From: a virus | DNA: 64,000 nt | Reading direction: 5' to 3' (one strand) | IMG/VR virus record: IMGVR_UViG_3300036715_003254 | Location: 1-64,000 of that record | Shown: piece by piece, positions 1-64,000 of the stretch | Layout of the letters: each line of letters opens with the position of its first letter | Numbering within the stretch: position 1 is the first letter of the stretch | Notes under the pieces: model-generated | What the model was told of the DNA's origin: nothing | The model's database searches: none | The model's input: the letters and a program-made list of their open reading frames with translations, nothing else | Made by a program: the position numbers and the translations under genes

Positions 1-186
1 AACAACAGACCTAAACAAGACAAATTTATATGTACGGCTTGTGGTCATCAGACTAATCCAGATTTCCAGGCGTCTGTACATATACTATATAGAGGTATGA
101 AGTCGTTTGGGCTAGGAACTAGCCTTGCGGACTTATATAAACGCAAAGCCTTTCGTGTTTCAGCTTCGCTGGAAGCTGTTAGTTAG
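1..186 (+). CDS. tnpB: TnpB (IS200/IS605 OrfB) C-terminal fragment, 5' end outside window
   Basis: The frame is open from base 1 to a TAG at 184-186. It carries the last part of a TnpB RNA-guided nuclease: KFICTACG is the second CxxC half of the zinc ribbon, and NPDFQAS sits where TnpB has its third RuvC motif (usually D-x-N-A-A/S), so the catalytic Asp is kept while the usual Asn is Gln. TnpB cuts DNA using an omega RNA whose 3' end overlaps the transposon right end; that end follows at 187-218. Whether the rest of the gene is intact cannot be seen. A decayed copy of the same end faces it at 820-936. Confidence 0.8.
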   Translation, partial: NNRPKQDKFICTACGHQTNPDFQASVHILYRGMKSFGLGTSLADLYKRKAFRVSASLEAVS

Positions 187-218
187 GAAGCTCCTTCATT
201 TATGAAGGAGCGGTTCAC
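187..218 (+). mobile_element. IS605-type right end / omega-RNA 3' hairpin
   Basis: Directly after the tnpB stop, a perfect 10-bp hairpin (190-199 with 202-211) is followed by GGTTCAC at 212-218, a typical right-end layout of IS200/IS605 elements. In such systems the guide is the DNA immediately beyond the end, here from about 219. That this RNA is made is inferred. Confidence 0.65.
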
Positions 219-819
219 CAAGTTCTATTAAGCAAGAACAAGACTAAGAAACTGATTGTTTATGAATAAAGCAATCAAAAATTAAGCTATACAGTAGCTT
301 CCTGTAAGAATTGGTATATTCTTAACTAATCGATATAATAGATTATCAATTAACAAAGAATATATAGTAATAATTCGATAGATTTAAAATTTTTGCTTTC
401 TGTCTTTTAAAATCCCTCTAAAGGAAACATATACAACAATTTTTAAAAATATAAGTAACCGAGAACTTATAAAAATAAATCCTAAAAATATGATTGAAAT
501 TACAACCATAAATTTAGAGACAATTTGACAACAGTAGTTATAATTTGAAGGGATTTGCTTTGTTAGAGAAAATCCGCCTCTAAAATCACATTTTTAGAAT
601 TTATTGTTTTCTGATTTTAGAAACGGAAGAGAAAGAAGTTTTCAGTTCCAGATTCTATGTTTTAGTTTAGAGTCATCTAAAATATAGAATCAGAAACTAT
701 ATTTTAGAGGACTTAATATATGCTCTCGAAATTACAATTTTGCTGGTTTGATTGACAACCAAAATTTATATTCGAGAGCTTAAATATGCAATTCTGCATT
801 TTAAACTCCTCAATTTTTT
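219..819. other. Gene-free AT-rich stretch between two facing TnpB ends
   Basis: No convincing gene is seen. It holds two strong inverted repeats: a perfect 12-bp stem at 676-687/697-708, and a compound hairpin at 722-779 with outer arms 722-730/771-779 and inner arms 736-742/760-766. These could be transposon-end hairpins, terminators or folded RNA. Confidence 0.5.
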
Positions 820-936
820 GTGAACCGTTCCCTTCTGTAAACAGAGTGAACTTCCTAACTAACAACTTACAACAAAGTTGAGCACGAAAGGCTTTGTGTT
901 TATAGTCCACAAGGCTGGTTCCCAACCCAAACGACC
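820..936 (-). mobile_element. Decayed second copy of the TnpB right end, inverted
   Basis: On the minus strand this repeats the layout of 101-218: a coding remnant matching the TnpB tail (GLGTSLVDYKHKAF against GLGTSLADLYKRKAF), the shared string GTTAGTTAGGAAG, a weaker hairpin (834-838 with 841-845, 827-830 with 848-851) and GGTTCAC at 820-826. No TnpB body lies upstream, because another gene ends at 947. It is either a remnant or a stand-alone guide-RNA-like unit. Confidence 0.65.
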
Positions 937-946
937 TTATAAAATC

Positions 947-1174
947 CTATTTATTCGAAGCAAAAGCTAGAAGTTTGCTAACATTTTCTATTCTAGGTGA
1001 GAAAAACTCCTCTATATCCTTTTTTACGCTTTCAGAATACATATTGTTTTTCATAGCGTCTTTAGAGAACTTCACGCCATTTCTTTCTGTGGTAACTATT
1101 TCTTGAAGTTTATAATCTCTAGACAACCAATTACCACTTTGCTGTTTTGCGTGTGGGCGGAGCGCTTCTAGCAT
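947..1174 (-). CDS. Hypothetical protein, 75 aa
   Basis: I do not recognise this protein. It is hydrophilic, with no membrane segment. The ATG has a good AAGGAG ribosome site, and an early-type promoter lies at 1199-1221, so it is probably expressed. The first twenty codons are more GC-rich than the rest. It ends about 10 bp from the decayed TnpB end, which may have replaced its original downstream neighbour. Confidence 0.6.
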   Translation of the reverse strand: MLEALRPHAKQQSGNWLSRDYKLQEIVTTERNGVKFSKDAMKNNMYSESVKKDIEEFFSPRIENVSKLLAFASNK

Positions 1175-1198
1175 TTTATCTTCTCCTTTATAGGCGAA

Positions 1199-1221
1199 AT
1201 TCTATCGTAAATTACCTTAAA
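1199..1221 (-). promoter_or_regulatory. Early-type promoter (TTTAAG-11-TAGAAT)
   Basis: -10 TAGAAT at 1199-1204; TTTAAG at 1216-1221; 11-bp spacer. It serves the 947-1174 gene. Confidence 0.6.
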
Positions 1222-1242
1222 GTTTTATTAAACTTTAAAATT

Positions 1243-1464
1243 TTATTTTGTTCCAGACCCTAGCGATCTAGATCTAGACTCAGACCAAGACTTTGAAACA
1301 AACCAAGAATATTTTTTAGTCTGACTTACAGACCTTGAACTAGCTTTGGTTCTAGTCCAAGACCAAGACCTTGTCCCAGACCAAAAACCAGTCCCATACT
1401 TAGAATTTGACCAAGATCTAGATCTATTTTTTTCACGTCCAATTATTAAAACTGATATACACAT
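1243..1464 (-). CDS. Alternating-serine dipeptide-repeat protein
   Basis: The likely start is the ATG at 1464 (MCISVLIIGREK), which has a GGAAGGCG ribosome site; the frame also extends to a TTG at 1515. After about 12 residues the protein becomes an X-S alternation (RSRSWSNS, SWSESRSRS), encoded by an imperfect hexanucleotide repeat. Two more decayed copies lie next to it at 1593-1682 and 1702-1880. The alternation recalls the alternating-glycine proteins at 13217-13510 and 13878-14207. Function is unknown and it may already be decaying. Confidence 0.4.
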   Translation of the reverse strand: MCISVLIIGREKNRSRSWSNSKYGTGFWSGTRSWSWTRTKASSRSVSQTKKYSWFVSKSWSESRSRSLGSGTK

Positions 1465-1592
1465 TTTTACGCCTTCCTCTATTTTAGCCTTCGCCAAGTC
1501 CAAGAACAAGTACAAATAGGTCTAGACTTCGACCCAGACCAAGACCAATAAAAGGATCTAAAATATTTTCCAGTCCAAGACTTATTCATTGA

Positions 1593-1682
1593 TCAGGTTT
1601 TTGTACAAGAAAAAGATTGAGATCTCGACTTTGTCCAAGATGTATTTTGTTCGTATCCTGTTCTCAAGATTGCTATACACAT
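1593..1682 (-). pseudogene. Truncated copy of the alternating-serine repeat gene
   Basis: A 29-codon frame starts with MCIAILRTG, matching MCISVLIIG of the neighbour, behind a similar AAGAAGGC ribosome site. It runs into a few X-S repeats (TSWTKSRSQSFS) before a TGA. The flanking DNA around 1662-1710 matches that at 1440-1490, so the pair arose by tandem duplication. Confidence 0.45.
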
Positions 1683-1701
1683 TTTTATGCCTTCTTTTTA
1701 T

Positions 1702-1880
1702 TCAAGCCACGAAACCTGTTCCTGAACTTGAATCAACTCTCAACCAAGACTCTGATCTAGACCGAGAAATATGTCTAGAATTTGATACTGACTCATATCT
1801 AAACTTAGACTTAGACCAAGACATAGATTTATATTTTGGTCGAGACAAAGATTTTACTAAACCGACCCTTAAGAACGTCG
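1702..1880 (-). pseudogene. Decayed third copy of the alternating-serine repeat gene
   Basis: The minus-strand frame reads as X-S repeats (SMSWSKSKF, SRSRSESW) and stops at 1702. The first ATG is inside the repeat at 1824 with no ribosome site, and the conserved MCI start is missing. It begins right after the stop of the 1881-2156 gene. Confidence 0.45.
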
Positions 1881-2156
1881 TTACTTTTGTTCTCTAGGCA
1901 AATCTATGTTGATTTGTACGGCATCGATTATTGAGCCTCTGCCGATGATTACTTTCCCGTCAGGGAACGGCTCAACTTCTTTAAATTCTCTTTTTCCCAC
2001 CAGAGCGTCAGAAAATCTATTGGTGTCCGCAATCCAAGCGGCGTCTTCCAACACCAACTCTTGCGGTGTCACATCCACTAGTCTACCAGTGTCAATCATA
2101 GTCACTGTTCTGATGAGATATTTCTTTCCTATTTCCCAAGGACTTGTATCAGCCAT
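1881..2156 (-). CDS. Conserved small protein of unknown function, GC-rich island
   Basis: This 91-residue protein (MADTSPWEIGKKYLIRT, LEDAAWIADT, FPDGKVIIGRG) looks like a well-conserved short family found in bacteria and phages; I recall the type but not a function. The gene is visibly richer in G+C than its neighbours and uses codons that are rare around it, which suggests recent transfer. It has an early-type promoter at 2249-2271 and an 85-base leader containing a hairpin (CAAGTCAGAA pairing with TTCTGATTTG with one G-U). Confidence 0.75.
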   Translation of the reverse strand: MADTSPWEIGKKYLIRTVTMIDTGRLVDVTPQELVLEDAAWIADTNRFSDALVGKREFKEVEPFPDGKVIIGRGSIIDAVQINIDLPREQK

Positions 2157-2248
2157 TGTAATCCTTTCTTGTTTAATTTCAAGATAAAGAGTAAAAACTC
2201 TAACAAATCAGAATCAAAAACATTATATTTCTGACTTGCTAGAATTTT

Positions 2249-2271
2249 ATTCTAATAAAAAAAGGTTTAAA
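2249..2271 (-). promoter_or_regulatory. Early-type promoter (TTTAAA-11-TAGAAT)
   Basis: -10 TAGAAT at 2249-2254; TTTAAA at 2266-2271. It drives the GC-rich 1881-2156 gene. Confidence 0.55.
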
Positions 2272-2339
2272 AATTGAACGATTGAATCAAAGAAGAAACT
2301 ATTCAAAACCCAATTTCGATGTATTCTTCTTTTGTAATT

Positions 2340-2902
2340 CATTACAATTTTAATTATTTGACACGGGTCACCACGAGTCCTCAACACAAAGACTCAAAGA
2401 AGAATGATGAAATCAAAAGAGAAGTTTGGATCTATCCAATTGGCAGACAATATTTGCGTTGTATTCTCTCTTTATGATTCATTCTTTTTTGAATCTTTTA
2501 TAAAAGATTGATAAAATCGAAAAAGAACATTTTGAGACAGCTCTAATCAATCGGAAGCTCCGAATTAATTATTCACTAATTGGGTAGGGTATAAACCTAC
2601 GATCTCATCGTTTTGCTGACGATGTAGTCTTTTTCTATGATTCAATTGTATCATTTCTTGATTCAATGGCGCCAAGAAACCATTGAATCATTCGCACTGT
2701 TTCCCAGACAGCACTTAAAGGCTTCTTTTTAGAGCAATCAGCCAATCAAACTAACTCAACACTATATTAACGGAAGTGCTAACCGTCCGTTATTATTTAG
2801 AGCAACGAAAACTCATAGATTGTTCGCCTTTACCACAATCAGGTGTCAGCTGGGAAGGCTGAAAAGAGAACTCATTGAATAAAATTCTCTTTTCAACTTT
2901 CA
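2340..2902 (-). ncRNA. Candidate large structured RNA, about 560 nt
   Basis: There is no gene here but many hairpins: 2861-2870/2885-2894 (10 bp, just after the predicted start of transcription), 2660-2669/2680-2689 (10 bp), 2606-2611/2619-2624, 2584-2588/2596-2600, 2769-2773/2787-2791, 2551-2555/2559-2563, 2375-2379/2391-2395. TGACAC at 2359-2364 can pair with GTGTCA at 2843-2848, closing almost the whole stretch. TTGCTCTAAA occurs twice. The promoter at 2909-2942 gives the minus strand. I could not fit tRNA cloverleafs. Phages carry large folded RNAs such as GOLLD and ROOL; whether this belongs to either is not shown. Confidence 0.45.
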
Positions 2903-2908
2903 TAAATT

Positions 2909-2942
2909 ATTATAACTGAAATTAGTTTAAAAATTCTTTAAA
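2909..2942 (-). promoter_or_regulatory. Early-type promoter with two upstream elements
   Basis: -10 TATAAT at 2909-2914; TTTAAA at 2926-2931 and again at 2937-2942, 11 bp further. The first downstream feature is the folded RNA stretch. Confidence 0.65.
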
Positions 2943-2959
2943 TCCAGAGATAAAATCAA

Positions 2960-3240
2960 GTTTGATGTCAGAGTTTTTAGACTCTCGAGTTTTTAGTGCG
3001 CCTCACAACACAAAAGTTTAAACACAACAGTGTAGGTATTTTGACCTTACGAGTCTCGTCGCAGCAAAGGTTTTCCATTGACCTCAGGAAATCCAATCGG
3101 GCTTGTCTACGCCGGCAAGCAAGCGGATTATGTATGGGAAGATCGAAGTCTTACAGGCATACACAATCATTACCAATTTTCAATATTTGTTCGTTGTAAT
3201 CAAACTTTATAATGCTCTGGATTTAAAAGAACCTTTTATA
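2960..3240 (-). ncRNA. Second candidate structured RNA
   Basis: Gene-free and hairpin-rich: 3131-3136/3158-3163 (TGTATG/CATACA), 3101-3105/3116-3120 (GCTTG/CAAGC), 3049-3053/3055-3059 (ACGAG/CTCGT). It lies between the promoters at 3247-3269 and 2909-2942, so it could be a separate transcript or the first part of one longer RNA running to about 2340. It is more GC-rich than most intergenic DNA here. Confidence 0.4.
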
Positions 3241-3246
3241 GTTAAA

Positions 3247-3269
3247 ATTATAGCTAAGAAAAGTTTAAA
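3247..3269 (-). promoter_or_regulatory. Early-type promoter (TTTAAA-11-TATAAT)
   Basis: -10 TATAAT at 3247-3252; TTTAAA at 3264-3269. No protein gene lies downstream for 1.1 kb; the folded RNA region starts at once. Confidence 0.65.
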
Positions 3270-3383
3270 ATAAAGGAGAATTTTCCCTTATTTCAAAGAA
3301 CGCTTTATAACAAAATCGCCTTTCTCTTTCCAGTAAGATATAATCCAGATTTTGCTAGATGGTATTAAGGTGAACAGAAGAAA

Positions 3384-5909
3384 TTAAATTCTTCTATCCA
3401 AAGTCACTTTAGAGTAATATTCGTCTCTTAGCGCTTGAGAGTCTTCTGCTATTTTTTTAACATAAGGGAAGTATTTTATAATAGCATTTATAATACCCAT
3501 TTTAATACCTTCATCTTCCTCTCTTGAGCTTAAACCTAAGACTTGAGATTTAGGATTTAATCCCCATAAACTCTCTTTAATCATAATTTCTGTCATAGTC
3601 ATAATAATTTTTTTGTCGATATTATATCTCTTGAGTAGAGTTAAGCAACCATAGAATGATCTAAAAAGAGTTAAATCTGCTGATGTAGGCTTTTCTTTAA
3701 AAAGAAGCTCATAAATTTCTTCCAAATTTTTAGAATAAACTGAATTAGAAGTTTTTTCCTCTTTAAAGACATATTTTCCATCGTGCATAACAGGGTCACC
3801 GTTTTTATAGAAGATTTGTCTATATTTTACTCTCATACCTCTATCTACAGAGAATGCTAGCATAGAAAGCCTTCCCTTCGCTTTAGATGAACTAGAAAAT
3901 TTCATTTTATCATCTTCAGAAGGATCTTCTGGTTCAGGAGACGCATCAGTCAATAAAACAATATCTGGTCTGATAGAAAGCGCTCTTACCATATTGATTA
4001 TTAATAGCTTATGTGAAACACCCTTAATCTTATTTTCATATCCCATTACAGTATCAGACCAAACAGAACTATGAGCGAAAGATGAAAAGTCTGTTTGCAT
4101 TCCAGTCTTGTGGTCGTATGAAACCAACTCAAAATCTATTTGTACTTTTACATTGAAGTCTTTGAGAAGGAAAAGACAATTGAATTGAGCGTTATTACCA
4201 GCAGACTCTTTATTCATACCGATATATTGAACGCCTTTTGATATTTCCTTACCTCTATAATCTTGAAGAAAATCGAATAGTTGTTCTGAGTGAACATCAG
4301 GTACAGAAAGGTCTATGTCGCCGACTAGAGGTTTATATTTTTTGAATTCTTCATCACTGATCGATTTATCAAAGAACGCATTTGAAGAGCCGTTGAAAAC
4401 CATATGTGAATTTAGGTATTCTCTATTTTTCCAAATAGGAGTGCCGAATTTCTTTTCATAGTTGTCATTGATAGTGTTAAGCATTTCTGCTATTTTAGCT
4501 GTAATTTCACCTCTAGATAATTTATTCAAATCTATCTTATCTGCTGTGTGTATTTCGTCGCCTAGCCTTACTGAAACATTTCCACCTTCGTTTATTGTAG
4601 ATTCTTTACATTGACTCATTTTTGTGCGTTCTGAACCAGATAAGACTTCCCAACAGAAGCTTGTAAAACCTTTTGGTTTCTGAATTCTTATTGTCGGAGA
4701 AGCAACGAAAACGCCATTGGCATATCTCAAATAAAAGGTAAAAGAAGCTTTTGGAGTTCCATCAGAATATATTACTACATTGTATTGTATACCAGTATTA
4801 TCTTCTGCCTTATTTGAACAAATTTTTACAGAAATATTTTCACCAAAATCTGCTTGTTTTTTCACAAGGAAAATCTTTTTGTCTGTGAGGTAATAATATG
4901 ATTTTTTAGAAATATTTAAGAATCTAAAGACGTTTTCTTTAGTTTCGAGAAGTTTTTCAAATTGTGGTTTTAGAGAGTCTTTTATTTTATTAAAGAAGGC
5001 GTCTCTTTCGTTTTTAAATTTTGAAGCATTTTGAACAAAATAATTTCCAAAAGGTCTAAAATATTTTGATTTTATATTATAGGAATAAAAATTTTCTTCC
5101 TTTGTTGGATTTTCATCTATATTAAATCCAACAACGACATAATATTGATTGTCTCTTTTAAATATTCCGTATTTTATAATTTTGCTTTTCTTTTGACCTT
5201 CTTCTATTTTTTCTTGTTTAAATGAATCTTTCTTTTCCCCATCACCCCTAGAAAAACCGTAAATTACATTATCTTCTTTTATTTCTTGGAGATAATCAGC
5301 AACAATACTATTCCATAAAATTTTGAATTCTGAAGGAGCAGTCTTAATAAAAATATCACTATTTTCTTTTGAAAATTCTTTTGGTAAATTGTCTTCCAAT
5401 GCGTCTATTATTTCTTCGGAATTTTCATCATCTGAAGAAGCACCGCCGTCTTCTATATTTTTATCTACTTCTTTTGCTGTAAGATTAGTTAATGTTGAAG
5501 AAGCAGAGGCTTTTATAGAAACACCAGAATATTCAGAACCACTAGTAAATGAAACATCAGAAGGATCCGAATCTGCTGATTTGTTTTGTCCACCGGCCCA
5601 AGAAAATTCTGTTGGATTGTCTCCATCTTTCATTACATTTGAAAGCTCTGCTCCTCTTCTTCTGAAAACATTGAAAAGAGAAACATCTATCTCAGGTTTT
5701 CCATCTTTTGTTATTAGATCTAATCTTTTTTTAAGAGTATCCCAACCACCAGAAAATTTTGATGTGTCTCCCCAAAAATTTTCATCAAGAATATCTTCAG
5801 GAGATTTAATATCAATACCTCCGAGAAAATGAGACAAAACTCCCAATTCGGTAGAGTATCGAGTTTTTCCTGAAGCACCTTCACACAAAAACTCACTAAT
5901 TTTTTTCAT
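3384..5909 (-). CDS. Large protein with nucleotidyltransferase-like domain
   Basis: This protein has about 841 residues. Around residues 500-600 it has the marks of the polymerase-beta-type nucleotidyltransferase fold: a G-S step (FNGSSN), a D-x-D pair (VGDIDLSV) about 25 residues on, and a third Asp in KVQIDFEL. Substrate is unknown. Residues about 100-190 are acidic and low in complexity. I prefer the ATG at 5909 over a TTG at 5924, because the late-type promoter at 5936-5944 would leave almost no leader for the latter. The late promoter suggests a role in the particle or late in infection. Confidence 0.65.
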   Translation of the reverse strand: MKKISEFLCEGASGKTRYSTELGVLSHFLGGIDIKSPEDILDENFWGDTSKFSGGWDTLKKRLDLITKDGKPEIDVSLFNVFRRRGAELSNVMKDGDNPTEFSWAGGQNKSADSDPSDVSFTSGSEYSGVSIKASASSTLTNLTAKEVDKNIEDGGASSDDENSEEIIDALEDNLPKEFSKENSDIFIKTAPSEFKILWNSIVADYLQEIKEDNVIYGFSRGDGEKKDSFKQEKIEEGQKKSKIIKYGIFKRDNQYYVVVGFNIDENPTKEENFYSYNIKSKYFRPFGNYFVQNASKFKNERDAFFNKIKDSLKPQFEKLLETKENVFRFLNISKKSYYYLTDKKIFLVKKQADFGENISVKICSNKAEDNTGIQYNVVIYSDGTPKASFTFYLRYANGVFVASPTIRIQKPKGFTSFCWEVLSGSERTKMSQCKESTINEGGNVSVRLGDEIHTADKIDLNKLSRGEITAKIAEMLNTINDNYEKKFGTPIWKNREYLNSHMVFNGSSNAFFDKSISDEEFKKYKPLVGDIDLSVPDVHSEQLFDFLQDYRGKEISKGVQYIGMNKESAGNNAQFNCLFLLKDFNVKVQIDFELVSYDHKTGMQTDFSSFAHSSVWSDTVMGYENKIKGVSHKLLIINMVRALSIRPDIVLLTDASPEPEDPSEDDKMKFSSSSKAKGRLSMLAFSVDRGMRVKYRQIFYKNGDPVMHDGKYVFKEEKTSNSVYSKNLEEIYELLFKEKPTSADLTLFRSFYGCLTLLKRYNIDKKIIMTMTEIMIKESLWGLNPKSQVLGLSSREEDEGIKMGIINAIIKYFPYVKKIAEDSQALRDEYYSKVTLDRRI

Positions 5910-5935
5910 ATATTTCTCACTCAAATATTTTTAAG

Positions 5936-5944
5936 TATTTATTT
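5936..5944 (-). promoter_or_regulatory. Late-type promoter (AAATAAATA)
   Basis: AAATAAATA resembles the T4 late -10 element TATAAATA and lies 27 bp before the preferred start of the nucleotidyltransferase-like gene. It overlaps the stop codon of the upstream 58-residue gene. Confidence 0.5.
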
Positions 5945-6120
5945 TACAAACACTCAACTAATTCAAGCTCAAAAATATCTGTTTCACTCTTGCAAATAAG
6001 AGAGTATTTCAAGCCATCTTTACCTCTATAAATGAAATCTTCAACTTCTTCAAAATCATTCATAAATTCGTCATATCCGACAAATATTTTACCTTCTTCT
6101 TCCTTAATCATTTCTTTCAT
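5944..6120 (-). CDS. Small acidic hypothetical protein, 58 aa
   Basis: The protein starts MKEMIKEEEGKIFVGYDEF and ends LELVECL. It has a strong AAGGAG ribosome site 10 bases before the ATG and follows the glycosyltransferase gene by only 7 bases, so the two are co-transcribed. No family recognised. Confidence 0.65.
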   Translation of the reverse strand: MKEMIKEEEGKIFVGYDEFMNDFEEVEDFIYRGKDGLKYSLICKSETDIFELELVECL

Positions 6121-6127
6121 TTTAAAA

Positions 6128-7222
6128 TCAATCTCCTTTTAAGATATTTTGTAGATCTTTCTTAAAGGTTTTTGAACCTATGTCAAGTATATGGAAGTTG
6201 CTATAATTTTTATAGTAACCTGTTTTCCATTTTCTATCAATAAACTTCTTAGCATCTACTAGACAAATAGTTTTTAGTCCCATCAAAACACCAAGATGTA
6301 ATATTCCACTATCAGCGCATATCAAAGCAGACATATCTTTAAGAAGATCGTAAGTATCTTTCCAGTTTGTAATAGTAGGATTATTAACTCCTGCGTAATC
6401 CTTTCTAGGAACATTAAAGCAAGTCAATTCATATTTGCTCTTTAAGAACAGAATATTTTCAACATCTATGTCTCTATGTACTTCTACAGATCTTTCAGTA
6501 GTATTTAGTTGAAAGCCTATCTTATTATTTTTTGGAAATTTTAAATCTAGTTGATAAAAAGGAAACTCTCTTTTAACAACTAAGGAATAGTTAAACAAAT
6601 CCATTATAAGTGAAAAGTTTTCAACTTTGTTATTATGAAGATACCTGTTAATTTCAGTCGCATTTTTAGCTTGTTCATATTTAAATTGTGGAAACAAATA
6701 TTTCAATAATGAAATTATAGGCGCGTGTTGAGCTGGATGAAGTATTGTAATATTTTTATCTTTTATTATTTCAACATTTTGAAATGCCATAAAGATATCA
6801 CCAAAACCTTGTTCCAACACTATTACATATTCTTTTGTATTCGGAGCATCAACAAAACCAAATCTATTATATTTAGGCGAAGATATAAGTCTTATCACTT
6901 CTTCATTACCGTTTGACAATTTAATTTGATATCCTCTTAGTATATCGTACTCTGCTTGAAGGAATGGGTCATTTATTCTTGTTGATATCAAAAACTTAAA
7001 TCTGAAATATTCATCAAAGTCCGGACCAGAATATTCATTAATCATCTTCCAAGCAGAATCTAGCGAGCTTTGTTTTCCAGTCCTTTCGTAATCATAAAAA
7101 TAAGCTACTGCAGTTTCAAATCTAGCCAGTTCAAACTCAAGTAGTGCCTCGTCTAATGGTCTTATTACAACATTAGTTCTATGTCCTGGATCTATAAGTG
7201 TATGATGTAATTGTTGAGACAA
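6128..7222 (-). CDS. Glycosyltransferase family 9 (heptosyltransferase)-like protein
   Basis: The C-terminal half has the nucleotide-sugar binding signature of GT-B enzymes of the GT9/heptosyltransferase type: ALICADSGILHLGVLMGLKT, like the usual DSG-x2-H-x2-ALG. EQGFGDIFMA in the middle resembles the N-domain G-x-GD loop. At 364 residues the length fits. Such an enzyme moves a sugar from an activated donor; in a phage the target may be modified DNA bases or host surface sugars, which the sequence does not decide. An early-type promoter at 7259-7281 heads the gene. Confidence 0.7.
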   Translation of the reverse strand: MSQQLHHTLIDPGHRTNVVIRPLDEALLEFELARFETAVAYFYDYERTGKQSSLDSAWKMINEYSGPDFDEYFRFKFLISTRINDPFLQAEYDILRGYQIKLSNGNEEVIRLISSPKYNRFGFVDAPNTKEYVIVLEQGFGDIFMAFQNVEIIKDKNITILHPAQHAPIISLLKYLFPQFKYEQAKNATEINRYLHNNKVENFSLIMDLFNYSLVVKREFPFYQLDLKFPKNNKIGFQLNTTERSVEVHRDIDVENILFLKSKYELTCFNVPRKDYAGVNNPTITNWKDTYDLLKDMSALICADSGILHLGVLMGLKTICLVDAKKFIDRKWKTGYYKNYSNFHILDIGSKTFKKDLQNILKGD

Positions 7223-7258
7223 TAGTTATCCTTTTATATTTGGGCTCAAAATATTTTT

Positions 7259-7281
7259 ATTATACCTTATTTAGGTTTAAA
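7259..7281 (-). promoter_or_regulatory. Early-type promoter (TTTAAA-11-TATAAT)
   Basis: -10 TATAAT at 7259-7264; TTTAAA at 7276-7281, overlapping the end of the upstream gene. It serves the glycosyltransferase and the 58-residue gene. Confidence 0.65.
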
Positions 7282-7651
7282 ATATCGGTCTTTGAAGATG
7301 TTTCTCTGAAAAGTCTTTCAAAATCTTGTAAATAGCGTTTTCTATATCTCTTTCAGAGAAGCCTATACTGAATTCGTTTATCATTGTAAGTAAATTTTCT
7401 GAGATAATGAAATTAGTCCGAGCAAACTGATTGGTTTCTTCATTCTGACTAGAAAAATTGAATATAGTAACAACAAGTTCTTGGAAGTGTAGAACATAAG
7501 GGATTTTCCTTGTATATAGTTTACAGTCTTTTAAAAGAGCGCCAATATTACCACCACAGATTGTTAAAAGTAATTCAACCAAACTTTTTTCGAAAGTAAT
7601 TTCTCTTAAAACAAGGTTATCCCAAGTTAATAAGTCTTTTGTTACTATCAC
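7277..7651 (-). CDS. Hypothetical protein, 124 aa
   Basis: It starts with GTG (MIVTKDLLTWDNLVLRE). It looks like a soluble alpha/beta protein with no membrane segment or known motif. It is 20 bases downstream of the VapD-like gene, so probably co-transcribed with it. No family recognised. Confidence 0.6.
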   Translation of the reverse strand: MIVTKDLLTWDNLVLREITFEKSLVELLLTICGGNIGALLKDCKLYTRKIPYVLHFQELVVTIFNFSSQNEETNQFARTNFIISENLLTMINEFSIGFSERDIENAIYKILKDFSEKHLQRPIF

Positions 7652-7670
7652 GATCTTAATACCTTTGATT

Positions 7671-7940
7671 TTATATTATAGCCGGTAACAAATCATTTAC
7701 TTCTTCAATCCTGAGCATTCTAATATCCTTAACATAGGTTCTAAACCAAGGAAATGTTGCCGCTAATCTTTGGACTGTCGTAACGCAAGTTACAGCATTA
7801 ATTGCCGGTCCACCAAAATAAACACTACCTTGTTGCCAAGTAAAGCCGTTAGACTCCATAAATTTTCTTATATCAGCATAAGCGGTTTTACTATACTCTT
7901 CAGGTAAAGAATCACTTATTTGAAAAATTATTGCGTACAT
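7671..7940 (-). CDS. vapD: VapD-like protein (Cas2-fold RNase family)
   Basis: The 89 residues match VapD along their length: MYAIIF start, YADIRKFMESNGFTWQQGSV, INAVTCV, FPWFRTYVKDIRMLRIEE. VapD of Helicobacter and Haemophilus is a small ribonuclease of ferredoxin fold related to Cas2, acting alone or as a toxin. Most relatives start M-Y-A-x-x-F-D; here the Asp is Gln (MYAIIFQ), so the metal-binding position may be lost. No antitoxin-like partner is clear; the next gene (7277-7651) is unrelated to known ones. A promoter with TATAAC lies at 7963-7985. Confidence 0.85.
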   Translation of the reverse strand: MYAIIFQISDSLPEEYSKTAYADIRKFMESNGFTWQQGSVYFGGPAINAVTCVTTVQRLAATFPWFRTYVKDIRMLRIEEVNDLLPAII

Positions 7941-7962
7941 TTAAACCTCTCTTAAGTGTTTT

Positions 7963-7985
7963 GTTATATATCAATTCCATTTAAA
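7963..7985 (-). promoter_or_regulatory. Early-type promoter (TTTAAA-11-TATAAC)
   Basis: -10 TATAAC at 7963-7968; TTTAAA at 7980-7985. It serves the VapD-like gene and the one after it. Confidence 0.5.
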
Positions 7986-8007
7986 TCACTAGTCATTATA
8001 TTCTATA

Positions 8008-8355
8008 TTATGTTTTTCGTAAAATTTTAATAATAGTATATAATGTTTCAATTTCTCTTTTCATCATATTTGGCTCAGTTTCACAAAAAGTGATTAACTG
8101 TCTCTCCAGGTAGCTCCTGTACATATTAAGAAGATCTACTTTTGTAGATGAGCAATAGAAATTGTCTTCGAAGTCCTCACTACTTTCATCGAAGTATTGC
8201 TCCGTAAAAGTATCTAACCGTATAAATTTAAGAGAGCCGTCTCTAAAGTCTCTTCCAATTGGAACAACATCTATATCAAAATCTAATTCTTCTCCAGTAT
8301 TTTCATTCAAGAATTCTTTCTTTACTTTGTATACTTCAAAGTTTTTTAATCTCAT
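8008..8355 (-). CDS. Hypothetical protein, 115 aa
   Basis: The protein starts MRLKNFEVYKVKKEFL and ends in a helical stretch (MMKREIETLYTIIKILRKT). It is soluble and acidic in the middle. An A-rich GGATTAAAA ribosome site precedes the ATG. No family recognised. Confidence 0.6.
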   Translation of the reverse strand: MRLKNFEVYKVKKEFLNENTGEELDFDIDVVPIGRDFRDGSLKFIRLDTFTEQYFDESSEDFEDNFYCSSTKVDLLNMYRSYLERQLITFCETEPNMMKREIETLYTIIKILRKT

Positions 8356-8387
8356 TTTTAATCCTTAATTGGCTATAATATCAATAT

Positions 8388-8456
8388 TTAACCTTTCATA
8401 ACTGCTAACAGATACAACCAAAGAACATATAATACAGAAAAGAAAATGAGCTCCAT
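8388..8456 (-). CDS. Possible 22-aa membrane peptide
   Basis: MELIFFSVLYVLWLYLLAVM is almost wholly hydrophobic, enough for one membrane span. The ATG is 4 bases after the stop of the 8461-8676 gene, suggesting translational coupling, but no clear ribosome site is seen. It may be chance. Confidence 0.35.
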   Translation of the reverse strand: MELIFFSVLYVLWLYLLAVMKG

Positions 8457-8460
8457 TATA

Positions 8461-8676
8461 TTAAATTACTTCATACTCCATTTTATCTTCATCATCGTCG
8501 TCCTCTTTATCATCTATAAGACTGACAACACTACAGTCTACAATTTCGACATTATCTCCATAGATAAAGTAAACTATATCATAAGCTTCATCTTCATATT
8601 CAGCGTCTACTACAACAGGAAGAACACCCGTTTCACCGTTAACATTAGCTAATAGAAACCTAAAGCTTAACATCAA
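8461..8676 (-). CDS. Small acidic protein, paralogue of the preceding gene
   Basis: The 71 residues start FRFLLANVNGETGVLPV and include EDEAYDIVYFIYGDNVEI, matching the upstream paralogue FRFLLNNVDGVKGVLST and EEEAYDIIFDEYGEDVEV. The acidic tail (DDKEDDDDEDK) is its own. The ATG overlaps the upstream stop as ATGA. A recent tandem duplication of unknown function. Confidence 0.65.
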   Translation of the reverse strand: MMLSFRFLLANVNGETGVLPVVVDAEYEDEAYDIVYFIYGDNVEIVDCSVVSLIDDKEDDDDEDKMEYEVI

Positions 8677-8867
8677 AAATCACCATATCTCATAGCATCT
8701 TCATCGAACGCTGGACCAGTGCAAGTACATTCAAGAACTTCAACATCTTCTCCGTATTCATCGAAAATAATATCATAAGCTTCTTCTTCACAACAAGCGT
8801 TTACACTAGTTGAAAGAACACCTTTTACACCATCAACGTTATTTAGTAAAAATCTGAAGCTGTACAT
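8673..8867 (-). CDS. Small acidic protein, paralogue of the following gene
   Basis: This 64-residue protein (MYSFRFLLNNVDG) is the first of a duplicated pair overlapping by 4 bp. It has four cysteines (NACCEEE, LECTCTG) that its partner mostly lacks, so metal binding is possible but unproven. It is led by the promoter at 8900-8922. Confidence 0.65.
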   Translation of the reverse strand: MYSFRFLLNNVDGVKGVLSTSVNACCEEEAYDIIFDEYGEDVEVLECTCTGPAFDEDAMRYGDF

Positions 8868-8899
8868 TTAAAAATCCTTTAAACTTTTTATATGTTGTA

Positions 8900-8922
8900 A
8901 TTATAACTAAATAAAGCTTAAA
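8900..8922 (-). promoter_or_regulatory. Early-type promoter (TTTAAG-11-TATAAT)
   Basis: -10 TATAAT at 8900-8905 with extended TTTAGT before it; TTTAAG at 8917-8922. Confidence 0.7.
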
Positions 8923-8971
8923 AGTATCTTAATTGAAAAGTTTTCAAAACCCATAGAAATATTTTTAGAAT

Positions 8972-9313
8972 TCACCCTGCTAAAAACTGGACATTTAACT
9001 TATTAAAAACTAAAGTCAATATATCATTAAAAATAGCCTGTTCTTGAGATAAGAAACGAATTTTAAACTCGCCTTGTTTAACTTTATACGAAAATCCGTA
9101 AGAATCTGTACCGCTTACCTTTTCTTTTTCTGCTAGAAAAATTCCATCAGAAGCAGAGTAATTAACAAACATTCTTCCGTAATCGAAAAGAAGCTCTTCA
9201 ACAAAAATTTCATTTATAGCCTCGTGTTTAAAGATATACTCATTAAAATTTGTCGGTTTATTTTTAACTGGTATTATCTTTATGGTAAGAGATTCGTTTT
9301 TCTGTTTTTTCAA
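8972..9313 (-). CDS. Hypothetical protein, 113 aa
   Basis: It starts MKKQKNESLTIKIIPVKNKP and has a beta-rich pattern (YGFSYKVKQGEFKIRF). Its start overlaps the stop of the membrane-protein gene upstream by 4 bp, so both belong to one operon. No family recognised. Confidence 0.6.
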   Translation of the reverse strand: MKKQKNESLTIKIIPVKNKPTNFNEYIFKHEAINEIFVEELLFDYGRMFVNYSASDGIFLAEKEKVSGTDSYGFSYKVKQGEFKIRFLSQEQAIFNDILTLVFNKLNVQFLAG

Positions 9314-9549
9314 AATTTACCCCTTCTATTAAATAAAACAAAGAAATAACCGAAAATAGCCAAAAACATAGTATTTACGAATGGCATCCAAGTCATCATT
9401 TTGAAATATGAAATAACACTTAACCATTCATTGTATTTTATTCTGTCAGTTTTTCCATACCAGAGCTTATAAAGCATAGGCTCAAAGAAAGCTTTAAAAA
9501 CGGCTTGACAACCTATTACAGAAAAAATATATATCGCCAACAAATTCAT
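9310..9549 (-). CDS. Small membrane protein, two predicted spans
   Basis: This 79-residue protein has hydrophobic segments near residues 1-20 (MNLLAIYIFSVIGCQAVF) and 50-72 (WMPFVNTMFLAIFGYFFVLF), ending in a basic RRGK tail, as expected for an inner-membrane protein. Small phage membrane proteins often alter the host envelope or block other phages; here that is only a possibility. Confidence 0.6.
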   Translation of the reverse strand: MNLLAIYIFSVIGCQAVFKAFFEPMLYKLWYGKTDRIKYNEWLSVISYFKMMTWMPFVNTMFLAIFGYFFVLFNRRGKF

Positions 9550-9550
9550 T

Positions 9551-9871
9551 TTAATCTCCTCCGTGTATCGGACAATTTTTATTGATAATCATACCGTGTC
9601 CTATTCTCTCATTATTATCCATTTTAGGACAAATACAGTGAGGCAAGTACCAACTTCTATGGTATCTTTCGTCTTCTTTAAACTTCCAAGTTCTTTGTAG
9701 TTCGAACTCATTATCTGTCCATTCTTCAAAAAGTTTTCTAAGAGTAGAAACATCTTTTGATTTTGACATTTTAGACTCTATTTCTTTTCTTTTTGAATGT
9801 AGTTGTTCGATTTCTTCGACATCTTTAGGCGTAAGACCTTGTTTTTCTACTAGTTCTGGATTTGCTGCCAT
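9551..9871 (-). CDS. Hypothetical protein with C-terminal Cys/His cluster
   Basis: The 106 residues start with a charged helical region (LTPKDVEEIEQLHSKRKEIE) and end with PHCICPKMDN and NKNCPIHGG. The spaced Cys and His residues could bind zinc. It sits one base before the membrane-protein gene. I have a sense that this ending recurs in phage proteins but know no function. Confidence 0.55.
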   Translation of the reverse strand: MAANPELVEKQGLTPKDVEEIEQLHSKRKEIESKMSKSKDVSTLRKLFEEWTDNEFELQRTWKFKEDERYHRSWYLPHCICPKMDNNERIGHGMIINKNCPIHGGD

Positions 9872-9903
9872 ATTTGATTCCTTTAAAATTATTTTCGTTC
9901 CGC

Positions 9904-10197
9904 TTAAAGATATTTTTCTTCCTCATAAAAATCGATTGCTTCTTCTGAAGTTGAAAATTTCAAAATACTCCAATTATAAACACAAGGCTTTCGATTAATT
10001 CTTCTAAGAACCTTTATCATATAAATTCTTGTATCAAGAATTTGTTCTGATGTTAAAAAAATTATTTCTTCATTAGTAGATTTAAGCACTCTATCAATTT
10101 TTATTTTTAGTCTTGTCATAAAATCATCATCAAAGAAACCGTCATAACATCTAGCTGTAAGTTTAGAACGACCTAAATATTTTTCTGCTTTCGTCAT
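9904..10197 (-). CDS. Hypothetical protein, 97 aa
   Basis: A soluble basic protein starting MTKAEKYLGRSKLTARCYDG, with an alpha/beta pattern. It is the first gene after the promoter at 10221-10254. No family recognised. Confidence 0.6.
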   Translation of the reverse strand: MTKAEKYLGRSKLTARCYDGFFDDDFMTRLKIKIDRVLKSTNEEIIFLTSEQILDTRIYMIKVLRRINRKPCVYNWSILKFSTSEEAIDFYEEEKYL

Positions 10198-10220
10198 TTT
10201 AATCCTTTTCGGTTTAGGAA

Positions 10221-10254
10221 ATTATAACTAAACTAAACTTAAAATAAGCTTAAA
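10221..10254 (-). promoter_or_regulatory. Early-type promoter with two upstream elements
   Basis: -10 TATAAT at 10221-10226; TTTAAG at 10238-10243 and 10249-10254. It lies between the stop of the 10255 gene and the 9904-10197 gene. Confidence 0.7.
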
Positions 10255-10461
10255 TCATAAGTAAAAATCTAAATTAACTCCAAGTTCTTTTTGAAAAGTT
10301 ATTGTATGAGATTTTTTGTTTTCTTTTTCATCGAAGGTTTTTAATTTCGTTTCGTTAGGAGTTTTTATCGCAACATCTATTCTTGATGTATAGTCTGAAA
10401 GTTTAGTGTGGTAAAGAGCACCATAAAGGTTATTTGAAGAGTTATAAGAAGTTAAAATCAC
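10255..10461 (-). CDS. Hypothetical protein, 68 aa, GTG start
   Basis: It starts MILTSYNSSNNLYGALYH with GTG; the GTG overlaps the TGA of the upstream 25-codon frame as GTGA, so the two are probably translated together. No family recognised. Confidence 0.55.
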   Translation of the reverse strand: MILTSYNSSNNLYGALYHTKLSDYTSRIDVAIKTPNETKLKTFDEKENKKSHTITFQKELGVNLDFYL

Positions 10462-10535
10462 AGTAATCCTTTCGCTATTTCTTGATAATAGATCACTATA
10501 GATAACACAGAAATAAAAATAATACTTAAAATCAT
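10458..10535 (-). CDS. Small membrane peptide, 25 aa
   Basis: MILSIIFISVLSIVIYYQE is one hydrophobic span. It has a GAGG ribosome site, overlaps the next start by 4 bp (GTGA) and directly follows a strong hairpin and a TATAAATA element, which together make it more likely than chance. Confidence 0.5.
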   Translation of the reverse strand: MILSIIFISVLSIVIYYQEIAKGLL

Positions 10536-10545
10536 AGTAAACCTC

Positions 10546-10579
10546 GTAGAATTTGTGTGATTTAAATCACAAATTCTAC
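10546..10579 (-). promoter_or_regulatory. 12-bp perfect hairpin at a probable mRNA 5' end
   Basis: Arms 10546-10557 and 10568-10579, 10-base loop. Transcription from the TATAAATA at 10582-10589 would start at the base of this stem. It has no T-run on the minus side, so it is more likely a 5' stabiliser or translation control than a terminator. Confidence 0.55.
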
Positions 10580-10581
10580 AA

Positions 10582-10589
10582 TATTTATA
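10582..10589 (-). promoter_or_regulatory. Late-type promoter (exact TATAAATA)
   Basis: An exact copy of the T4 late -10 box, just downstream of the DNA ligase gene and upstream of the 25-residue and 68-residue genes. Confidence 0.5.
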
Positions 10590-10607
10590 TCTTTCATCAA
10601 AGACGAT

Positions 10608-11909
10608 TCACTTCACCTTTTTCTCTTTTACTATGTGTTCAAACTTATCGGCTGTTGAGCGGTCTTCTCTTATAGATTTAAATCTAGGAAGGAACAAACT
10701 CCAAGATCCGGTTTTTGTGGAGATAGCTTCGTTATACACTACTTCTACAATTTTCCCTTTGAAGTCTTCAATTTTGAATTCATTTCTAAACTCATCGGTA
10801 AAGCCTGAAAGGTGAGTTTTTATTTTTCCATCTTCTGACTCGCAAACAAGAGAACCAAGAACTTTTTCATACTTACTTCCAGGAGTACCGTATTCAAAAT
10901 CTACTATTCTTAGAGAGCACTCTAGTTCTGCTTTTAATTTTACTTGTCCTTTGACACGCTTATTTTCATAGATTTGGTCTTCATTTTTTAGGACTGTGCC
11001 TTCAAAGCCTTGATTATAAACTTCATTGAAGTGTTCTTTAGCTTCTTCAAAAGAGTTTACTCTTCTTGTCGGTATAATAGAAAGGAACTTATTATCTTTT
11101 ATCATTTCATTCAAACGATTAAATCTTGAGACATATTTTTCTTTATCATAACCTTCTTTAAATGATTTAATGCCAATTAGATCCCAAGCTTGAAATCTGA
11201 TTTTTGTTTTTTCTTCCTCAGAAGCAGTACCCTTAAGAGCCTTTTGAACAAGACCATTTCCAGCTTGTCTTTTTAGAAGCTCACCATTTTCTTCGGCAAC
11301 AAACTCACCATCAATAACATAACCAACGAAGTCTTGTACATAAGGGATAGTCCATTCAAGGTTTTCTATCTCTCTTCCATTTCTTGTAAAGTATCTCACA
11401 TTAGTAGATGACTCAACTACACAGACAATTCTTGTTCCGTCTGCTTTTAATTGTGAAAGTGCTGGATATTTTATAGCCTTTATAGTCTTTTCATTGAAAG
11501 GTTGACAAAGCATTAAATCGAATGTAGGAACAAGACCAGGAAAAATTTTGTTGATTGTAGAAGTCGACACGCCGCATTTTAGATCTTTTCCTATTATTCT
11601 TTCAACTACTTGAGCGTCTCTTTCTGATACTGATTCAAGAATATTTTTAAGATGTGCTATACCTTCGTTTCCTGTGTATTTTCTATTGACTAAATCGTCA
11701 AGCTCATTCATTGCTTGTTCTAGACCAATTAGACCAGCAGATCTTTTTTTGTACTCAGGAATTTTTCGAATGTTGTAGACCTTGTACGGTGAATATGCAT
11801 AATTCAACACTTTCTTAAGTGTTTCATTATGTAAATGTTCTTCAAGTACTCTCTCTTTAAAGAGACGTGAATTGTCGGAATTCAAAAGCTCAAGTATTTT
11901 CAGAATCAT
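10608..11909 (-). CDS. 30: ATP-dependent DNA ligase (T4 gp30-like)
   Basis: This 433-residue enzyme seals DNA nicks during replication. The adenylated lysine is K155 in the motif KADGTR; DGEF (residues 200-203), FEGTVLKN and KLKAE are the later nucleotidyltransferase motifs. The N-terminal region and length match T4 ligase (487 aa), somewhat shortened. The gene has its own early-type promoter at 11940-11973. Confidence 0.93.
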   Translation of the reverse strand: MILKILELLNSDNSRLFKERVLEEHLHNETLKKVLNYAYSPYKVYNIRKIPEYKKRSAGLIGLEQAMNELDDLVNRKYTGNEGIAHLKNILESVSERDAQVVERIIGKDLKCGVSTSTINKIFPGLVPTFDLMLCQPFNEKTIKAIKYPALSQLKADGTRIVCVVESSTNVRYFTRNGREIENLEWTIPYVQDFVGYVIDGEFVAEENGELLKRQAGNGLVQKALKGTASEEEKTKIRFQAWDLIGIKSFKEGYDKEKYVSRFNRLNEMIKDNKFLSIIPTRRVNSFEEAKEHFNEVYNQGFEGTVLKNEDQIYENKRVKGQVKLKAELECSLRIVDFEYGTPGSKYEKVLGSLVCESEDGKIKTHLSGFTDEFRNEFKIEDFKGKIVEVVYNEAISTKTGSWSLFLPRFKSIREDRSTADKFEHIVKEKKVK

Positions 11910-11939
11910 TTCATCTCTTTCATTTTTTTGTTTAAAGGT

Positions 11940-11973
11940 ATTATAACTAAACTTTTCTTAAAACAAACTTAAG
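11940..11973 (-). promoter_or_regulatory. Early-type promoter with two upstream elements
   Basis: -10 TATAAT at 11940-11945; TTTAAG at 11957-11962; CTTAAG at 11968-11973. It leads the ligase gene. Confidence 0.7.
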
Positions 11974-11987
11974 ATACTATTTACAAA

Positions 11988-12443
11988 TCAAAAGTTTCCG
12001 CCGTTCGCTATCATTTCTTTATAGAATTTGAAAGCACAAGTTTCAAAATCTTCTTCTAATTTTGAAGAGAAATTTACAAATCGATCTTTGAAAGTACAAG
12101 CGTGTTCAACGTTTTTTGCTATTACATCCATTTTTACGATACCATAAGGCTTTTTATCTTGGATACCCTTAAACTCTAAAGAAGGGAAAAAGAGATTGTC
12201 AATACTTGCTTTTTCTATTTCTTCTATGCTCTTTATGTTTTCAGTGTGTGAATCATAGCTTATTTCAAAAAATTGCCATCCTGAATTTCTCAATCGATAT
12301 ATCTTTTTAATTGTGAAATTTAATCCTCCATCTACTTTCACCTTCTCAAAACTATGTTCAAGACCTGCTCTTTCGGCACTAGATAAAACCTGATGGTCAA
12401 TCTCGAAAATTTCTTCTGGAAAATCTTTAGAATGAAATAACAT
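11988..12443 (-). CDS. Hypothetical protein, 151 aa
   Basis: It starts MLFHSKDFPEEIFEIDHQ. A soluble, mostly beta/alpha protein with no motif I recognise. A 93-bp gap with an inverted repeat separates it from the gene upstream. Confidence 0.6.
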   Translation of the reverse strand: MLFHSKDFPEEIFEIDHQVLSSAERAGLEHSFEKVKVDGGLNFTIKKIYRLRNSGWQFFEISYDSHTENIKSIEEIEKASIDNLFFPSLEFKGIQDKKPYGIVKMDVIAKNVEHACTFKDRFVNFSSKLEEDFETCAFKFYKEMIANGGNF

Positions 12444-12470
12444 TTTATTTCTCCGTTTTGTATTTTGAAA

Positions 12471-12516
12471 TATGGAGATTTAACTAAAAATTTCGCCATT
12501 CAAAGATCTCTCCATA
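12471..12516 (-). terminator. Inverted repeat after the 12537-12881 gene
   Basis: TATGGAGA at 12471-12478 pairs with TCTCCATA at 12509-12516 around a 30-base loop, in the leader of the next gene. It could be an attenuator or a weak terminator; there is no T-run. Confidence 0.3.
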
Positions 12517-12536
12517 TACTTATTTCTATATATTAG

Positions 12537-12881
12537 TCATAGTTCTACCATAGAGTAGTTTCTTTTAGATTTTTCTTCTACATCATTAAAATCTAGAACT
12601 ACAAGCTCTGGAAAGCCACAAAGCATATCAATATAAGCTCTAATAGGAGTGTCAAATTTTAATTCTACAACTTCTACAAGATAAGATCGACCCGATTCAG
12701 TTTTTCTAAGAAGAAGTGATACAAGATTACCTCTTACAATAAGATCTAGCTCTATATCCTTATCTTTCAGAGAAATAGGAAATAGAAGAGAAGTAGAACT
12801 TTCATAAGAAACGTGAACAGAACCAATTAAAGAATCGGCTTCTGAATTTGTTTTTTGATTTTCTACTTTTAAAAGTTTCAT
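12537..12881 (-). CDS. Hypothetical protein, 114 aa
   Basis: It starts MKLLKVENQKTNSEADSLIG and is beta-rich (IELDLIVRGNLVSLLLRK). Its ATG overlaps the stop of the 35-residue gene as ATGA. No family recognised. Confidence 0.6.
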   Translation of the reverse strand: MKLLKVENQKTNSEADSLIGSVHVSYESSTSLLFPISLKDKDIELDLIVRGNLVSLLLRKTESGRSYLVEVVELKFDTPIRAYIDMLCGFPELVVLDFNDVEEKSKRNYSMVEL

Positions 12882-12985
12882 TTTTTATAGCTTTTTAGGA
12901 TTTTTGCTGCTTCAGCAATAGTAGCTATATTTTGAGATATCATTATCTCGAAAAGTCTTTTTATTTCTGATGGTTTACCGAACAT
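12878..12985 (-). CDS. Small helical protein, 35 aa
   Basis: MFGKPSEIKRLFEIMISQN and a helical tail ending KSYKK. It has an AGGAG ribosome site, a 4-bp ATGA overlap with the next gene and an early-type promoter just upstream. No family recognised. Confidence 0.6.
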   Translation of the reverse strand: MFGKPSEIKRLFEIMISQNIATIAEAAKILKSYKK

Positions 12986-13013
12986 TTTAATCTCCTCTTT
13001 TTTAATTTAGAAA

Positions 13014-13047
13014 ATTATAACTAAACTATTCTTAAAGAAAGCTTAAA
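13014..13047 (-). promoter_or_regulatory. Early-type promoter with two upstream elements
   Basis: -10 TATAAT at 13014-13019; TTTAAG at 13031-13036 and 13042-13047. Confidence 0.7.
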
Positions 13048-13091
13048 TTTAATCTTCAAAACTAAATTTTTTATCTCTTATTTTATAGTAT

Positions 13092-13111
13092 GAGAAGCAA
13101 TTCGGCTTCTC
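13092..13111 (-). terminator. Hairpin after the glycine-repeat operon
   Basis: 7-bp stem 13092-13098/13105-13111, loop of 6. It lies between the stop at 13217 and the next promoter; the T-run is poor. Confidence 0.4.
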
Positions 13112-13216
13112 AAGTTTTAAACTGACTCTATTATTAGTGAACAACTAAACTCTTTATCTCTGTATCATACTTTTTTATTTTCCAACAAATCACCCATTGC
13201 CGAAACTATATAAAAA

Positions 13217-13510
13217 TCAACCTTCTCCACCACCATAACCACCAGATCCGTTACCGTCTCCGTAACCATATCCAGCGCCATAACCATCTCCATTGCCATA
13301 ACCGTCTCCGATACCGTAACCAACACCATCGCCATCATTAAATATAGAACCTTGACCGTTTGCAGAACCGCAACCTAGTCCACAGCCGTATCCAGATCCG
13401 TTACCATCTCCAGATCCGTTACCATCTCCAAATCCAAACTGTGAACCAAATCCATCACCAGTACCATTACCGAATCCGGAACTTTTATTAATGTGTCTAT
13501 CTAACCACAT
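13217..13510 (-). CDS. Alternating-glycine dipeptide-repeat protein
   Basis: The 97 residues begin MWLDRHINKSSGFGNGTG and then alternate glycine with Asp, Asn, Ser, Tyr or Cys (GDGNGSGDGNGSG) to the end. The coding DNA is an imperfect hexanucleotide repeat, which can grow and shrink by slippage. No signal peptide is seen. It overlaps the 13497-13874 gene by 14 bp, and a paralogue lies on that gene's other side. Function unknown; Asp/Asn/Gly repeats can bind calcium, but these lack the spacing of RTX repeats. Confidence 0.6.
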   Translation of the reverse strand: MWLDRHINKSSGFGNGTGDGFGSQFGFGDGNGSGDGNGSGYGCGLGCGSANGQGSIFNDGDGVGYGIGDGYGNGDGYGAGYGYGDGNGSGGYGGGEG

Positions 13511-13874
13511 AACTTTTTTGACTTTTTATGTTTTCTATCGCAACATCAGTACAAGGAATTATCTCTATTGGTTGAAGCCATACTTTTTCTACAGCTTCGC
13601 ATACTTTACTACTATTATCTAGACCGGCAATAGATACTTCACTTAGACTAATACCTTTATTAGCTGTTTTCCAGTAATAAAGTCTTCTAGCTTCTCCTAG
13701 AATAATTTCATTACCTTCTTTTTGTAGTACCTTGCCAAACCATACTCCAGCAGAGTAAGTTCTTATGATAGAATATGTTCCTACCATTTCATTACAGCCT
13801 TTAATTGTCATATTCTCAAACAAGCACTTAAGTTCAGTTATTTGTTCTAGAGTTAAATCTTTTATATTAATCAT
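13497..13874 (-). CDS. Conserved phage/bacterial protein, DUF6948-like
   Basis: The 125 residues contain YSIIRTYSAGVWFGKVL and EARRLYYW, which match a short conserved family I recall as DUF6948 (the number should be checked). Function is not known. It sits between the two alternating-glycine genes and overlaps the downstream one. Confidence 0.65.
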   Translation of the reverse strand: MINIKDLTLEQITELKCLFENMTIKGCNEMVGTYSIIRTYSAGVWFGKVLQKEGNEIILGEARRLYYWKTANKGISLSEVSIAGLDNSSKVCEAVEKVWLQPIEIIPCTDVAIENIKSQKSYVVR

Positions 13875-13877
13875 TTC

Positions 13878-14207
13878 TTATCCTTTATTTAAAATTTCAT
13901 CTTGGTCTGAATCATCTTCCCAGTCTCCATTACCACAGCCAAAACCACTACCACAACCATAGTTACGACCATAACCAGAGCCGCCGCCACAGCCATAGTC
14001 GTTACCAGAACCAGAGCCACTACCAGATCCATCACCGTCTCCATCTCCATAACTAGTGCCTTCGCCCGAACCATAACCAAATCCATATCCATCACCATAT
14101 CCATCTCCCATTCCAGAACCACTACCTGAACCTGCACCATAACCGCTACCAGATCCGTCGCCGAATCCAAAACCGAAGTCTATACCTATATTTTCATCAA
14201 GTAGCAT
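13878..14207 (-). CDS. Alternating-glycine dipeptide-repeat protein, paralogue
   Basis: This 109-residue protein starts MLLDENIGIDFGFGFGDG and is G-X repeats for about 85 residues, ending in an acidic tail (DWEDDSDQDEI). It shares the M-x-LD start and the hexanucleotide structure with the 13217-13510 gene. It is 18 bases downstream of smpB. Confidence 0.6.
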   Translation of the reverse strand: MLLDENIGIDFGFGFGDGSGSGYGAGSGSGSGMGDGYGDGYGFGYGSGEGTSYGDGDGDGSGSGSGSGNDYGCGGGSGYGRNYGCGSGFGCGNGDWEDDSDQDEILNKG

Positions 14208-14225
14208 AATTCTTATCCTTTAAAC

Positions 14226-14636
14226 TTAATTGCCATCGCCTCTTCTTATTAAATCTCTTTCTTTTATTGTTTCTCTCTTTTCGTATTGTTTTTTACCTCT
14301 ACAAAATCCAACTTTTAGCCTAATAACTGTTTTTTCGTCTTGATATAACTCGAGAGGTATAATAGTAGTTCCCTTTTCAGAAAGAAATTTCATCATTTTC
14401 TCTCTTTCTTTCTTAGTACAGAGAACTGTCTTTAACCTTGTAGGATCGTCAACCTTTCCTATATGAAATTTCGTATAGACACCTTTAGAGTCAATCATAC
14501 AATATTCACCTTTTAAGTTCGCTCGGTGTTCTCTGATGGCCTTTACCTCTTGTCCAAAAAGTATCAAGGAACACTCAAGCTCCTTTTCGATTGTATAATC
14601 GAATTTCGCTTTTGTGTTCTTAGCGAATGATATCAT
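14226..14636 (-). CDS. smpB: SsrA-binding protein SmpB
   Basis: SmpB binds tmRNA and brings it to stalled ribosomes. The 136 residues match throughout: KNTKAKFDYTIEKELE, GQEVKAIREHRANLKGEYC, HIGKVDDP, TIIPLELY, KVGFCRGKKQYEKRE, and the basic tail ERDLIRRG. The tail, which enters the decoding site in known SmpB, is present. Phage copies are uncommon. The ATG overlaps the end of the YqeY-like gene by 4 bp. No tmRNA gene could be fitted in the window; the large gene-free stretch at 15600-16340 is the nearest candidate RNA. Confidence 0.9.
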   Translation of the reverse strand: MISFAKNTKAKFDYTIEKELECSLILFGQEVKAIREHRANLKGEYCMIDSKGVYTKFHIGKVDDPTRLKTVLCTKKEREKMMKFLSEKGTTIIPLELYQDEKTVIRLKVGFCRGKKQYEKRETIKERDLIRRGDGN

Positions 14637-15034
14637 ATACCTAACACCTGTTTAGATAGTTCTGATAGACTTTTAGGATTATACAGACCATCAAAATTTT
14701 GTTTAAAATGAGCGTTTATTTCTCCTAGCGATTTTGGAACAGCAGGAAGAGATTTTTCAGAAACTAGCTTTTTAATTCCATTTACTACTTCATCGTCATT
14801 CATTTGTTTTGGAAGATAAGATTCATAAAGCGCCCTTTCCGAGTCTTTCAAATATTCGTTCTTCAACAAGTTTCTAATTACTTGAACACATTCACCGTCA
14901 GTACTCTCCCTGTTACCTTTATTCTTTCCTGGAGCCATCACTTCTCCAAGAAGGAACGATAGATCTTCTTTTGTTGGTAAGTTGTTTTTTCTAGCTATAT
15001 ACAAGTCTCCATATATTTTTGCTTGAATACCCAT
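14633..15034 (-). CDS. GatB/YqeY domain protein
   Basis: The 133 residues follow the YqeY pattern: FLLGEVMAPG near the start, GECVQVIRNLLKN, ERALYESYLPKQMNDDEVV and the closing SLGEINAHF and LSELSKQVLG. The domain also forms the tail of the tRNA-dependent amidotransferase GatB, where it contacts tRNA; stand-alone YqeY has no settled role. It is coupled by a 4-bp overlap to smpB, suggesting a shared link to translation. Confidence 0.75.
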   Translation of the reverse strand: MGIQAKIYGDLYIARKNNLPTKEDLSFLLGEVMAPGKNKGNRESTDGECVQVIRNLLKNEYLKDSERALYESYLPKQMNDDEVVNGIKKLVSEKSLPAVPKSLGEINAHFKQNFDGLYNPKSLSELSKQVLGI

Positions 15035-15035
15035 A

Positions 15036-15233
15036 TTAAAATCCTTCCTCTACTTCTTTAATTTTAATATTTTGTATTTTTATTATTTTGTCCGGCTTTA
15101 TCGTCTCAAAAAGGTCAGTATTATTCCATTCCGCCAACGAATTGTTGATTTTGTTCACTACGCCTTGCTCTGTTTCTTCATCTACATAAAAGGTTTTTGT
15201 TACTAGACAAGTCATTACTACTCTTTTTCTCAT
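15036..15233 (-). CDS. Hypothetical protein, 65 aa
   Basis: It starts MRKRVVMTCLVTKTFYVDEE, one base from the upstream gene and two from the YqeY gene, so part of the smpB operon. No family recognised. Confidence 0.6.
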   Translation of the reverse strand: MRKRVVMTCLVTKTFYVDEETEQGVVNKINNSLAEWNNTDLFETIKPDKIIKIQNIKIKEVEEGF

Positions 15234-15517
15234 TAAAATCCTTTACAATAAGTTTCAGTTTTTATTTCACAGTTTCTACCATTAAATGGTACTATTATTT
15301 CTACACAGCCAAGTTCTAATAGTTTTTCAGCCAGAATTTTATTTTTTCTACCCGCAGCTCTATATTGAGCACCGTCATCAATATAATTATAGTAATAATC
15401 GATTTGGTTAGCAAGTTCAATAGCTTTAGCTATATTTTCTTCTGAAACGCCTTCTTCGAAAATAATTTTAGAAGTTTGGAAAGTTTTGATATCGTTTTCG
15501 ATAGTTTTCATTTTCAA
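15233..15517 (-). CDS. Hypothetical protein, 94 aa
   Basis: It starts MKMKTIENDIKTFQTSKI, soluble, alpha/beta. It is the first gene of the operon that runs through YqeY and smpB to the glycine-repeat genes, driven by the promoter at 15540-15573. No family recognised. Confidence 0.6.
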   Translation of the reverse strand: MKMKTIENDIKTFQTSKIIFEEGVSEENIAKAIELANQIDYYYNYIDDGAQYRAAGRKNKILAEKLLELGCVEIIVPFNGRNCEIKTETYCKGF

Positions 15518-15539
15518 GCCTTTTTACTTAATTTGAGAA

Positions 15540-15573
15540 ATTATAACTAAAAATTTCTTAAACTAATCTTAAA
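15540..15573 (-). promoter_or_regulatory. Early-type promoter with two upstream elements
   Basis: -10 TATAAT at 15540-15545; TTTAAG at 15557-15562 and 15568-15573. It heads the smpB operon. Confidence 0.7.
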
Positions 15574-16066
15574 TTTCAGCAAAATTAAAAATTAAGGTTA
15601 ATTTAAGAAATGGTGGACGATACGGCATCGAAGCCGTGTTATCCTGATATCTTCGTTAAGAAATAGTTAAAACAAAATCGCACTTGAAACGATTTTGAGT
15701 TCAAATAGGAGTTTTACAATGTTTTTAGAGAAAAGTGAAAAGAAAGGAAAAGAAAAAATTCAACTTCGTAGCAAAAGGAGTTGTTTCTTGTTAAGCTGCC
15801 AACTCCGCTGCAGGTTTAAAGTTTGTATTGTTTGCACTTATTTGTTTTCAAGTGTATTTCTTACCTACACAATAACAGGATCTTACCCTTAACCGCCCGT
15901 GTTTAAATGGAAGCTGGTTTCATTGTTTAAGCAATGTTCCCAGCTGAGACAACAACTATACGCACACCCTTAAAACTATGCGATCCTTTGCTGCCGAAGG
16001 ATTTCTCGAGACATTGAAGTAGAGGTGCACTTACTTCTGAATACTCAATGAGAAATTATTCGAATG

Positions 16067-16108
16067 ACTTTCTTCGATGGCTATTCTCGAATAGCCATCG
16101 AAGAAAGT
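16067..16108. repeat. 20-bp perfect inverted repeat
   Basis: Arms 16067-16086 and 16089-16108 with only two bases between. It is the most stable hairpin in the folded stretch. Confidence 0.85.
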
Positions 16109-16130
16109 TATTAAGTGCTTCATTAAACAA

Positions 16131-16305
16131 TCAACGGGTAGTTACTCCCGTGTATCCATCTAGCCTCTTCCTATCATTGAAAGAGGTTACTGATAACTAA
16201 ATGGACTTTTTATTAAGCACACAGTCAGCGGCGCTATTTGACGCCGCATATCCGTCTAGCCTCTTTCGACAAAAGAGGTTACTGGCAACTAGATGGACTT
16301 ATTTC
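16131..16305. repeat. Two tandem hairpin modules with conserved core
   Basis: Modules 16131-16208 and 16227-16305 share the order: GC-rich hairpin (CGGG/CCCG, or GCGGCG/CGCCGC), TATCC, TCTAG, the CCTCTT/AAGAGG stem, TTACTG and AACTA, ATGGACTT. The first hairpins differ in sequence but keep pairing, and the outer stem (CCATCTAG or CCGTCTAG with CTAAATGG or CTAGATGG) changes while mostly pairing. GTGCTT at 16114-16119 can pair with AAGCAC around the first module. Confidence 0.7.
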
Positions 16306-16347
16306 TAAAGCCTAGCACAAAGGTGTATTATTCGGCTTTAGATCGTT

Positions 16348-16551
16348 TTATTTTGTAGCGTTTGCTTCAGCTTTTTTAGCTTCAGCTGCTTTTTTTGCTT
16401 CAGCTTTTTTAGCTTTTCTTTCTTCAGCTTTTTTAGCTTTTTTTGATTCGACTTTTTCAGTTTTGTTTTCATCAGCTTTTTTAGCTTCAGCTGCAAAACC
16501 TACAGAAGCAAGACCAGCTATAACAAGAAGGCTTACAAGAACTTTTTTCAT
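16348..16551 (-). CDS. Secreted Lys/Ala/Glu-rich small protein
   Basis: This 67-residue protein has a clear signal peptide (MKKVLVSLLVIAGLASVGFA, cut before AEAKK), then a strongly basic, helix-favouring repeat of KKAEAKK type. It would be exported to the periplasm. An AAGGAG ribosome site and the promoter at 16603-16625 support expression. It resembles low-complexity periplasmic proteins of the host rather than a known phage family. Function unknown. Confidence 0.65.
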   Translation of the reverse strand: MKKVLVSLLVIAGLASVGFAAEAKKADENKTEKVESKKAKKAEERKAKKAEAKKAAEAKKAEANATK

Positions 16552-16602
16552 TTTTATCTCCTTTTATATAGAAAGCGATTATTTATCACTTTCTAAAGTC
16601 AA

Positions 16603-16625
16603 ATTATATTCTAAAAAAGTTTAAA
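16603..16625 (-). promoter_or_regulatory. Early-type promoter (TTTAAA-11-TATAAT)
   Basis: -10 TATAAT at 16603-16608; TTTAAA at 16620-16625. It leads the secreted basic protein and possibly the folded RNA beyond. Confidence 0.65.
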
Positions 16626-16677
16626 ATAAAAAGTTTTTTAGAAATTATTTTGAAGTCAACTTCTATTTCGGATGATA

Positions 16678-18033
16678 TCAAAAACTTTGACTTGTGAACG
16701 CTTCAAATAATTCATTGTCTTTCATTAGCGTGCTTTCGGCTGGAGAAGTTTCTTCTATTGTCCCAGCGGCGTCGAAGAATTGCATTCGTTTAAAGTTTAC
16801 GCCAATCAATATTTTAGATAGGTCGCCTGTATTCCTATTTTTTCTAATTGATAGAATTATCTGTCCATTCTTTCTCATTTCATCGTTAGATATCATAAGA
16901 GTAAGAGTGTCAGCTGTCATAACAAAACCGAGAGAATCTGAAACGGTGTCCTCGGTTGCATCTATATTGCCGTAAGAACTTCTATTCAACTGAACGGCTG
17001 TCACAACTGGTAAATTTTGTTTCTTAGCAAATCCGTGACACTCTTCGGCAACAGATTTCATAAGGCTATAAGTGTTACCGAATGTTCCTAAACTTCCTCT
17101 TGAAGACTTCATCAAGCCTATATAGTCTATAATAACTAAATCAGGTACAAAGTCCTTTTTGTTCTTAAGGTCAGTTATAAGACCATTAAGAGTCACAATA
17201 TCCATAGATCCAGCAGGATACTCTTTAATTACAAGTTTTCCTAGTTGTGGTCTAACTTCTTCAAATTTCGATTTCAAGACTGTTTTGTCTATTTTCGATA
17301 ACTCAAAAAGATCTATATTAAGAATATTAGCATCTATTCTTTTCGATATTTCTAGTTCTGACATTTCTAGTGTAATATACAGAACATTCTTTTTCTTTAA
17401 TAAGTTAGAAGCTGCTGTATGGACCAAAAGAGCAGATTTACCTCCGTGTGATGGTGAAGCAAAAATGTTTAAAGTCTTTGGTCGGAAGCCGCCTAGTTTC
17501 TTATCGAACTCTCCAATACCGGAAGTATATCCGAAATTCTTTTTATTATAGTACTCGATCCTTTCAGATATTTCAGAATTATAATCGTGTCCTATATCAG
17601 AATCAAAGTGTATCTTAAGGGCTTCTTCTATCATAACAGGTATTTGAGTAAGCTCACCCTGTTTTTGCATTATTTTAGCCGAAGAAAGAATAGCGTCTTG
17701 TAGTTCTTTTAGCTTGACAAACTTTTCAGTTTCTTCAACCATATACTGCAAATTATGTATAGGAGTTGAGTCAACGAATATTTCTTTGAAATGACTCAGA
17801 ATGCCTTTTTGAAAATCTCTAGACTCAGAGTATTTTGGATCATTTTTTATAAACAGACCTATTTCTTTTGGTCTAGGGTATTCTTCTGTCCTTTCAAAAT
17901 AAGACTTTATAGCCGAAAAAATTTCAGCGTTTTCGACTTTAGAAAAATGTGTTCGCTTTAAATGAGTGAATACCTTACTGAAATATTCCGGGGAATAAAG
18001 TAAGGAGTGTAGAATTTGTTCTTCCATGTACAT
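16678..18033 (-). CDS. 41: Replicative DNA helicase (T4 gp41 / DnaB family)
   Basis: This is the hexameric helicase that unwinds DNA at the fork. The N-terminal domain resembles DnaB-N (EEQILHSLLYSPEYF). The motor domain has Walker A (SPSHGGKSA, about residue 195), Walker B (DLVIIDYIGLM), VVTAVQLNRSS and SIRKNRNTG. At 451 residues it fits T4 gp41 (475). It is 25 bases downstream of the DHH phosphoesterase gene in the 20-kb replication cluster. Confidence 0.9.
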   Translation of the reverse strand: MYMEEQILHSLLYSPEYFSKVFTHLKRTHFSKVENAEIFSAIKSYFERTEEYPRPKEIGLFIKNDPKYSESRDFQKGILSHFKEIFVDSTPIHNLQYMVEETEKFVKLKELQDAILSSAKIMQKQGELTQIPVMIEEALKIHFDSDIGHDYNSEISERIEYYNKKNFGYTSGIGEFDKKLGGFRPKTLNIFASPSHGGKSALLVHTAASNLLKKKNVLYITLEMSELEISKRIDANILNIDLFELSKIDKTVLKSKFEEVRPQLGKLVIKEYPAGSMDIVTLNGLITDLKNKKDFVPDLVIIDYIGLMKSSRGSLGTFGNTYSLMKSVAEECHGFAKKQNLPVVTAVQLNRSSYGNIDATEDTVSDSLGFVMTADTLTLMISNDEMRKNGQIILSIRKNRNTGDLSKILIGVNFKRMQFFDAAGTIEETSPAESTLMKDNELFEAFTSQSF

Positions 18034-18058
18034 CCTTTATGGAATATTTTATAAAAAT

Positions 18059-19024
18059 CTATTTTAAATATTTGAAAAACTCTTGGACTATGGATACAAT
18101 GTCTTTCTTATAGCTCTCGTGATTTTTATCAAAAAGAATACCAAAAGCTTTTTCGTGACCATCTAATTCTTTAAAGGATTCTTTTCTTTTACAAATATCT
18201 TCTAGTATACTCTTAACATCAAACTCTTTAGTATTTAAACTATCAGATAATCTTACAGAGCCTCTTCCAAAAAGAGTCATATTAATGAATATATCATAGT
18301 CTTTTTCATATTCTTCTCTTATTAGATCTATAATATATTCATTTGTTGAAAATGCTGCTACACAGTTCTTTTCGAAAATTATACCTCCAGAATTCTTATA
18401 TTTCTCGAGAGTTCTTTTATTTTCTTCGATTTTATTTTTTATCATTTCTTCGTGTTCTTCAGAAAATAGTAAATAATCTGAAGCTATCATATCATCAATG
18501 AGTTTAACTATGTTTTGAAACCTATACTTTTCACAAGTTGTAAGTCTGAAAAGTTTAAATCCTTTTTCAAAGAAAATACTATCTCTATCGAAGATATCAT
18601 AAGCACTTATATGTTCTATAAATCTTTCAAGCTTTGAATTTTCTAGATTCCATTTTTTCTTACAAGCTAGGAAAGTAATTTTACTAGCTGACATTTTATT
18701 TGTATGTAAAATTATAAGGTTTTTAGTTTGATATTTCTTAATATTAAAATCATAATTATGATGGTCGAAAAAATAAAATTCTACATTAGGATATTTGTTA
18801 GATATTTCCTGTAGAGTAATTAAATATTTTTCGTTTTTAAACATTAAGTCAGTAATAAAAACCTTAGAATACTTTCCTGCTATTGAAGAAAGAATATTAA
18901 GTGTTGGTTCTATATGAATATATGAAATATTTCTAAGAGATACCTCTTCATCTGGAAATGTTTCTATTACACAAGTTTGACATCCTATACCATCAAGATC
19001 TGTATGACTTATATGTAAAATCAT
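18059..19024 (-). CDS. DHH-family phosphoesterase
   Basis: The metal-binding motifs of the DHH family are clear: ISHTDLDGIGCQ (residues 5-16), VFITDLMF and FYFFDHHNYD. Relatives include RecJ exonuclease and NrnA nanoRNase. The C-terminal DHHA1 part is weak, so it may degrade short RNAs, cyclic dinucleotides or DNA ends; the sequence does not decide. It overlaps the gp62-like gene by 4 bp and precedes the helicase. Confidence 0.8.
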   Translation of the reverse strand: MILHISHTDLDGIGCQTCVIETFPDEEVSLRNISYIHIEPTLNILSSIAGKYSKVFITDLMFKNEKYLITLQEISNKYPNVEFYFFDHHNYDFNIKKYQTKNLIILHTNKMSASKITFLACKKKWNLENSKLERFIEHISAYDIFDRDSIFFEKGFKLFRLTTCEKYRFQNIVKLIDDMIASDYLLFSEEHEEMIKNKIEENKRTLEKYKNSGGIIFEKNCVAAFSTNEYIIDLIREEYEKDYDIFINMTLFGRGSVRLSDSLNTKEFDVKSILEDICKRKESFKELDGHEKAFGILFDKNHESYKKDIVSIVQEFFKYLK

Positions 19025-19428
19025 TTCTTTCTATTCTTTCTTTTTTCTATTCTGTGATGCTCGAATTTTTTCATAATCCTTTCCTTTTCTTCATCACTCA
19101 TTAACTCTAAATATTCTAGTGCTGTTTTTTCTGAACAGTTAAAATAATCCATTATATTTTCTAACTCTTCTGTCTTAGATATTTTTTTAATTGATGGATA
19201 CTTTAAATACTGAATTTTCGGCATAGAATATCTAACAAGTTGATATTGATTTTCAATCGGCACTTCTGGGTAAACATTAATAAAGTTTACTATAAGAGCA
19301 CCAAAAGGATGGTTTGATAAAAATCTACAAAAGACAAAAGAAGAAATGTCTTTTATTTCTTCTTCTGTCGGATAGAAGTCTTTTTTAAATGCACTAGACA
19401 TTACATTCCACGAATTTCTTTTTTCCAT
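19021..19428 (-). CDS. 62: Clamp loader small subunit (T4 gp62-like)
   Basis: The 135 residues follow the gp62 pattern of T4-like phages: RFLSNHPFGALIVNFIN, a QYQLVRYSMPKIQYLKYPSI stretch, and the closing DYFNCSEKTALEYLELMSDE. gp62 joins four gp44 subunits to load the sliding clamp. Its partner gp44 is encoded far away at 37962-38927, unlike T4 where they are adjacent. An early-type promoter (TAAAAT) lies at 19436-19458. Confidence 0.65.
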   Translation of the reverse strand: MEKRNSWNVMSSAFKKDFYPTEEEIKDISSFVFCRFLSNHPFGALIVNFINVYPEVPIENQYQLVRYSMPKIQYLKYPSIKKISKTEELENIMDYFNCSEKTALEYLELMSDEEKERIMKKFEHHRIEKRKNRKK

Positions 19429-19435
19429 AACTTGT

Positions 19436-19458
19436 ATTTTATCCTATTTTAGTTTAAA
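19436..19458 (-). promoter_or_regulatory. Early-type promoter (TTTAAA-11-TAAAAT)
   Basis: -10 TAAAAT at 19436-19441; TTTAAA at 19453-19458, overlapping the end of the upstream gene. It drives gp62-like, DHH and helicase genes. Confidence 0.55.
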
Positions 19459-20003
19459 ATTGTAGACAAATCGAGCGGAGTATAGTTCGTATTTTCTACA
19501 GAAACGCAGATACCCTGAGTCGACTTAAAATGTGTGTTATGGACGTGTCCAAATATGTTTATTGGATTTTGTTTACCAGATTTCCATTCTTCCCATTCTT
19601 TTTTATACTGCTGGAAGGCTTCTTTATTATCGAACACTTCGTATTCATCAACAACAGGAATATGTGAGAAAAATACTCTTTCAGTTTTAATAAACTTTAT
19701 GAAAGCCTTAAAACCACATTCGTTTATATAAAATGAAGAGTCGAAATGGTCGTGATTTCCTTTTATAAGAATTATATTACCGTTAAGGCTTCGACAAAGT
19801 TCGCTTAAAGAATCCTTTCTGCCTTGTAACCCACAAGAAAGGTCGCCAAGATGGATTACCGTGTCTTCAGGAGAGACTACAGAATTCCAATTTTTAGCGA
19901 TAGTCTCGTTCATCTCATACTCATCAGAGAATGGACGAGAGTTGTATCTGATACAGTTAAAGTGAAAGAAGTGTGTATCAGATATAACAAATGTTTTTGG
20001 CAT
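19449..20003 (-). CDS. Calcineurin-like metallophosphoesterase
   Basis: All motifs of the two-metal phosphoesterase fold are present in 184 residues: ISDTHFFHF, HLGDLSCG, IKGNHDHF, FFSHIP and IFGHVHN. Small phage enzymes of this type act on nucleotides or RNA ends. The substrate is not evident. It lies between the membrane-protein gene and gp62. Confidence 0.85.
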   Translation of the reverse strand: MPKTFVISDTHFFHFNCIRYNSRPFSDEYEMNETIAKNWNSVVSPEDTVIHLGDLSCGLQGRKDSLSELCRSLNGNIILIKGNHDHFDSSFYINECGFKAFIKFIKTERVFFSHIPVVDEYEVFDNKEAFQQYKKEWEEWKSGKQNPINIFGHVHNTHFKSTQGICVSVENTNYTPLDLSTILN

Positions 20004-20006
20004 TAT

Positions 20007-20390
20007 TTAAGCTTTCGGTTGTAAAATAGTTTTTATCCATTCAAGCAATGTGATGACAGCGTGCGCAACAGCAGCAACAAGAGTTGTACCTGTCATACCT
20101 GTAATAGCAACATTTGACATTACATACCAAAGAAGAGCAATTTTCAAAATTCCAAAAACCATAATAAATGGAAGTAACACCGTTCCGCCTAAAGCACCGA
20201 GAACTGTTGACAAACCTTTATTATTCCCGACAGAAGAGCCTATTGCAGCTCCACTAAATACAAGAATCAAAAAAGCAATAAAGCTAACAATACTGAAGCC
20301 AACTAACGAGACCCAAAACATAGCTGTATAAGCAGAAACAAATCCGCTACCGAAAATATAGAAAATCACACCGATTAGATAAATAAACAT
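20007..20390 (-). CDS. Membrane protein with about four spans
   Basis: The 127 residues hold hydrophobic segments near 3-20, 24-48, 62-85 and 95-115, with glycine-rich turns (GAAIGSSVGNN, LGALGGTVLLP). The gene has its own promoter at 20412-20434. It could be a holin-like or envelope-modifying protein, but no family is recognised and the early-type promoter argues against a holin. Confidence 0.6.
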   Translation of the reverse strand: MFIYLIGVIFYIFGSGFVSAYTAMFWVSLVGFSIVSFIAFLILVFSGAAIGSSVGNNKGLSTVLGALGGTVLLPFIMVFGILKIALLWYVMSNVAITGMTGTTLVAAVAHAVITLLEWIKTILQPKA

Positions 20391-20411
20391 TTTGTTTCCT
20401 TTTTAATTTTT

Positions 20412-20434
20412 ATTATAGCGGATTTTATTTTAAA
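20412..20434 (-). promoter_or_regulatory. Early-type promoter (TTTAAA-11-TATAAT)
   Basis: -10 TATAAT at 20412-20417; TTTAAA at 20429-20434, just after the nrdB stop. Confidence 0.65.
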
Positions 20435-20442
20435 AAAAACTT

Positions 20443-21903
20443 TCACGAGAAAAGTTCTTTCATTTTTTCTTTAGCCTCGTCCCAACTTCCAGTCATAGTA
20501 CCAAAAGAATATTCTGAGACAGTACTTTCAAAGAAATTAGTGTAAGTAGTCAGACTCAACTGATTTTCCATCCAAGGAAGAGGATTTTCTTTGATACCGT
20601 AGTTCGGTTTGAGTCCGAATTGTTTTAATCTTTGATCAGCAATATATCTTACATAAAGTTTCATTTCATCTTTAGTAAGATTATTCAAGTCTCCTAGTTT
20701 GAATACATAATCAATATAATCTTCTTCTTTAGCTACAATCTGTCTGGCAGCTTCGTAAATATCTCTTTTAAAATCATCATTCCAGATTTGTCTATTCTCT
20801 TTTATTATAGTTTTGAATAACCAAGCGTTGCCGTCGATGTGACAGTTTCCAGTAACAGAAACTTTGCCATTACTTCTAATAACAAAAGCTTTTCCTGGAA
20901 CAGTTGGACAATAGAAATTTTTTTTATCTGTATTTTCAAGCTTTGTTTTTTCTATTTTACTACTACCGCCTTTTATAAATTCATCACCTTCCACAAATTC
21001 ATATTTTTCTGCTATTTCTTCTTGTGCTTTTCCATCTCTTTTAAATACCATTCTATGACCAGGAGTAACTATTTGTTCGACATCATCTGACTCAAATTTA
21101 TAATAGTAATCTGGACAAGATTTAGTAAAGTGTGTTGGTTCTACAAAAGAATATTCTTCTGTTTCCATATCGAATTGGAGTATTTTTTCTCCTGGCTGAA
21201 GATCTTCTATCTTTTTCCAAGAACCATCTTCTAATTGAACTTCCGTACCTTCTATTATACAATTTTCATCAAGGATACTCCACGACAAAACCTTGTTCAT
21301 ACCAGGAAATTTACCATCTCTAGAGAAAGAAGCTAGTATAGCAAACTGAGCAAATAAAGATATACCTTCTACTAAACCAGAATAAACAGCTATCATTCTA
21401 GCAACATCTTTTCTGAATTCTATATCAGCTTTTTCTATACCATATTCAGAAACATAGTAATGGAATTGTCTAACTCTTGCTTTATGTATATAATCATATT
21501 TTAGAGAAAGACTAGGAATATACTCGTATTCTTTATAGAACTCTTCTGGAAAGCCTAGAGTATCAAGAAGCAAACTATAAGCGTCTTGATGTAGAGATTC
21601 TCTGTTTCCGAAGCTTCTCAACATCATTTTAACTTCATTGGGTTTAAATGCTCTAATAAGAATATCATATCCCATACCTACTTCTGTGTCATTTTGAACA
21701 AAACCTTGAAATATACTTGTTATTATGTGCTTTTCTTCTATAGAAATAGTAGTCCAGTCTTTCATATCGCCTGAAAGGTCTATCTCTTCGGTAGTCCAGT
21801 GAAGGGCTACCTCGTGAGTTTTATATCTATCATAAGCGCTTGGATAATGAAATGGTTTATATGATTTTGAATCAGTATGAAATAAATTATATTTTTTTGA
21901 CAT
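20443..21903 (-). CDS. nrdB: Ribonucleotide reductase small subunit with in-frame mini-intein
   Basis: NrdB carries the metal/radical cofactor of class I ribonucleotide reductase. The host protein is residues 1-214 plus 354-486 (347 residues, normal length): FGNRESLHQDAYS and VEGISLFAQFAIL are metal-ligand helices. Between them, exactly within LDEN/CHIDGNAW, lies a 139-residue intein (215-353). Splicing would restore DENCHID, where E and H are expected iron ligands, so the enzyme cannot work unspliced. It follows nrdA by 15 bases. Confidence 0.9.
   Translation of the reverse strand: MSKKYNLFHTDSKSYKPFHYPSAYDRYKTHEVALHWTTEEIDLSGDMKDWTTISIEEKHIITSIFQGFVQNDTEVGMGYDILIRAFKPNEVKMMLRSFGNRESLHQDAYSLLLDTLGFPEEFYKEYEYIPSLSLKYDYIHKARVRQFHYYVSEYGIEKADIEFRKDVARMIAVYSGLVEGISLFAQFAILASFSRDGKFPGMNKVLSWSILDENCIIEGTEVQLEDGSWKKIEDLQPGEKILQFDMETEEYSFVEPTHFTKSCPDYYYKFESDDVEQIVTPGHRMVFKRDGKAQEEIAEKYEFVEGDEFIKGGSSKIEKTKLENTDKKNFYCPTVPGKAFVIRSNGKVSVTGNCHIDGNAWLFKTIIKENRQIWNDDFKRDIYEAARQIVAKEEDYIDYVFKLGDLNNLTKDEMKLYVRYIADQRLKQFGLKPNYGIKENPLPWMENQLSLTTYTNFFESTVSEYSFGTMTGSWDEAKEKMKELFS
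20845..21261 (-). other. NrdB mini-intein (139 aa, no endonuclease)
   Basis: It starts with Cys in CIIEGTEVQLEDGSW, has block B TPGHRMVF (T and H for splicing), and ends VSVTGN before Cys+1. There is no homing endonuclease domain. The usual penultimate His is Gly, a known but less common state. Confidence 0.9.
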
Positions 21904-21918
21904 TTTACACCATCCTTT

Positions 21919-22995
21919 TTATTGACAAGACAAACAAGTTTCATATTTGTCCATTTCTTGAATTATTTCTCTTTCGTAATTTGAGCTAGCTTTAGTAGCA
22001 GATTGACTTCTACAGTAGTAAAGACCTTTTAATCCAGCTTTCCAAGCTTGTAAATGTACATAAGCAAGATAACTTCTATCAACATCGTGATTAAAGAATA
22101 GATTTACGGATTGACCTTGGTCAATTTTTTCTTGTCTTACTTTAGCGTGAGAAATAATCCATCTTTGGTCTATTTCGTAAGCTGTTTTGAATACAAGTTT
22201 AGCGTCGTCACTCATCCACTCAAGACCTTGAACAGAACCTCTGTCTTTGATTATTCTTTTCCACTGTTTTTCAATCCACTTATCATCTTCGCCATTCTCT
22301 TCAGCATATTTCTTGATATACTTTTCAAGATTGACATTTCTTATTTCGTGTTTTCCTGTTTTATTTTCGTGAATATAAGCGTTAGCTATAATAGGATCTA
22401 TTCCAGGAGACACATTGTCACAAAGAATAGAAATACTTCCAGTAGGAGCAATAGCCATCTTACAGACGAATCTATCAGTTCCATCTCCATATTCGATAGA
22501 CATAGGACAAGCGCCTTTTTCTTTAGCTATTTCTTTTGACGCTCTATCAGTAGCATCTTTCAAGAAAGTACAAACCTTTCTTTGGAAACCTTCAGCAAGA
22601 GCTGACTCGAAAGGTATCATTTTAGATTGGAGATATGTGTGAAGACCCATTTGACCTAGACCAACAGATCTTTCATATAGAGCGGATTTAAGAGAGTTTT
22701 GGAAACCTCTCGGTTCACCGAATTTTCCAGATTTAGCTTTTCTTTCAAAATCGTCAATTACATTATCAAGAAGTCTCATAATATCTTCTATAAATTGGTA
22801 GTTGTCTTTCCACTCATCGTATTTTGCTAGGTTGACTGAAGCCAAACAACATACAGCAGTGTAATCTTCTGCTACTCTCAACATTATTTCATTGCAGTTT
22901 GAAACTAGTATTTCATTAGCGAAAAAATTGTGGTTATCCTCCACAGTTATATCATAAACAGGAATTTCTTCCTCTAAAAATTCTATTTTGAGCAT
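21919..22995 (-). CDS. nrdA: NrdA C-terminal half led by split-intein C-fragment
   Basis: Residues 1-33 are the C-part of a split intein (VYDITVEDNHNFFANEILVS, then N), followed by Cys34, the first residue of the NrdA C-half (CNEIMLRVAED). The rest is the catalytic barrel of the large subunit: the second active-site Cys (AVCCLASVNLAKY), SALYERSVGLGQMGLH, AIAPTGSIS, and a redox tail ending CLSCQ. Joined to the partner, the mature protein has about 585 residues, lacking the ATP-cone regulatory domain of longer NrdA. It has its own GGGAAG ribosome site, 15 bases after the partner's stop. Confidence 0.92.
   Translation of the reverse strand: MLKIEFLEEEIPVYDITVEDNHNFFANEILVSNCNEIMLRVAEDYTAVCCLASVNLAKYDEWKDNYQFIEDIMRLLDNVIDDFERKAKSGKFGEPRGFQNSLKSALYERSVGLGQMGLHTYLQSKMIPFESALAEGFQRKVCTFLKDATDRASKEIAKEKGACPMSIEYGDGTDRFVCKMAIAPTGSISILCDNVSPGIDPIIANAYIHENKTGKHEIRNVNLEKYIKKYAEENGEDDKWIEKQWKRIIKDRGSVQGLEWMSDDAKLVFKTAYEIDQRWIISHAKVRQEKIDQGQSVNLFFNHDVDRSYLAYVHLQAWKAGLKGLYYCRSQSATKASSNYEREIIQEMDKYETCLSCQ
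22897..22995 (-). other. Split intein C-fragment (33 aa)
   Basis: Blocks F and G (VYDITVEDNHNFFANEIL, VSN/C). It ends Ser-Asn rather than His-Asn. It begins with its own ATG, as in known naturally split inteins of phage origin. Confidence 0.9.
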
Positions 22996-23010
22996 ATATT
23001 TCTTCCCTTA

Positions 23011-24078
23011 TTAAGATATTTTAAGAACATCAGTTTCATTCAAATCTTTGGCCATAACATAACCTCTGTTTTCTGTCCAAATTTTATGGTCAGGAGTACA
23101 AACGATTTGTTTGCCAGATTCAGTATCTGTTATTCTCATTACTTTAGCTTTAGGCGAAGTCATAGCAAAATCAGTAACTTCTTTGAATGAAATTTCTTTT
23201 GTTTCAGTATTCATAGACTTTACTTTATCGCCTATTTTTATATCTTTTAGTTTTTTATAGCCTTCTTCTGTTTCTAATATAGAATCGCCAGATAAGCATA
23301 ACTGTGAAGTTGTTATTTTCCATCCAGCTTTCACATACAATTCATTCAAATTCTTATTAGCGTTTTCCGAAAAGAATAGATAAGGTTCGCCGTGTTGATG
23401 TCTCTTAGTAAGAATTTTTGTAAATATGTCAAAAGCATCTAGAGTTTTTACTACACTTCCGTCTTTTCTAGAGTATAGGTTATATGACTCGCCGTTTATG
23501 ACAGCATTTAAAAACTCATCAGTAAGTTTTACTGCGTGATGTAGTTTAGGCATCCTTCTTTCTATAGAAGCACCTTTTGTAGTTCTCATTTCTATAAATT
23601 CTTCTATTTCAGGATGATGTACATCTAGATAAATTGCTTGAGAGGCTCTTCTCAAACCTCCTTGAGAAATACCTTGAGCAATAGACTCGCTTATTTTTAG
23701 GAAAGGCATTATACCTGATGTTTTACCGTTCTTAGTTTTAGCGCCTACCTCTCTTACTTCTGAGAAGTCATTTCCTATACCACCTCCAGCAGCACCAAGA
23801 ACCATAGCCTCATAATATTTGTTAAAGATATCATTAAGAGAATCTGAAGTTTGCTGTACGAAACAAGAAATAGGTAAACCTCTTTCATTTCCTAGATTCG
23901 CTGTTATTGGTGTTGATGTTCTAAACCAATTTCGCTCAAAATAGCTATAAAGTCTTTTTTCGTGTTCGGGATTGTCGGCTCCAGCGCGACAAACTCTTTT
24001 GTAAACGTCTTCGGGTTTTTCTCCTGCTGCAGGATTCACATACGACTCTTGAAGCATAATTCTTTCAAATTCGTTCAT
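23011..24078 (-). CDS. nrdA: NrdA N-terminal half ending in split-intein N-fragment
   Basis: Residues 1-260 are the N-half of the class I large subunit, with the redox Cys in GLPISCFVQ, GGGIGNDFSEVREVG and ASQAIYLDVHHPEIEEFIE. They end at TTSQL. Residues 261-355 are the intein N-part. The junction places the intein directly before the cysteine that becomes the thiyl radical in this family (SNLC in E. coli; here SQLC, with Gln for the usual Asn). An intrinsic-terminator-like hairpin at 24104-24135 separates it from clpP upstream. Confidence 0.92.
   Translation of the reverse strand: MNEFERIMLQESYVNPAAGEKPEDVYKRVCRAGADNPEHEKRLYSYFERNWFRTSTPITANLGNERGLPISCFVQQTSDSLNDIFNKYYEAMVLGAAGGGIGNDFSEVREVGAKTKNGKTSGIMPFLKISESIAQGISQGGLRRASQAIYLDVHHPEIEEFIEMRTTKGASIERRMPKLHHAVKLTDEFLNAVINGESYNLYSRKDGSVVKTLDAFDIFTKILTKRHQHGEPYLFFSENANKNLNELYVKAGWKITTSQLCLSGDSILETEEGYKKLKDIKIGDKVKSMNTETKEISFKEVTDFAMTSPKAKVMRITDTESGKQIVCTPDHKIWTENRGYVMAKDLNETDVLKIS
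23014..23298 (-). other. Split intein N-fragment (95 aa)
   Basis: It starts CLSGDSILETEEGYKK (block A), has block B CTPDHKIWTENRGYV, and ends DLNETDVLKIS before the stop. The break is at the place where split inteins of the NrdJ, gp41 and NrdA groups are broken. Confidence 0.9.
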
Positions 24079-24103
24079 TCTTTTTCCTTTCGTGAGATAA
24101 AAT

Positions 24104-24135
24104 GGGGAGGCTATTTATTTTTAAATAACCATCCC
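24104..24135 (-). terminator. Hairpin between clpP and nrdA
   Basis: GGGATGG and TATTTA pair with TAAATA and CCTCCCC with small bulges; CATTTTATC follows on the minus strand. Its loop happens to contain AAATAAATA. Confidence 0.5.
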
Positions 24136-24165
24136 TTTGAGTATATTCTGTAAATTATTTTAATA

Positions 24166-24753
24166 TCAGTTCGTCGGTTTCTCTTTAATGTGATCAATAG
24201 CTCCAAATTCTAAAGCTTCTTTTGGAGACATCCAACAGTCTCTTTCTAATTTGTCATAAATTACTTCTTTTTTTTGTCCTGTATTTTCACTTAGAATTTC
24301 ATACAGTCTTTCTTTAAGGAACATAACTTCTTTGTAGTGAATTCCTATATCAGTTACCTGTCCTTGTACTCCCGATAAAGGTTGATGGAAGAGTATACGA
24401 GAATTAGGTAAAGTGTATCTTTGACCTTTAGTACCGCAAGAAAGAATGAAAGCTCCCATTGAAGCTGCTTGACCAATACAAACAGTTCTAACAGGAGAAG
24501 AAATAGTTCTCATAATATCAACTAGAGAAAAGCCGTCTGTAATTACTCCTCCTGGAGAGTTTATAAGCATAGTTATTTGCTCGTCCGAAACAGAATCAAG
24601 ATAAAGCAGCTGAGATATCACTGAAGTAACAAGTTCTTCTTCTATTTCTCCTACAAGAAATACTGTTCTATTTTTATTAAATAGTCGGCTATAACAGTCA
24701 TACTGTTTTTCGCCTCTAGTATTTGATTCAATTGCTATTGGATTTACTATCAT
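24166..24753 (-). CDS. clpP: ClpP-type serine protease subunit
   Basis: The 195 residues match ClpP over the full length. The catalytic triad is Ser98 (GQAASMGAF), His123 (ILFHQPL) and Asp172 (ERDCWMS); MLINSPGG and ALEFGAIDHI are also typical. ClpP forms a 14-mer that degrades unfolded proteins fed by an AAA partner. The AAA protein at 36730-37959 lacks the ClpP-binding IGF loop as far as I can see, so a host ClpA/ClpX may serve. It is located with nucleotide-metabolism genes, not with the prohead protease gp21. Confidence 0.92.
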   Translation of the reverse strand: MIVNPIAIESNTRGEKQYDCYSRLFNKNRTVFLVGEIEEELVTSVISQLLYLDSVSDEQITMLINSPGGVITDGFSLVDIMRTISSPVRTVCIGQAASMGAFILSCGTKGQRYTLPNSRILFHQPLSGVQGQVTDIGIHYKEVMFLKERLYEILSENTGQKKEVIYDKLERDCWMSPKEALEFGAIDHIKEKPTN

Positions 24754-24769
24754 AAAGTTCCTTTTGATT

Positions 24770-25285
24770 TTACTTCTGTGGATATATTACTTTTATGCCG
24801 CATTTTTCTAGTAATTCAATACCAGAAAGATCTCTATATGGCTCTTTAAATACTACAGTTTTTATTCCTGATTGTATTATCAACTTAGCACAATCAACAC
24901 AAGGTGAAAGAGTAACATAAAGAGTAGCTCCTTCAGCAGAATTATTTGATTTAGCTAGTTTAGAAAGAGCGTTCAATTCTGCGTGAAGACACTCTGTTTT
25001 AGTAACAAGAAAATGTCCTGTTCCATCACAACGATCACAATCAACCATACCGTGAACAATATCGACTGAACCGCTTCCATTACAATAAGAACAAGTAATT
25101 AAGTCTTCACATCTATTATCCATTCCTGAAGGCATACCATTCCAACCCATAGCGATTATGTTACCATCTTTAACAATAACACAACCTACTTTCTTTCTTT
25201 CAGCAAAAGACATTAGTGAACATCTTTCTGCTATGTCCATATAGAAATTATGATATTTCTTTTCTTTGTCTGTTAAAGTGTTCAT
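24770..25285 (-). CDS. cd: dCMP deaminase with inserted DnaJ-like zinc motif
   Basis: It converts dCMP to dUMP for dTTP synthesis. Zinc-site residues are His101 and Glu103 (CLHAELNAL) and Cys129/Cys132 (SPCVDCAKL). Between residues 65 and 90 there are two C-x2-C-x-G-x-G units (CSYCNGSG, CDRCDGTG), the pattern of the DnaJ zinc domain. T4-type enzymes have a structural zinc in this region, but this pair of DnaJ-like knuckles is unusual. Length 171 is normal. The promoter at 25308-25330 leads it. Confidence 0.9.
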   Translation of the reverse strand: MNTLTDKEKKYHNFYMDIAERCSLMSFAERKKVGCVIVKDGNIIAMGWNGMPSGMDNRCEDLITCSYCNGSGSVDIVHGMVDCDRCDGTGHFLVTKTECLHAELNALSKLAKSNNSAEGATLYVTLSPCVDCAKLIIQSGIKTVVFKEPYRDLSGIELLEKCGIKVIYPQK

Positions 25286-25307
25286 AATATTCCTTTTAAA
25301 GGAAGAA

Positions 25308-25330
25308 ATTATAGCTCTGGAAAGTTTAAA
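25308..25330 (-). promoter_or_regulatory. Early-type promoter (TTTAAA-11-TATAAT)
   Basis: -10 TATAAT at 25308-25313; TTTAAA at 25325-25330. It serves dCMP deaminase and clpP. Confidence 0.65.
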
Positions 25331-25332
25331 TT

Positions 25333-25632
25333 TTAATTGTGTCTCAAAAAGACTTTATGTAACTTAAATTGTATAAATCTTTCTTGGGTTTTTACATAGT
25401 TTTTACCACAAATAGAATAAGACAAGCAATATGCTTTTTCAAATATTACTCTATCACCTTCTTTGATATTTTTTACTTTTTTACCAACAGCAATTACAGT
25501 ACCTTTAGCTTGTCTTTCTGAATCAATTCTTTCACCTTCTTCATCAGAAGTATCAAGTTCATCAGAATCAAGCTCTATTACTATATCTCTTTTGTTTAAC
25601 CATAAAAGAATTGATTGTGTTTCTTCTGACAT
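25333..25632 (-). CDS. GroES-like co-chaperonin (gp31-like), first paralogue
   Basis: The 99 residues show the cpn10 beta-barrel pattern: DIVIELDSDELD, AKGTVIAVGKKVKNIKEGDR, VIFEKAYCLSY. The mobile loop that binds GroEL would lie around residues 25-37 and is acidic here (TSDEEGERID). T4 gp31 replaces GroES to fold the capsid protein. A second copy is directly upstream at 25744-26031; this one has diverged more at the C-terminus. Confidence 0.7.
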   Translation of the reverse strand: MSEETQSILLWLNKRDIVIELDSDELDTSDEEGERIDSERQAKGTVIAVGKKVKNIKEGDRVIFEKAYCLSYSICGKNYVKTQERFIQFKLHKVFLRHN

Positions 25633-25680
25633 ATTCTTCCTTTATTGAATCTTTGGTTATTAGATTTCTTTTCAAGAAGA

Positions 25681-25703
25681 ATTATAGCTAAAATTTTCTT
25701 AAA
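25681..25703 (-). promoter_or_regulatory. Early-type promoter (TTTAAG-11-TATAAT)
   Basis: -10 TATAAT at 25681-25686; TTTAAG at 25698-25703, between the two GroES-like genes. Confidence 0.65.
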
Positions 25704-25743
25704 TTTAACTTTAATCTTTTAAGAAATTTTTAGCTTAAAAAGT

Positions 25744-26031
25744 TTAATCCATTTTGAGTTGAATATGTTTCTCCAGAATCTGTGTATACTTCTTATCACC
25801 AACAGTGTAATCGATACCGAACTCTTTTCCAAAAACTACTTTATCACCGACTTCGACCTCTTTTACTTTACTACCAACAACAACTACAGTACCTTGAGTT
25901 TGTCTATCTAAAACAGATCTATTTCCTACTCCAGTAATAATACCAGACTCAGTTATTTGTTCGTACGGATCAAGTTCTATTACTACATCTTTTTTATTAA
26001 CCCATCTAGGAACTGAAGGAAATTCAAACAT
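25744..26031 (-). CDS. GroES-like co-chaperonin (gp31-like), second paralogue
   Basis: The 95 residues read as cpn10: DVVIELDPYEQITESGIITG with the mobile loop, QGTVVVVGSKVKEVEVGDKV, VFGKEFGI and a TQILEKHIQLKMD end. The loop ESGIITGVGN is close to the GroES G-G-I-x-L type. It is therefore the more likely functional gp31 equivalent. It is 12 bases after the nuclease gene. Confidence 0.8.
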   Translation of the reverse strand: MFEFPSVPRWVNKKDVVIELDPYEQITESGIITGVGNRSVLDRQTQGTVVVVGSKVKEVEVGDKVVFGKEFGIDYTVGDKKYTQILEKHIQLKMD

Positions 26032-26043
26032 ATTTTCTCCTTT

Positions 26044-26529
26044 CTAAAGTAAATCTTCACCTATTTTCAAAAACTCTTCAAATTGATAAATGAAATAGTC
26101 TTTATATAGAGAAACTATCTCTAGTTCATAGTAAATTTTCGAGAAGACTATTATAGGACAGTTATTGTATTTTACAATTAGAAGCGGCTGTTTTTTAGCA
26201 TTTTCGGCGTCAGTTTCAGCTTGTTCTAGCCAAGTATCCCATTGTGTGACTTTGCCTTCTATAATAGACTTAAATGATGGAGGAGTTTTATACGCTTTAC
26301 ACTCAATAGTAAATCTAAAGTCTTTAGGAGTGATTATATCTCCAAAGTCTTGGTGTTCTTCTAAATGTGTTTCAGTTCTAAATTGATTTTTTCCGCCGAA
26401 GAACGCACCAGAATTAGCGTTTCTATAAAAAGATTGTTTCTTCCCGTAATAGTCTTCGAAAACTTCTGATAGTCTATTTGCTACTATTCTTTCGAAGCTA
26501 TTACCTTTTTGTTTGCTGTTTATTCCCAC
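26044..26529 (-). CDS. PD-(D/E)XK nuclease, possible Holliday junction resolvase
   Basis: The 161 residues have an N-terminal KGNSFERIVANRLSE helix with the conserved Glu, then FGDIITP and FTIECKAYK, the D and E-x-K of the nuclease fold. Archaeal Hjc and phage resolvases share this order. A restriction-type nuclease is also possible. Translation starts at GTG after a GGAT ribosome site; promoter TAAAAT at 26550-26572. Confidence 0.7.
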   Translation of the reverse strand: MGINSKQKGNSFERIVANRLSEVFEDYYGKKQSFYRNANSGAFFGGKNQFRTETHLEEHQDFGDIITPKDFRFTIECKAYKTPPSFKSIIEGKVTQWDTWLEQAETDAENAKKQPLLIVKYNNCPIIVFSKIYYELEIVSLYKDYFIYQFEEFLKIGEDLL

Positions 26530-26549
26530 AAAAATCCTTTCATATTTTT

Positions 26550-26572
26550 ATTTTAACTTATTTTAGTTTAAA
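26550..26572 (-). promoter_or_regulatory. Early-type promoter (TTTAAA-11-TAAAAT)
   Basis: -10 TAAAAT at 26550-26555; TTTAAA at 26567-26572. Confidence 0.55.
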
Positions 26573-26573
26573 A

Positions 26574-27071
26574 TTATAACCAAAACAGATAACCATTAAA
26601 GGAAAGATCTAATGGAATTCCGCTAACAATTCTTACAGCGCCTACTCCGTAATTACTAGAAGAGTCTGTAGACGGAGATCCATAACCGCTTGAACCATTC
26701 CAAGTTCTTACATAAATGCCGTCTCCGCCACCATCTCCGACACCGCCGTAACCAGTTTGGTATGTACCTCCTCCATTTCCAGCAACAAAATATGGAGAAA
26801 TAAAAAATGAAGTCTCTCCAGGAGTATTTGAGTTATTTGCTGTAGTACCGCCTTTTCCTACTTTAACAAGGTATTGTGTTCCTGGAACAACAGGAATATT
26901 TGTTTTCCATCCTATTCCTCCACCAACACCAGAACTTGTGCTAGAACTATAGCCTCCGCCGCCTATACATAGTGTTGTAACTTTTGAAACTCCGACAGGA
27001 CAAGTCCAATAATAAGTACCAGGAACAGTAAACCTATCATTAACTTTTACTGTTGTATCATTATAAAACAT
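26574..27071 (-). CDS. Glycine-rich tail or adhesin protein
   Basis: The 165 residues start with FTVPGTYYWTCPVGVSKV, a motif seen at the start of glycine-rich domains in phage tail fibres, and continue with CIGGGGYSSS, GNGGGTYQTGYGG and GDGGGDGIYV. It probably forms a glycine-rich adhesion tip. It overlaps the papain-like protease by one base, behind a late-type promoter, so it is a late gene. Confidence 0.6.
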   Translation of the reverse strand: MFYNDTTVKVNDRFTVPGTYYWTCPVGVSKVTTLCIGGGGYSSSTSSGVGGGIGWKTNIPVVPGTQYLVKVGKGGTTANNSNTPGETSFFISPYFVAGNGGGTYQTGYGGVGDGGGDGIYVRTWNGSSGYGSPSTDSSSNYGVGAVRIVSGIPLDLSFNGYLFWL

Positions 27072-27898
27072 TATTTTCTCCTAAAAAGGTTTTTAAAAAA
27101 GATTTTGATTTTATCTAAAAGAGTTATTTGTTTCACATCATTCTGTAAATTTGTGTCAATCTCAGACATTACCCACAAATCTAATATATCTCCTGATATA
27201 TCTTCATAAGGTAAACAAATAAAACCATTATTTCCCCACTGAGAACTCCAAGAGTTTTCTATAATTAGATTATCCCCATCATATCCTACTATTACCATAG
27301 TATGACCGCCTTTATCTTCGCCTCTAGGTGTAGATTTAAATGCTTTTACTTGTTCTTCAAATACACTTTGAACACCAGCAGAGAAAAATCTATCGTCAAT
27401 ATTCATTCCTATTATTATAGGTTTCTTTTCACAAATTGCTTGTTTGATTGATTTTAAAGTATTGTCTTTTTGTTCAATAATTCTTTCATATTTCAATACT
27501 CTGTTCTTTTTTGCTTCATCTATAACAGATTGAGGCGGTTGTGTTTCAATATTATTAAGATCGAATTTCCAATGATCTTCTGGACATATTCCGTAAGTAT
27601 AAAGACATTTACATACATCTCTTGTATATGCTCCATTATCTTTACCTTCTAAATTTGAATTTCCATTTCTCAACCAATAATATAAGAATAGTCTAGAGGT
27701 TTGAAAGAAGTTGTTTTGCATTTTTAGATGAATTTCAAAAGCTGAAGTTCCAGCGTGAGCTGTACAACTATGTGTTTGTCTTTGGTCTTCTATTACTTCA
27801 ACATAGTCTTTAAGCGAAAAGGAATTGACTATCTGAGTATTTGAAGAGAAAATATAGTCTCTATCATCTATTAGATCTTTTAGAATTGTTGGTTGCAT
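27071..27898 (-). CDS. Papain-like (C1A) cysteine protease
   Basis: The catalytic residues are Cys45 in QRQTHSCTAHAG, His199 in GGHTMVIVGYD and Asn215 in IENSWSSQWGNNGF, the standard C1A order. A hydrophobic/basic tail (KIKIFFKNLFRRK) ends the 275 residues. It has no signal peptide or clear prodomain. The late-type promoter at 27927-27935 and its place between the capsid and adhesin genes suggest a particle protein, perhaps acting on host surface protein or on phage proteins. Confidence 0.85.
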   Translation of the reverse strand: MQPTILKDLIDDRDYIFSSNTQIVNSFSLKDYVEVIEDQRQTHSCTAHAGTSAFEIHLKMQNNFFQTSRLFLYYWLRNGNSNLEGKDNGAYTRDVCKCLYTYGICPEDHWKFDLNNIETQPPQSVIDEAKKNRVLKYERIIEQKDNTLKSIKQAICEKKPIIIGMNIDDRFFSAGVQSVFEEQVKAFKSTPRGEDKGGHTMVIVGYDGDNLIIENSWSSQWGNNGFICLPYEDISGDILDLWVMSEIDTNLQNDVKQITLLDKIKIFFKNLFRRK

Positions 27899-27926
27899 AC
27901 TTCTATTCCTAATGATATGATAGAAT

Positions 27927-27935
27927 TATTTATTT
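27927..27935 (-). promoter_or_regulatory. Late-type promoter (AAATAAATA)
   Basis: AAATAAATA 29 bp before the protease start. Confidence 0.5.
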
Positions 27936-27994
27936 AAAGCGGATTGTTTGAAAGAAAGTTTTTAACAAAACAACTTCAAAGAGAAGATATTTAA

Positions 27995-28026
27995 TTAAAA
28001 ACTTAGAGTCCAAAGAGGACTCTAAG
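27995..28026 (-). terminator. Intrinsic terminator after the capsid gene
   Basis: Perfect 10-bp stem 28002-28011/28017-28026, followed on the minus strand by a T-run at 27995-28001. Confidence 0.85.
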
Positions 28027-28037
28027 AATGAAGGCTA

Positions 28038-29375
28038 TTAAGCACCTAGTACAGTACTTGTTAGAGAAACACCGAATGTTCTAGCGTAATTTTCTGGGTT
28101 AAGAGGGTTTTTGCTTAGAGCATACCTAGAAGCAGCGATTAGAGCTGGTTGACCAGATTCAGGATTTACAGTTTTGATAAAGCTTACTGGGACATATGGG
28201 CTGTAGAAACACATATTGTCAGCAGCAGTAGCACCTTTGTAAAGTGTAGTTACATAATCAGCTTCAGCAAAGTTGTCAACTATAACATTGTATTTACCGT
28301 CAAATGTACCAACTTGAGAAGCAAGTGATAGACCATCAACATTGTTAGGAACTGGAGAAAGAATGAAACCACCGAGAGCAGAAAGCATAATAGAAACTTT
28401 TGGAGATACTACAAGAGTATTACCAGCGCCTCTTCTTGTCAATCTACCGATTTCTCTAGATTCAGCATCAATTTTAAGAGCTAGGCTTCTGTATTTTTCT
28501 ATTTCCCATCTACCATCATAAGAGTGAACAGTAGCGTCAGAAACAACAGTAGCTGTATTGTTTACATAAGTAACAATTTCCCTATCAAGTTCAGCTTGAA
28601 GTTCATAAGAGATAAGGTTCATCAATTCGTTTTCAGCATTTAGACCGTGAACTGCTTGAAGGTCTTGGAACATTTCAACAGTGTATTTTGCTTTTAGTTT
28701 TCTGGTTGTTGTTTCTACCATTTGTCTAGCTATTGTAATACCTAGTTCTTTCATATCAGTGCCAAGTTGTTCACCTACGGCTGTAGAAACAGGACCAGTA
28801 TAGTTTTTAAGCACTCTTGTAAATGTAGCTTCGTTTGAGAAAACAGCAGTTACAGTAGTTTCAGCAGCAGAGAAAGGATTAGCATTGTCAACCGCATCAC
28901 CAGCAGCAAATACGCCAGAAACATTTTTAACAAGTAGTTTGCTTCCTTCTATGTAGATAACTTTACCAGCTTTTTTATCAGAAGTTGATATATCACCGCC
29001 TACTGTAAATTTAGTAGATGCATCAGCAAGATCAGTTACAAGGATTTGTGCGTTTGCTACAGGAACAATTGAGTTATCGCTTGTGCCAGTATATCTAGTT
29101 GTAAGAGCATAGATATAACCTGTTGGTCCAGGAAGTGGAGCAACACCAGTAAGAGCGTTAGCGATTAGATTTGGGTGAGTTCTTCTTACAAGAGGAAGAA
29201 GTATATTTGTGAAAGTTTGAATATCGCCAGATACTGTACCTTCGCTTATAAGTTTTTGAGCTTCTTTAGCTGTGTTTTCAAGAAGCGTCGCCATAACTGA
29301 TTTTTCAGATTCTCTTAGAGCAGCAAATTTTTTGCTTTCTAGAGCATCACTGTATTTTTCTACAAGATTTTCCAT
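28038..29375 (-). CDS. 23: Major capsid protein (T4 gp23-like)
   Basis: At 445 residues it is shorter than T4 gp23 (521). ILLPLVRRTHPNLIANALTG and PLPGPTGYIYALTTRY match the conserved part near the gp21 cleavage zone in T4. The first 60 residues (MENLVEKYSDALESKKF) are the likely scaffold-side peptide removed by the prohead protease. YELQAELDREIVTYV and NCTAAS-like C-terminal parts fit the HK97 fold. It follows the scaffold gene and ends at a strong terminator. Confidence 0.93.
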   Translation of the reverse strand: MENLVEKYSDALESKKFAALRESEKSVMATLLENTAKEAQKLISEGTVSGDIQTFTNILLPLVRRTHPNLIANALTGVAPLPGPTGYIYALTTRYTGTSDNSIVPVANAQILVTDLADASTKFTVGGDISTSDKKAGKVIYIEGSKLLVKNVSGVFAAGDAVDNANPFSAAETTVTAVFSNEATFTRVLKNYTGPVSTAVGEQLGTDMKELGITIARQMVETTTRKLKAKYTVEMFQDLQAVHGLNAENELMNLISYELQAELDREIVTYVNNTATVVSDATVHSYDGRWEIEKYRSLALKIDAESREIGRLTRRGAGNTLVVSPKVSIMLSALGGFILSPVPNNVDGLSLASQVGTFDGKYNVIVDNFAEADYVTTLYKGATAADNMCFYSPYVPVSFIKTVNPESGQPALIAASRYALSKNPLNPENYARTFGVSLTSTVLGA

Positions 29376-29401
29376 TTTAGATTTTACTCCTTTAATTTTT
29401 A

Positions 29402-30172
29402 TTACCAGTGTTTTTTAGCAATATCAATAACTGATACAGCTTTTTTTGTTTCTTCTTTTACAGACTCAGAAACAACTTTTTCCTCTTCTTTAGCTTCTGA
29501 ACTAGTAAATTCAAGAGCTTCTTTAATAGATTTTAGTTGTTCCATAAATTTTTCTACAGATTCTACATCAGTAGATTTCAATTCCACAACTTTTGCAAGT
29601 TTTGCGAAATTTTCGGCTTGAGGTAGAGTTAGACCTTCAGATAGTTCTTTTATAAGTCCTATCTTAGACAGTTCTATATATTTAGCTTTTAGAGCTTGAT
29701 GTTCTTCAAATAGTTTATCAAAAGACTCTTTCAACTCTTCAGCTTCTTTATCTTTTTTACCTTTACCTTCTTTTTCTTCTTCAGTTTCACCGTCTTCTTT
29801 ATCTTCTTCGTCTTCTTTATCACAAGCTTTCGCTTCGGCAATAGTGATTCCGAATTCGCCAGCGAGCGCCTTTACTGATTCGAAAAGAGCTGCTTTTCTC
29901 AATTCAACAACTTCTTCTGCGGATTCAATAAGGAATTTTTCACTTAGTTCTTGTGTAAGATAGTCAAAATAGTTTTCAACTTTTTCAGAAAGAGAAGTTT
30001 TAAATTCTTCCTTTTCAGCTTCCATAGATTCGACAAGCGCTTCTTTTTCTTTTTCAAGACTTTCAGCTACTCTTTGTTCTACTTCTGCGGAAAGAATTAC
30101 TTCTACTTTTTCTTTAAGTTCGTCGGTAAAAACTTCAGAGTCAATAGATTCAAAAATTGGTTTTAAATTCAT
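29402..30172 (-). CDS. 22: Prohead scaffold protein (T4 gp22-like)
   Basis: The 256 residues are rich in Glu and Lys and mostly helical, with an acidic low-complexity middle (KEDEEDKEDGETEEEKEG). It sits between the prohead protease and capsid genes exactly as gp22 in T4. It would form the core of the prohead and be digested by gp21. A late-type promoter is at 30227-30235. Confidence 0.85.
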   Translation of the reverse strand: MNLKPIFESIDSEVFTDELKEKVEVILSAEVEQRVAESLEKEKEALVESMEAEKEEFKTSLSEKVENYFDYLTQELSEKFLIESAEEVVELRKAALFESVKALAGEFGITIAEAKACDKEDEEDKEDGETEEEKEGKGKKDKEAEELKESFDKLFEEHQALKAKYIELSKIGLIKELSEGLTLPQAENFAKLAKVVELKSTDVESVEKFMEQLKSIKEALEFTSSEAKEEEKVVSESVKEETKKAVSVIDIAKKHW

Positions 30173-30226
30173 ATTCTTCTCCGAGTTAGTTTTTCTTTCC
30201 GTAAGGATTTAACACCTTTACAAGTA

Positions 30227-30235
30227 TATTTATTT
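30227..30235 (-). promoter_or_regulatory. Late-type promoter (AAATAAATA)
   Basis: AAATAAATA 55 bp before the scaffold start and just after the gp21 terminator. Confidence 0.55.
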
Positions 30236-30241
30236 GTGAAG

Positions 30242-30267
30242 AAAACGGAGATTTTTATCTCCGTTTT
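30242..30267 (-). terminator. Hairpin after the prohead protease gene
   Basis: Perfect 10-bp stem (AAAACGGAGA/TCTCCGTTTT), 6-base loop, ending in TTTT on the minus strand. Confidence 0.75.
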
Positions 30268-30275
30268 AAGAGGGA

Positions 30276-30965
30276 TTACTTTAAGAGGTTTTTAAATTGG
30301 TTGAGGATATAAGTTTCTACTAGTTTTCTATCGTAGTCTTTTAGTTTTTTTATTTGAGTAAGTTTACTTTCTATTATAGCTTCTTCTTTTACTTCTTCTA
30401 TTAGACCTGTAGATTCATTAATAGTATAAGTCTTATCAGTGTAGATACCTTCTACAAAGCATTCGTATACTCTGTTTAGGTTCACATTGTAGTCTGAAGG
30501 GAGAGATACTATGTCAAAATTGATCAATTTATAATTAGTTATAACACCATCATTACCAACATTACCTACTCCTCTAGAAGAAACACCTATTCTGATACCT
30601 TCATCGATTAAGTTTTTTATAATATTAGCTTTTGGATTATCTAAAAATTTGGACTTACCTATTACATATTTTCCTTCTATGTCCAATTTGGTTATCTTTG
30701 CAACCGCTTCTAGTGGATCTACTGTAGTTCTAGGCGGATGTTCCATTTCCATTAGTGTGTTTACAGTAGAATTTTTTAACTCCTCTTGATACTGAGCAAC
30801 ATTAGACTCCCAAATATGTCTAGGGTAAATTCTTTTGTTTCTGTTCCTTTCTCCTATTGTAGAAAAAACACCTTCTATAAAGATATTTTTTTTACCTTCT
30901 GAAGCTTCTACAAGAAAATCTACTTGTGTTTCTTCTGCTTCAACCATTAGTTTTAAGTTTTTCAT
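30276..30965 (-). CDS. 21: Prohead core protease (T4 gp21-like)
   Basis: This serine protease matures the prohead. IFIEGVFSTIGERNRNKRIY is the conserved start of the domain; His is in MEMEHPP and the nucleophile Ser in IGVSSRGVG. The 229 residues fit T4 gp21 (212). Its place between the small core gene and the scaffold supports the call. Confidence 0.9.
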   Translation of the reverse strand: MKNLKLMVEAEETQVDFLVEASEGKKNIFIEGVFSTIGERNRNKRIYPRHIWESNVAQYQEELKNSTVNTLMEMEHPPRTTVDPLEAVAKITKLDIEGKYVIGKSKFLDNPKANIIKNLIDEGIRIGVSSRGVGNVGNDGVITNYKLINFDIVSLPSDYNVNLNRVYECFVEGIYTDKTYTINESTGLIEEVKEEAIIESKLTQIKKLKDYDRKLVETYILNQFKNLLK

Positions 30966-30967
30966 GT

Positions 30968-31153
30968 TTATTCTCCTTTTTTCTCCACAGATGCAGGTTT
31001 AGAGTTTTTTATTACTTCTCTGTATTTTCTAATTTCAGAAATTCTTTGAGAGACATCTTCTCTAGAAGTTATTCTATTTCTTATTTCTTCTTTTGCCGTA
31101 GAAAGAAAATCCGAAAATTTTCCGTTAGCACAAAGATCTACTATATTTTTCAT
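30968..31153 (-). CDS. Small prohead core protein (gp67/gp68-like)
   Basis: This 61-residue charged helical protein (MKNIVDLCANGKFSDFL) lies between portal and protease genes, where T4 has genes 67 and 68. The assignment is by position and character only. Confidence 0.5.
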   Translation of the reverse strand: MKNIVDLCANGKFSDFLSTAKEEIRNRITSREDVSQRISEIRKYREVIKNSKPASVEKKGE

Positions 31154-31171
31154 TACTTCTCCTTTATTCGC

Positions 31172-32722
31172 TTAGTATTCTTCATCGTTTTCTTCTTCAT
31201 CAGAACTTCCACCGCTGTTTTCAGCTTCTCTTTTTTTCCTTTCAGCAGCTTCTTGATCGATTTCAGTTCTCATCTGCCTAATTTCTTCGTCTGTCATCTT
31301 AAGAATATTTTTATTTACCCATAGTTCGCTAAATTTTTTACCTATAAGAGGCTCTACAGTACTATAAGTATCAATTTTCTCTTTAAATGATTCGGTTTCT
31401 AGTTTATCAAGGAAAGAATTTTCTTTTGAATATATTAGTTTGAATTGACCTTTGAATTTTTCAAACTCACTTTCTTTCATTTTACCTTGAGAAACTAATT
31501 GTCTTTTCATAAGTTCAATGAAAAGTTTATTGAATTGTCTTCTTAGTCTACTAATATATGAGAAGAATTTTATTTCATCTCTAGATACAGTCATTGAACC
31601 AAAATCATAATCGGCGGATGTATCGACATTCATTCTAGAGAGAGGAACTTTCATCGCTAGATAAAGTTTTTCTCTTATGTATTTGATGTCATTCATCTCG
31701 CCAAGATTTCCAGTTTCATCTAGAGTTTGTACATCTAGACCTTTATTACCGTCTCTTGACATAACCCAATAGTCTTCTACTATCGCATTGACGGCAGAAG
31801 TATTTGTTATACTTCCTGTTGACGGATCGTATACCTTTTTATATCTGAATTTATTTTGCATCTCAAGCGCCGCTTGCTGGGCTTTCGCCGCAGGCAGACC
31901 AGATATATCCATATTAAACACTCTTCTTGATACAGAGTGTGAAAATCTCATTGGAACTAACATATCTTCCAGAGACTCAAGCATATTAGCTACTTTTATC
32001 GCATTATGTAGATTTGAACGAATAACTCCTTGATCAAAAAGTCCTGAATCTAGTCTTATAACTTCTTCTGGAAGAAATGTTATTTCATTTAAGTCTTGTT
32101 GATTAAATATAAAGAACTTATTTTCTCTAATTTGAAAATACTTCCATTTATTGTCATTCTTATCAAAATAAAGGTAATAAGGTGATAGTATATTAAGAGA
32201 TTTAATTCCTCTATTCAAATTTTTATGATATTCAACTTGAATATTTAGTTGACCATCTATAAACCAAGATTGAACCATAGTATAAGAATTTTCTTCAAAA
32301 TTCAAAAGTCTCAAAACTGATTTTAAGGCTTCCGCAAATGCTTCTTTTATAGAATCTGAAACTTCAGCACTATCATCAAATTGTACTTGTATCGGATCGT
32401 CTTTCGCTGCTGTGAAAAGAAACTCATTAATTATTTCATCTATTCCAGCTTGTACATCAGAATATGATGATACTTTTCTATAAGTAGTGATAAGATTAGC
32501 TTGTTTTTCAAGAAGCTGTTCTAGTGCACTTTTATCTGAGAAAGCCGAAGTAGTAGAAGAAGGTAAACCATCAAACCAAAAAACTGTATTTGAATAGTTT
32601 TCTTCTCCGTGTGTAAGATACCTGTCTACAGTTTGTTGTTGTATGATTGGCATCATTTCCGGTCGTTTTTGTTTGAAAAAACCTGTTTTAAGGCTTTCGT
32701 TTAATGATTCAAAAAATCCCAT
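31172..32722 (-). CDS. 20: Portal protein (T4 gp20-like)
   Basis: The portal forms the ring through which DNA enters the head. YRKVSSYSDVQAGIDEIINE near the N-terminus, YLAMKVPLSRMN and SRLRRQFNKLFIELMKRQL are typical of gp20. About 516 residues from the ATG at 32722, which has a GGAG ribosome site; a GTG-led extension to 32758 would overlap the late-type promoter and is unlikely. The C-terminus is acidic. Confidence 0.9.
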   Translation of the reverse strand: MGFFESLNESLKTGFFKQKRPEMMPIIQQQTVDRYLTHGEENYSNTVFWFDGLPSSTTSAFSDKSALEQLLEKQANLITTYRKVSSYSDVQAGIDEIINEFLFTAAKDDPIQVQFDDSAEVSDSIKEAFAEALKSVLRLLNFEENSYTMVQSWFIDGQLNIQVEYHKNLNRGIKSLNILSPYYLYFDKNDNKWKYFQIRENKFFIFNQQDLNEITFLPEEVIRLDSGLFDQGVIRSNLHNAIKVANMLESLEDMLVPMRFSHSVSRRVFNMDISGLPAAKAQQAALEMQNKFRYKKVYDPSTGSITNTSAVNAIVEDYWVMSRDGNKGLDVQTLDETGNLGEMNDIKYIREKLYLAMKVPLSRMNVDTSADYDFGSMTVSRDEIKFFSYISRLRRQFNKLFIELMKRQLVSQGKMKESEFEKFKGQFKLIYSKENSFLDKLETESFKEKIDTYSTVEPLIGKKFSELWVNKNILKMTDEEIRQMRTEIDQEAAERKKREAENSGGSSDEEENDEEY

Positions 32723-32748
32723 AGATACTCCAAAATATTTTCCTAGAA

Positions 32749-32755
32749 TATTTAT
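32749..32755 (-). promoter_or_regulatory. Late-type promoter (GATAAATA)
   Basis: ATAAATA preceded by G, 27 bp before the portal ATG. It diverges from the plus-strand element at 32793. Confidence 0.45.
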
Positions 32756-32792
32756 CACCTTATTATTCAGGTCCGGAGTTTCACTAAAGAGT

Positions 32793-32801
32793 CAAAATAA
32801 A
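32793..32801 (+). promoter_or_regulatory. Late-type promoter (AAATAAATA), plus strand
   Basis: AAATAAATA in the context of those on the minus strand, 83 bp before the first plus-strand gene. Confidence 0.5.
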
Positions 32802-32883
32802 TATATCACAAATTTAATATTGTATCAATAAGTTTTCAGATTTTTAAAGTGTTATAAATATCTCGAAAACTAAGGGGGATAAA

Positions 32884-33177
32884 ATGGCCGGAATAAAATT
32901 TGGTAGTGTAACGCCAGATGCTAACACAGATACAGTTTTGTGTAAAGTGCCTGTAGGTAAAACTGCTACTATGACTATAAATGCTTGTAATACGACTTCT
33001 GATTCAGCTACTGTAAGTATAACAATAGGCGGAGACGCAATAGAATACAAAACAACTATAGCTGCTAATGATGTGCTAGAAAGAACTGATATGATAGTAG
33101 TTTCTGGAGAGAGTGTTGTAGTAAATACTTCTACTGCTGGAGTTACATTTAGAGCTTATGGTATTTGGGGCGTATAA
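32884..33177 (+). CDS. Small beta-rich structural protein, 97 aa
   Basis: It starts MAGIKFGSVTPDANTDTVLC with an AAGGGGG ribosome site. The beta pattern (TATMTINACNTTSDSATVSI, then IVVSGESVVV) resembles small proteins found beside phage fibre genes that decorate heads or fibres; the call is by type only. It is two bases from the fibre gene. Confidence 0.6.
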   Translation: MAGIKFGSVTPDANTDTVLCKVPVGKTATMTINACNTTSDSATVSITIGGDAIEYKTTIAANDVLERTDMIVVSGESVVVNTSTAGVTFRAYGIWGV

Positions 33178-33179
33178 AA

Positions 33180-36100
33180 ATGGGAAGAATTACATCTACA
33201 GACCAATTAGCTACCAAAGATTATGTTTCTAGCGCCATTTCTGATACTAAGAAATGGGTAAGTGATAATTATAGTAATGACCACGTCCAAGTAAATCCTG
33301 ACTGGACAGCTACTAGTGGTGCTGCTCAAATACTAAACAAGCCTACTACTATTGCTGGATATGGTATTACTGATGCTTACACTAAAACTGATGTTGATAA
33401 TAAAGACTCTAGTACTCTTTCATCAGCTAAATCTTATACAGATACAGCAATAGCTAATCTAGTTAATTCAGCTCCATCTACACTAGATACTTTGAAAGAA
33501 ATAGCTGATCAACTATCACACGATGAATCAACTGTTTCAGCTTTAACTAATGTGGTAGGTACTAAAGCTCCTATTGATTCGCCTTCATTCACAGGAACTC
33601 CTGTAGCTCCAACAGCTGATGCTACTACTAATACAGACCAAATAGCTACTACAAAATTTGTTACAGGAGCTATTTCAGATACAAAAACTTGGATAAGTAA
33701 ACAGCCTTTCTATAACGCTTTACCACAAGTAAGTTCTGATTGGACAGCAACAAGCGGAGTAGCCCAAATACTCAATAAACCTACTACAGTAGCTGGTTAT
33801 GGTATCACAGACTCTTACACAAAATCTGATGTTGATACTGCGCTAAAAAGTAAAGCTCCAATTGACTCTCCTACATTTACAGGAACACCGATAGCACCAA
33901 CTCCAGATGCTAGTACTAATACAGATCAATTAGCTACTACAAAATTTGTATCTGGAGCTATATCAGATACTAAAACTTGGATTAGCAAACAACCTTTCTA
34001 TAATGCTTTACCGCAAGTAAGTTCGGATTGGAGTGCTACTAGTGGTGTAGCCCAAATTTTGAATAAACCTACCACTATTGCTGGATATGGTATTACTGAT
34101 GCTTATACAAAAACAGATGTAGATAATAAAGACTCTAGTACACTATCATCAGCTAAATCTTATACAGATACAGCAATAGCTAATCTAGTTGACTCAGCTC
34201 CTTCTACACTAGATACTCTGAAAGAAATAGCTGATCAAATGTCAAAAGACGAGTCTGGTGTTTCCGCTTTAACTAATGTAGTAGGTACTAAAGCTCCATT
34301 AGACTCTCCTGCGTTCACTGGAACTCCAACTGCTCCAACAGCAGATGCTAGTACAAATACAGATCAATTAGCTACTACAAAATTTGTCGCAGGTGCTATT
34401 TCTGATACTAAGAAATGGGTAAATGATAACTATGGTGATGATAAAACTCAAGTAAATTCCGACTGGTCGGCTACTAGTGGTGTAGCTCAAATTCTTAATA
34501 AGCCAACTACTATTGCTGGTTATGGTATTACAGACGCTTATACTAAATCTGATGTAGATACAGCTCTAAGTGCTAAAGCACCTATAGACTCTCCTACATT
34601 CACAGGAACACCAATAGCACCAACAGCAGACGCTAGTACTAATACAGACCAAGTAGCTACTACAAAATTTGTTTCTGGAGCTATTTCAGATACAAAAACT
34701 TGGATTAGTAAACAGCCTTTTGCTGGCGCTCTACCTCAAGTAAGTTCAGATTGGAGTGCTACTAGTGGTGTTGCTCAAATACTAAACAAGCCTACTACTA
34801 TTGCTGGATATGGTATTACTGATGCTTACACTAAAACTGATGTTGATAATAAAGATTCTAGTACTTTATCTTCAGCTAAATCTTATACAGATACAGCTAT
34901 AGCTAATCTAGTAAATTCTGCTCCATCAACGTTAGACACACTAAAAGAAATAGCTGATCAACTTACAAATGATGAATCAGCAGTTTCCGCTCTTACAAAT
35001 GTGGTAGGAACTAAAGCACCATTAGACTCACCTACATTTACAGGCACACCTAAAGCGCCTACACCAACATCTGGAGATAATACTACTCAAATAGCTACTA
35101 CAGAATTCGTTTCTGGCGCAATATCTGATACTAAAAAGTGGGTAAATGATAATTATGGTAATGGAAAATCTCAAGTAAATGCCGACTGGAGCGCTACTAG
35201 TGGTGTAGCTCAAATACTAAATAAACCTACTACAGTAGCAGGATATGGTATTACAGATGTTTATTCAAAGACTGATGTAGATACAGCTCTAAGTGCTAAA
35301 GCTCCAATCAGCTCTCCTACATTTACAGGAACACCAATAGCACCAACAGCCGACTCTAGTACTAATACAGATCAAATAGCTACTACAAAATTTGTAGCTG
35401 GTGCTATATCTGATACTAAGAAATGGGTAAGTGATAATTACAATAATCAACCGCAAGTAAACTCTGATTGGTCTGCTACTAGTGGTGTAGCCCAAATACT
35501 AAATAAACCAACTACTGTAAGTGGTTATGGTATAACAGATGCTTATACTAAAACGGATGTTGATAATAAAGACACTAGTACACTATCTTCAGCTAAATCT
35601 TATACTGACACAGCTATAGCTAATCTAGTTAATTCAGCTCCTTCTACACTAGATACACTAAAAGAAATAGCCGACCAACTATCAAAAGACGAATCAACTG
35701 TTTCAGCTTTAACTAATGTAGTAGGTACTAAAGCTCCTATTGATTCGCCTTCATTTACAGGTACACCAGTAGCACCAACAGCTGATTCTGGAACAAATAC
35801 AACCCAAATAGCTACTACAGCGTTTGTAACAGGTGCTATTAATTCATATATACCGTCTAAATTGGCTACAGGTAGAGTTTTAAAAGTTACTGGAGATATA
35901 TCATTTACTACTCCAACATTTGATGGTTCAAGTGATATTAGTGCTACAGCTACGCTTCCTGATGTAGTTACAGCCGGATCTTATAATTACATCACAGTCA
36001 ATAGTAAAGGTCTAATAACCTCAGGAACTAAATTACCTGCTTACACACAAGAATTAACTGCGGATGATGGACAAACACAAATTACATTGAATGGACCTAA

Positions 36101-36233
36101 AGGTTCTTGTTTCGCAGTATTTAAAAATGGTGTAAGAATTCCTTCTACTGCTTGGTCTGTAGATGGAACTACTTTGACCTTTAATGATTCACTATCTAAA
36201 GGCGACACTATAATAATAGATAGTTCTAATTAG
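33180..36233 (+). CDS. Long repetitive tail fibre protein
   Basis: About 1017 residues, starting at the ATG at 33180 (MGRITSTDQLATKDYVSSAI). Seven copies of QILNKPTT(I/V)AGYGITD and seven of FTGTPxAPT with (D/T)Q(I/L)ATTKFV alternate. Two spacer types follow by turns: a long one with SSAKSYTDTAIANLV, and a short one (TALSAKAP). These are known phage fibre repeats that form trimeric shafts. The C-terminus (KNGVRIPSTAWSVDGTTLTF) resembles units of the 44536-45681 protein. No chaperone or adhesin follows. The high DNA identity between repeats permits length change by recombination. Confidence 0.9.
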   Translation: MGRITSTDQLATKDYVSSAISDTKKWVSDNYSNDHVQVNPDWTATSGAAQILNKPTTIAGYGITDAYTKTDVDNKDSSTLSSAKSYTDTAIANLVNSAPSTLDTLKEIADQLSHDESTVSALTNVVGTKAPIDSPSFTGTPVAPTADATTNTDQIATTKFVTGAISDTKTWISKQPFYNALPQVSSDWTATSGVAQILNKPTTVAGYGITDSYTKSDVDTALKSKAPIDSPTFTGTPIAPTPDASTNTDQLATTKFVSGAISDTKTWISKQPFYNALPQVSSDWSATSGVAQILNKPTTIAGYGITDAYTKTDVDNKDSSTLSSAKSYTDTAIANLVDSAPSTLDTLKEIADQMSKDESGVSALTNVVGTKAPLDSPAFTGTPTAPTADASTNTDQLATTKFVAGAISDTKKWVNDNYGDDKTQVNSDWSATSGVAQILNKPTTIAGYGITDAYTKSDVDTALSAKAPIDSPTFTGTPIAPTADASTNTDQVATTKFVSGAISDTKTWISKQPFAGALPQVSSDWSATSGVAQILNKPTTIAGYGITDAYTKTDVDNKDSSTLSSAKSYTDTAIANLVNSAPSTLDTLKEIADQLTNDESAVSALTNVVGTKAPLDSPTFTGTPKAPTPTSGDNTTQIATTEFVSGAISDTKKWVNDNYGNGKSQVNADWSATSGVAQILNKPTTVAGYGITDVYSKTDVDTALSAKAPISSPTFTGTPIAPTADSSTNTDQIATTKFVAGAISDTKKWVSDNYNNQPQVNSDWSATSGVAQILNKPTTVSGYGITDAYTKTDVDNKDTSTLSSAKSYTDTAIANLVNSAPSTLDTLKEIADQLSKDESTVSALTNVVGTKAPIDSPSFTGTPVAPTADSGTNTTQIATTAFVTGAINSYIPSKLATGRVLKVTGDISFTTPTFDGSSDISATATLPDVVTAGSYNYITVNSKGLITSGTKLPAYTQELTADDGQTQITLNGPKGSCFAVFKNGVRIPSTAWSVDGTTLTFNDSLSKGDTIIIDSSN

Positions 36234-36274
36234 GTCTGATAGTTATTTTACTAAAAAGACTGAAAATAATATAA

Positions 36275-36298
36275 GAGTAGCAGGATCTTCTGCTACTC
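36275..36298 (+). terminator. Hairpin after the tail fibre gene
   Basis: 9-bp stem GAGTAGCAG/CTGCTACTC, loop of 6, 42 bases after the stop; no T-run follows. Confidence 0.5.
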
Positions 36299-36691
36299 CA
36301 GATATGAAAGAGTATCAAAAATTTAATAATGATAATCTTTATTAAAAATGCTTTGAACTTTGATTAATACCACAGAAACTTAAACCTATAAAATGTTATC
36401 TATATCTTAGTAAACCTCTCCTAAACCATCATTATATGATTCAAACTTTTTAGTTGTATATAAAACATCATTTAATAAAAATATTTTTTAGTGTAGTATT
36501 ATATTAAAGTAGAAAAATAAATTTTTTAGCGATTATTATATAAAAGTAAAAAATAAAATTTTTTTAGATAAGAAAATGCTATATGCTATATTCTAAGGAC
36601 GGCTATAGAAACACAAACTCTTTTTAAACTAATAAATTATATTAAAGTAGAGATAATACTTGAAAGGAATAGTAGGAGTAAAGAAGAAAGA

Positions 36692-36718
36692 AGAGATATA
36701 CTGAAGTTGTATATCTCT
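36692..36718 (-). terminator. Terminator after the AAA ATPase gene
   Basis: Perfect 10-bp stem (AGAGATATAC/GTATATCTCT), loop of 7; a T-rich TCTTCTTTCTT follows on the minus strand. Confidence 0.7.
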
Positions 36719-36729
36719 CTAAATAGTTA

Positions 36730-37959
36730 TCAAATCATTTCTTTATGTTTTCTTTTCTTAACTTTTTCTAAAATAGAAATACCTTCTTCTTTTAAATAAG
36801 AATGTTTTGTTTCTTTCTTCTTAGCCTTTTTCTCTTGAAGAAGTTTTATTATAGAACCAAGATCAGAAGGTAAAACTGTCTCGCTCTTAAAATACTTATC
36901 AAAATCTTCATCTAAATCGTAGGTATTCCAAACATTCTTAGCTTCGGAATTAGTTAGTGGTCTCAATTTTATAATATCAAACATTCTTCCTTTTCTTAGA
37001 AGAGCAACATCTAGATCTTCCGTAGAAAGATTTGATGTTATCAAAAACTTTGTCTTTTTAGTTTTTGTAAATAGACCATCAGTAGTGGTAAGAAAATTAG
37101 AAATGAATTTATTTTTTTGATCGTCTATATTTGAATTCACTTCGGCTGTTCTATGAGTCAAGTAATAATCTATATCATCTAAAATAACAAGATCTGGAAT
37201 TTCTTCACTTATTTCATTCCAAAACTCATCGTTTGAAAGAAGATTTTCATTTTTCAAATAGAAAGCTAAAATTTCTCCAGAAGTTTCTGAATTATCATCT
37301 TTCTTTACTAAATCTATATTTTCAAGAAGAAACCTTTGGTAAACATTCAACATTTTAGATTTTCCTAACCCTGGATCGCCTATTACTATCAAAATGTTCT
37401 CGTTTGAAAGAAGAAATTGTTTAAACATTTCATCTACATCAATATACGGATAATATTCCTTTTTAAATTCTTTCATTTCTTCTAGTCTATAGTATATGTT
37501 GCTACTTCTTCCTAAAAGACCATCAGATCTTTGATAGAATCTTCTTATCTGAATTTTTGTTTGTGATACTTCAACATCAAACTCAGCAAATACTTTATTT
37601 ACAAATTCTGTTTCTTTAATGTTTTTTACATAAATATCATATTCGTTAAACTCTTCATCAGTTTCTTTTCTGTCGTAAAGTAGATGAAAGAATAATATAA
37701 GTTCTCCATCTTCATTATAACCTTTATATTGAAACAAAGTATAATTTACACTAATCGGTCTTTCAATGACTTCAATACGCATTTTCTCTTTAAGAATTTC
37801 TACCGCTTCAAAAGCATTTTTTTGTCTAAGAATATAAGTGAAAGCAGTAAAAGAACTATCAATCTGAGAAAGTAAATTTTCTCTAGAAATAAATTCCGGA
37901 AGAGAAAAAGCAAGATCCGATGTAGTAGAATGTAATACTTGTTTATTTGTAAGTTCCAT
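36730..37959 (-). CDS. AAA-family ATPase
   Basis: Residues 200-370 hold one AAA module: Walker A GDPGLGKSKM, Walker B LVILDDIDYYL, sensor 1 KFLITSN and ALLRKGRMFDIIKL with the arginine finger. The N-terminal 190 residues are of unknown fold. Similar stand-alone AAA proteins occur in many large phages without known role. It is two bases downstream of the clamp loader gene gp44, so it may remodel replication or transcription complexes. Confidence 0.75.
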   Translation of the reverse strand: MELTNKQVLHSTTSDLAFSLPEFISRENLLSQIDSSFTAFTYILRQKNAFEAVEILKEKMRIEVIERPISVNYTLFQYKGYNEDGELILFFHLLYDRKETDEEFNEYDIYVKNIKETEFVNKVFAEFDVEVSQTKIQIRRFYQRSDGLLGRSSNIYYRLEEMKEFKKEYYPYIDVDEMFKQFLLSNENILIVIGDPGLGKSKMLNVYQRFLLENIDLVKKDDNSETSGEILAFYLKNENLLSNDEFWNEISEEIPDLVILDDIDYYLTHRTAEVNSNIDDQKNKFISNFLTTTDGLFTKTKKTKFLITSNLSTEDLDVALLRKGRMFDIIKLRPLTNSEAKNVWNTYDLDEDFDKYFKSETVLPSDLGSIIKLLQEKKAKKKETKHSYLKEEGISILEKVKKRKHKEMI

Positions 37960-37961
37960 TT

Positions 37962-38927
37962 TTAACCTTTATATTCAATTTGTTGTGAAAGACATAGTTC
38001 AGCGCAATACGCAGCTAGAGTAATATACTTGTCTCTTGACCTTTGACTCATATCTAGATATTTCGCTGTAGTCATTATAACAACAGGAATACTTTTCTCT
38101 GAAACAATTTTGTCTATTTTGCTATAAACCATAGTATAGAGATGCTCTGGATCAGATAATTCATTTAACAGAGGTCTCGCTTTTGAAAAATCTTTTTTCT
38201 TTAATGCTACAATAATCTCGTCAACAACTAAATTTTCATTCAAAATTCTCTCGGAAATTTCTAGTTTTCCGCTAGTAGAATTTTGTTGTAAAATCATTAT
38301 CATCTTTCTTACTGAAGGATAATAGGTTAGAATAACTTTTTGAAGTTGTTCTTTTTCGTATTCAATACCTTCATTTTCAAGAATGAATGTTAGTCTTTTA
38401 AATATTTGAGCACCTAGTTCTTTCTTATTTTTATGGAACATTTCATCAAAATCGAAAGTTACAAGTCTGTTTCTTAAAGGCTCTATTAACTTATCAGGAT
38501 AGTTTGCTGTAAATATAAATCTTGTGTTTTTGGAGAACTCTTCAATTATACCTCTAAGAGCTTGTTGTGCTCCTCCAGCACTAGAAGAAAGACCATCAGA
38601 TTCGTCCATAATAACAATTTTTGGAGCATCAGTAAAAGACGCATTAGTAGCAAAATTTGTTATTTTATTTCTTGCTGTATCTATATTACCGTCTCTAGAA
38701 CAATTTATCCAAAGACTATCAGCTTCAAGATCCTTAAGAATAGCTGTAGCTATTGAAGACTTTCCTAATCCTGGAGTTGACGAACAAAGAAGAAGATTTG
38801 GAATTTGGCTTTGTTCTTTAAACTCTTGAAATTTAGCCATAACATCAGAAGGGAGTATCATATCAACTAGACTTTGTGGTCGATATTTTTCAGCCCAAAT
38901 AAAATGTCTGTTGTCAATTTTTTTCAT
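37962..38927 (-). CDS. 44: Clamp loader large subunit (T4 gp44-like)
   Basis: The AAA+ subunit loads the sliding clamp. WAEKYRPQSLVDMILP is the standard start; Walker A STPGLGKSS, Walker B VIMDESDGLS, sensor 1 RFIFTANYPDK and the SRC-like PLRNRLVTF follow. The 321 residues equal T4 gp44 (319). The clamp (gp45) gene is not in the window. Confidence 0.92.
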   Translation of the reverse strand: MKKIDNRHFIWAEKYRPQSLVDMILPSDVMAKFQEFKEQSQIPNLLLCSSTPGLGKSSIATAILKDLEADSLWINCSRDGNIDTARNKITNFATNASFTDAPKIVIMDESDGLSSSAGGAQQALRGIIEEFSKNTRFIFTANYPDKLIEPLRNRLVTFDFDEMFHKNKKELGAQIFKRLTFILENEGIEYEKEQLQKVILTYYPSVRKMIMILQQNSTSGKLEISERILNENLVVDEIIVALKKKDFSKARPLLNELSDPEHLYTMVYSKIDKIVSEKSIPVVIMTTAKYLDMSQRSRDKYITLAAYCAELCLSQQIEYKG

Positions 38928-38952
38928 CGATATCCTTTTTCTTTAGAGTATT

Positions 38953-38975
38953 ATTATATCTGAATTAAGTTTAAC
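38953..38975 (-). promoter_or_regulatory. Early-type promoter (GTTAAA-11-TATAAT)
   Basis: -10 TATAAT at 38953-38958; GTTAAA at 38970-38975, overlapping the end of the upstream gene. It drives gp44 and the AAA gene. Confidence 0.55.
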
Positions 38976-39457
38976 AATTTCTCTCTATCAATATAGAGGC
39001 TCAAAAATCGTAATCTTTCTTTTTCAAATTTCAAAATTCTACTTGAGTCATCAATTTCTTCAAAGGAAAATAATGGCATTAATAATGAAATCTTATTAGA
39101 AAGATATTCTTTCATTATGTCTTTAACATCGAATTCCTTACCATATTTCTCTTCCATATAGTTTTGGTCTTTTGAAAAGTAAAAATTTGGTTTTGAGAAG
39201 TAATCTTTAAATCTTTTATATTTGCTTAGGTCTTTTTCAAATTCTTTAAACAAGTTTTTCTTATTGTAGAATGCGCAACAAATCGCCGCTAGCTTAAAGT
39301 TTTTTTCAGTCCAGCTCTCATAAAAATTCACATTTACTACATTTCTAAAAAGAATTTTCTTCTTATCAGATACAGATACAAATCTAACAAGTCTACCTTC
39401 TTTTCTAGTAAGTTCTACTGACCAATAGATTTGATACTGTTTTGATTCAGGTAACAT
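38954..39457 (-). CDS. Hypothetical protein, 167 aa
   Basis: It starts MLPESKQYQIYWSVELTRKE, soluble and rich in Lys, Phe and Tyr. It lies between the gp33-like and gp44 genes, so it may act in replication or late transcription, but no family is recognised. Confidence 0.6.
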   Translation of the reverse strand: MLPESKQYQIYWSVELTRKEGRLVRFVSVSDKKKILFRNVVNVNFYESWTEKNFKLAAICCAFYNKKNLFKEFEKDLSKYKRFKDYFSKPNFYFSKDQNYMEEKYGKEFDVKDIMKEYLSNKISLLMPLFSFEEIDDSSRILKFEKERLRFLSLYIDREKLLNLIQI

Positions 39458-39458
39458 A

Positions 39459-39743
39459 TTAGAAGTCCTCTAGACTTTCTTCTTCTTTTATTGAATACTT
39501 TTTCACATTATGAAGTTTTTCTTCAATCATTTCTTTTTCTAGAATAGCCGTAATACCTCTATCTTTTGAAAGCATTACACCTATTTCTTCCTCGTCAAGT
39601 TCATTTTCGTCACAGTAAAGAAGAATAAGTTCTAAAAGTTTTGTATCTTTTAAACTTAGTCCTTTAGTGTTAGCGAAATTTTTTACTTCTTCTATAAATT
39701 CTTTTGTATCATTTTTCATCTTTTCCGTTGTCTCCATTTTCAC
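39459..39743 (-). CDS. 33: Possible late transcription coactivator (gp33-like)
   Basis: The 94 residues contain LLELILLYCDENELDEEEIG and ITAILEKEMIEEKLHNVKK, close to the core pattern of T4 gp33, which links late RNA polymerase to the sliding clamp. An alternative start (M9) lies at 39719. The start overlaps gp46 by about 35 bp. Its place in the gp46-gp47-gp55 group fits, as gp55 is its partner. Confidence 0.5.
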   Translation of the reverse strand: MKMETTEKMKNDTKEFIEEVKNFANTKGLSLKDTKLLELILLYCDENELDEEEIGVMLSKDRGITAILEKEMIEEKLHNVKKYSIKEEESLEDF

Positions 39744-41475
39744 TTATAATGATTTTACTGAAATGTTTACTTTTATCAATAGATATTATCCTATCAAATT
39801 CTGAGTTATCACTAACAATATCTGTATTGTGAGAAATTATAATAACATCTTTCTCGTTAGTGTATTCTCTTTTCAAAATCTCAAGAAGTTCCATTCTACC
39901 ATTATAATCAGCAGAAGAGTCAAGAACTTCATCTAGAACTAGAAGATTGGTTTTAAAGCCATTTCTTAGCTCAATCATTTTGTGGAATGCGAAAAGAATA
40001 CTAAAGTTTATTCTCATTTTTTCGCCATTACTCATTGAATTATATTCTTTTTCCTCGCCTCTAAGAATTATTCTTTCAGTGAAGTCCTTGTCAATGAATA
40101 TGTTATAAGAAATTCCGGAAAATTTCTCAAGATACTCATTAATCAACTTGTTGAAAAGTGGAAGTTGCATAGAAATTACAACTCCTTTTAGCCTATCAGA
40201 ATCAAGAAGGCTTTCAAGTCTTTGATATTTTTCTAATTTAGTTCTATCTTTAGATAATTTAGTTAAGATGGTTTTGATTTGCTCTTTCTTTTCAGAGATA
40301 GAATTCTTTAAAGACTCTTCTGATTTTGAAACCTTCGGAGAGCTATCAAGCATTGTGTTAATTTTAATTTCTATTTTCGTTTTTTCACTTAAATGGATGT
40401 CAAGCTTCGCTTTCAAGGCTTTAGCATCGTCTAATCTTTCTTTTAAAGAGTTAAGCTTCTTGTTTAATTCAACAAGCTTTGATTTTTGAATTTTTATTTC
40501 TTCGTCATTAATTTGAAGATTTTCTCTATGATGATTTAACTCCTCTTCAGAATAGGCTACTCCTAACAACTCAAGCTTTTTACAACCTATACAATGTGAG
40601 TATGTTTTTTCTGTTATTTCGAGTTTTTGAATTTCTTTTTCTATTTCTTTTCTTTTTATAGAGAGAGCGCTTAAATTATTTTCGATAGTTTCCTTTATTT
40701 TAAGTGCTTTCTCGTAACCATCTTTCAATGGTTTAAATTTTGAAAGCTCTAACTTCATCTCTTCAATGATTTTGTTTTTATTATCAAGCTCTTCTTTGAG
40801 TAGTGCTTTCTCGCCCTCTTTCTTAAGCTCGTTTTCTTCTATAAGTTGGTTAAGAATAATTTGTTCTGACTCTAGAGTTTTCTCAAGAGTTTCTTGTTGA
40901 TAGGTATATTCTCTGATTAGAGTTTTTTGATTACCTAGTTTTTCTTTTAATCTTATTTTTAGGTCTTTAAATATTTCGGTGTCAGCAATAATTTGAAAGA
41001 CATCTTCTTTTTCTTGTTTATTAAGATCTAGAAACGCTTTAGAAGAAGAAATATTAGCACCTAGAACAATAAGTTGTCTAAAAATATTTTCAGAAACTCC
41101 GCCCATAAGAGTCTGAGTAAGAAATTCTTGCTGATTTTTATTATGAGATAGTTGGTCTAATAATTCGCCATTCTCGTAAATCTCAAAAACTTGAGGTTTC
41201 AGACCTCTTCTTATCTGATACTCTTTCCCATTATAATCAAAAAACAACTCAACAAGCAATTCCTTCTCGTTGATATTGTTTATCAAAGATTGTAACTTAA
41301 TCTTTCTATAAGGTTTGCCAAAAACAGCGAAATAAAGAGCCTCTATACCTATCGAAGACTTCCCTGAGCCGTTATGTGAAACTACCAAATCAAGTCCGTT
41401 TTTGTACTTGAATTCGGTAAAAGAATTTCCGAAACTTAAAAAGTTCTTAACTCTAATCTTTTTGAATTTAATCAT
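39709..41475 (-). CDS. 46: Recombination endonuclease subunit (T4 gp46, Rad50-like)
   Basis: An SMC-type ATPase: Walker A VSHNGSGKSS (residues 32-41), coiled-coil arms about 170-450 with a zinc hook (CIGC, about residue 293), the signature SNGEKMRINFS and Walker B LLVLDEVLDS. With gp47 it trims DNA ends for recombination-dependent replication. The stop-start overlap with gp47 is 4 bp. 588 residues, as T4 (560). Confidence 0.92.
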   Translation of the reverse strand: MIKFKKIRVKNFLSFGNSFTEFKYKNGLDLVVSHNGSGKSSIGIEALYFAVFGKPYRKIKLQSLINNINEKELLVELFFDYNGKEYQIRRGLKPQVFEIYENGELLDQLSHNKNQQEFLTQTLMGGVSENIFRQLIVLGANISSSKAFLDLNKQEKEDVFQIIADTEIFKDLKIRLKEKLGNQKTLIREYTYQQETLEKTLESEQIILNQLIEENELKKEGEKALLKEELDNKNKIIEEMKLELSKFKPLKDGYEKALKIKETIENNLSALSIKRKEIEKEIQKLEITEKTYSHCIGCKKLELLGVAYSEEELNHHRENLQINDEEIKIQKSKLVELNKKLNSLKERLDDAKALKAKLDIHLSEKTKIEIKINTMLDSSPKVSKSEESLKNSISEKKEQIKTILTKLSKDRTKLEKYQRLESLLDSDRLKGVVISMQLPLFNKLINEYLEKFSGISYNIFIDKDFTERIILRGEEKEYNSMSNGEKMRINFSILFAFHKMIELRNGFKTNLLVLDEVLDSSADYNGRMELLEILKREYTNEKDVIIISHNTDIVSDNSEFDRIISIDKSKHFSKIIISENGDNGKDEK

Positions 41476-42560
41476 TTACTTTCCAGTATCGCTAGGAATT
41501 CTTCTTTCAAATCTGTATTTTCAGTTTCAAAATATGATATCAAAAGCTCTATTGTTGACTTGTTTTGTATCATTTTACTTGTAGTTTCAGACATCTTTAT
41601 TGATAATTCAGAAACTTCAACATTATTAACAAAGTCGAATTTAACATCATTAGATTTTAATAAAAAGAGCGCTTCGTCATATAGATGGTCTTTTGAATCG
41701 TTTATAATAAATTTTATCGTATTTTGTTTTAACAATTCAATTTTTTCTTTTATTTCAGACAAATCCATCTCAAATACTTTTCCTGGAATTAAACCTTCTA
41801 TTTTATACGGCTTTTCATCAGATTCGTGATAGAGAATTTTGATAAATCTTTTCGAAAAGGTATTTGGGAAAAATTCTAGTTCTTCTGTTTCAAAGTTTAA
41901 AACATAGAAGCCTCTTTCTGTGTCAAAATCACCCCAATTTATTTGGTATGGTGTGCCTACATAATAGATATACCCATCAGAGTTCTTTAAATGGTAGTGT
42001 CCTGAAAATACTATTTTAGCGTTCGGATAAATCTTTTTTAAAAAGTTTTTATCTATTTTACTATGCTCGTCTACGACATTCTTCAAAATTTCGAAATTCT
42101 TAATTTCAAAGTGTCCTATAACATAGTCAGAATTCATTTCTTGAAGCGTTTCATCAGGTAATATCCAAGGAATAAATGCTACAGTCTTTCCAAAGAAGTT
42201 TATTTCGGTCGGCTCGGATATAACTTTAAAATTTTCTGTTTCAAAAAGAGATGTAGAATTAACGCTTCTTTTGTTCTTAAAATATATGTCGTGGTTACCT
42301 AGAACTTCCCATCCGATTATATTATATTTTGGTAAGAGAGCTATAATCTCGTTTTTCGCTCTATATAGAAAATTGATGTCTATTGTTCTTCTATTATCGA
42401 AGAAATCTCCACAAAAGAAAATATTTTCTATTTTCTCATTATGAGCGAATTTCAAAAGGTTTTCAAAAAAAGCCTTTTGTTCTTCAAAGACTCTCTCGTC
42501 GAAATTCTTCATTCCAAAGTGAAGGTCGCCGACAATTATAGCCTTTTTATTACTCATCAT
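41472..42560 (-). CDS. 47: Recombination endonuclease subunit (T4 gp47, Mre11-like)
   Basis: Phosphoesterase motifs: IIVGDLHFG, FCGDFFDN, LGNHDIY, IGHFE and FSGHYHL. About 362 residues (T4: 339). The frame opens at 42575, but the tandem ATG at 42560/42557 (MMSNKKAIIVGD) is the likely start, overlapping the end of gp55 by a few bases. It works with gp46. Confidence 0.92.
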   Translation of the reverse strand: MMSNKKAIIVGDLHFGMKNFDERVFEEQKAFFENLLKFAHNEKIENIFFCGDFFDNRRTIDINFLYRAKNEIIALLPKYNIIGWEVLGNHDIYFKNKRSVNSTSLFETENFKVISEPTEINFFGKTVAFIPWILPDETLQEMNSDYVIGHFEIKNFEILKNVVDEHSKIDKNFLKKIYPNAKIVFSGHYHLKNSDGYIYYVGTPYQINWGDFDTERGFYVLNFETEELEFFPNTFSKRFIKILYHESDEKPYKIEGLIPGKVFEMDLSEIKEKIELLKQNTIKFIINDSKDHLYDEALFLLKSNDVKFDFVNNVEVSELSIKMSETTSKMIQNKSTIELLISYFETENTDLKEEFLAILESK

Positions 42561-43284
42561 TTGCCCATTCATCAATAGATTCTATTCCTAGCTCTTTTAA
42601 AATCTCATCGTCACTCATTTTGATGATATCTTTTACATTTTTTTTCTTATTCGGATTTTTATAGAAGTCAAATTTTTCTTTAGAATATTTTTGGAGTACA
42701 AGATTTTCAAATTTATTTTCTCTTTTTAGTTTTTCAAAAAGTTCAAAAGAAACTTCAGCTTCTTCTAGTAGTACTACAAGAGTGTCGTGTTTTATTTCTT
42801 CAGGTTGTTTAATATCGTTTCCATTCTTAGAAACAACGACATAATATGTTGGAACAATCTCTTCCTCTTCTTCATAACTTTTTCTTAGAAGCTTTTTTCC
42901 ATATTCTTTGATTACTTCATCAAGCTGTGATATCTCTATGCTTCTTTCCATTATTTTTTCATTTCGTCTTTTCTGATTTATTACTTCAACAAATGATTTA
43001 AAGCAAATCTCAGTAAGATATGCAAAGGCTTTTACTGGTTTATTAGTTCTTTTACTAATCTTAGATTCGTCAAAATTTCTATAATAAAGAAGGCATCTCA
43101 TAACAGCATTTGAAATCATATCGGCTTTCCATAGGTCAGAATAATTGGAGAAACTAGGCATCCTCGTCATATTGTTTGCTATTGAAATAAACATTTCACC
43201 TAGAGCTTCCTTTGAATGTTTTGGATCTTCCTTACATTTTCGAAGTTCTAAAAGTAGATCTTCTTCTTTTAAATAAACCGCCAT
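42550..43284 (-). CDS. 55: Late sigma factor (T4 gp55-like)
   Basis: The 244 residues contain the region-2 pattern of gp55: AFAYLTEICFKSFVEVINQK with a following basic RRNEK, and the DLWKADMISNAVMRCLLYY helix before it. gp55 directs host RNA polymerase to TATAAATA promoters late in infection. Its own promoter (43319-43341) is of the early type. The C-terminus is acidic/hydrophobic as expected for clamp contact (MSDDEILKELGIESIDEW). Confidence 0.8.
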   Translation of the reverse strand: MAVYLKEEDLLLELRKCKEDPKHSKEALGEMFISIANNMTRMPSFSNYSDLWKADMISNAVMRCLLYYRNFDESKISKRTNKPVKAFAYLTEICFKSFVEVINQKRRNEKIMERSIEISQLDEVIKEYGKKLLRKSYEEEEEIVPTYYVVVSKNGNDIKQPEEIKHDTLVVLLEEAEVSFELFEKLKRENKFENLVLQKYSKEKFDFYKNPNKKKNVKDIIKMSDDEILKELGIESIDEWANDE

Positions 43285-43297
43285 TAATTTTAATTCC

Positions 43298-43305
43298 TAT
43301 AAATA
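43298..43305 (+). promoter_or_regulatory. Late-type promoter (exact TATAAATA), plus strand
   Basis: 40 bp before the plus-strand gene at 43345 and divergent from gp55. Confidence 0.6.
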
Positions 43306-43318
43306 ATATATTGATATT

Positions 43319-43341
43319 ATTTTACCTTAAAGAAGTTTAAA
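43319..43341 (-). promoter_or_regulatory. Early-type promoter (TTTAAA-11-TAAAAT) of gp55
   Basis: -10 TAAAAT at 43319-43324; TTTAAA at 43336-43341. It overlaps the leader of the divergent late gene. Confidence 0.6.
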
Positions 43342-43344
43342 ATT

Positions 43345-43869
43345 ATGAAAAAAACTAAGGACCAATTATCGGCTGAAGCATCATTAAGAATGGTAAGAAG
43401 TCTTATTATGAAAGAGACAAGACCTCTGGATAATAAGAATCTTGCTCCAGGAAACCTTGTTTTCTTTACATACGATGCTAAAGATAAAACTAATAGATGG
43501 GATAGAACTCCAATGGTATTCTGTCTCAGGCTGTCATCAAACTATCTTTTGGGATTAAATTTCCATTATCTACCTGTAAGAAGAAGAAAAATTTTATATC
43601 AATATCTCTTTTCTCTATACGGAAAAGAAATAGAAAAACAACAAAGGATTGTTTTTAGCTGGAGTCAAATAAGAAAATTCGTTTTAAAGCTAGGAAAACC
43701 TGTTTTAAGACTTTATATAAGAAAAAGAATAAGTAAAAGAGGTGTTAAAATCCCTTTCAATCTTCATCAACAAGCAATAGAACTAAGAGTAGAGACTTTC
43801 ATAAAAGGAGCGCCTAAAGGAGAAGTCTTATTCGCAAGAGCATCAAAGGCTATGAAAAAGAGAGGTTAA
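43345..43869 (+). CDS. Conserved phage protein, basic, 174 aa
   Basis: This basic protein contains LAPGNLVFFTYDAKDKTNRW, DRTPMVFCLR and LLGLNFHYLPVRRR, a pattern I know from many T4-like phages without a settled function. The late promoter TATAAATA precedes it, so it may be a virion or packaging protein. It is one of only three intact plus-strand genes and converges on the next gene with a shared terminator. Confidence 0.7.
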   Translation: MKKTKDQLSAEASLRMVRSLIMKETRPLDNKNLAPGNLVFFTYDAKDKTNRWDRTPMVFCLRLSSNYLLGLNFHYLPVRRRKILYQYLFSLYGKEIEKQQRIVFSWSQIRKFVLKLGKPVLRLYIRKRISKRGVKIPFNLHQQAIELRVETFIKGAPKGEVLFARASKAMKKRG

Positions 43870-43881
43870 GATTAACCTCTC
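43860..43881. terminator. Bidirectional terminator spanning both stop codons
   Basis: 10-bp perfect stem (GAGAGGTTAA/TTAACCTCTC) with a 2-base gap. The TAA of the plus gene (43867-43869) and the TAA of the minus gene (43872-43874) both lie inside it. A T5 run follows on the minus strand and a T-rich run on the plus strand. Confidence 0.8.
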
Positions 43882-44057
43882 GGTAAGTCCTTTTCTCTAC
43901 AATGAACTGTTCTAGAGGTTCTTCTTCCGCCTCTACCGTTGTTTTCTATGATGACATACATACCAACACCTTTCTCAGTTCTTTTTTTGTGGTTAGAACC
44001 TTCGATTTTTTGACCAACACAGTCTCTTTTACACTCTGAAATTTTTCTTATTTCCAT
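43872..44057 (-). CDS. Small basic protein, 61 aa
   Basis: It has an AAGGAG ribosome site and starts MEIRKISECKRDCVGQKIEG; rich in Arg and Gly (GRGGRRTSRTVHC). Three Cys and a His could bind zinc. Possibly nucleic-acid binding. An early-type promoter at 44085-44107 leads it. Confidence 0.6.
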   Translation of the reverse strand: MEIRKISECKRDCVGQKIEGSNHKKRTEKGVGMYVIIENNGRGGRRTSRTVHCREKDLPRG

Positions 44058-44084
44058 ACGAATTCTCCTTTTTTAGAACATAGA

Positions 44085-44107
44085 ATTATAAATAATAAAG
44101 GTTTAAA
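44085..44107 (-). promoter_or_regulatory. Early-type promoter (TTTAAA-11-TATAAT)
   Basis: -10 TATAAT at 44085-44090; TTTAAA at 44102-44107. Confidence 0.65.
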
Positions 44108-44111
44108 ATAA

Positions 44112-44543
44112 TCACACAGGTAAATCTTTTTCGGTGAGAACTTTAAATGTTATACCATTTTCTTCACAAAATTTTTGAGCTGCTTCCCATTTACATCTAT
44201 TTTGTTCTACAGTGATAGCGTTCTCGACTAGTCTTTTTTTATTTTTTGTAGCTTTGATTTGCATATCTTTTGAAGGTTTTATTTCTATAAGGTATTTTTC
44301 AATTATACCGTTCTTTTCTATCTCAACATAAAAATCGGGAAAATACCTGTGGATTTTGTTGTCTATTGTATATAGATATGGTATAACAATTTCTTCGCTT
44401 GCCCATTTTACTACAGCGTCGGTAAAATCACACCAACACATAAAGAGTTTTTCCCAAGAAGAGCGATAGTAGATTTTAGAGACATCCCCAGCGTATTTCT
44501 GGGGATTTTTTGGTACATAAGTACCTTGACAGAACTTAGACAA
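44112..44543 (-). CDS. 4: Head completion protein (T4 gp4-like)
   Basis: The 143 residues match gp4 closely: GTYVPKNPQKYAGD, IYYRSSWEKLFMCWCD, VVKWASEEIVIPY, HRYFPDFYVE and IEIKPSKD. gp4 joins late in head assembly; its core looks like a PD-(D/E)XK nuclease (D of PDFY, E-x-K of IEIK). It overlaps the upstream tail gene by 8 bp. Confidence 0.9.
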   Translation of the reverse strand: MSKFCQGTYVPKNPQKYAGDVSKIYYRSSWEKLFMCWCDFTDAVVKWASEEIVIPYLYTIDNKIHRYFPDFYVEIEKNGIIEKYLIEIKPSKDMQIKATKNKKRLVENAITVEQNRCKWEAAQKFCEENGITFKVLTEKDLPV

Positions 44544-45681
44544 CTTGTATTAGAACCCAATCGCCGTCTGATAGAGTACCAGGAATGAATGAAATTTCTT
44601 TTGTGTGATTATTAACAGTATATGTTAAACTTCTCAAAATGACACCGTTTCTATAAACGAAAATAGAAGTCAAATCCATATCTGATGGAACAGAAATTAC
44701 ATTATTATCTTCAGAAGCAATATAAGTATGTTCGTGTTTTTTTATTTTGTTTATTGAATTTCTTATTGAAACAAACGAAATAATATCGCCTGACTTGAGA
44801 ACTCCTGGAAGAAAAGATACAAAATTGTTATTTATATTGTATTCGTTTAAATTGAGCAAAGCGCCATTTAAAAATACTAAATTAGGGTCATTAGTAAAAG
44901 TAACAAAATTTGATTGTCCATTAGAAGTAAATTCTTCAGTTGTAATTGTAAAATTTGCTCCGTTTGTCGTATTACTTATTATTAAACTCGAAACAACAAT
45001 TCCCGGATCGAGAGTTGAAGTGAATGTTACAGTATTACCATTTATACTATACTCGCTTGAACTAATCATTACGCTGTTTACAAATAATATTTTAGGAGTA
45101 TTTGTGAAAGTAATACTATTCGATTTTCCGTCAGAGATATGTTCTTCGATTCCAACAATAGGAGAATTCGTCTCGTTTATTGTGTTACTTGTTATTATGG
45201 CTGTAACAATATCATCTAAATTGAAATATTTTGAAATTAAAGTTACCGTATTATCATCATTAACTCTATATTCACTTGAATCAAGTAAAAAACCGTTTAG
45301 AAATACTACTCTAGGAAAATTTGTAAAAGCGACACTGTTTGTTACTCCACTGATAATGTGTTCTTCGGTTTCGATCGCTATTTTTGCTCCTGTTAAAACA
45401 TCAAAAGAACTTAATACCCAATTAGAACTATTCGAATCCGGAGCAGAACCTCTTGAAGGTTTTATACACACCCAAAAACGATTATTATAAAATACAGCAT
45501 CAGATTCTTTGTAATATGTTGTTGAATTCCAATCAGGAACATTATCGAGCTTGAAAAACGAAATAAGAGCTTGTAATTCATATTTCAGTCGAAAAAAAGG
45601 TTTATTGAGAAGTTCTTCGGCGAGCAAATCACCGTCTTTCATCATATAATTTTGATAAAATTCTTGTACAGTCGTTATCAT
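44536..45681 (-). CDS. Tail/fibre protein with repeated beta units
   Basis: The 381 residues have an N-terminal helical domain, a short carbohydrate-binding-like motif (WNSTTYYKESDAVFYNNRFW), then four units of about 50-60 residues of the form VFLNGFLLDSSEYRV with TITSNT-type ends. The same unit is seen at the end of the tail fibre. It probably forms a receptor-facing fibre on the baseplate; by order it replaces T4 gp53, which it does not resemble. Confidence 0.6.
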   Translation of the reverse strand: MITTVQEFYQNYMMKDGDLLAEELLNKPFFRLKYELQALISFFKLDNVPDWNSTTYYKESDAVFYNNRFWVCIKPSRGSAPDSNSSNWVLSSFDVLTGAKIAIETEEHIISGVTNSVAFTNFPRVVFLNGFLLDSSEYRVNDDNTVTLISKYFNLDDIVTAIITSNTINETNSPIVGIEEHISDGKSNSITFTNTPKILFVNSVMISSSEYSINGNTVTFTSTLDPGIVVSSLIISNTTNGANFTITTEEFTSNGQSNFVTFTNDPNLVFLNGALLNLNEYNINNNFVSFLPGVLKSGDIISFVSIRNSINKIKKHEHTYIASEDNNVISVPSDMDLTSIFVYRNGVILRSLTYTVNNHTKEISFIPGTLSDGDWVLIQVV

Positions 45682-45697
45682 AGTGTTGTCCTAGTAT

Positions 45698-46318
45698 TTA
45701 GAAATAGATTGTCCAAGTTATTTTGTGTTCAACCGAAGAGTCTTTAGCTTTAACTGGAAATGTCTTCATAGCAAACATATTATATGATGTTCCAGAAGTT
45801 TTAAAAAATAAACCAGCTTCAGTAAATGCCGCAGAATCGTTTGAACCGTTTGCAACATCAGACGGAAGAATAACAACAAATGTTAAAACTGTTCCGGCAG
45901 CATTTACATTTACACTTGGAGAAGCAGATGAATTTTTTTCGCCGTTACCTATTCCAGAAACATTTGTCGCATAACCATTTGCGCCCGGATCTGTAAAATC
46001 AACAGTATAGTAATAGTCATTAAATGATTGAGAAATCAGTTGATTTCTATTTTCATCAAATATTTCTGTTTGTTGTCCTTTTGTAAATTTATCGCCGACA
46101 TTAAGAGGAGTCATAAGATTAGTGCCGTAACCATCTGTACCAATAACAAATCTTGAAATACCAACTGCATTTGTTACTTGTCCTGCTATTACTTTAGCCA
46201 TATAGATTCTAGCATTTACAACAACAAGATTATTGTCTTCATATGTATCAATAATATTTCCATCTTTATCAAGAGACTCAATTTTAAAATAACCTCTTGC
46301 TTTCATTTCTTCTTTCAA
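45698..46318 (-). CDS. Tail or baseplate structural protein, 206 aa
   Basis: RGYFKIESLDKDGNIIDTYE with VVNARIYMAKVIAG is a start I know from tail-fibre-associated proteins of several myoviruses. The rest is beta-rich with Gly/Ser/Asn. It has a late-type promoter at 46345-46353. Confidence 0.6.
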   Translation of the reverse strand: MKEEMKARGYFKIESLDKDGNIIDTYEDNNLVVVNARIYMAKVIAGQVTNAVGISRFVIGTDGYGTNLMTPLNVGDKFTKGQQTEIFDENRNQLISQSFNDYYYTVDFTDPGANGYATNVSGIGNGEKNSSASPSVNVNAAGTVLTFVVILPSDVANGSNDSAAFTEAGLFFKTSGTSYNMFAMKTFPVKAKDSSVEHKITWTIYF

Positions 46319-46344
46319 GATTTTTCTCCTTTAACTTTATTCTT

Positions 46345-46353
46345 TATTTATTT
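46345..46353 (-). promoter_or_regulatory. Late-type promoter (AAATAAATA)
   Basis: 27 bp before the 206-residue gene, overlapping the stop of the 509-residue gene. Confidence 0.5.
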
Positions 46354-47877
46354 CTTACGTATTTCAAAATCAATAGTTGAATTTGGGAACAAAACATTTT
46401 CGTATGGAAGAACTTTAACAGGATATTTAGGGTCGTTAAGTCTTATTCCTTCGCCCAAATAATAGCCTGTGGTCATTCTTTCAAACAAACCATAACTTTT
46501 AACTGATAGAACTTTAACATCAACAGATGCATACGGGAACATAACTTCTTCATATGGATGAATAATAACAGGGCGTTTCTTATCGTTAAGTTTTAATCCG
46601 TCTTCTCCTAAATAATGACCTCTAGCCATTTTATCTCGAAGTCTAAAGATATTTCCAAAATTTGTTATAGTATCGTGTGTTTCAAATTTCTCTGATATTT
46701 TTTGATTTTCTTCTAACTGTAATGTTTCTGCTGTGATTAATGAATCAGAAGAGTCTGAAGTAATAAAATAGTCTTCTGAGTAAACAAATAACTCTTTTGT
46801 ATATCCTCCTCCTATACGGAATGAGCAAAGTTTCAATCCTTTTTCACCAAGTTTTTTTTCGTCAACACCTAATCTCGGACATCCATATTTCCAGAAGTTC
46901 ATTTTTATGATTTTATTTGAACTTTCAAATAAACTTTCTTTTATTCTTGTTACAAACTTTCTGTCGTAGCTTACAGTAAGTTTTGCCCTTTCTAATACTG
47001 AAAGAACTGTGTTATCTTTGGAATAGAAGATAATTTTCCCTGAACCGTCCTTTTTTATATAAGAACCATCAGTGTATGTTATAAGATAATTATCTTTTCC
47101 GAAACCATCTTTTGTGTAATATATAAATGAAACACCAGAAGAAAAATCCCTGACGCTTGGACCTTCTGATATTCTTACTACGAAGTTTGATTGAATTTCT
47201 TCAACATCAAAGTAATCTTCCAAAAAATTATATACTTTATTAGCATACTCGTAACTAAATCCAACAGGGTGAACAAGCGGCTTAATAATTTTGTTAAACA
47301 GTACTCTTCTAAGCGAACCTTCTACAGTATATTTAAAAGGCTTATCTCCTTCTTCGACATTTATATAAAAGTTAGTATCATCGTCAAACGAAAGTTTAGT
47401 TTTAGAAAGTAATTTTGCGTAGTAATAGAAAGGATTTACTTTACCTTTATCTGTTACAGATTTTTGAGAGAAAAGTATCAAGTCTTCAGTAAAATTGAAA
47501 CCGTCATTAAAAGGATAATTTCTATCTATATCAACAAAGTCTTGACCTATTGCAGTAAAGAATTTTTTTAGGTCGTTAATAACCTCAGTATCATCTAGTC
47601 CTTTATAGAAAGCGACACTAAATGAATTAAGAAACATATTTACAATATTTCTTTTGAACGCTTGAAGATCTATTGTATCAAAATATTCATTATTTTTAAG
47701 ATTAAAATCAAAAGAAATTCTTGTTGTTGGTTCTATGTATCTCAAAAAGAGAAAGAATAAGTCATAAAGAACCGGACTTGTATCTCTAAGTTGAGGAGGA
47801 ATTATATCTTGATATATTACCTCAAGCTCATTAACACCTATTTCCGGAATATTTGAGAACTGCTTATTAACAATCAT
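46348..47877 (-). CDS. Baseplate wedge protein, 509 aa
   Basis: It follows gp6 by two bases, where T4 has gp7. The N-half is helical (SPVLYDLFFLFLRYIEPTTR). The C-terminus has two repeats: MARGHYLGEDGLKLNDK and MTTGYYLGEGIRLNDP, each followed by FPYAS or FPNST. These resemble short fibre-attachment repeats. The call as a wedge component is by order. Confidence 0.5.
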   Translation of the reverse strand: MIVNKQFSNIPEIGVNELEVIYQDIIPPQLRDTSPVLYDLFFLFLRYIEPTTRISFDFNLKNNEYFDTIDLQAFKRNIVNMFLNSFSVAFYKGLDDTEVINDLKKFFTAIGQDFVDIDRNYPFNDGFNFTEDLILFSQKSVTDKGKVNPFYYYAKLLSKTKLSFDDDTNFYINVEEGDKPFKYTVEGSLRRVLFNKIIKPLVHPVGFSYEYANKVYNFLEDYFDVEEIQSNFVVRISEGPSVRDFSSGVSFIYYTKDGFGKDNYLITYTDGSYIKKDGSGKIIFYSKDNTVLSVLERAKLTVSYDRKFVTRIKESLFESSNKIIKMNFWKYGCPRLGVDEKKLGEKGLKLCSFRIGGGYTKELFVYSEDYFITSDSSDSLITAETLQLEENQKISEKFETHDTITNFGNIFRLRDKMARGHYLGEDGLKLNDKKRPVIIHPYEEVMFPYASVDVKVLSVKSYGLFERMTTGYYLGEGIRLNDPKYPVKVLPYENVLFPNSTIDFEIRKK

Positions 47878-47879
47878 TA

Positions 47880-50009
47880 TTATAGGCTACTTATTTTGAA
47901 ATAGTTTAATCTTGGGGTAGAATTTCTTATGTATCTTGCATCTTGAGAATTTGGCGAGAAAACAAAATTAAGATACTGATTATTAGTAAAGAATGTGTCA
48001 GCTAGACTTGATGACGAATTTACATCAACAGATGCGTTAGATGTTCTAAGATTCAATTTTATATAGATGAATTGTTTACCGTATATTTTTGAAACTATAT
48101 ATGTACCACAAACAACATTATTATAAGAAATATTAAATGATACAGTTCTACCATCATATAAAACGCTTCCTTGAGTAAAATTGACAATAAGGTTATTATT
48201 ACCAATTTTTACATCATCTGTTAAGAAACCAATAGTCGATATATCCGGAAGCAAATCGGGATTTACAAAACTATTTTCGTCTATAAAGTTAGTAAACGGA
48301 AGAGGAAGAAAAAATTCAAAAAATTTATTTGCTCCTGACTCATTTGACTTGTCTATTATATTGTATTTTGAAAGAACGATTTTTTGAGAAACATTAATAT
48401 CGACGCCGTTAGTATCACCAATAGAAGAATAAACTATTTTTGATATTCCACTTCTAAAGAACTCATTATTAAATGTTTCATATGTAGTATCAAATAAATC
48501 AGTCACAGATGTTATGATTTTATTCAAAACATTTGAGTCAAAAATGGGTTTTGTTATTCTTACATTGATATCAAGGTTGAAGTATAATGGTTGTCTGAAT
48601 TCATTTTTTAGAGTCATTATTTTGTATTTTGAAAGATATGTAAGAATATCGCTTTTATTTTCATCAGTAAAATAAAACTCTTTTTCATTTTCAGAAGAAT
48701 ATATTCTTTTATATTCAACATTCCCGCCATTAACATTCAAATATTGTTTAGATTTTGTTGTTTTTGTTGGAAGACCTGAAATATAAACTGTACCAAGTTG
48801 TTCTATTACATAGTCTTCGCCACCCCAAACGGAAGAATCTTGAACTAATTGGTGTTGTTTTAATATAACTTCATAATCTTGAGCGGTAACAGCTCTGTTT
48901 GCGACATTATGAAATACTGCCGCTATTTCTTTAATTTGTTCATTTGACTCTTCATCAGAACCAGCAAACACTTCATTCATATAAGTAAATACAGTATAGA
49001 TCGAACTATCAGTTACGCCAATAGGAACAACATTAAAGTTTTTATTTGCTGATACGAATGTGATTTTTCCTTGGGCGCTTCCTTGAGAACCTTTTGAAAT
49101 AAGCACATTAACAAACACTTCGGCATTAAGTATAGGTTCATCACAGACGCCTGCGAATTTAAAATAAATTGTTGATGTATTAGTATCGATATCTCTCAAT
49201 ACGACATATGATTTTTCAAAATTATATTTTTTTAAATCTATATCTTGAAACTGAACATTTTGCCAAAGAACTTTATCCTCGTATTCGCCATCAGCATTAT
49301 ATCTTGAAACAAAAACTTCAATTCCGTCTTGTTCAATATCTTGATAATCTAGTGGTATAGTATATGTTGTTCCTAAAGAACCATCAGGTTGAAGAGTTTT
49401 TGTCATTTTAAAGCATAATTCGCTACTTCCTAGTGGAGCATATACAGGATCAAAATATCTAAACAGAGTTCCTTCCTTTACTGTTATAAAGAAAAATGTT
49501 TGTATATTATGTTCATCAAGATCTGATTGAGTAATATTGCCTTTTGTTTTGAGAAGAGTATTATATAAGGTTGTTTCTTTTGTTATTTGGTCTTGAGTTA
49601 TTCCAATGATTTCTTTATCAGAATCCATATAGTAAAAAGTATTATTTCCGTCAGTAAAAGCGCTATATTTTGGAAGAACACAGTTAAACGGTTGGTTGTT
49701 TAATACTCCATCAGGAGCTTCACACTTAATCAATAATTGATATTGATATGATGTTTTTCTTTTTACTTCATAGCCTAGCATTCTGGCCATTTTCAATATG
49801 TTTTTTCTTTTTGTTGCAGTAGCAAGAAAGAATTCAGAAAGCATAAGAGATGCGTTCGCATTATTCATAGCGACGGCGTAAGATAATAATGTTGTTAAGA
49901 AAGCTGTATTTGAACCAGGAAAAATAGCGTCAACGAAACCTAGTTCTGTTGCTTTTTCATTTAAAGCTGATTGAATATCATCTTGATTGAACGGTACAAA
50001 ATCTAACAT
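47880..50009 (-). CDS. 6: Baseplate wedge protein (T4 gp6, J-like)
   Basis: The 709 residues start with PFNQDDIQSALNEKATELGF, followed by NASLMLSEFFLATATKRKN and MARMLGYEVKRKTSY, the pattern of gp6. gp6 forms the inner wedge ring. It is the next gene after gp25, as in T4-like clusters. Confidence 0.85.
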   Translation of the reverse strand: MLDFVPFNQDDIQSALNEKATELGFVDAIFPGSNTAFLTTLLSYAVAMNNANASLMLSEFFLATATKRKNILKMARMLGYEVKRKTSYQYQLLIKCEAPDGVLNNQPFNCVLPKYSAFTDGNNTFYYMDSDKEIIGITQDQITKETTLYNTLLKTKGNITQSDLDEHNIQTFFFITVKEGTLFRYFDPVYAPLGSSELCFKMTKTLQPDGSLGTTYTIPLDYQDIEQDGIEVFVSRYNADGEYEDKVLWQNVQFQDIDLKKYNFEKSYVVLRDIDTNTSTIYFKFAGVCDEPILNAEVFVNVLISKGSQGSAQGKITFVSANKNFNVVPIGVTDSSIYTVFTYMNEVFAGSDEESNEQIKEIAAVFHNVANRAVTAQDYEVILKQHQLVQDSSVWGGEDYVIEQLGTVYISGLPTKTTKSKQYLNVNGGNVEYKRIYSSENEKEFYFTDENKSDILTYLSKYKIMTLKNEFRQPLYFNLDINVRITKPIFDSNVLNKIITSVTDLFDTTYETFNNEFFRSGISKIVYSSIGDTNGVDINVSQKIVLSKYNIIDKSNESGANKFFEFFLPLPFTNFIDENSFVNPDLLPDISTIGFLTDDVKIGNNNLIVNFTQGSVLYDGRTVSFNISYNNVVCGTYIVSKIYGKQFIYIKLNLRTSNASVDVNSSSSLADTFFTNNQYLNFVFSPNSQDARYIRNSTPRLNYFKISSL

Positions 50010-50018
50010 TTATTTTTC

Positions 50019-50387
50019 CTATGGTGTTTTCATATTTATTTTGAGTACTCTTGCTGTGGAATCATTATCTATTTTTAGAGTGAAATAAACTTTTATTTCT
50101 AGAGAATTATATTCTGGATGAGGTTGAACATCAACGAATTTAACTGTTACTCTTTTCTCCCACATTTCTATTGAAGAAGTTATTTCACCCTTAACGACAT
50201 CAACTATATTTGAATTCATAGCCGAAAAAAGAAGAGAACTTAATCTTGAACCAAACTCAGGTGAAGACGGAAGACTTCCTATTGGTGTTAAAAGTATATT
50301 TCTAATGGAATTTTCTACGGCTTCATAGTTAATATCGAAACCAGTATTCTTACAAGCAACGTCAACATAAAAAATGTCCTGTGCCAT
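50019..50387 (-). CDS. 25: Baseplate wedge protein (T4 gp25-like)
   Basis: 122 residues of the gp25/W family: IRNILLTPIGSLPSSPEFGS near the middle and MWEKRVTVKFVDV, the counterpart of the conserved EPR motif (here WEKR). gp25 starts sheath assembly at the wedge. It is next to gp6. Confidence 0.9.
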   Translation of the reverse strand: MAQDIFYVDVACKNTGFDINYEAVENSIRNILLTPIGSLPSSPEFGSRLSSLLFSAMNSNIVDVVKGEITSSIEMWEKRVTVKFVDVQPHPEYNSLEIKVYFTLKIDNDSTARVLKINMKTP

Positions 50388-50388
50388 T

Positions 50389-52005
50389 TTAAATCACCCC
50401 TTGCGCAACAGTTTTATAGTAATCGTTTTGAGGAATAGTTGCTCTTATTTCTCTTTTATAGTTTTTATACATAGTTTTGAGCGTGTCTAACTTTTTAGTA
50501 TCTAATTTTGTTGTTGTTCTGTTTTGGATTCTCATTATATCTAAATCGTTAGATTCGGTTAGTGGTAGATTATTTATAAAGGAAATATTTATTAAATTCG
50601 CAGTCGGAACTTGTTTCTTTATACAATTTCTCATATCTGTCAAACTTTTTGCCCTTTGACTTAATTGTTTTGTTTTCGCAAAGGATTCTATCTCTGTTAT
50701 CATACCAAAAAGACTTTGTTCGGTTGGTGTCAAAGATTGAGAGTGAAGATCTTTTATGTCTTCTTTCACTACATCAATCATTTGATATATAGAAGGAAGT
50801 GGAAGATCCAAATAGTCGACTTTAACATCGAGATTTGTTAACATCTCTGATTTTAAAGAAGAAAGATTTCCGAGAGTTGAATCCATCATAGATGACAGTT
50901 TACCTTGAACTTCTGAAGTAATATTACTAAGCATTTTTGTTGCGTCAGGTAATGCTAATTTACTCCCAGAAAGTAAAGAATTTATTTGACTCATAGATGA
51001 TGTCAATAGACCTCGAATATTAGTAACAGATGAATTTAGAGAGTTTGCAAGATTTTTAAATTCTTCGTTAGCGCCTAAAGTTTTTATCAAATCGTCAATA
51101 CCAGAAAAGGCTGTAGTAGAAGTTTGTTGGAATGCGGAAGCCAAATCTTTAAGAGCGACTTTTCCTTTTTGAGCAGAATCAAACTTCGCACTAGAAACAA
51201 CCCCCAAAGCATTTGTTACTGATTTTATATCCTTCACTAACTCTTCTGTTGCCTTACTTACAATAGAAGAAACAAGTTCCGACTTTTGTCCAGGCATCAT
51301 ACTATTAAGTGTACCTGCTACATCCTTTTGAAGAGCGTCTATTCCGCCTACAGAATTGGAAAACAATCCAACAGAAGTCGGCAAACTTGCACCGCCTATT
51401 AATCCCTGTGCATTTGAGGTTATAAGACTCATAACATCTTTATTATTTGGTAGAGAAAAACCGTTTATATTTGTTAATTGACTAGTCGTATCTTTTATTG
51501 AGTTTGCTAGATTGTATGTTGATACGGTTTTAAGAGCTGAAGAAACAGTTTCTTCTCCTGAATTAAAAACACCTAAATCTTGTTTTAAAAAATCGTTTGG
51601 ATGAGATAGAACGCCTTTAAGAACTTCAACTTGTTTATCTCTTACTGTTTTAGCAGAAGGAGAAATATCAGCAAAACAGTCATTAATACATATTGAAGAA
51701 ACAGATTTTCTATCTGGTCTGAGGTTTTGAAGAGTGTTCTTCGGTGTAGTATTTTTGAACAATCCTGATCTAGGAGTCAAATCTGACATAGTATTTACTT
51801 GATTTACGAATTCATTTAGAAGAGTATCAAACTGATTAATATCTATTTTAAGAAGAGTAGATTGAGTCTTAAATCTATCTTCCGCTTCTGATTGCATTTG
51901 TTGGTGAATAAATTCTTGATAATTTTCAGGAATACTAGTTGCTTGATTTGTAAGAAGATCCGAAAAAGAAGACGGCAAATTAGATGTTAAGCTCGGTGTA
52001 ATCAA
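50389..52005 (-). CDS. Large baseplate-region structural protein, 538 aa
   Basis: A Ser/Leu/Asn-rich, mostly helical protein with no motif I recognise (MITPSLTSNLPSSFSDLLTN). It lies between the PAAR tip and gp25, so it is most likely a hub or wedge component. Confidence 0.55.
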   Translation of the reverse strand: MITPSLTSNLPSSFSDLLTNQATSIPENYQEFIHQQMQSEAEDRFKTQSTLLKIDINQFDTLLNEFVNQVNTMSDLTPRSGLFKNTTPKNTLQNLRPDRKSVSSICINDCFADISPSAKTVRDKQVEVLKGVLSHPNDFLKQDLGVFNSGEETVSSALKTVSTYNLANSIKDTTSQLTNINGFSLPNNKDVMSLITSNAQGLIGGASLPTSVGLFSNSVGGIDALQKDVAGTLNSMMPGQKSELVSSIVSKATEELVKDIKSVTNALGVVSSAKFDSAQKGKVALKDLASAFQQTSTTAFSGIDDLIKTLGANEEFKNLANSLNSSVTNIRGLLTSSMSQINSLLSGSKLALPDATKMLSNITSEVQGKLSSMMDSTLGNLSSLKSEMLTNLDVKVDYLDLPLPSIYQMIDVVKEDIKDLHSQSLTPTEQSLFGMITEIESFAKTKQLSQRAKSLTDMRNCIKKQVPTANLINISFINNLPLTESNDLDIMRIQNRTTTKLDTKKLDTLKTMYKNYKREIRATIPQNDYYKTVAQGVI

Positions 52006-52011
52006 TTTCTT

Positions 52012-52302
52012 CTATCCTATTAAAACATTTGGCGAGCATTTATCAGCTTTAGAACCACAACTTATTTTGTCTCCGTGTCTATGTGCCGGTCTACCGTTAA
52101 TGAAAACCTTTGAAGAACCGGAAGAAGCTGTAGCTGAATGTGGAGGACTTCCTGGACAAGAGTGATCTTCATATTTATCGCCAACTCTCATAATAGGAAG
52201 ACCGTTGGCAAAGACATTTGGAGAACCTCCGGCAGCTTTTCTTGGTGGCGCTTTACAAGGGTCTCCAGTAGACATATCACCTTTTCTTACTACTCCAAGC
52301 AT
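52012..52302 (-). CDS. PAAR spike-tip protein (T4 gp5.4-like)
   Basis: 96 residues with three PAAR repeats: VFANGLPIMRVGD, VFINGRPAHRHGDKISC and the ending CSPNVLIG. PAAR proteins form a metal-bound cone that sharpens the central spike. A late-type promoter lies at 52354-52362. Confidence 0.92.
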   Translation of the reverse strand: MLGVVRKGDMSTGDPCKAPPRKAAGGSPNVFANGLPIMRVGDKYEDHSCPGSPPHSATASSGSSKVFINGRPAHRHGDKISCGSKADKCSPNVLIG

Positions 52303-52353
52303 TAATATTCCTCAATGATAATATAAGTGGGACGCTTTTTTTGTATGGTAAAA

Positions 52354-52362
52354 TATTTATTT
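52354..52362 (-). promoter_or_regulatory. Late-type promoter (AAATAAATA)
   Basis: 52 bp before the PAAR gene. Confidence 0.5.
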
Positions 52363-52374
52363 GTGCTTATATCA

Positions 52375-52392
52375 ACCGTCCTTTAGGACGGT
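52375..52392. terminator. Hairpin between spike and PAAR genes
   Basis: ACCGTCC/GGACGGT, loop of 4. GTTTTAC follows on the plus strand; on the minus strand it lies after the spike gene. Confidence 0.55.
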
Positions 52393-52469
52393 GTTTTACA
52401 CACAAAATGGATAAAAAATTGGTATCAAAATAGAACAACAAAAAACTCTTAACCAGTACACGAATTTCC

Positions 52470-53348
52470 TTAATTCAAATTTATGGATGGAGCAGAAACA
52501 GAGAAAGCGCCTCCGGAATGAAAATTAGTTGCGCCTCCAGTTTTAAAAGACAAACTTCCGCCGATTTCAAATGAAACATTTCCGCCGATTTTTATCGTTT
52601 CTGAGCCGTGAGTTTCTCTTTTAATATCTGAATCAATAAATTCTATAGAATTCCCTGTTATATGAGTTTTCCTATCACCATTTACTATTTCATATGTATT
52701 ATTCAATGATTTAATGACAATTTTTCCATCAGGAAGCATTTCTATAAGTGAACCTGATTTATGGAAGATATGGATTCTTTCATTTCCTTCGGTATCATCT
52801 ATCTCAATAACGTGACCGCTTGAAGTTTCTAGAACTTTATTTTTTGTATATTTGCCTTTCTTATAATTATCATAAGGTTCTTCTACTTTATTATCTTGTT
52901 GTTTTTTAGCACAAGGAGTTTGGTCTTGTTTTTCTCCCCTAGCTAATCTATTATAGTCTGGTTCATTCAATCTTGAAAGAAGAGGATATTTGAGATCTTT
53001 ATCGCAGAATGATATTGTGTCTCTTTGTTTTCTAACGCCTGCTGTTACTCCAATTACTACAGGATGGTCGTGTTCTCCCGCATCAAAAAATACCCAAACA
53101 TAACAACCTTGTTCAGGAACAGAAGAAACGCCTATTCCTGAAATTAGTCCAAAATCTGGAGAAACCAAACATTCTGCCCAAGGAAGATTATCAACAGGAT
53201 TTACTTTAGGGTCTTCAGAGTGAATTCCGAAAATTCTTACCCTTACTCTTCCCATTTTTAATGGGTCTTGATTGTCTTCTACAACTCCTCTGTAAAAGAT
53301 CTGATTTCTACTTGAAAGGTCACTTGCTTGTTCTAGTGAATCTATCAT
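52470..53348 (-). CDS. 5: Central spike protein (T4 gp5-like, no lysozyme domain)
   Basis: Residues 15-110 are the OB-fold of gp5/VgrG (RGVVEDNQDPLKMGRVRVRI, PWAECLVSP, GCYVWVFFDAGEHDHPVVIG). From about 200 comes the triple beta-helix (IHIFHKSGSLIEMLPDGK, then repeated GGNVSF/GGSLSF). The lysozyme domain that T4 gp5 has between them is absent, and only a Lys-rich linker is found. A tail peptidase domain in the tape measure may take its place. Confidence 0.9.
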   Translation of the reverse strand: MIDSLEQASDLSSRNQIFYRGVVEDNQDPLKMGRVRVRIFGIHSEDPKVNPVDNLPWAECLVSPDFGLISGIGVSSVPEQGCYVWVFFDAGEHDHPVVIGVTAGVRKQRDTISFCDKDLKYPLLSRLNEPDYNRLARGEKQDQTPCAKKQQDNKVEEPYDNYKKGKYTKNKVLETSSGHVIEIDDTEGNERIHIFHKSGSLIEMLPDGKIVIKSLNNTYEIVNGDRKTHITGNSIEFIDSDIKRETHGSETIKIGGNVSFEIGGSLSFKTGGATNFHSGGAFSVSAPSINLN

Positions 53349-54493
53349 ATTCTATCCTTATAACCACTTCTAACTAATATTAATTTAATCATAAAAAGAT
53401 CTTGTGTTATGAACATATAAGAAACGCCTTTCACTAACCAATAACCAGCGATGTTTTGATCTGGTTTAAACGATTCTCCTCTGTCAGGTGTTTCTCTATG
53501 TATAGTTATCTTATCACCTATATCCGGAGAGTCAAATGTTCCAGGAATTAAAATTTCCATCATATTATTTTCATTAAAACTGTTAGCGAATGTATAACGG
53601 ACATCTTCTTCAACAGTTTTGATATGTTTATAAACAGATCTTTCTAAAAGATTTTTTGGGCTATAATCGATTTCCTTTTCTGTCAAAGTGTTCTGATCCT
53701 TTTCCATTAAATCTCTGGAATATAACCTAAACTGTTGTCTTAAATCAGTAATATCAATTGAAAAGATCTTTTGTTTAGGTGTCGTAAGAGGAGAGCTTCC
53801 TGCTCCCATTTTTATCACTTTAAATTCTTTTATTTGATATAGATAATACGGATTAAGGTGATGGAAAATATACGGATGTTCGAATTCCTTTGCGTCTTTA
53901 ATTATATTGTCGTATGACTTACAACAGATATTATCTCTAGTTTGATATACTTTCATATTGTATTTCTTAGCAAGTAGATTTAAACTAGCTATTAGAGGTT
54001 TATTACCTTGAACAGTATAATAATCTAGAGATTTAGCGTAATCATTTTCTATATAGTCTACACCTTTGTCTGAAACCATATATTCACTTAGAAGATCGCT
54101 AATTATATCTCCAGGTTTTTTATCTACAAATACTTCAGTATGAGTTTGACACATAAACTGATATGTGTCTTGATCCACAAATTCTATTTCTACTTCGTTT
54201 GTTTTATTTCCAACAGAATTTACTTTAGTTTTTATAGCGACGAAGGTTTCTTTATACTCTATATCTAGACAACATTTCGCTATAATATCTATCTTGTTAT
54301 TCTTATTAAGCGGAATAATCTCGACCAAGTTTTGAGTATCTACAAATTTCAAAACTCCGGATACATAAGAGTTATCAAGACTTCTGTTTATTTGAAGAGA
54401 AGTGATATAAACAGTCCCAATACTTCTCGCTTTATTGTCGTCAAATATTAGCGTGAAATGTTTAAGTTTCTGTTCATTTCTAGTATTAAACAT
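53345..54493 (-). CDS. 27: Baseplate hub protein (T4 gp27-like)
   Basis: 382 residues ending 4 bp inside the spike gene, as hub gp27/gpD precedes the spike. FTLIFDDNKARSIGTVYITS and KKPGDIISDLLSEY fit the hub fold. The trimer connects tail tube to spike. Confidence 0.65.
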   Translation of the reverse strand: MFNTRNEQKLKHFTLIFDDNKARSIGTVYITSLQINRSLDNSYVSGVLKFVDTQNLVEIIPLNKNNKIDIIAKCCLDIEYKETFVAIKTKVNSVGNKTNEVEIEFVDQDTYQFMCQTHTEVFVDKKPGDIISDLLSEYMVSDKGVDYIENDYAKSLDYYTVQGNKPLIASLNLLAKKYNMKVYQTRDNICCKSYDNIIKDAKEFEHPYIFHHLNPYYLYQIKEFKVIKMGAGSSPLTTPKQKIFSIDITDLRQQFRLYSRDLMEKDQNTLTEKEIDYSPKNLLERSVYKHIKTVEEDVRYTFANSFNENNMMEILIPGTFDSPDIGDKITIHRETPDRGESFKPDQNIAGYWLVKGVSYMFITQDLFMIKLILVRSGYKDRI

Positions 54494-57006
54494 TAAATAA
54501 ATCTTTCAGTGAGAGTAATATTATTAGTACACGTAGCTAAACATCTTCTACTCATATATTTATTTGTTAAAGTAAATGTTGTTGGATTTACTAAAGTCTT
54601 ATCAAAATTAACATCAGTGATTGAATTCATCAAAATAGAAGCATCAACTGTTTGGTTATCAGCTTTATTGTATGTGTATGTGACATTATTAATATAGATA
54701 CTAAATGTTTCAGACGAAGTTGTGCTTGAAACCAAAGTCACAGTAATAACTTGATATTTCGGAATATAGTTATACTCAACATCAGCATAAGCAAGTTGCA
54801 TAGCTTGCGAAGTTTGATATGTAATTGAAATATTTTCAAGATTAGTAATTTTTGATGTAGTAGATGTTATAACGATTTTATTATCAATATTCGTAGCAGT
54901 TATAAATCTCCTCGCAAGTTCTGTTATGAAATAAGAAATATCGTCAACTATATTTCCACTATTATTTCTAATTATAACATCAAATCCATTCAATTCTAAA
55001 GAAAATGTTTTTGCAGAATCAATTAGAGAAAGAGTATATGCTGAATCTAGTGTTGTGAAGTTTGAAGCATTTGTGATGTTAAAGCTTGAGTCTTCTTTAA
55101 GAGATGTTAATTTATATTTAACAAGTTCTTTTAGTTTCACAAATACTATAGTATTTTTTGCTGATGTTCCACCACTTACCAAGACTCTTGAATCTGGAAG
55201 GAAAACCGTTTTATGTCCTGATGTCAAATCCGGAAGGTCATCTAACCGTTCAAATGTTATTGTTGTTCCATTAATTATTGCCAAATACTGTTCATTTACA
55301 GAAACACTGTCAGATACTTTGTAACCGCCGTTAAATAGAATTCTTCCATCTCCTAGTACAGTACTAGAATGTAGAAACTGAATATCAGCAGGCATATCAG
55401 AACCAGTAGACCAAGTAATTGTATTATTAGAGATTACACCGAAGGTTGTATTAGAGTAATATGTTGTCGTCACATTATTTCCAGAAACATCTTTTGAGAG
55501 TCCTCCAGAAATTAAAACTCTTCCATCAGGTAAAAGAACACAAGAATGTTGCTCTATTTTAATTTCTTTTCCTGAATTCCAAGTAATAGTATTACCAGAG
55601 ATTGTTCCGAATGTTGATTGATTATACGTTGTTGTTTGATTAGAAGAAGAATCTCCTGAGCCACCGGTGATTAATAATCTTCCATCAGAAAGTAATACTG
55701 TTGCGTGATTCACAATTACAGAATTGAATTTTGTTCCTTCTACCCAAGTAATTGTATTACCAGATATTGTTCCAAAGTATGTTTTATCGACAGCCGAACC
55801 GTTGTTAGAACCTCCAATAACTAGAATTCTCCCATCAGAAAGAAGCGTTGTTGTGTGATTATTAAGAGCCGCCGGAAGGTCTGTTCCTGAAACCCAGTTT
55901 ATTGTATTACCGGAAAATGTTCCAAAGTATGTTGTAGTTTGAGATGTAGAACCATCTAATCCACCTATAATTAGAATTCTATTATCGGAAAGAAGAGTAA
56001 CTGTGCTTCCAGGAAGAGTAGCTTTTGGATAGTCTGTTCCTGATACTGAAGTCAAACTCTTTTTTATATTTGAATCGAAAGTCGAAACTGAAACAAGACC
56101 GTTTAATGCTGATGTTATTTTATTCAAATGAGAAAAATAAGTTTCCGTTATAGAAGCCGTAATGGTTATTGTTGAATTATTAGAACTGTCTTTCGAGAAA
56201 CTGAAATTTATATCGCTATGTATATCAGTTTCATATACATTAAATTGTTTGTGAGAAATTTGATTAAAAGGATAATTACTCAAAACAATTGTATTTTGCG
56301 CAAAAGAATCGTAAGAAAGAGTTTTTTCTTCAAAATAAATTCCTATAATCGACACTATATCGTATACTGTTGTTATAGTTCCGTTCTCAGTTATAAGAAG
56401 ATCATATTCTCTGTGGATATTTTTGCTATCAATAGGAGTAGCTATAACAACAGTATGAATTTGATCATTTCCTTCTATAAATACAGGCTTATAATCTATG
56501 GATTCTGATTCTACGAAATTTTTAATATTTTTTCTTACGTCTTCATACATATAAATCATATAATTTTTCTTTAAGAATTTCAGATTTCTGTATGTTTCAT
56601 TTTCTTTTTCGACAATAGTATAAAAATAATCCCTCTTAGTTTGTATTTTTCTTTCGATTTCTTCTTCTGTCATACTTTGAGAAATAATCGGAAGGAAAGT
56701 TTCTTCCCATTTTTTAAGTAAGTCATCAACTCTTCTTTCTAGCACTCTTTGAGATTTAGGAAGATCGTAAATAGGACTGATATTATTTTCTAGGCATACA
56801 ATGTCCCACTCAACAGTTTCGCCGTAATAGAGGGAAGAAAGAAGATCTGGAGTAGCAGAATCTTCTACTTGCATAGTTTCGAAATATTCGTTGTTTATTT
56901 TATATTTTTCCGGAATATCTCTCATAGACTTCTCAGAAAGGTCATAAAGAGTAATATTTCTTTCTGGAAATGAGATCTCATTAAAATTTAATAGTGCATT
57001 TTTCAT
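54493..57006 (-). CDS. Baseplate/hub-region protein with Kelch-like propeller
   Basis: The 837 residues fall into an N-terminal helical part (1-310), five or six Kelch-type units (about 320-640) such as TLLSDNRILIIGGLDGS and LLSDGRILVIGGSNNG, each followed by GTISGNTITW, and a beta-rich C-terminus. Kelch propellers bind proteins or sugars; in this position it could contact a receptor or the tail. It starts one base after the gp48-like gene. Confidence 0.7.
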   Translation of the reverse strand: MKNALLNFNEISFPERNITLYDLSEKSMRDIPEKYKINNEYFETMQVEDSATPDLLSSLYYGETVEWDIVCLENNISPIYDLPKSQRVLERRVDDLLKKWEETFLPIISQSMTEEEIERKIQTKRDYFYTIVEKENETYRNLKFLKKNYMIYMYEDVRKNIKNFVESESIDYKPVFIEGNDQIHTVVIATPIDSKNIHREYDLLITENGTITTVYDIVSIIGIYFEEKTLSYDSFAQNTIVLSNYPFNQISHKQFNVYETDIHSDINFSFSKDSSNNSTITITASITETYFSHLNKITSALNGLVSVSTFDSNIKKSLTSVSGTDYPKATLPGSTVTLLSDNRILIIGGLDGSTSQTTTYFGTFSGNTINWVSGTDLPAALNNHTTTLLSDGRILVIGGSNNGSAVDKTYFGTISGNTITWVEGTKFNSVIVNHATVLLSDGRLLITGGSGDSSSNQTTTYNQSTFGTISGNTITWNSGKEIKIEQHSCVLLPDGRVLISGGLSKDVSGNNVTTTYYSNTTFGVISNNTITWSTGSDMPADIQFLHSSTVLGDGRILFNGGYKVSDSVSVNEQYLAIINGTTITFERLDDLPDLTSGHKTVFLPDSRVLVSGGTSAKNTIVFVKLKELVKYKLTSLKEDSSFNITNASNFTTLDSAYTLSLIDSAKTFSLELNGFDVIIRNNSGNIVDDISYFITELARRFITATNIDNKIVITSTTSKITNLENISITYQTSQAMQLAYADVEYNYIPKYQVITVTLVSSTTSSETFSIYINNVTYTYNKADNQTVDASILMNSITDVNFDKTLVNPTTFTLTNKYMSRRCLATCTNNITLTERFI

Positions 57007-58034
57007 TAATGTCTCACATTAGTGTCTGTTGATGCTGGAGTAGCGGTATTTGTAGGTGGTGTGCTGTTCGCTGTCTTAGTAGAAGTGGCTTGCTGCACAA
57101 TATTAGAACCAACAAAAGCAGATTCAAATCCTTTTGCAGAAGAAATACCTCCAGAGTTTTTACCGAAATATATTGGTGTAATTTCTGCAAGACTAATATC
57201 AAGTTTCATAGCTTTTGATCTCCAATTTTCAAAAAAAGTAGCCTTTCCTTCCAAAGGAGTATAATTCAAATGTATACTTGTTATTGCACATAGTCCAGGT
57301 TGGGCAATATTATTTAATACGCTGCCATCACTACCGAATGTAATTTTGAAAACTTTAGGCGATTCAAGAAATATTCCTGATGCTATTGGAAGAGCCGCAT
57401 CTTTCAGCATTGTTATTTGTTTTGAAAGCATATCAGATTCTTTTTGGTTTTTAGGATAGAAATAAGCCTGAATCCCCCAATCTCTTGGTTTGACACCGGC
57501 GAACTTCATTCTTGTAAATGGATTCACAATATTATCATTTGTTGCTGCAAGTAATGAGTTAGTTGCTTCTTGACCTGTTTGAGCAATTTGACCACCTAAA
57601 CCAGAAGCGATTTTAAATAGGTCTGTTTCTTGCCAATTGATATCTATTTTCTCAACTAGTTCTGTAGCTACTAGAAAAGTAAAATGCATTTCTCCTTTAA
57701 AATCAGCATCAGTAACATTTCTTGCATCTTTAAAAAAGAATGCGTGATCTATTTTTCCTGCACTTAAAGTGACCCTCAAAAGACCGTCTTGATTTTGTTT
57801 ACCAGATAGAGGAGACGGTGGTCTTTGAATAGCAGTTAAATCAGAAACTTGTAACCCGAGTTTTGAATTGGCAATGCTTGATTGTCTTGTTTTTGGCTGC
57901 GATTCCGGTTGTTGAGCAAATGAAGGAAGATCTCCTCTTGATATATTTGTTGGAGAAGTATCAACAGTATTATCTTTTGATATGAACGCCGACGGAGCAT
58001 CGAGCGCCATCTGAAAATACGGTGTAATATCCAT
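57006..58034 (-). CDS. Baseplate tube-initiator protein (gp48/gp54-like)
   Basis: 342 residues: NPFTRMKFAGVKPRDWGIQA, FYPKNQKESDMLSKQITMLK and a C-terminal part with LNYTPLEGKATFFENWRSK and LDISLAEITPIY are the pattern of gp48/gp54, which cap the hub and start the tail tube. The tail is rich in Thr/Pro/Asn. It lies just after the tape measure. Confidence 0.7.
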   Translation of the reverse strand: MDITPYFQMALDAPSAFISKDNTVDTSPTNISRGDLPSFAQQPESQPKTRQSSIANSKLGLQVSDLTAIQRPPSPLSGKQNQDGLLRVTLSAGKIDHAFFFKDARNVTDADFKGEMHFTFLVATELVEKIDINWQETDLFKIASGLGGQIAQTGQEATNSLLAATNDNIVNPFTRMKFAGVKPRDWGIQAYFYPKNQKESDMLSKQITMLKDAALPIASGIFLESPKVFKITFGSDGSVLNNIAQPGLCAITSIHLNYTPLEGKATFFENWRSKAMKLDISLAEITPIYFGKNSGGISSAKGFESAFVGSNIVQQATSTKTANSTPPTNTATPASTDTNVRH

Positions 58035-58040
58035 TCAAAT

Positions 58041-61000
58041 TTATCCTTTTATGAAAAATTGTGTCAATAATCCCATTCTGTCAGCTTCAAAATCGTGAAG
58101 ACTTATATTGGTAGTTGTTACCTTTGATAGATCTTTGCTTGCTGGATTAGTCATAGCAAGATTACTTTGTTGTTGCGCTTCTTGATTTGGTTTATTTATT
58201 GCCATTTTTCCGGCTTCTCCAATTTTATTAACAGCGCTGCTAGTTGAACCTACAGGAGTAACTGTTGCTGGTGTCGCAGGAGCTTTAGGTGTGCTTGGAG
58301 AACTAGATGAAGGAGTCACCGAAGCACTTTTCTTAGCGCCTTCTGACGGATTTTTAACATTTGGTCTGTTTACACTTTCAACTTGTCTAGGATTTGGATC
58401 AGAAGAACTTCCTCCGCCACTGCTTACTTTAATTGGTGGTACAGGTTTCAAAGGAGGAGCAGCTTTAGCATTAACTCCCGCAGGTTGAATGTGCCACGCT
58501 TCAGGTAATCTAGGACTGTGAAGTAATGGTCTATCTATTCCCCATTTAGCTAGAAGACCGAGCCTATCAGCTTCATTAGCATCATTGGAGTTTATGTCCA
58601 TAGCAAGACCCTTTTCGTGAGCGGATCTTCCTGGAGGCGCCACTTTACCATTACCTTTCGGCGGATACTGTTTAACATTCTCGGCGTATAATTGTGCTTG
58701 TTTTACTGAATCCCTATATCCAGAGTTTACTTGAATATCTCTTCCTGTTGCTTTTTTAAAATCAGCTGCCATTCCTTGAAAGTTTTTAAAGAAAGCTGGA
58801 TTTACATTATCCAAATCTACGCCAGATTGTTTTTTGAAACCTAAACCACTTTTTATTTTGTCGATTGCTCCACTAATACCTGAGCCAATTGAACTAGCAA
58901 CAGAAGATACTGTATTTCCTACTTTGCTTGCGGCAGAAGAAACAAAATTTCCTACTTTGCCTGCTGTAGAAGAAATGAAGTTTCCTGCGGCACTTGCTGT
59001 AGAAGAAACAAAGTTTCCTACTTTACTTGCTGTGTTTGATACAACATTTGCTCCAGAAGAAAATAACTCGCCAACAGTATTAGAATTTGTTAATTTTGAA
59101 ACCCATCCTGGAAGAGGGATAGAAGTTATAGAATCAAATAATTTTCCTGGAAGTGAAGTGACAAAGTCTGCAACTGTCTTAATAAATTTTCCTGGAGCTT
59201 CTAAAAGAAGTTTTGTTAAACTTTGTATAGTAGTGCCAACAGTTTTAATAAAGTTCCAAACTTTTTTAATACCTGCGCCTATCGCAGATATACCTTTTTG
59301 AATCCAAGTAAATGGTGATGTTATTACATCTATTAATACTTTTGGAACTTCTTGCACTTTGTTCCAAATCCAAACAAAGGCATCGCCTATCGCAGTAAAA
59401 GTTTTCGTAAGCGTTGAATTTGGGTCAGACATCTTGTCTGAAAGCCAATCTCCAACACTATCACCTAGTTTTTTACCTAGATAACCTCCAACCATTGTTC
59501 CTATCGGACCAAAAAGAGAACCTAAAGCCGCGCCACCAGCTGCTCCAATAGCGGAAGCTCCTATTTTAGCTGTTTTTTGTCCTCTATTAAGATTCTTATC
59601 ATCTTTTACTTCTAAAAATCTGTCGATACCGCCCATAATACCAGCTAATGGACCTGCAACTTTCGGAGAACCTAGCTTTTTAATAAATTTCCAAGTTGAA
59701 GAAAGACCGGCCTTACCTTTATCTGCGATATTTTTTACTAGTGAACCAGTTTTATTAGCTACTTTTGAAAGACCTGCTTTTCCTTTTGAAACAGCATTTT
59801 TTGCGAATGAGCCGATTTTCTTAGCTACTTTAGTAAGTCCTCTTCTTGCAGCAGATAAAGATTTTCTTAAGAATGAACCGAATTTCTTGACTACTTTGAA
59901 AAGACCCTTAGCCATCCAGAGAAGACCTTTTAAAAGACCTTTAAGAAGTCCTAGAATACCTTTTTTCCATTTATCCATTCCGTGAGTTTTAAAGTTTTTA
60001 CTCTTATCTGTTTCAGCCTTAAATAAATTTGAAAATAGACCGCCTTTGGGTTTTGGAGCTTCTTTTACTGATTTTTTAGGAACTTTCTTATTAAATAAAC
60101 CACCAAATAAACCTTTTTTCTCTTTTTTATCCTCTTTTTGACCTTCTTTTTCGTCTTCTTTTCCGCCACGTCTTTTAGAACCGAAAAGACCTCCAACTGC
60201 GCCAATTAAACCTCCAACTGCACCCAATATTCCTTTAGAATAACCTGCTACTTCGTGAGTTTTAAAATTACCAGATTTATCTACCTCAGCCTTTGAACCA
60301 GACATAAAGGTCGGCTGTGTTGGCTGTGTTGATTTTTCTGATTCGACTTTAGGATTTGAATTTTGTCCTTTAGATTCAGAATCAGTGTTTTGTGTTTTTT
60401 CGCCTTTTTTTGGTTTGAAAAAACCTCTAACTGCATTAACTATTCCAGTAGAATGGCCAGCAACTTTATGAACTTTGGTGTTGTTCGATTTATCTACTTC
60501 AGCCCTTGGCAAAGTCATAAAATGTTGTGTTGGTCTAGCTACTTCGAAAGACTGTTTGGTTATTTCAGCCATTGATTTAGTTATTTCAACAGCCGGTTTA
60601 GTAATAAAATGTTGTACTGGTAAAACAGTAGAAGACTGTACTGGTCTAACAGTAGAAGACTGTACTGGTAAAACAGTAGAAGATGGTCTAATAGTAGAAG
60701 ACTGTACTGGTAAAACAGTAGAAGACGGTCTAGCCATAGAAGACTGTACTGGTAAAACAGTAGAAGACTGTACTGGTCTAACAGTAGAAGACGGTCTAGC
60801 CATAGAAGACTGTACTGGTAAAACAGTTTCAGTTGTCGGTCTAGTAGTAGAAGACTGTACTGGTCTAACAGTAGAAGACTGTACTGGTAAAACAGTTTCA
60901 GTTGTCGGTCTAGTAGTAGAAGACTGTACTGGTCTAACAGTAGAAGACGGTCTAGCCATAGAAGACTGTACTGGTCTAACAGTAGAAGACTGTACTGGTA

Positions 61001-62957
61001 AAACAGTAGAAGACTGTACTGGTCTAGCTATAGAAGACTGTACTGGTAAAACAGTAGAAGACTGTACTGGTCTAGCTATAGAAGACTGTACTGGTAAAAC
61101 AGTAGAAGATGGTCTAACAGTAGAAGACTGTACTGGTAAAACAGTAGAAGACTGTACTGGTAAAACAGTTTCAGTTGACGGCCTGTTTGTTTCTACTATT
61201 GACCTAGTAATAAAAGATGGTGTTGGTCTAACTATTCCAGATCTTATTCTAACTATTTCAGCTCTAACACTTTGTCTGTTTTCTCTAGCTCTTTGTCTAC
61301 TTTCTCTAGCTCTTTGTCTATTAGTTTCTGTTCTTTGTCTACGTGTTCTAGTTCTAGGTCTGCTTGTTTCAGTTTCTGGTCTGTCTGTTTCTGGACTATT
61401 AGTTTCCGTTCTTTGTCTACGTGTTCTAGTTCTAGGTCTGCTTGTTTCAGTTTCTGGTCTGTCTGTTTCAACTCTTGGTCTAGCTGTAGAAGATGTTGTT
61501 GACCTGCCTATTTCAGTATTAGAATTTGAAGCTTGTTCTCTAGACTCTGAAGTATTATTTAATGTATTTTCTACTCTTTGCGATCTGAAAAAACCACCAA
61601 GAAGACCTATCACTCCGGCTGAAGTGGCTTCAACTATTCCACGAACTCCTCTTGGACTATTTTCATTGTTGTTATTTTTTATTCCCGTCATAAAAGACGG
61701 TAGTTTCATTTCTTTTTTCGCTAAATCTTTTTCGTTTCCTTCTTTCTTCGTTTCTAGCTCACGAAGCTTTTCTTCTAACTTAGCAAGTTCTTTTTCGGCT
61801 TTTTTCTTTTCTTCTTCTCTTTTTTCTCTTTCGGCAGCCGCAGCTTCAGCGTCTCCTGAAATTTCATTTAGTCTATCTACTACTGTATCTCTACTTTCTT
61901 CAATTTCTTTAAGAACAGGATCTTTTCTTTTTTCTACAATTTGTTTTTTTATAGAATCGATTTCTTCATCTAGTTTAACTTGATCTTCAATCTTATTTCT
62001 AAGCCTTTCTTCATCTTCTCTATTCATAGAGAGTTTTCTGAAGAGACTGTAGTTAGCTTTTTCCTTGCTAACGAGAGCTTCTACAAGATTTTCTTTATAT
62101 TGGTTTTGAAAAACCTCTTGTTCTTTTAGTATTTGAGCTTTCTGTTCTTCAAGTTCCCTTTTTTCTTCTTCTGAAGCGCCTGCAAGTAGAATATCGATTC
62201 TCGCAAGTTGTTGATCTAATGATTTTTGATATTCGTCTTTTTGTGTTTTAAGGTCTTTTCTTAAGCCTTCTATATCAACCTGTTGTTTCTTTCCGAAGAT
62301 TTCATAATTTTTCTTCATCTCATAGGCAACACCAAGAATGCCTTTACTTTGAAAATCTGAGAATGAAGTTTTTACTATATTTCCAAAGGTTTTTCTATTT
62401 TGTTGAAGTTTTATTGAAAAGTCTGACTTTAAGTCAACAATTTCTGAAGCGAATTTTTTATATTGGTTACTAAAGCCTGATTCTTGTATTTGTTGAAGAG
62501 CAATTCTTTCTTTTCTAGCAATCATTTGCTCTTCACTCACCATAGTAATGATTTTGGCAAATTGACCGTTAGAATTTTTAGATAATTTTGAAAGTTTATC
62601 GGCTAGGCTTGTTCTGAAAGCTTGGGAAAGAGAAACACGACTTTTTTCAACAGCTTTGTTTAAGGCACTCAAACCCGATTCCATATTATCGAGTTTAGCG
62701 CCTAGAAAATCTAATTTCTTTTTTAAGCCTTTTACTTCTTTGATAGCTTTAAGAACTTCTTCTACATTATTCGGATCAAATAATCCATTCTTTACTTTTG
62801 AACTTATCTCATCAACTGATTTTCTAATAACATCGACTGCATTCCTAGTTTTGTCATCAAATGAATTATCTTTTACCTCATCAATTGATTCTGAAATGCC
62901 TTCTAGTTCTTTTTTTAACCTTTCTAGTTCTTTATTAAAATCAGTTGTTTCAGCCAT
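58041..62957 (-). CDS. 29: Tape measure protein with repeats and M15 peptidase domain
   Basis: 1638 residues, the longest gene. Coiled coil 1-450; Arg/Thr repeats (RPRTRTRRQR) about 485-570; PVQSSTV-type repeats about 590-785; hydrophobic/glycine-zipper segments about 980-1165 (GLLKGLLKGLLWMAKGL; SLFGPIGTMVGGYLG) suited to membrane passage; and near 1390-1495 a D-Ala-D-Ala carboxypeptidase-like domain (NSGYRDSVKQAQLY, SAHEKGLAMDINSN, EAWHIQP) with the zinc ligands of family M15. The tape measure sets tail length and enters the cell; the peptidase would cut peptidoglycan. The protein sits between tail assembly chaperones and gp48. Confidence 0.9.
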   Translation of the reverse strand: MAETTDFNKELERLKKELEGISESIDEVKDNSFDDKTRNAVDVIRKSVDEISSKVKNGLFDPNNVEEVLKAIKEVKGLKKKLDFLGAKLDNMESGLSALNKAVEKSRVSLSQAFRTSLADKLSKLSKNSNGQFAKIITMVSEEQMIARKERIALQQIQESGFSNQYKKFASEIVDLKSDFSIKLQQNRKTFGNIVKTSFSDFQSKGILGVAYEMKKNYEIFGKKQQVDIEGLRKDLKTQKDEYQKSLDQQLARIDILLAGASEEEKRELEEQKAQILKEQEVFQNQYKENLVEALVSKEKANYSLFRKLSMNREDEERLRNKIEDQVKLDEEIDSIKKQIVEKRKDPVLKEIEESRDTVVDRLNEISGDAEAAAAEREKREEEKKKAEKELAKLEEKLRELETKKEGNEKDLAKKEMKLPSFMTGIKNNNNENSPRGVRGIVEATSAGVIGLLGGFFRSQRVENTLNNTSESREQASNSNTEIGRSTTSSTARPRVETDRPETETSRPRTRTRRQRTETNSPETDRPETETSRPRTRTRRQRTETNRQRARESRQRARENRQSVRAEIVRIRSGIVRPTPSFITRSIVETNRPSTETVLPVQSSTVLPVQSSTVRPSSTVLPVQSSIARPVQSSTVLPVQSSIARPVQSSTVLPVQSSTVRPVQSSMARPSSTVRPVQSSTTRPTTETVLPVQSSTVRPVQSSTTRPTTETVLPVQSSMARPSSTVRPVQSSTVLPVQSSMARPSSTVLPVQSSTIRPSSTVLPVQSSTVRPVQSSTVLPVQHFITKPAVEITKSMAEITKQSFEVARPTQHFMTLPRAEVDKSNNTKVHKVAGHSTGIVNAVRGFFKPKKGEKTQNTDSESKGQNSNPKVESEKSTQPTQPTFMSGSKAEVDKSGNFKTHEVAGYSKGILGAVGGLIGAVGGLFGSKRRGGKEDEKEGQKEDKKEKKGLFGGLFNKKVPKKSVKEAPKPKGGLFSNLFKAETDKSKNFKTHGMDKWKKGILGLLKGLLKGLLWMAKGLFKVVKKFGSFLRKSLSAARRGLTKVAKKIGSFAKNAVSKGKAGLSKVANKTGSLVKNIADKGKAGLSSTWKFIKKLGSPKVAGPLAGIMGGIDRFLEVKDDKNLNRGQKTAKIGASAIGAAGGAALGSLFGPIGTMVGGYLGKKLGDSVGDWLSDKMSDPNSTLTKTFTAIGDAFVWIWNKVQEVPKVLIDVITSPFTWIQKGISAIGAGIKKVWNFIKTVGTTIQSLTKLLLEAPGKFIKTVADFVTSLPGKLFDSITSIPLPGWVSKLTNSNTVGELFSSGANVVSNTASKVGNFVSSTASAAGNFISSTAGKVGNFVSSAASKVGNTVSSVASSIGSGISGAIDKIKSGLGFKKQSGVDLDNVNPAFFKNFQGMAADFKKATGRDIQVNSGYRDSVKQAQLYAENVKQYPPKGNGKVAPPGRSAHEKGLAMDINSNDANEADRLGLLAKWGIDRPLLHSPRLPEAWHIQPAGVNAKAAPPLKPVPPIKVSSGGGSSSDPNPRQVESVNRPNVKNPSEGAKKSASVTPSSSSPSTPKAPATPATVTPVGSTSSAVNKIGEAGKMAINKPNQEAQQQSNLAMTNPASKDLSKVTTTNISLHDFEADRMGLLTQFFIKG

Positions 62958-62965
62958 TTTAAACC

Positions 62966-63151
62966 TTACAATGATTCATCAAAAATCATTGATTCTCTTA
63001 ATTTTTTTATTTCCTCGGAAACTAAATTTCCATAGACCTCTCTCTCAAAAGGATACATATTGTCAATTTCTTCCACAGAAAATTTTCCGTGTATTTTCAT
63101 TGAAGTAACAAATTTGTAGTAGTCCTCTAAAGTGAGGTCTATTGCTACCAC
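62966..63151 (-). CDS. Frameshift extension of the tail assembly chaperone
   Basis: The 61 codons (VVAIDLTLEDYYKFVTSMKI) have a weak GTG start without a good ribosome site, overlap the gp26-like gene by 7 bp in the -1 frame, and are joined to it by the slippery site at 63154-63160. The protein is therefore probably made mostly as the tail of a fusion of about 300 residues. Confidence 0.7.
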   Translation of the reverse strand: MVAIDLTLEDYYKFVTSMKIHGKFSVEEIDNMYPFEREVYGNLVSEEIKKLRESMIFDESL

Positions 63152-63867
63152 GGCAAAAAATCTGGTGAATCTCCTAGAGAGATTTCAGTCTCTTCTTTAC
63201 AGTATTTACATTTCACTTTAACAGTATTAGTTGTAGTTGAAGCCTTCATTTCTTTATATTGAGAAATGAGATCGTCAAAATCTGAAACAGGAAGACTTTC
63301 AATGAATTCATTTACTTCTTCTATTCCGAATGCTTCGAAAACTTCATCGCCTATTCTTACTTTTTTAATAGCTAGAGCAAATTCTTTAATGACTTTTTCT
63401 ACGATATTTTCTTCTTCTCTTACTATTTTTCTTGCTTCAGGATTATTGTTGTCAAAAAATTCTATTTCAACTTCTTCACCCTCAATAACTTTTTTTATTG
63501 TTCCAAAACTCGAAGGTTTAAATGTTATAACTTTTGAAATTGAAAGTTCTTGGCTATTTCTTTTATTACAATGAGGACAAACATATTTCACATTAAATTT
63601 GTCACCTATTGAAGCTTTTCTTAGTTGTACAAGAATATATTCCTTTTCTGCGTCAGAAAGCTTTTCCACTTCTTCAGGAGTTTCACAGTTAGAATAGATA
63701 AGACTTTCATATAAAGCTTCCATATATTCTGATTCTTTAGCACCTTCTTGTATCTGCATTTTCGCAAGAAGGTAGTTCTTTTCATTTTTAGTTGTCCACC
63801 TTTTAAAGAAGAAAGCTCTATTGCCTATTTCTATCGGGAAAAACGATTCAGAATTTTTTAGTTTCAT
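63145..63867 (-). CDS. 26: Baseplate/tail assembly protein (T4 gp26-like)
   Basis: 240 residues of the T4_baseplate type with two zinc-like knuckles (YVCPHCNKRN and VKCKYCKEE). Helical start FPIEIGNRAFFFKRWTTKNE. gp26 is thought to act with gp51 as tape measure chaperone. The gene is next to the tape measure, with a late-type promoter upstream, and carries the slippery sequence near its end. Confidence 0.75.
   Translation of the reverse strand: MKLKNSESFFPIEIGNRAFFFKRWTTKNEKNYLLAKMQIQEGAKESEYMEALYESLIYSNCETPEEVEKLSDAEKEYILVQLRKASIGDKFNVKYVCPHCNKRNSQELSISKVITFKPSSFGTIKKVIEGEEVEIEFFDNNNPEARKIVREEENIVEKVIKEFALAIKKVRIGDEVFEAFGIEEVNEFIESLPVSDFDDLISQYKEMKASTTTNTVKVKCKYCKEETEISLGDSPDFLPW
63154..63160 (-). 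promoter_or_regulatory. -1 programmed frameshift site (T-TTT-TTG)
   Basis: In frame GAT TTT TTG CCG TGG TAG, the heptamer T TTT TTG fits X-XXY-YYZ. A slip of -1 continues as GCC GTG GTA GCA ATA, the frame of the 62966-63151 ORF, with no stop. A small CCTC/GAGG stem lies about 18 bases downstream. Confidence 0.75.
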
Positions 63868-63894
63868 ATTTGTCCTTTAAGTTAAGTTTCAAGA

Positions 63895-64000
63895 TTATTT
63901 ATTTGTCCTATTGATAGTAATACATTTAGGGTCAGTAACAAACTGTACAGTAACAGTTTGGACATCGTTTGAAGATGCTTCAAAGGTCAAAGTAGAAACA
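63895..64000 (-). CDS. C-terminal end of a tail protein, 5' outside window
   Basis: An open frame runs from the window edge to a TAA at 63895-63897 (SSNDVQTVTVQFVTDPKCIT, then INRTNK). It is beta-rich, like Ig-type or tube-protein ends. Its place upstream of the tail assembly genes suggests a tube or sheath-associated protein. Confidence 0.5.
   Translation of the reverse strand, partial: VSTLTFEASSNDVQTVTVQFVTDPKCITINRTNK
63896..63904 (-). promoter_or_regulatory. Late-type promoter (AAATAAATA)
   Basis: 29 bp before the gp26-like gene, overlapping the stop of the upstream gene. Confidence 0.5.

Follow-up and report, generated by a model that had tools for sequence, protein, structure and literature searches.

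The minus strand of the phage DNA analysed here, a window of 64,000 nucleotides, very probably encodes a one-piece tmRNA (ssrA) of 288 nt at positions 15898–15611, whose partner would be the phage's own SmpB and which is proposed to work by trans-translation. A descriptor asking for a CCA end, a T-arm, a 7-bp acceptor stem and a tag frame was run on both strands of the 64 kb and gave exactly one match, which was this gene. Sixty first-order shuffles yielded no tag-bearing match and a mean of 0.017 acceptor/T-arm matches; because the descriptor was designed after the locus had been seen, this rate serves as orientation rather than as a formal P value. Applied to bacterial tmRNAs of the Campylobacterota type, the descriptor recovered 52 out of 63.

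The Rfam model RF00023 aligned to the gene over its full length with 13.5 bits (E = 1.4e-4 for the whole 138-kb record), which is below the gathering threshold of 47 bits. Since tRNA-sized stretches of other phages outscore 13.5 bits, this match proves little when taken alone. It was the only tmRNA match in the record, which is possibly incomplete. Using a Campylobacterota tmRNA profile, nhmmer gave a weak match (E = 1.1) that was best at the resume site and in register with the tag frame. ARAGORN, which the initial annotation had suggested as a check, called no tmRNA in the window or in related loci, and no Rfam family reached its gathering threshold in the window. At another locus (L149, positions 6877–7230), a tmRNA adjoining an SmpB gene scores 167.9 bits with Rfam yet is also uncalled by ARAGORN, providing a second example of such genes being missed when ARAGORN is used alone. 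The alternative of a permuted tmRNA (RF04321, 15927–15791, 21.5 bits) was dismissed, as all parts are accounted for by the one-piece order, and a plus-strand open reading frame crossing the gene (15695–15892) was taken as a chance occurrence.

As far as can be read from the sequence, the tRNA-like domain has the acceptor end expected of a tmRNA. The 5′ strand GGGCGGU (15892–15898) forms 7 out of 7 pairs with AUCGUCC (15621–15615), and this 3′ strand is followed by the ACCA end at 15611 (together 15611–15621), giving a 7-bp P1 with A73-CCA. The third pair is G3-U70, although the descriptor did not require it. A G-U at the third position of the acceptor stem is the alanine identity pair of tRNA-Ala and tmRNA. 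The T-arm, ACGGC-UUCGAU-GCCGU (15622–15637), carries the UUCRA motif in a loop of 6 nt instead of 7. The initial annotation had recognized this minus-strand T-arm and the CCACCA end, both of which hold, but wrongly stated that neither a 5′ acceptor strand nor a tag frame could be found; the former is present at 15898–15892 and the latter at 15835–15791. The D-loop AAGGGUAAG (15882–15890) retains the GG but lacks the UUCGAC of the GGnUUCGAC found at the 5′ ends of bacterial tmRNAs. This counts against a canonical form, and the phage tmRNA is therefore filed as a divergent variant. The atypical D-loop and the 6-nt T-loop could impair alanine charging or the binding by SmpB.

The helix P2, which joins both domains of a tmRNA, is given by pairing of AUCCUG (15876–15881) with CAGGAU (15646–15641). 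A continuation of P2 is proposed for UAAGAAAUA (15855–15863) and UAUUUCUUA (15665–15657), a perfect 9-bp complement. The tag stop codon lies in the loop of a P5-like helix (GGAGUUG/CAACUCC, 15777–15806, a perfect 7-bp complement), as it does in P5 of bacterial tmRNAs. The part behind the tag is mainly a pyrimidine-rich stretch with one hairpin, CAAAAUCG/CGAUUUUG (15673–15697), read from the pairing of the sequence. Its loop UUUCAAGUG and the segment CACUUGAAA (15854–15846), just 5′ of the resume site, are complementary over 9 nt and may form a long-range pseudoknot. At least two such 9-bp complements occurred in 14% of shuffles (P = 0.14), so that the P2 continuation and the pseudoknot pairing are proposals that are not significant on their own. 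The pseudoknot region appears reduced, with one possible long-range pseudoknot and no sign of the four (PK1–PK4). Two other contigs carry identical copies of the tmRNA stretch, and these give no covariation. Directly after the CCA end, an AT-rich near-perfect inverted repeat (15548–15611) is followed by a run of T on the minus strand; it is a likely terminator.

The tag frame comprises 14 codons, ANNTNFKPAAELAA, starting with GCA at 15835 and ending with the UAA stop at 15791. It was assigned from the open frame and the register of the nhmmer match, and the context of the resume codon, AAACAAAUAAGU-GCA, is conserved. We scanned approximately 85,000 GTDB species genomes for the tag-start pattern ANN[T/A]N..PA. 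It was found at 69 places, nearly all labelled Campylobacterota and one in a MAG labelled Desulfosporosinus; as the pattern itself demanded these residues, agreement in the first half of the tag is built in, and the informative part is the near-exclusive carriage by Campylobacterota. The Campylobacterota tags matched by the scan have 14 amino acids of the form ANN[T/A]N[Y/F]xPA..., for example ANNTNYAPAYAKVA. The phage tag is equally long, but its last residues are AELAA, compared with YAK[V/A]A in the host-type tags. The Helicobacter pylori tag is noted for carrying lysine near its end where leucine or valine is otherwise found (PMC2862035); the phage tag thus resembles in its end the LAA that is common among bacteria. 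The T4-like helicase of the phage is closest to those of Campylobacter phages. Together, the start of the tag and the helicase suggest that this T4-like phage probably infects a Campylobacter-like host of the Campylobacterota.

The one-piece tmRNA of Campylobacterota (RF00023) shares with the phage gene the GGG start, G3-U70, the ACCA end, the T-arm, P2, the GCA resume codon and a 14-amino-acid tag beginning ANN[T/A]N[Y/F]-PA. It is longer (approximately 357–398 nt versus 288 nt), and the phage form differs from it by the D-loop without UUCGAC, the T-loop of 6 nt, fewer pseudoknots and the AELAA end of the tag.

Approximately 1 kb downstream of the tmRNA and on the same strand, a single-copy gene of the record (14226–14636) encodes an SmpB of 136 amino acids. 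This SmpB, noted in the initial annotation, is confirmed by its matches to PF01668 (E = 1.5e-31) and to SmpB relatives in the PDB (E = 1.9e-20). The C-terminal region contains GKKQYEKR, a motif of the GKKxxDKR type, and the protein has a short loop deletion and a short tail. It is 31% identical to the SmpB of a Halarcobacter genome, the one host SmpB compared, and at most 42% identical to those of other viral contigs. The coupled YqeY-like gene (14633–15034, minus strand) was likewise correctly described: it overlaps the smpB start by 4 bases and matches phrog_1460 ‘tRNA amidotransferase’ (E = 3e-14), with a PF09424 (YqeY) score of 25.5 bits, just under the 27-bit cut-off. Linkage of the two genes is not general, a YqeY-like open reading frame being found nearby in 5 of 83 SmpB loci. 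On the other side of smpB, two minus-strand genes (13217–13510 and 13878–14207) encode glycine-rich low-complexity proteins with GSGYGDG repeats, and a DUF6948 gene lies between them.

The phage also encodes a ClpP protease of 195 amino acids (24166–24753, minus strand), approximately 8 kb from the tmRNA. The Clp protease domain was identified with high significance (PF00574, E = 2.4e-64, 217 bits; PDB ClpP relatives, E = 5e-57) and has an apparent catalytic S-H-D. That this ClpP is tied to the tag by function is a guess. Searches for ClpX and for tRNAs gave no match in the record. Several other minus-strand genes lie in this part of the window. The large subunit of ribonucleotide reductase is encoded in two open reading frames (21919–24078), the first ending in the N-part of an intein and the second starting with a C-part, so that the pair looks like a naturally split intein. 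The small-subunit gene (20443–21903) contains an in-frame small intein (Hint module), and two adjacent genes (25333–25632 and 25744–26031) encode GroES-like co-chaperonins (Cpn10).

To place this gene set, we considered 31 SmpB-bearing viral records, namely 26 from IMG/VR, four reference huge phages and the present phage. A ClpP match with E = 1e-10 or better was found in 19 of the 31; a tmRNA above the cut-off was found in 9 of the 26 IMG/VR records and 2 of the four huge phages. As the counts cover SmpB-bearing records only, no enrichment is claimed. SmpB, tmRNA and ClpP occur together in eight records (G007, G015, G021, G023, G027, G028, LR756504 and Lak-B5), although bacterial contigs may be among those from IMG/VR, G023 being suspect. 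Huge phages with tmRNA and SmpB, Lak phages among them, have been described (Al-Shayeb et al., 2020; PMC7162821), and the presence of SmpB and tmRNA in one phage record, often with ClpP, is thus already known from other large phages. Compared with these, the present phage is smaller and T4-like (138-kb record, possibly incomplete), its two genes are approximately 1 kb apart, its tag is of the Campylobacterota type and its RNA is missed by ARAGORN. tmRNAs are present in approximately 2% of phage genomes (PMC9004378). Phage-encoded ssrA is also reported for mycobacteriophages Bxz1 and Wildcat, Bacillus phage G and methylophage Melnitz (PMC4131195, PMC9004378), and the passages of these papers that deal with the four tmRNAs mention no phage SmpB partner. 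The Melnitz tmRNA is described there as two-piece and accompanied by a riboswitch, whereas the present one is one-piece.

Upstream of the tmRNA, at about 15899–16345, lies a stably folding non-coding region. As a folding signal, the large folded region of the initial annotation is real, with z-scores against shuffles of −7.4 on the minus and −9.1 on the plus strand. Taken as 15893–16345, it folds much more stably than shuffled sequence on both strands. A 24-bp near-perfect inverted repeat (16063–16112) makes up part of this signal; without it, 16113–16345 still reaches a z-score of about −5. The region contains two diverged repeat domains (16148–16216 and 16244–16308) in which the stems persist and the loops differ. 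No Rfam family reaches threshold for it. A pattern scan returned only the present phage and, within a long open stretch of another phage, two chance matches. All blastn matches to phages were short, with E = 0.8 or worse, and the matches in 298 Campylobacterota genomes were both short and weak. Among viral contigs, no relative was found beyond near-identical copies. The region could be a leader of the tmRNA, a separate RNA or a DNA element. Its strong folding and its two repeated domains might also suggest an RNA that is itself the partner of SmpB. We consider this extremely improbable, as neither a tag nor a tRNA-like end was detected there, the strand is not fixed and a recognizable SmpB partner, the tmRNA, adjoins. 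The earlier proposal that SmpB serves an unusual phage RNA is supported, but this RNA would be the divergent tmRNA on the same strand and not the larger folded region.

Two further explanations accept the gene at 15898–15611 and deny it a role in tagging. The atypical D-loop and T-loop might indicate a decoy, whose tRNA-like end binds SmpB and dampens the host tmRNA while the tag is a relic, and a molecule of this type has a precedent in mycobacteriophage DS6A, where an RNA consisting of the tRNA-like part only is reported as a tmRNA inhibitor (PMC4131195, PMC11915505). However, the intact 14-codon tag, the conserved resume context, the stop codon, G3-U70 and the phage's own SmpB and ClpP fit an active tmRNA better, and a decoy therefore seems unlikely. 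The phage SmpB might instead serve the host tmRNA only, the phage RNA being a decaying copy of a host gene. The low score and divergence of the RNA would agree with this, as would the 17 of 26 SmpB-bearing IMG/VR phage contigs without a tmRNA above the cut-off. But heavy divergence from the host sequence has left both the tag frame and the long-range pairing of the tRNA-like domain intact, which is not a pattern of decay. Support of the host tmRNA alone, which the initial annotation had considered, is now the less likely reading, and decay of a host copy appears very improbable.

For the one-piece phage tmRNA that we favour, the following mechanism is proposed. Once expressed, the RNA would receive alanine on its tRNA-like domain, as expected from G3-U70 and A73. 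The phage SmpB would carry the charged tmRNA into ribosomes stalled on broken mRNA. Translation would then resume at GCA, the tag would be added to the unfinished protein and the ribosome would be freed. The LAA end of the tag would direct the protein to Clp proteolysis, for which the phage may contribute ClpP. The unfoldase would come from the host, as the record gave no match to ClpX.

With a tmRNA, an SmpB and a ClpP of its own, the phage appears to supply a large part of the ribosome-rescue pathway itself. Somewhat speculatively, these components might establish a partly separate route of trans-translation, in which the phage tmRNA and SmpB act together, the tag end is switched from AK[V/A]A to ELAA and the phage ClpP helps to degrade the tagged proteins, so that the phage would set the terms on which proteins are recycled in the infected cell. 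The phage offers a testable case, combining tmRNA, SmpB and ClpP with a tag end unlike that of its presumed hosts. Our data indicate that phage tmRNAs can diverge beyond the reach of ARAGORN and the Rfam thresholds. Since such diverged tmRNAs are missed by the callers, a phage SmpB gene for which no tmRNA is called need not be an orphan.

Follow-up and report, generated by a model that had tools for sequence, protein, structure and literature searches.

What is encoded by a hairpin-rich stretch of about 740 nt in which no protein gene is recognized? The question is raised by a window of 64 kb, i.e. the whole stretch of DNA analysed here, which is part of a viral record of 138,481 bp. A preliminary description had proposed a single large RNA candidate, with tandem modules under selection for structure. 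Indeed, no convincing protein gene is present between 15518 and 16347, and the stretch (746 nt) is hairpin-rich as described, folding more stably than expected by chance on both strands (z -8.9 on the plus strand and -6.8 on the minus strand). A plus-strand gene for it was rejected: the flanking genes, the tmRNA presented below and the promoter motifs are all on the minus strand, which is why the minus strand is read throughout (Table 1). The capsid, portal and DnaB-type helicase proteins are T4-like and have their nearest relatives in Campylobacter phages of the Eucampyvirinae (44-51% identity for the capsid protein, 37% for DnaB). No tRNA gene was detected in the genome by ARAGORN. At the beginning of the window (1-950), hairpins were noticed by eye after what looks like the terminal part of a zinc-finger transposase-type ORF, perhaps a TnpB with its guide RNA.

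Table 1. Coordinates in the window of the features discussed in the text
Feature	Position	Strand	Basis
smpB of the phage, 136 aa	14226..14636	-	PF01668, 109.7 bits (cut-off 27), E 1.5e-31; PDB SmpB matches; alignment
YqeY-like protein gene	14633..15034	-	PF09424, E 1.6e-5, slightly under curated cut-off; solved YqeY, E 5e-4
Promoter-like motif, downstream of the tmRNA and before the SmpB gene cluster	15540..15576	-	motif at 15551
tmRNA gene, 288 nt	15611..15898	-	RF00023 match below cut-off; anatomy scan; acceptor table
Tag reading frame from GCA resume codon, ANNTNFKPAAELAA then stop	15791..15835	-	sequence; start as in Campylobacterota ssrA
Strongly folded RNA, 449 nt, directly 5' of the tmRNA	15899..16347	-	shuffles; no Rfam match; helix table
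Long hairpin, 19 perfect pairs in 24-nt arms	16063..16112	-	helix table
Module 2, plan as module 1	16120..16218	-	module alignment; helix table
Module 1, proposed three-way junction then P4	16213..16310	-	module alignment; helix table
67-aa ORF, signal-peptide-like start, Lys/Ala-rich repeats	16348..16551	-	ends where the large RNA starts
Promoter-like motif of the TTTAG-TATAAT type, preceding the 67-aa ORF, large RNA and tmRNA	16603..16640	-	genome-wide motif repeat; variant at 16615

Judging from its sequence, the 3' part of the stretch, i.e. its low-coordinate end, which the preliminary description had overlooked, can be assigned to a complete gene for a tmRNA, an RNA by which stalled ribosomes are rescued, representing about 290 of the 740 nt. 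Indeed, (i) an acceptor stem GGGCGGU/AUCGUCC with seven of seven pairs is followed by ACCA, the encoded CCA ending at 15611, (ii) the T-arm ACGGC-UUCGAU-GCCGU has a 5-bp stem and a loop of 6 nt where 7 nt are usual, (iii) P2 is formed by AUCCUG (15881-15876) and CAGGAU (15646-15641), and (iv) a PK1-like element (GUGUA/UACAC with UAAG/CUUG) is visible by eye ahead of UAAGUGCAAAC and the tag frame. The tRNA-like domain is intact in the predicted fold of the whole region, the D-region is unusual, and PK2-PK4 of the four pseudoknots are not recognizable, as expected since this tmRNA is shortened. A permissive Rfam scan placed the tmRNA family RF00023 at 15611-15888 on the minus strand with 13.5 bits, against a gathering cut-off of 47, and with E-values of 0.0083 (first scan), 0.0014 (shorter stretch) and 1.4e-4 (search of the phage's own genome); the 5' limit was moved to 15898 by reading the sequence. 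In a control, RF00023 was above the cut-off in nine of 14 well-known genomes, the other five including archaea. Among the families for which the preliminary description had suggested an Rfam scan, tmRNA is thus the one matched, below its cut-off, and ROOL, GOLLD and group I introns are not. The gene is not called by ARAGORN, for which the 6-nt T-loop and the atypical D-region offer a plausible reason, and a profile built from 46 tmRNAs gave a weak best match, located at the tag (E 0.014). The combined anatomy, made up of a resume codon, a tag frame ending in small hydrophobic residues, a T-loop, CCA and a paired acceptor, is found at one site of the 138-kb genome and is absent from all 60 first-order Markov genomes, a result which indicates rarity and not blind discovery, as the scan was designed after the tmRNA had been seen.

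The tag frame is intact and ends in the small hydrophobic residues LAA. In the genome collection, 48 stretches match the resume codon and tag-start motif; the match in Leuconostoc is due to chance, and the other 47 bear ssrA-type tags (for example ANNTNYRPALAVA, ANNTNYRPAYAVA and ANNTNYAPQRVAA), 45 of them from Campylobacterota by title and two from records titled only 'bacterium'. A second viral contig (L083) encodes a regular tmRNA (67.6 bits, tag ANNTSYKSTTASAAFAA) whose acceptor is nearly identical to that of the window, and it is the only clear case in a tmRNA search of 41 viral records (40 capsid-related records and L083). Candidates from the same kind of search were discarded, the one in G012 being a tRNA-Asp and those in G004 and G039 appearing to be due to chance. 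Several other observations concern tmRNA and tRNA loci. At the start of the viral contig L237 (55-490), a phage tmRNA with the tag ANNTNYSVVVAA is directly followed by a tRNA-Cys. In a Sulfurimonas MAG (L196), the ssrA tag region is present twice (93-119 and 596-622), 503 bp apart and only once inside a complete tmRNA, perhaps through an attachment duplication of an island. In the viral record L085 (71-1059), a tRNA gene, tRNA-Leu-like by eye, is seemingly split by about 0.9 kb with an HNH-type ORF, probably an intron.

Furthermore, SmpB, the protein partner of tmRNA, is encoded about 1 kb downstream of the tmRNA. Its domain PF01668 exceeds the cut-off, and the NCBIfam equivalog models for SmpB give 108 bits, below their own cut-offs of 119-130. 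Compared with two Arcobacter-type SmpBs, the phage protein has a central loop about 9 residues short, and its tail, reduced by about 5 residues, does not include the terminal (A/I)LK stretch; the EKR motif and positively charged residues of the tail are retained. The central loop of SmpB touches the tRNA-like domain and is known to have been lost in reduced genomes (PMC4131195), while the tail is required for accommodation and its truncation has been reported to abolish tmRNA activity in Escherichia coli (PMC4151336). The phage tmRNA, with its altered T-loop and D-region, and the loop-less SmpB may thus constitute a co-adapted pair. Among 50 related records, SmpB was found above the cut-off only in a near-identical contig. 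The YqeY-like gene directly precedes smpB and overlaps its start by 4 nt; similar proteins are present in PA5oct-type jumbo phages.

These features bear on two other readings of the locus. That the whole 740 nt would form one giant ROOL/GOLLD-type RNA, resembling a tmRNA by chance, agrees with the strong folding of the entire region and with an Rfam tmRNA score under the cut-off, but it is highly improbable in view of an anatomy that occurs nowhere else in the genome and in none of the 60 random genomes, of a tag that fits the host phylum, of the nearby smpB, and of ROOL and GOLLD covariance models that find no match between 15000 and 17000 up to E = 5. The second reading accepts the pair but assigns it the role of a decoy, jamming or titrating the trans-translation of the host instead of performing it. 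An SmpB deprived of its central loop and of part of its tail, on which charging and accommodation depend (PMC4131195, PMC4151336), could be so understood, all the more as an almost TLD-only phage tmRNA has been likened to known inhibitors (PMC4131195); the resume codon, the intact tag frame and the LAA end would, however, be superfluous in a decoy, and the SmpB tail keeps its positive residues and its EKR motif, so that this role is considered quite unlikely. The degenerate state of both partners (6-nt T-loop, D-region, central loop, short tail) nevertheless counts against the preferred reading of a functional phage trans-translation pair.

The 449 nt that precede the tmRNA are extremely folded on the minus strand, with a z-score of about -10 (40 shuffles); sets of 10-12 shuffles gave the rough values -9.6 and -18.5. 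This RNA is 49-54 kcal/mol more stable than its shuffles, the largest difference among the minus-strand 449-nt stretches tested genome-wide, the next being 35. It is predicted to contain a 5' hairpin, two tandem modules, a 19-bp hairpin and, from there to the tmRNA, several hairpins of high probability. The long perfect hairpin and the two modules of the preliminary description are both real: the hairpin pairs 16108-16090 with 16085-16067, its 24-nt arms matching at 96%, and both modules fit a drawing in which a three-way junction, paired throughout and bearing a YCAG loop, precedes P4. In module 1, these helices are P1 (16297-16289/16259-16251), P3 (16278-16271/16267-16260), P4 (16247-16241/16234-16228) and a short YCAG hairpin, and in module 2, P1 (16205-16197/16163-16155), P3 (16186-16179/16171-16164) and P4 (16151-16147/16138-16134). 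In another part of the window (2190-3280), about 1.1 kb without convincing genes are rich in long helices (minus-strand MFE -290 kcal/mol; z of about -3.5 to -6.7 for 449-nt windows) and possibly represent another large structured RNA, with no Rfam match above cut-off and no similarity to the RNA at 15.6-16.3 kb.

The covariation that had been described between the modules is thin: it holds for P4, where CGGG/CCCG against GCGGCG/CGCCGC corresponds to two two-sided changes (G-C to A-U and C-G to G-C), and fails elsewhere, as the change from CCATCTAG to CCGTCTAG, presented as compensatory, is one-sided and leaves an A.C mismatch in one module, and the outer stem shows no compensatory pair. The strings TTACTG and AACTA, said to be kept single-stranded, can pair on the minus strand as a UUR-YCAG-UAA hairpin completing the three-way junction. 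Selection on RNA structure is therefore suggested by the folding energy and not by covariation, the only homologues found being identical copies. Moreover, the 5' P1 strand of module 1 is also perfectly complementary to its 3' counterpart in module 2, and two near-isoenergetic folds are predicted (-63.0 and -62.8 kcal/mol), whose competition lowers the P1 pair probabilities to 0.13-0.15, so that the drawing of the modules is a proposal.

This competition could be that of a regulatory device, the 449-nt RNA being a cis-acting leader whose modules toggle between self-closed and module 1-module 2 folds and steer the synthesis or processing of the tmRNA in the manner of a tandem riboswitch. Its position directly 5' of the tmRNA, the two folds with their low P1 probabilities and the report of a phage tmRNA with a glutamine riboswitch (PMC9004378) are in line with such a role. 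We regard it as possible though somewhat unlikely, given that riboswitch families give no match, that most of the 449 nt lie in other stable hairpins, exceeding the needs of a switch, and that no terminator is evident from the modules to the tmRNA.

Relatives of the 449-nt RNA were sought in several ways. No Rfam family was matched, including ROOL, GOLLD, group I and II introns and riboswitches (the glutamine riboswitch among them); miRNA-like matches on the long hairpin were dismissed as due to chance. Two contigs share 1,061 nt with the window at 100% identity and provide no covariation. The module pattern was found in 15 stretches of viral contigs and is real only in these two, and a covariance model of the module detected nothing in 50 related viral records, the window itself being the sole positive control. 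A DNA similarity search of GenBank phages and plasmids returned nothing useful, blastn of the leader against the collected loci gave only weak matches (E 0.2-0.6), and no diverged homologue was found in the viral records examined. The stretch before the tmRNA of L083 is also strongly folded (z -5.3 over 449 nt; for the noncoding part of 381 nt, two runs gave -5.4 and -2.7), with a long closing helix predicted, and has no sequence similarity to the 449-nt RNA; a folded upstream region is thus seen in two phage tmRNAs. Upstream of 21 host ssrA genes, z ranges from +1.8 to -3.5, a rough control in which stretches were taken regardless of coding content.

As regards transcription, a sigma-70 scan was uninformative and a phage-specific motif emerged instead. 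A promoter-like motif ending in TTTAGTTATAATTT precedes many minus-strand genes, and TTTAAG-N-TTTAAGAAAAGTTTAGTTATAATTT recurs before genes, nearly always on the minus strand, at 8911, 10232, 11951, 13025, 15551, 16615 and 25692 as well as elsewhere in the record; it is probably the early promoter of the phage itself. A variant lies upstream of the 67-aa ORF and both RNAs (16615) and a copy before the SmpB cluster (15551), and no such motif was seen to separate the large RNA from the tmRNA, a placement which suggests that the two RNAs are probably one transcript. The 67-aa ORF upstream of them weakly resembles acid-shock type proteins.

The explanation that we prefer is a phage trans-translation pair accompanied by an orphan large RNA, probably co-transcribed with the tmRNA and separated from it by RNase P. 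A single transcript would run from near 16600 through the 67-aa ORF, the 449-nt RNA and the tmRNA, and a single cut by the host RNase P at 15899/15898 would give the tmRNA its 5' end and the large RNA its 3' end. The tmRNA would be charged with alanine, be bound by the phage SmpB and enter ribosomes stalled on mRNAs broken during infection; ANNTNFKPAAELAA would be appended to the unfinished protein and the ribosome released for phage messages. The large RNA, placed beside a tmRNA as ROOL and GOLLD are beside tRNAs, would fold separately and most likely act in trans as a structural RNA, which is the weakest step of the scheme. The chances of this explanation are judged slightly better than even, an estimate which applies jointly to all of it, including a T4-like phage with a host among the Campylobacterota. 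For the tmRNA, it draws on the RF00023 match (E 1.4e-4), the unique anatomy, the Campylobacterota-type tag and the close acceptor of L083; for SmpB, on the domain and structure matches; for the large RNA, on the extreme predicted folding, on the tRNA-like domain being kept in the fold of the whole region and on the second phage tmRNA with a folded noncoding front; and for the shared transcript, on the placement of the promoter motif. A broader version is unlikely, in which the derived tmRNA, the loop-less SmpB and perhaps the YqeY-like protein would have co-evolved as a self-contained trans-translation machine, joined by a large RNA of a new class. This RNA would be processed with the tmRNA and help to rescue or take over ribosomes, and the same pairing would recur in other Campylobacterota phages such as L083.

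A vaguely defined hairpin-rich RNA can thus be put to the test as a phage tmRNA, one so derived that it escapes the usual finder and stays under the Rfam cut-off. With an SmpB whose presumed contact loop for the tRNA-like domain has been lost, it would form a natural reduced trans-translation pair, by which the question of why phages rescue ribosomes, or block their rescue, could be tested. The tmRNA and SmpB are derived members of known families, and the RNA of 449 nt is a candidate for a new large RNA, its tie to a tmRNA giving the first clue to its biology.

Compared with known systems, the locus shares some traits with each. ROOL and GOLLD, reported near phage tRNA islands (PMC12286853), also are strongly folded RNAs of hundreds of nucleotides located in phages next to a tRNA-like gene; the comparison made in the preliminary description fits in this setting, whereas the neighbour here is a tmRNA that occupies part of the proposed RNA, and the covariance models are unmatched. 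The one-piece tmRNA of Campylobacterota (ssrA, RF00023) has the same acceptor stem, T-arm, CCA, P2 and GCA resume codon, and tags with an ANNTN start and a small hydrophobic end, but measures 374-389 nt in the hosts against 288 nt in the phage, whose tag ends in ELAA instead of LAVA, YAVA or RVAA and whose T-loop, D-region and detectability differ as described above. Both tmRNA and SmpB have been reported in huge phages (PMC7162821), where both halves of trans-translation are likewise phage-encoded; the phage studied here, in contrast, is a 138-kb T4-like phage without detectable tRNAs, with a derived SmpB and with a large structured RNA before its tmRNA. tmRNAs occur in 2.3% of phage genomes (PMC9004378), and in phage Melnitz the tmRNA is coupled to a structured RNA element as well, there a two-piece tmRNA with a known riboswitch, here a one-piece tmRNA with an RNA several times the size of a riboswitch. 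Finally, the reduced-genome SmpBs of Carsonella and hemoplasmas (PMC4131195) have also lost the central loop, and the tail is shortened as in Carsonella, whereas the SmpB of the window is the product of a phage gene that adjoins an equally derived phage tmRNA.

What the first reader, a model, noticed from the sequence alone, without database searches (positions are those of the whole stretch)
21919..24078. Naturally split intein in NrdA at the radical cysteine
The NrdA N-half (23011-24078) ends in a 95-residue intein N-part and the C-half (21919-22995) starts with a 33-residue C-part. Each has its own start and the second its own ribosome site; no homing endonuclease lies between. The splice junction is SQL/CNEI, so Cys+1 is the residue that becomes the thiyl radical in class I reductase. 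NrdA activity thus depends on two proteins splicing in trans. Penultimate residue is Ser, not His, and the usual Asn before L-C is Gln.
Basis: partly seen in the sequence, partly recalled or inferred. Interest (0 to 1): 0.85.

Follow-up and report, generated by a model that had tools for sequence, protein, structure and literature searches.

The report
Trans-splicing split intein in phage NrdA
A phage encodes the large subunit of its DNA-building-block enzyme as two separate proteins that carry matching intein halves and almost certainly stitch themselves together exactly at the enzyme's radical-forming cysteine; this is a real but ordinary-for-phages member of a widespread, already described family of split inteins, here without the usual homing-endonuclease gene between the halves.

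Summary
The same split occurs in two other assembled contigs, so it is not an assembly error. The two halves lie in one frame, separated by TAATAA plus 12 nt. Read together they give a high-confidence intein fold (pLDDT 95), closest by sequence and by fold to NrdJ-1 and gp41-1, two naturally split inteins. The same intein sits at the same NrdA cysteine in over 100 retrieved viral contigs, and in cultured Yersinia and Campylobacter phages. Most copies are split around a homing-endonuclease gene: the 'fractured gene' arrangement of Dassa 2009. The window belongs to a minority without it; on the intein tree this state arose at least four times, and in one near-identical pair (L155 against L149) the endonuclease gene has visibly been deleted. 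The Gln before L-C is natural variation of one phage NrdA lineage. Ser for the penultimate His is rare (2 of 55). The adjacent NrdB carries a second, cis intein between two metal ligands. Verdict: real, new member of a known kind; splicing itself is inferred, not shown.

The parts
23299..24078 (-). NrdA N-extein, 260 residues, ends in TTSQL
   Evidence: PF02867, PF00317 and PRK09102 hits; 6dqw/6dqx alignment
23014..23298 (-). Intein N-part (IntN), 95 residues, Cys1 ... TPDH block B
   Evidence: TIGR01445 and PF14890 over cut-off; AF2 model
23008..23013 (-). Tandem in-frame TAA TAA stop codons
   Evidence: sequence; the same in L003 and L004
23004..23009 (-). AAGGGA Shine-Dalgarno-like site of the C-half gene, overlapping the second stop
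   Evidence: sequence compared with the upstream regions of neighbouring genes
22897..22995 (-). Intein C-part (IntC), 33 residues, ATG start, ends ILVSN (penultimate Ser)
   Evidence: TIGR01443 over cut-off; alignment A1
22894..22896 (-). Cys+1 = NrdA radical cysteine (E. coli Cys439 equivalent)
   Evidence: alignment with 6dqw/6dqx SNLC(S/T)EIML; Cys439 role in PMC4728125
21922..22896 (-). NrdA C-extein, 325 residues, with CCL, YYCRS and C-terminal CLSC motifs
   Evidence: PF02867 and PRK09102
20443..21903 (-). NrdB with an in-frame (cis) mini-intein
   Evidence: NF007186 300.7 bits; spliced form aligns to solved R2 proteins
20845..21261 (-). NrdB cis intein, 139 residues, between LDEN and CHIDG (E-N / C-H metal-ligand motif)
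   Evidence: coordinates; weak Hint and TIGR01445 hits; same site as the Aquifex R2 intein (PMC8772380)

Best explanation
It is a naturally split class 1 intein inserted directly before the radical cysteine of a phage class I ribonucleotide reductase large subunit. The two halves are translated from adjacent cistrons of one transcript (inferred), IntN and IntC bind and fold into a Hint domain, Cys1 and Cys+1 carry out the acyl shifts, the terminal Asn of IntC cyclises, and the two NrdA halves are ligated into a 585-residue subunit in which Cys+1 is the radical cysteine. It descends from the phage 'fractured gene' NrdA intein family, most likely by loss of the homing-endonuclease gene between the halves. 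Shown here: anatomy, predicted fold, family, repeated occurrence of the endonuclease-free state. Inferred: actual trans-splicing and dependence of RNR activity on it.
For: Anatomy and profile hits. Same split in L003 and L004. AF2 model of the two parts read together: mean pLDDT 95.3, pTM 0.89, lowest-confidence block around the split. Best fold matches NrdJ-1 8ubs (E 2.4e-12) and gp41-1 6qaz (E 1.2e-10), also the best by sequence. 55 distinct intein pairs at this cysteine, 50 of them split. In all 35 loci compared, both intein parts are more like the window's than either extein flank is, as expected of an element that moves between NrdA genes. Purifying selection on both parts against sister L074: dN 0.22, dS about 1.7, near saturation. 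Starred tree node with L074, which has 1692 nt holding a 542-aa ORF between the halves.
Against: No splicing experiment. The penultimate His is Ser, seen in only 2 of 55 relatives. Splicing without penultimate His has a precedent in the literature (title of Chen 2000, cited in PMC8772380), but how well it works here is unknown. The ORF between the halves of the sister L074 hits only a family of unknown function, so the loss of an endonuclease gene in the window's own line is inferred from the wider family.
Confidence: 0.88

Rival explanations
1. Genes in pieces without splicing: the two halves associate non-covalently into an active NrdA, as in Aeromonas phage Aeh1.
For: Aeh1 NrdA is encoded by two genes, split by an endonuclease gene, and is still functional without a self-splicing intron (PMC3653736).
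Against: Here all residues for splicing except the penultimate His are kept, both intein parts are under purifying selection, and the break lies directly at the radical cysteine, where 95- and 33-residue extensions would obstruct the active site (inference).
Confidence: 0.05
2. A degenerating or poorly splicing intein: an in-frame nonsense change in a contiguous mini-intein plus loss of the penultimate His, leaving a weak or dead NrdA.
For: The halves are in one frame with two tandem stops; penultimate Ser in 2 of 55.
Against: A good ribosome site and ATG lie exactly at the position where relatives restart; the split is kept in three assemblies, with 1 mismatch in 4301 bases to L003; the sister intein L074 is split too; a one-in-three chance of sharing a frame needs no explanation.
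Confidence: 0.05
3. Readthrough or reassignment of TAA makes one continuous precursor.
For: Same frame, no other stop between.
Against: Two consecutive TAA codons; TAA is the commonest stop of genes checked here; relatives with 0.7-2 kb between the halves cannot be read through.
Confidence: 0.01
4. Assembly error.
For: Metagenomic record.
Against: Three contigs of different size agree at this place.
Confidence: 0.01

Closest known systems
Split NrdA inteins of 'fractured genes' (Dassa et al. 2009, NAR 37:2560; NrdA-2 among them)
   Same: Split intein in phage NrdA. Loci L141, L144, L163 and L166 have IntN and IntC that I recognise from memory as very close to NrdA-2 (not testable here, the paper is not held), at the very same cysteine as in the window.
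   Different: The window has no gene between the halves (12 nt after the second stop); penultimate Ser.
NrdA of Yersinia phage vB_YenM_TG1 (KP202158) and Campylobacter phages CPt10 and IBB_35
   Same: Split intein in NrdA, IntN 41-47% and IntC 65-68% identical.
   Different: About 1 kb lies between the halves; in TG1 it is an annotated HNH homing endonuclease.
NrdJ-1 and gp41-1 split inteins (PDB 8ubs, 6qaz)
   Same: Closest solved structures by sequence and by fold.
   Different: Other host proteins and sites.
Cis inteins at the same NrdA cysteine (Caulobacter phage CcrMagneto; viral L092, L190, L091)
   Same: Same insertion point in the extein.
   Different: One polypeptide; the annotated intein of CcrMagneto is about 307 residues and more distant (IntN 29% identical).
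Aquifex aeolicus NrdB intein (PMC8772380)
   Same: The window's NrdB intein sits at the equivalent place, one residue after the metal-ligand Glu and before Cys-His.
   Different: 139 residues, too short for an endonuclease, here; 346 with LAGLIDADG in Aquifex.

Membership tests
Naturally split intein (class 1) | Cys/Ser at intein position 1 and block B T-x-x-H | tested here: met
   CLSGD start and TPDH
Naturally split intein (class 1) | C-terminal Asn followed by Cys/Ser/Thr +1 | tested here: met
   LVSN|CNEI
Naturally split intein (class 1) | Penultimate His (usual, not universal) | tested here: not met
   Ser; 53 of 55 have His, L120 also Ser. Not a strictly defining feature, so it does not exclude membership.
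Naturally split intein (class 1) | Two separately started ORFs that together form a Hint fold | tested here: met
Naturally split intein (class 1) | Trans-splicing activity | not testable with these tools
   needs co-expression
NrdA split intein family at the radical cysteine | Same insertion site and homologous intein | tested here: met
   55 distinct pairs, tree and identities
Fractured-gene arrangement (Dassa 2009) | Free-standing homing endonuclease gene between the halves | tested here: not met
   No ORF between the halves; the sister L074 has a 542-aa ORF there, no match to it in this genome
Class I RNR large subunit | Barrel domain, radical Cys, second redox Cys, YY pair, C-terminal Cys pair | tested here: met
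   PF02867 and PRK09102; GLPISCF, CNEI, CCL, LYYCRS, CLSC after joining
Class I RNR large subunit | Asn two residues before the radical Cys (E. coli Asn437) | tested here: not met
   Gln here; also Gln in 43 viral NrdA genes with an uninterrupted motif, so a lineage variant rather than a ground for exclusion

The most novel reading that the evidence does not exclude
Both RNR subunits of this phage are locked until splicing: NrdA in trans at the radical cysteine, NrdB in cis between two metal ligands. Without an endonuclease the split could have been kept because it times or conditions RNR assembly (for example by redox or metal state), so that the inteins would be post-translational switches rather than parasites.
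Probability: 0.07. Interest if true: 0.65.

Novelty: new member of a known kind. Interest (0 to 1): 0.4.

Why it matters
It adds a compact split intein (95 + 33 residues, Cys+1) to the small set with adjacent genes and no endonuclease, close in sequence to the NrdJ-1 and gp41-1 inteins used in protein engineering, and with the rare penultimate Ser. The family seen here has contiguous forms, split forms with an endonuclease gene and split forms without one at a single site, and so makes the order and reversibility of intein splitting directly testable. It also suggests that phage nrdA genes annotated as disrupted (Campylobacter phage CPt10) are trans-spliced genes.

Tried and rejected
Gln for Asn before L-C as a sign of a dead or odd enzyme: rejected as peculiar to this gene, since 43 of 52 hits to a Q-L-C-x-E-I...CCL DNA pattern are NrdA genes whose motif is uninterrupted. 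From memory, Gln at this position inactivates the E. coli enzyme, so its tolerance in these phage enzymes remains unexplained. TAA reassignment: rejected. A remnant of an endonuclease gene in the 15-nt spacer: frame 3 reads KGRNICSK*, resembling the KGRKYGNKN* end of the GIY-YIG genes in relatives, but shifted by one base relative to the ATG and mostly explained by the ribosome site; not counted. The spacer ORF of sister L074 elsewhere in this genome: no match, though that search had no positive control. Only the NrdA and NrdB inteins were found in the 138-kb record with PF14890 and TIGR01445. A regular-expression scan for other NrdB inteins among the loci returned nothing at all and is uninformative. 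The Dassa 2009 paper is not in the library. The genome-contig scan brought weak intein matches from archaea and bacteria that I did not analyse. One PADLOC scan gave nothing.

Full report
What is there. On the minus strand, 24078-23011 encodes 355 residues: 260 of a class I RNR large subunit ending in TTSQL, then 95 residues CLSGDS...DVLKIS. After TAA TAA and twelve more bases, 22995-21919 encodes 358 residues: 33 residues MLKIEF...NEILVSN and then CNEIMLR... to the NrdA end. Profiles recognise NrdA in both (PRK09102 292.6 and 364.5 bits), intein_Nterm (30.9 bits, cut-off 24.5) in the first and intein_Cterm (34.5 bits, cut-off 15.6) in the second.

Is it an error? L004 (93.7-kb contig) is identical over 9065 bases and L003 (23.4-kb contig) is 99.55% identical over 8650 bases, with 1 mismatch in the 4301 bases around nrdA; both have the same stops and start. 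TAA is the commonest stop of the genes checked in the window, and tandem TAA ends other genes too. Assembly error and recoding are therefore unlikely.

Does it make an intein? The two parts were read as one chain (TAA as Gly, 134 residues) and folded with 50 rows from other viral loci: mean pLDDT 95.3, pTM 0.89, nearly all beta; the weakest ten-residue block is 91-100, around the split. The PDB's best fold matches are the NrdJ-1 and gp41-1 inteins (E 2.4e-12 and 1.2e-10, TM 0.87 and 0.84 on the query), then DnaB and other inteins. phmmer gives the same top two (6.1e-14 and 5.6e-9). Both are naturally split inteins.

Where in NrdA? The joined extein aligns along nearly its whole length with solved class I large subunits 6dqw and 6dqx; the junction cysteine falls on their SNLC(S/T)EIML. 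That cysteine is the thiyl-radical residue, Cys439 in E. coli (PMC4728125). E. coli Asn437 and Glu441 contact the substrate ribose; here they are Gln and Glu. All 57 motif hits in the first, mostly intein-free set of NrdA loci have Asn, but a DNA pattern scan found 43 viral NrdA genes with Gln and an uninterrupted motif. The Gln is thus a trait of part of phage NrdA, not a mark of this intein.

How common is it? Scans of viral contigs with IntN and with an IntC alignment gave over 100 loci with this intein, 55 distinct IntN/IntC pairs with the window included: 5 contiguous; 7 split with up to 200 nt between the halves (window 15, L142 51, L155 67, L127 68, L060 99, L145 181, L120 192); 2 with about 350 nt; 41 with 673-2018 nt. 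The counts are of a capped sample: one search kept 80 of 536. Nearly all long spacers hold a large ORF. Of eight such ORFs scanned, four hit GIY-YIG-type domains over cut-off, one reaches the HNH cut-off, one has weak TnsA and endonuclease I hits, one (L074) hits only DUF7487, and one (L126, with a visible HHIIPRH motif) hits nothing. Among cultured phages, Yersinia TG1 has the same split intein with an annotated HNH homing endonuclease between the halves, and Campylobacter CPt10 and IBB_35 have it too, although CPt10 nrdA is annotated as disrupted. Earlier literature: 7 nrdA genes interrupted by inteins in GOS data (Dassa 2009 as cited in PMC3653736), and NrdA-2 listed as an identified but uncharacterised intein (PMC7090010).

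History. On the intein tree (52 rows) the window pairs with L074 (100/84, starred), which is split by 1692 nt. The five short-spacer rows in the tree need five changes, at least four forced by starred branches; the contiguous rows need four, at least three forced. So endonuclease-free split genes arose repeatedly. One case is caught in the act: L155 is 99-100% identical to L149, L152, L153 and L156 on both sides, but lacks about 730 nt of the GIY-YIG gene and keeps its last ~50 nt (THPGDGWYKGRKYGNKN*), so there the gene was lost rather than not yet gained. Window against L074: IntN 66% and IntC 82% identical, extein flanks 35-36%. In all 35 loci compared the intein is more similar than the extein, which points to movement between NrdA genes. 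The root is not known, so whether contiguous L091-L094, nested among split forms, are re-fused or ancestral is open.

Odd points. The penultimate Ser occurs in the window and L120 only; both have SQL before the intein (2 of 3 SQL loci, none of the other loci with the junction in view). The two are not sisters in the tree. This is a post hoc association of tiny numbers. Splicing without penultimate His has been reported (Chen 2000, cited in PMC8772380).

Neighbour. The next gene, NrdB (20443-21903), carries a contiguous 139-residue intein (20845-21261) between LDEN and CHIDG. Spliced, the Glu and His fall on the E..H motif of a solved small subunit (9dws), by position the Glu238/His241 metal-ligand pair of E. 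coli (own knowledge). The Aquifex NrdB intein lies at the same place, and there the protein made from the intein-bearing gene held more iron and was twice as active (PMC8772380). Both subunits of this RNR thus carry inteins inside the catalytic motif.

Verdict. The finding is right. It is a split intein that very probably trans-splices NrdA at its radical cysteine, a new endonuclease-free member of a widespread and described family. Trans-splicing, and the dependence of RNR activity on it, remain to be shown.

Noticed in passing
window 20845-21261 (-): NrdB carries a 139-residue cis intein between two metal-ligand residues (penultimate Gly, not His), the same site as in Aquifex aeolicus NrdB.
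   Followed up: partly
L062 1329-8718 (and L063, L097, L098): NrdA in four pieces with three split inteins and a large ORF (endonuclease-like by eye) in each gap, in a 201-kb phage contig.
   Followed up: partly
L060 3368-6843: NrdA in three pieces with two split inteins and no endonuclease; a terminator-like hairpin with a T run lies between the first two pieces.
   Followed up: no
L155 1-300 against L149 1882-2900: Near-identical nrdA genes with and without the GIY-YIG endonuclease gene between the intein halves; L155 keeps the last ~50 nt of that gene.
   Followed up: yes
L070 2666-6751 (Campylobacter phage CPt10), L069 (IBB_35): nrdA annotated as disrupted looks like a fractured gene with a split intein, so possibly functional by trans-splicing.
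   Followed up: partly
43 loci among L244-L295: A lineage of viral NrdA with Gln instead of the active-site Asn two residues before the radical Cys.
   Followed up: partly
L120 3806-4000 and L145 3817-4000: Short spacers between the intein halves hold a similar open frame of about 65 residues, overlapping the C-half start; the L120 one has no Pfam match.
   Followed up: no
L091, L093, L094: Contiguous inteins nested among split ones on the intein tree: possible re-fusion of a split intein.
   Followed up: no
window 25333-25632 and 25744-26031 (-): Two adjacent similar small ORFs that look like GroES-type co-chaperonins (by eye only).
   Followed up: no
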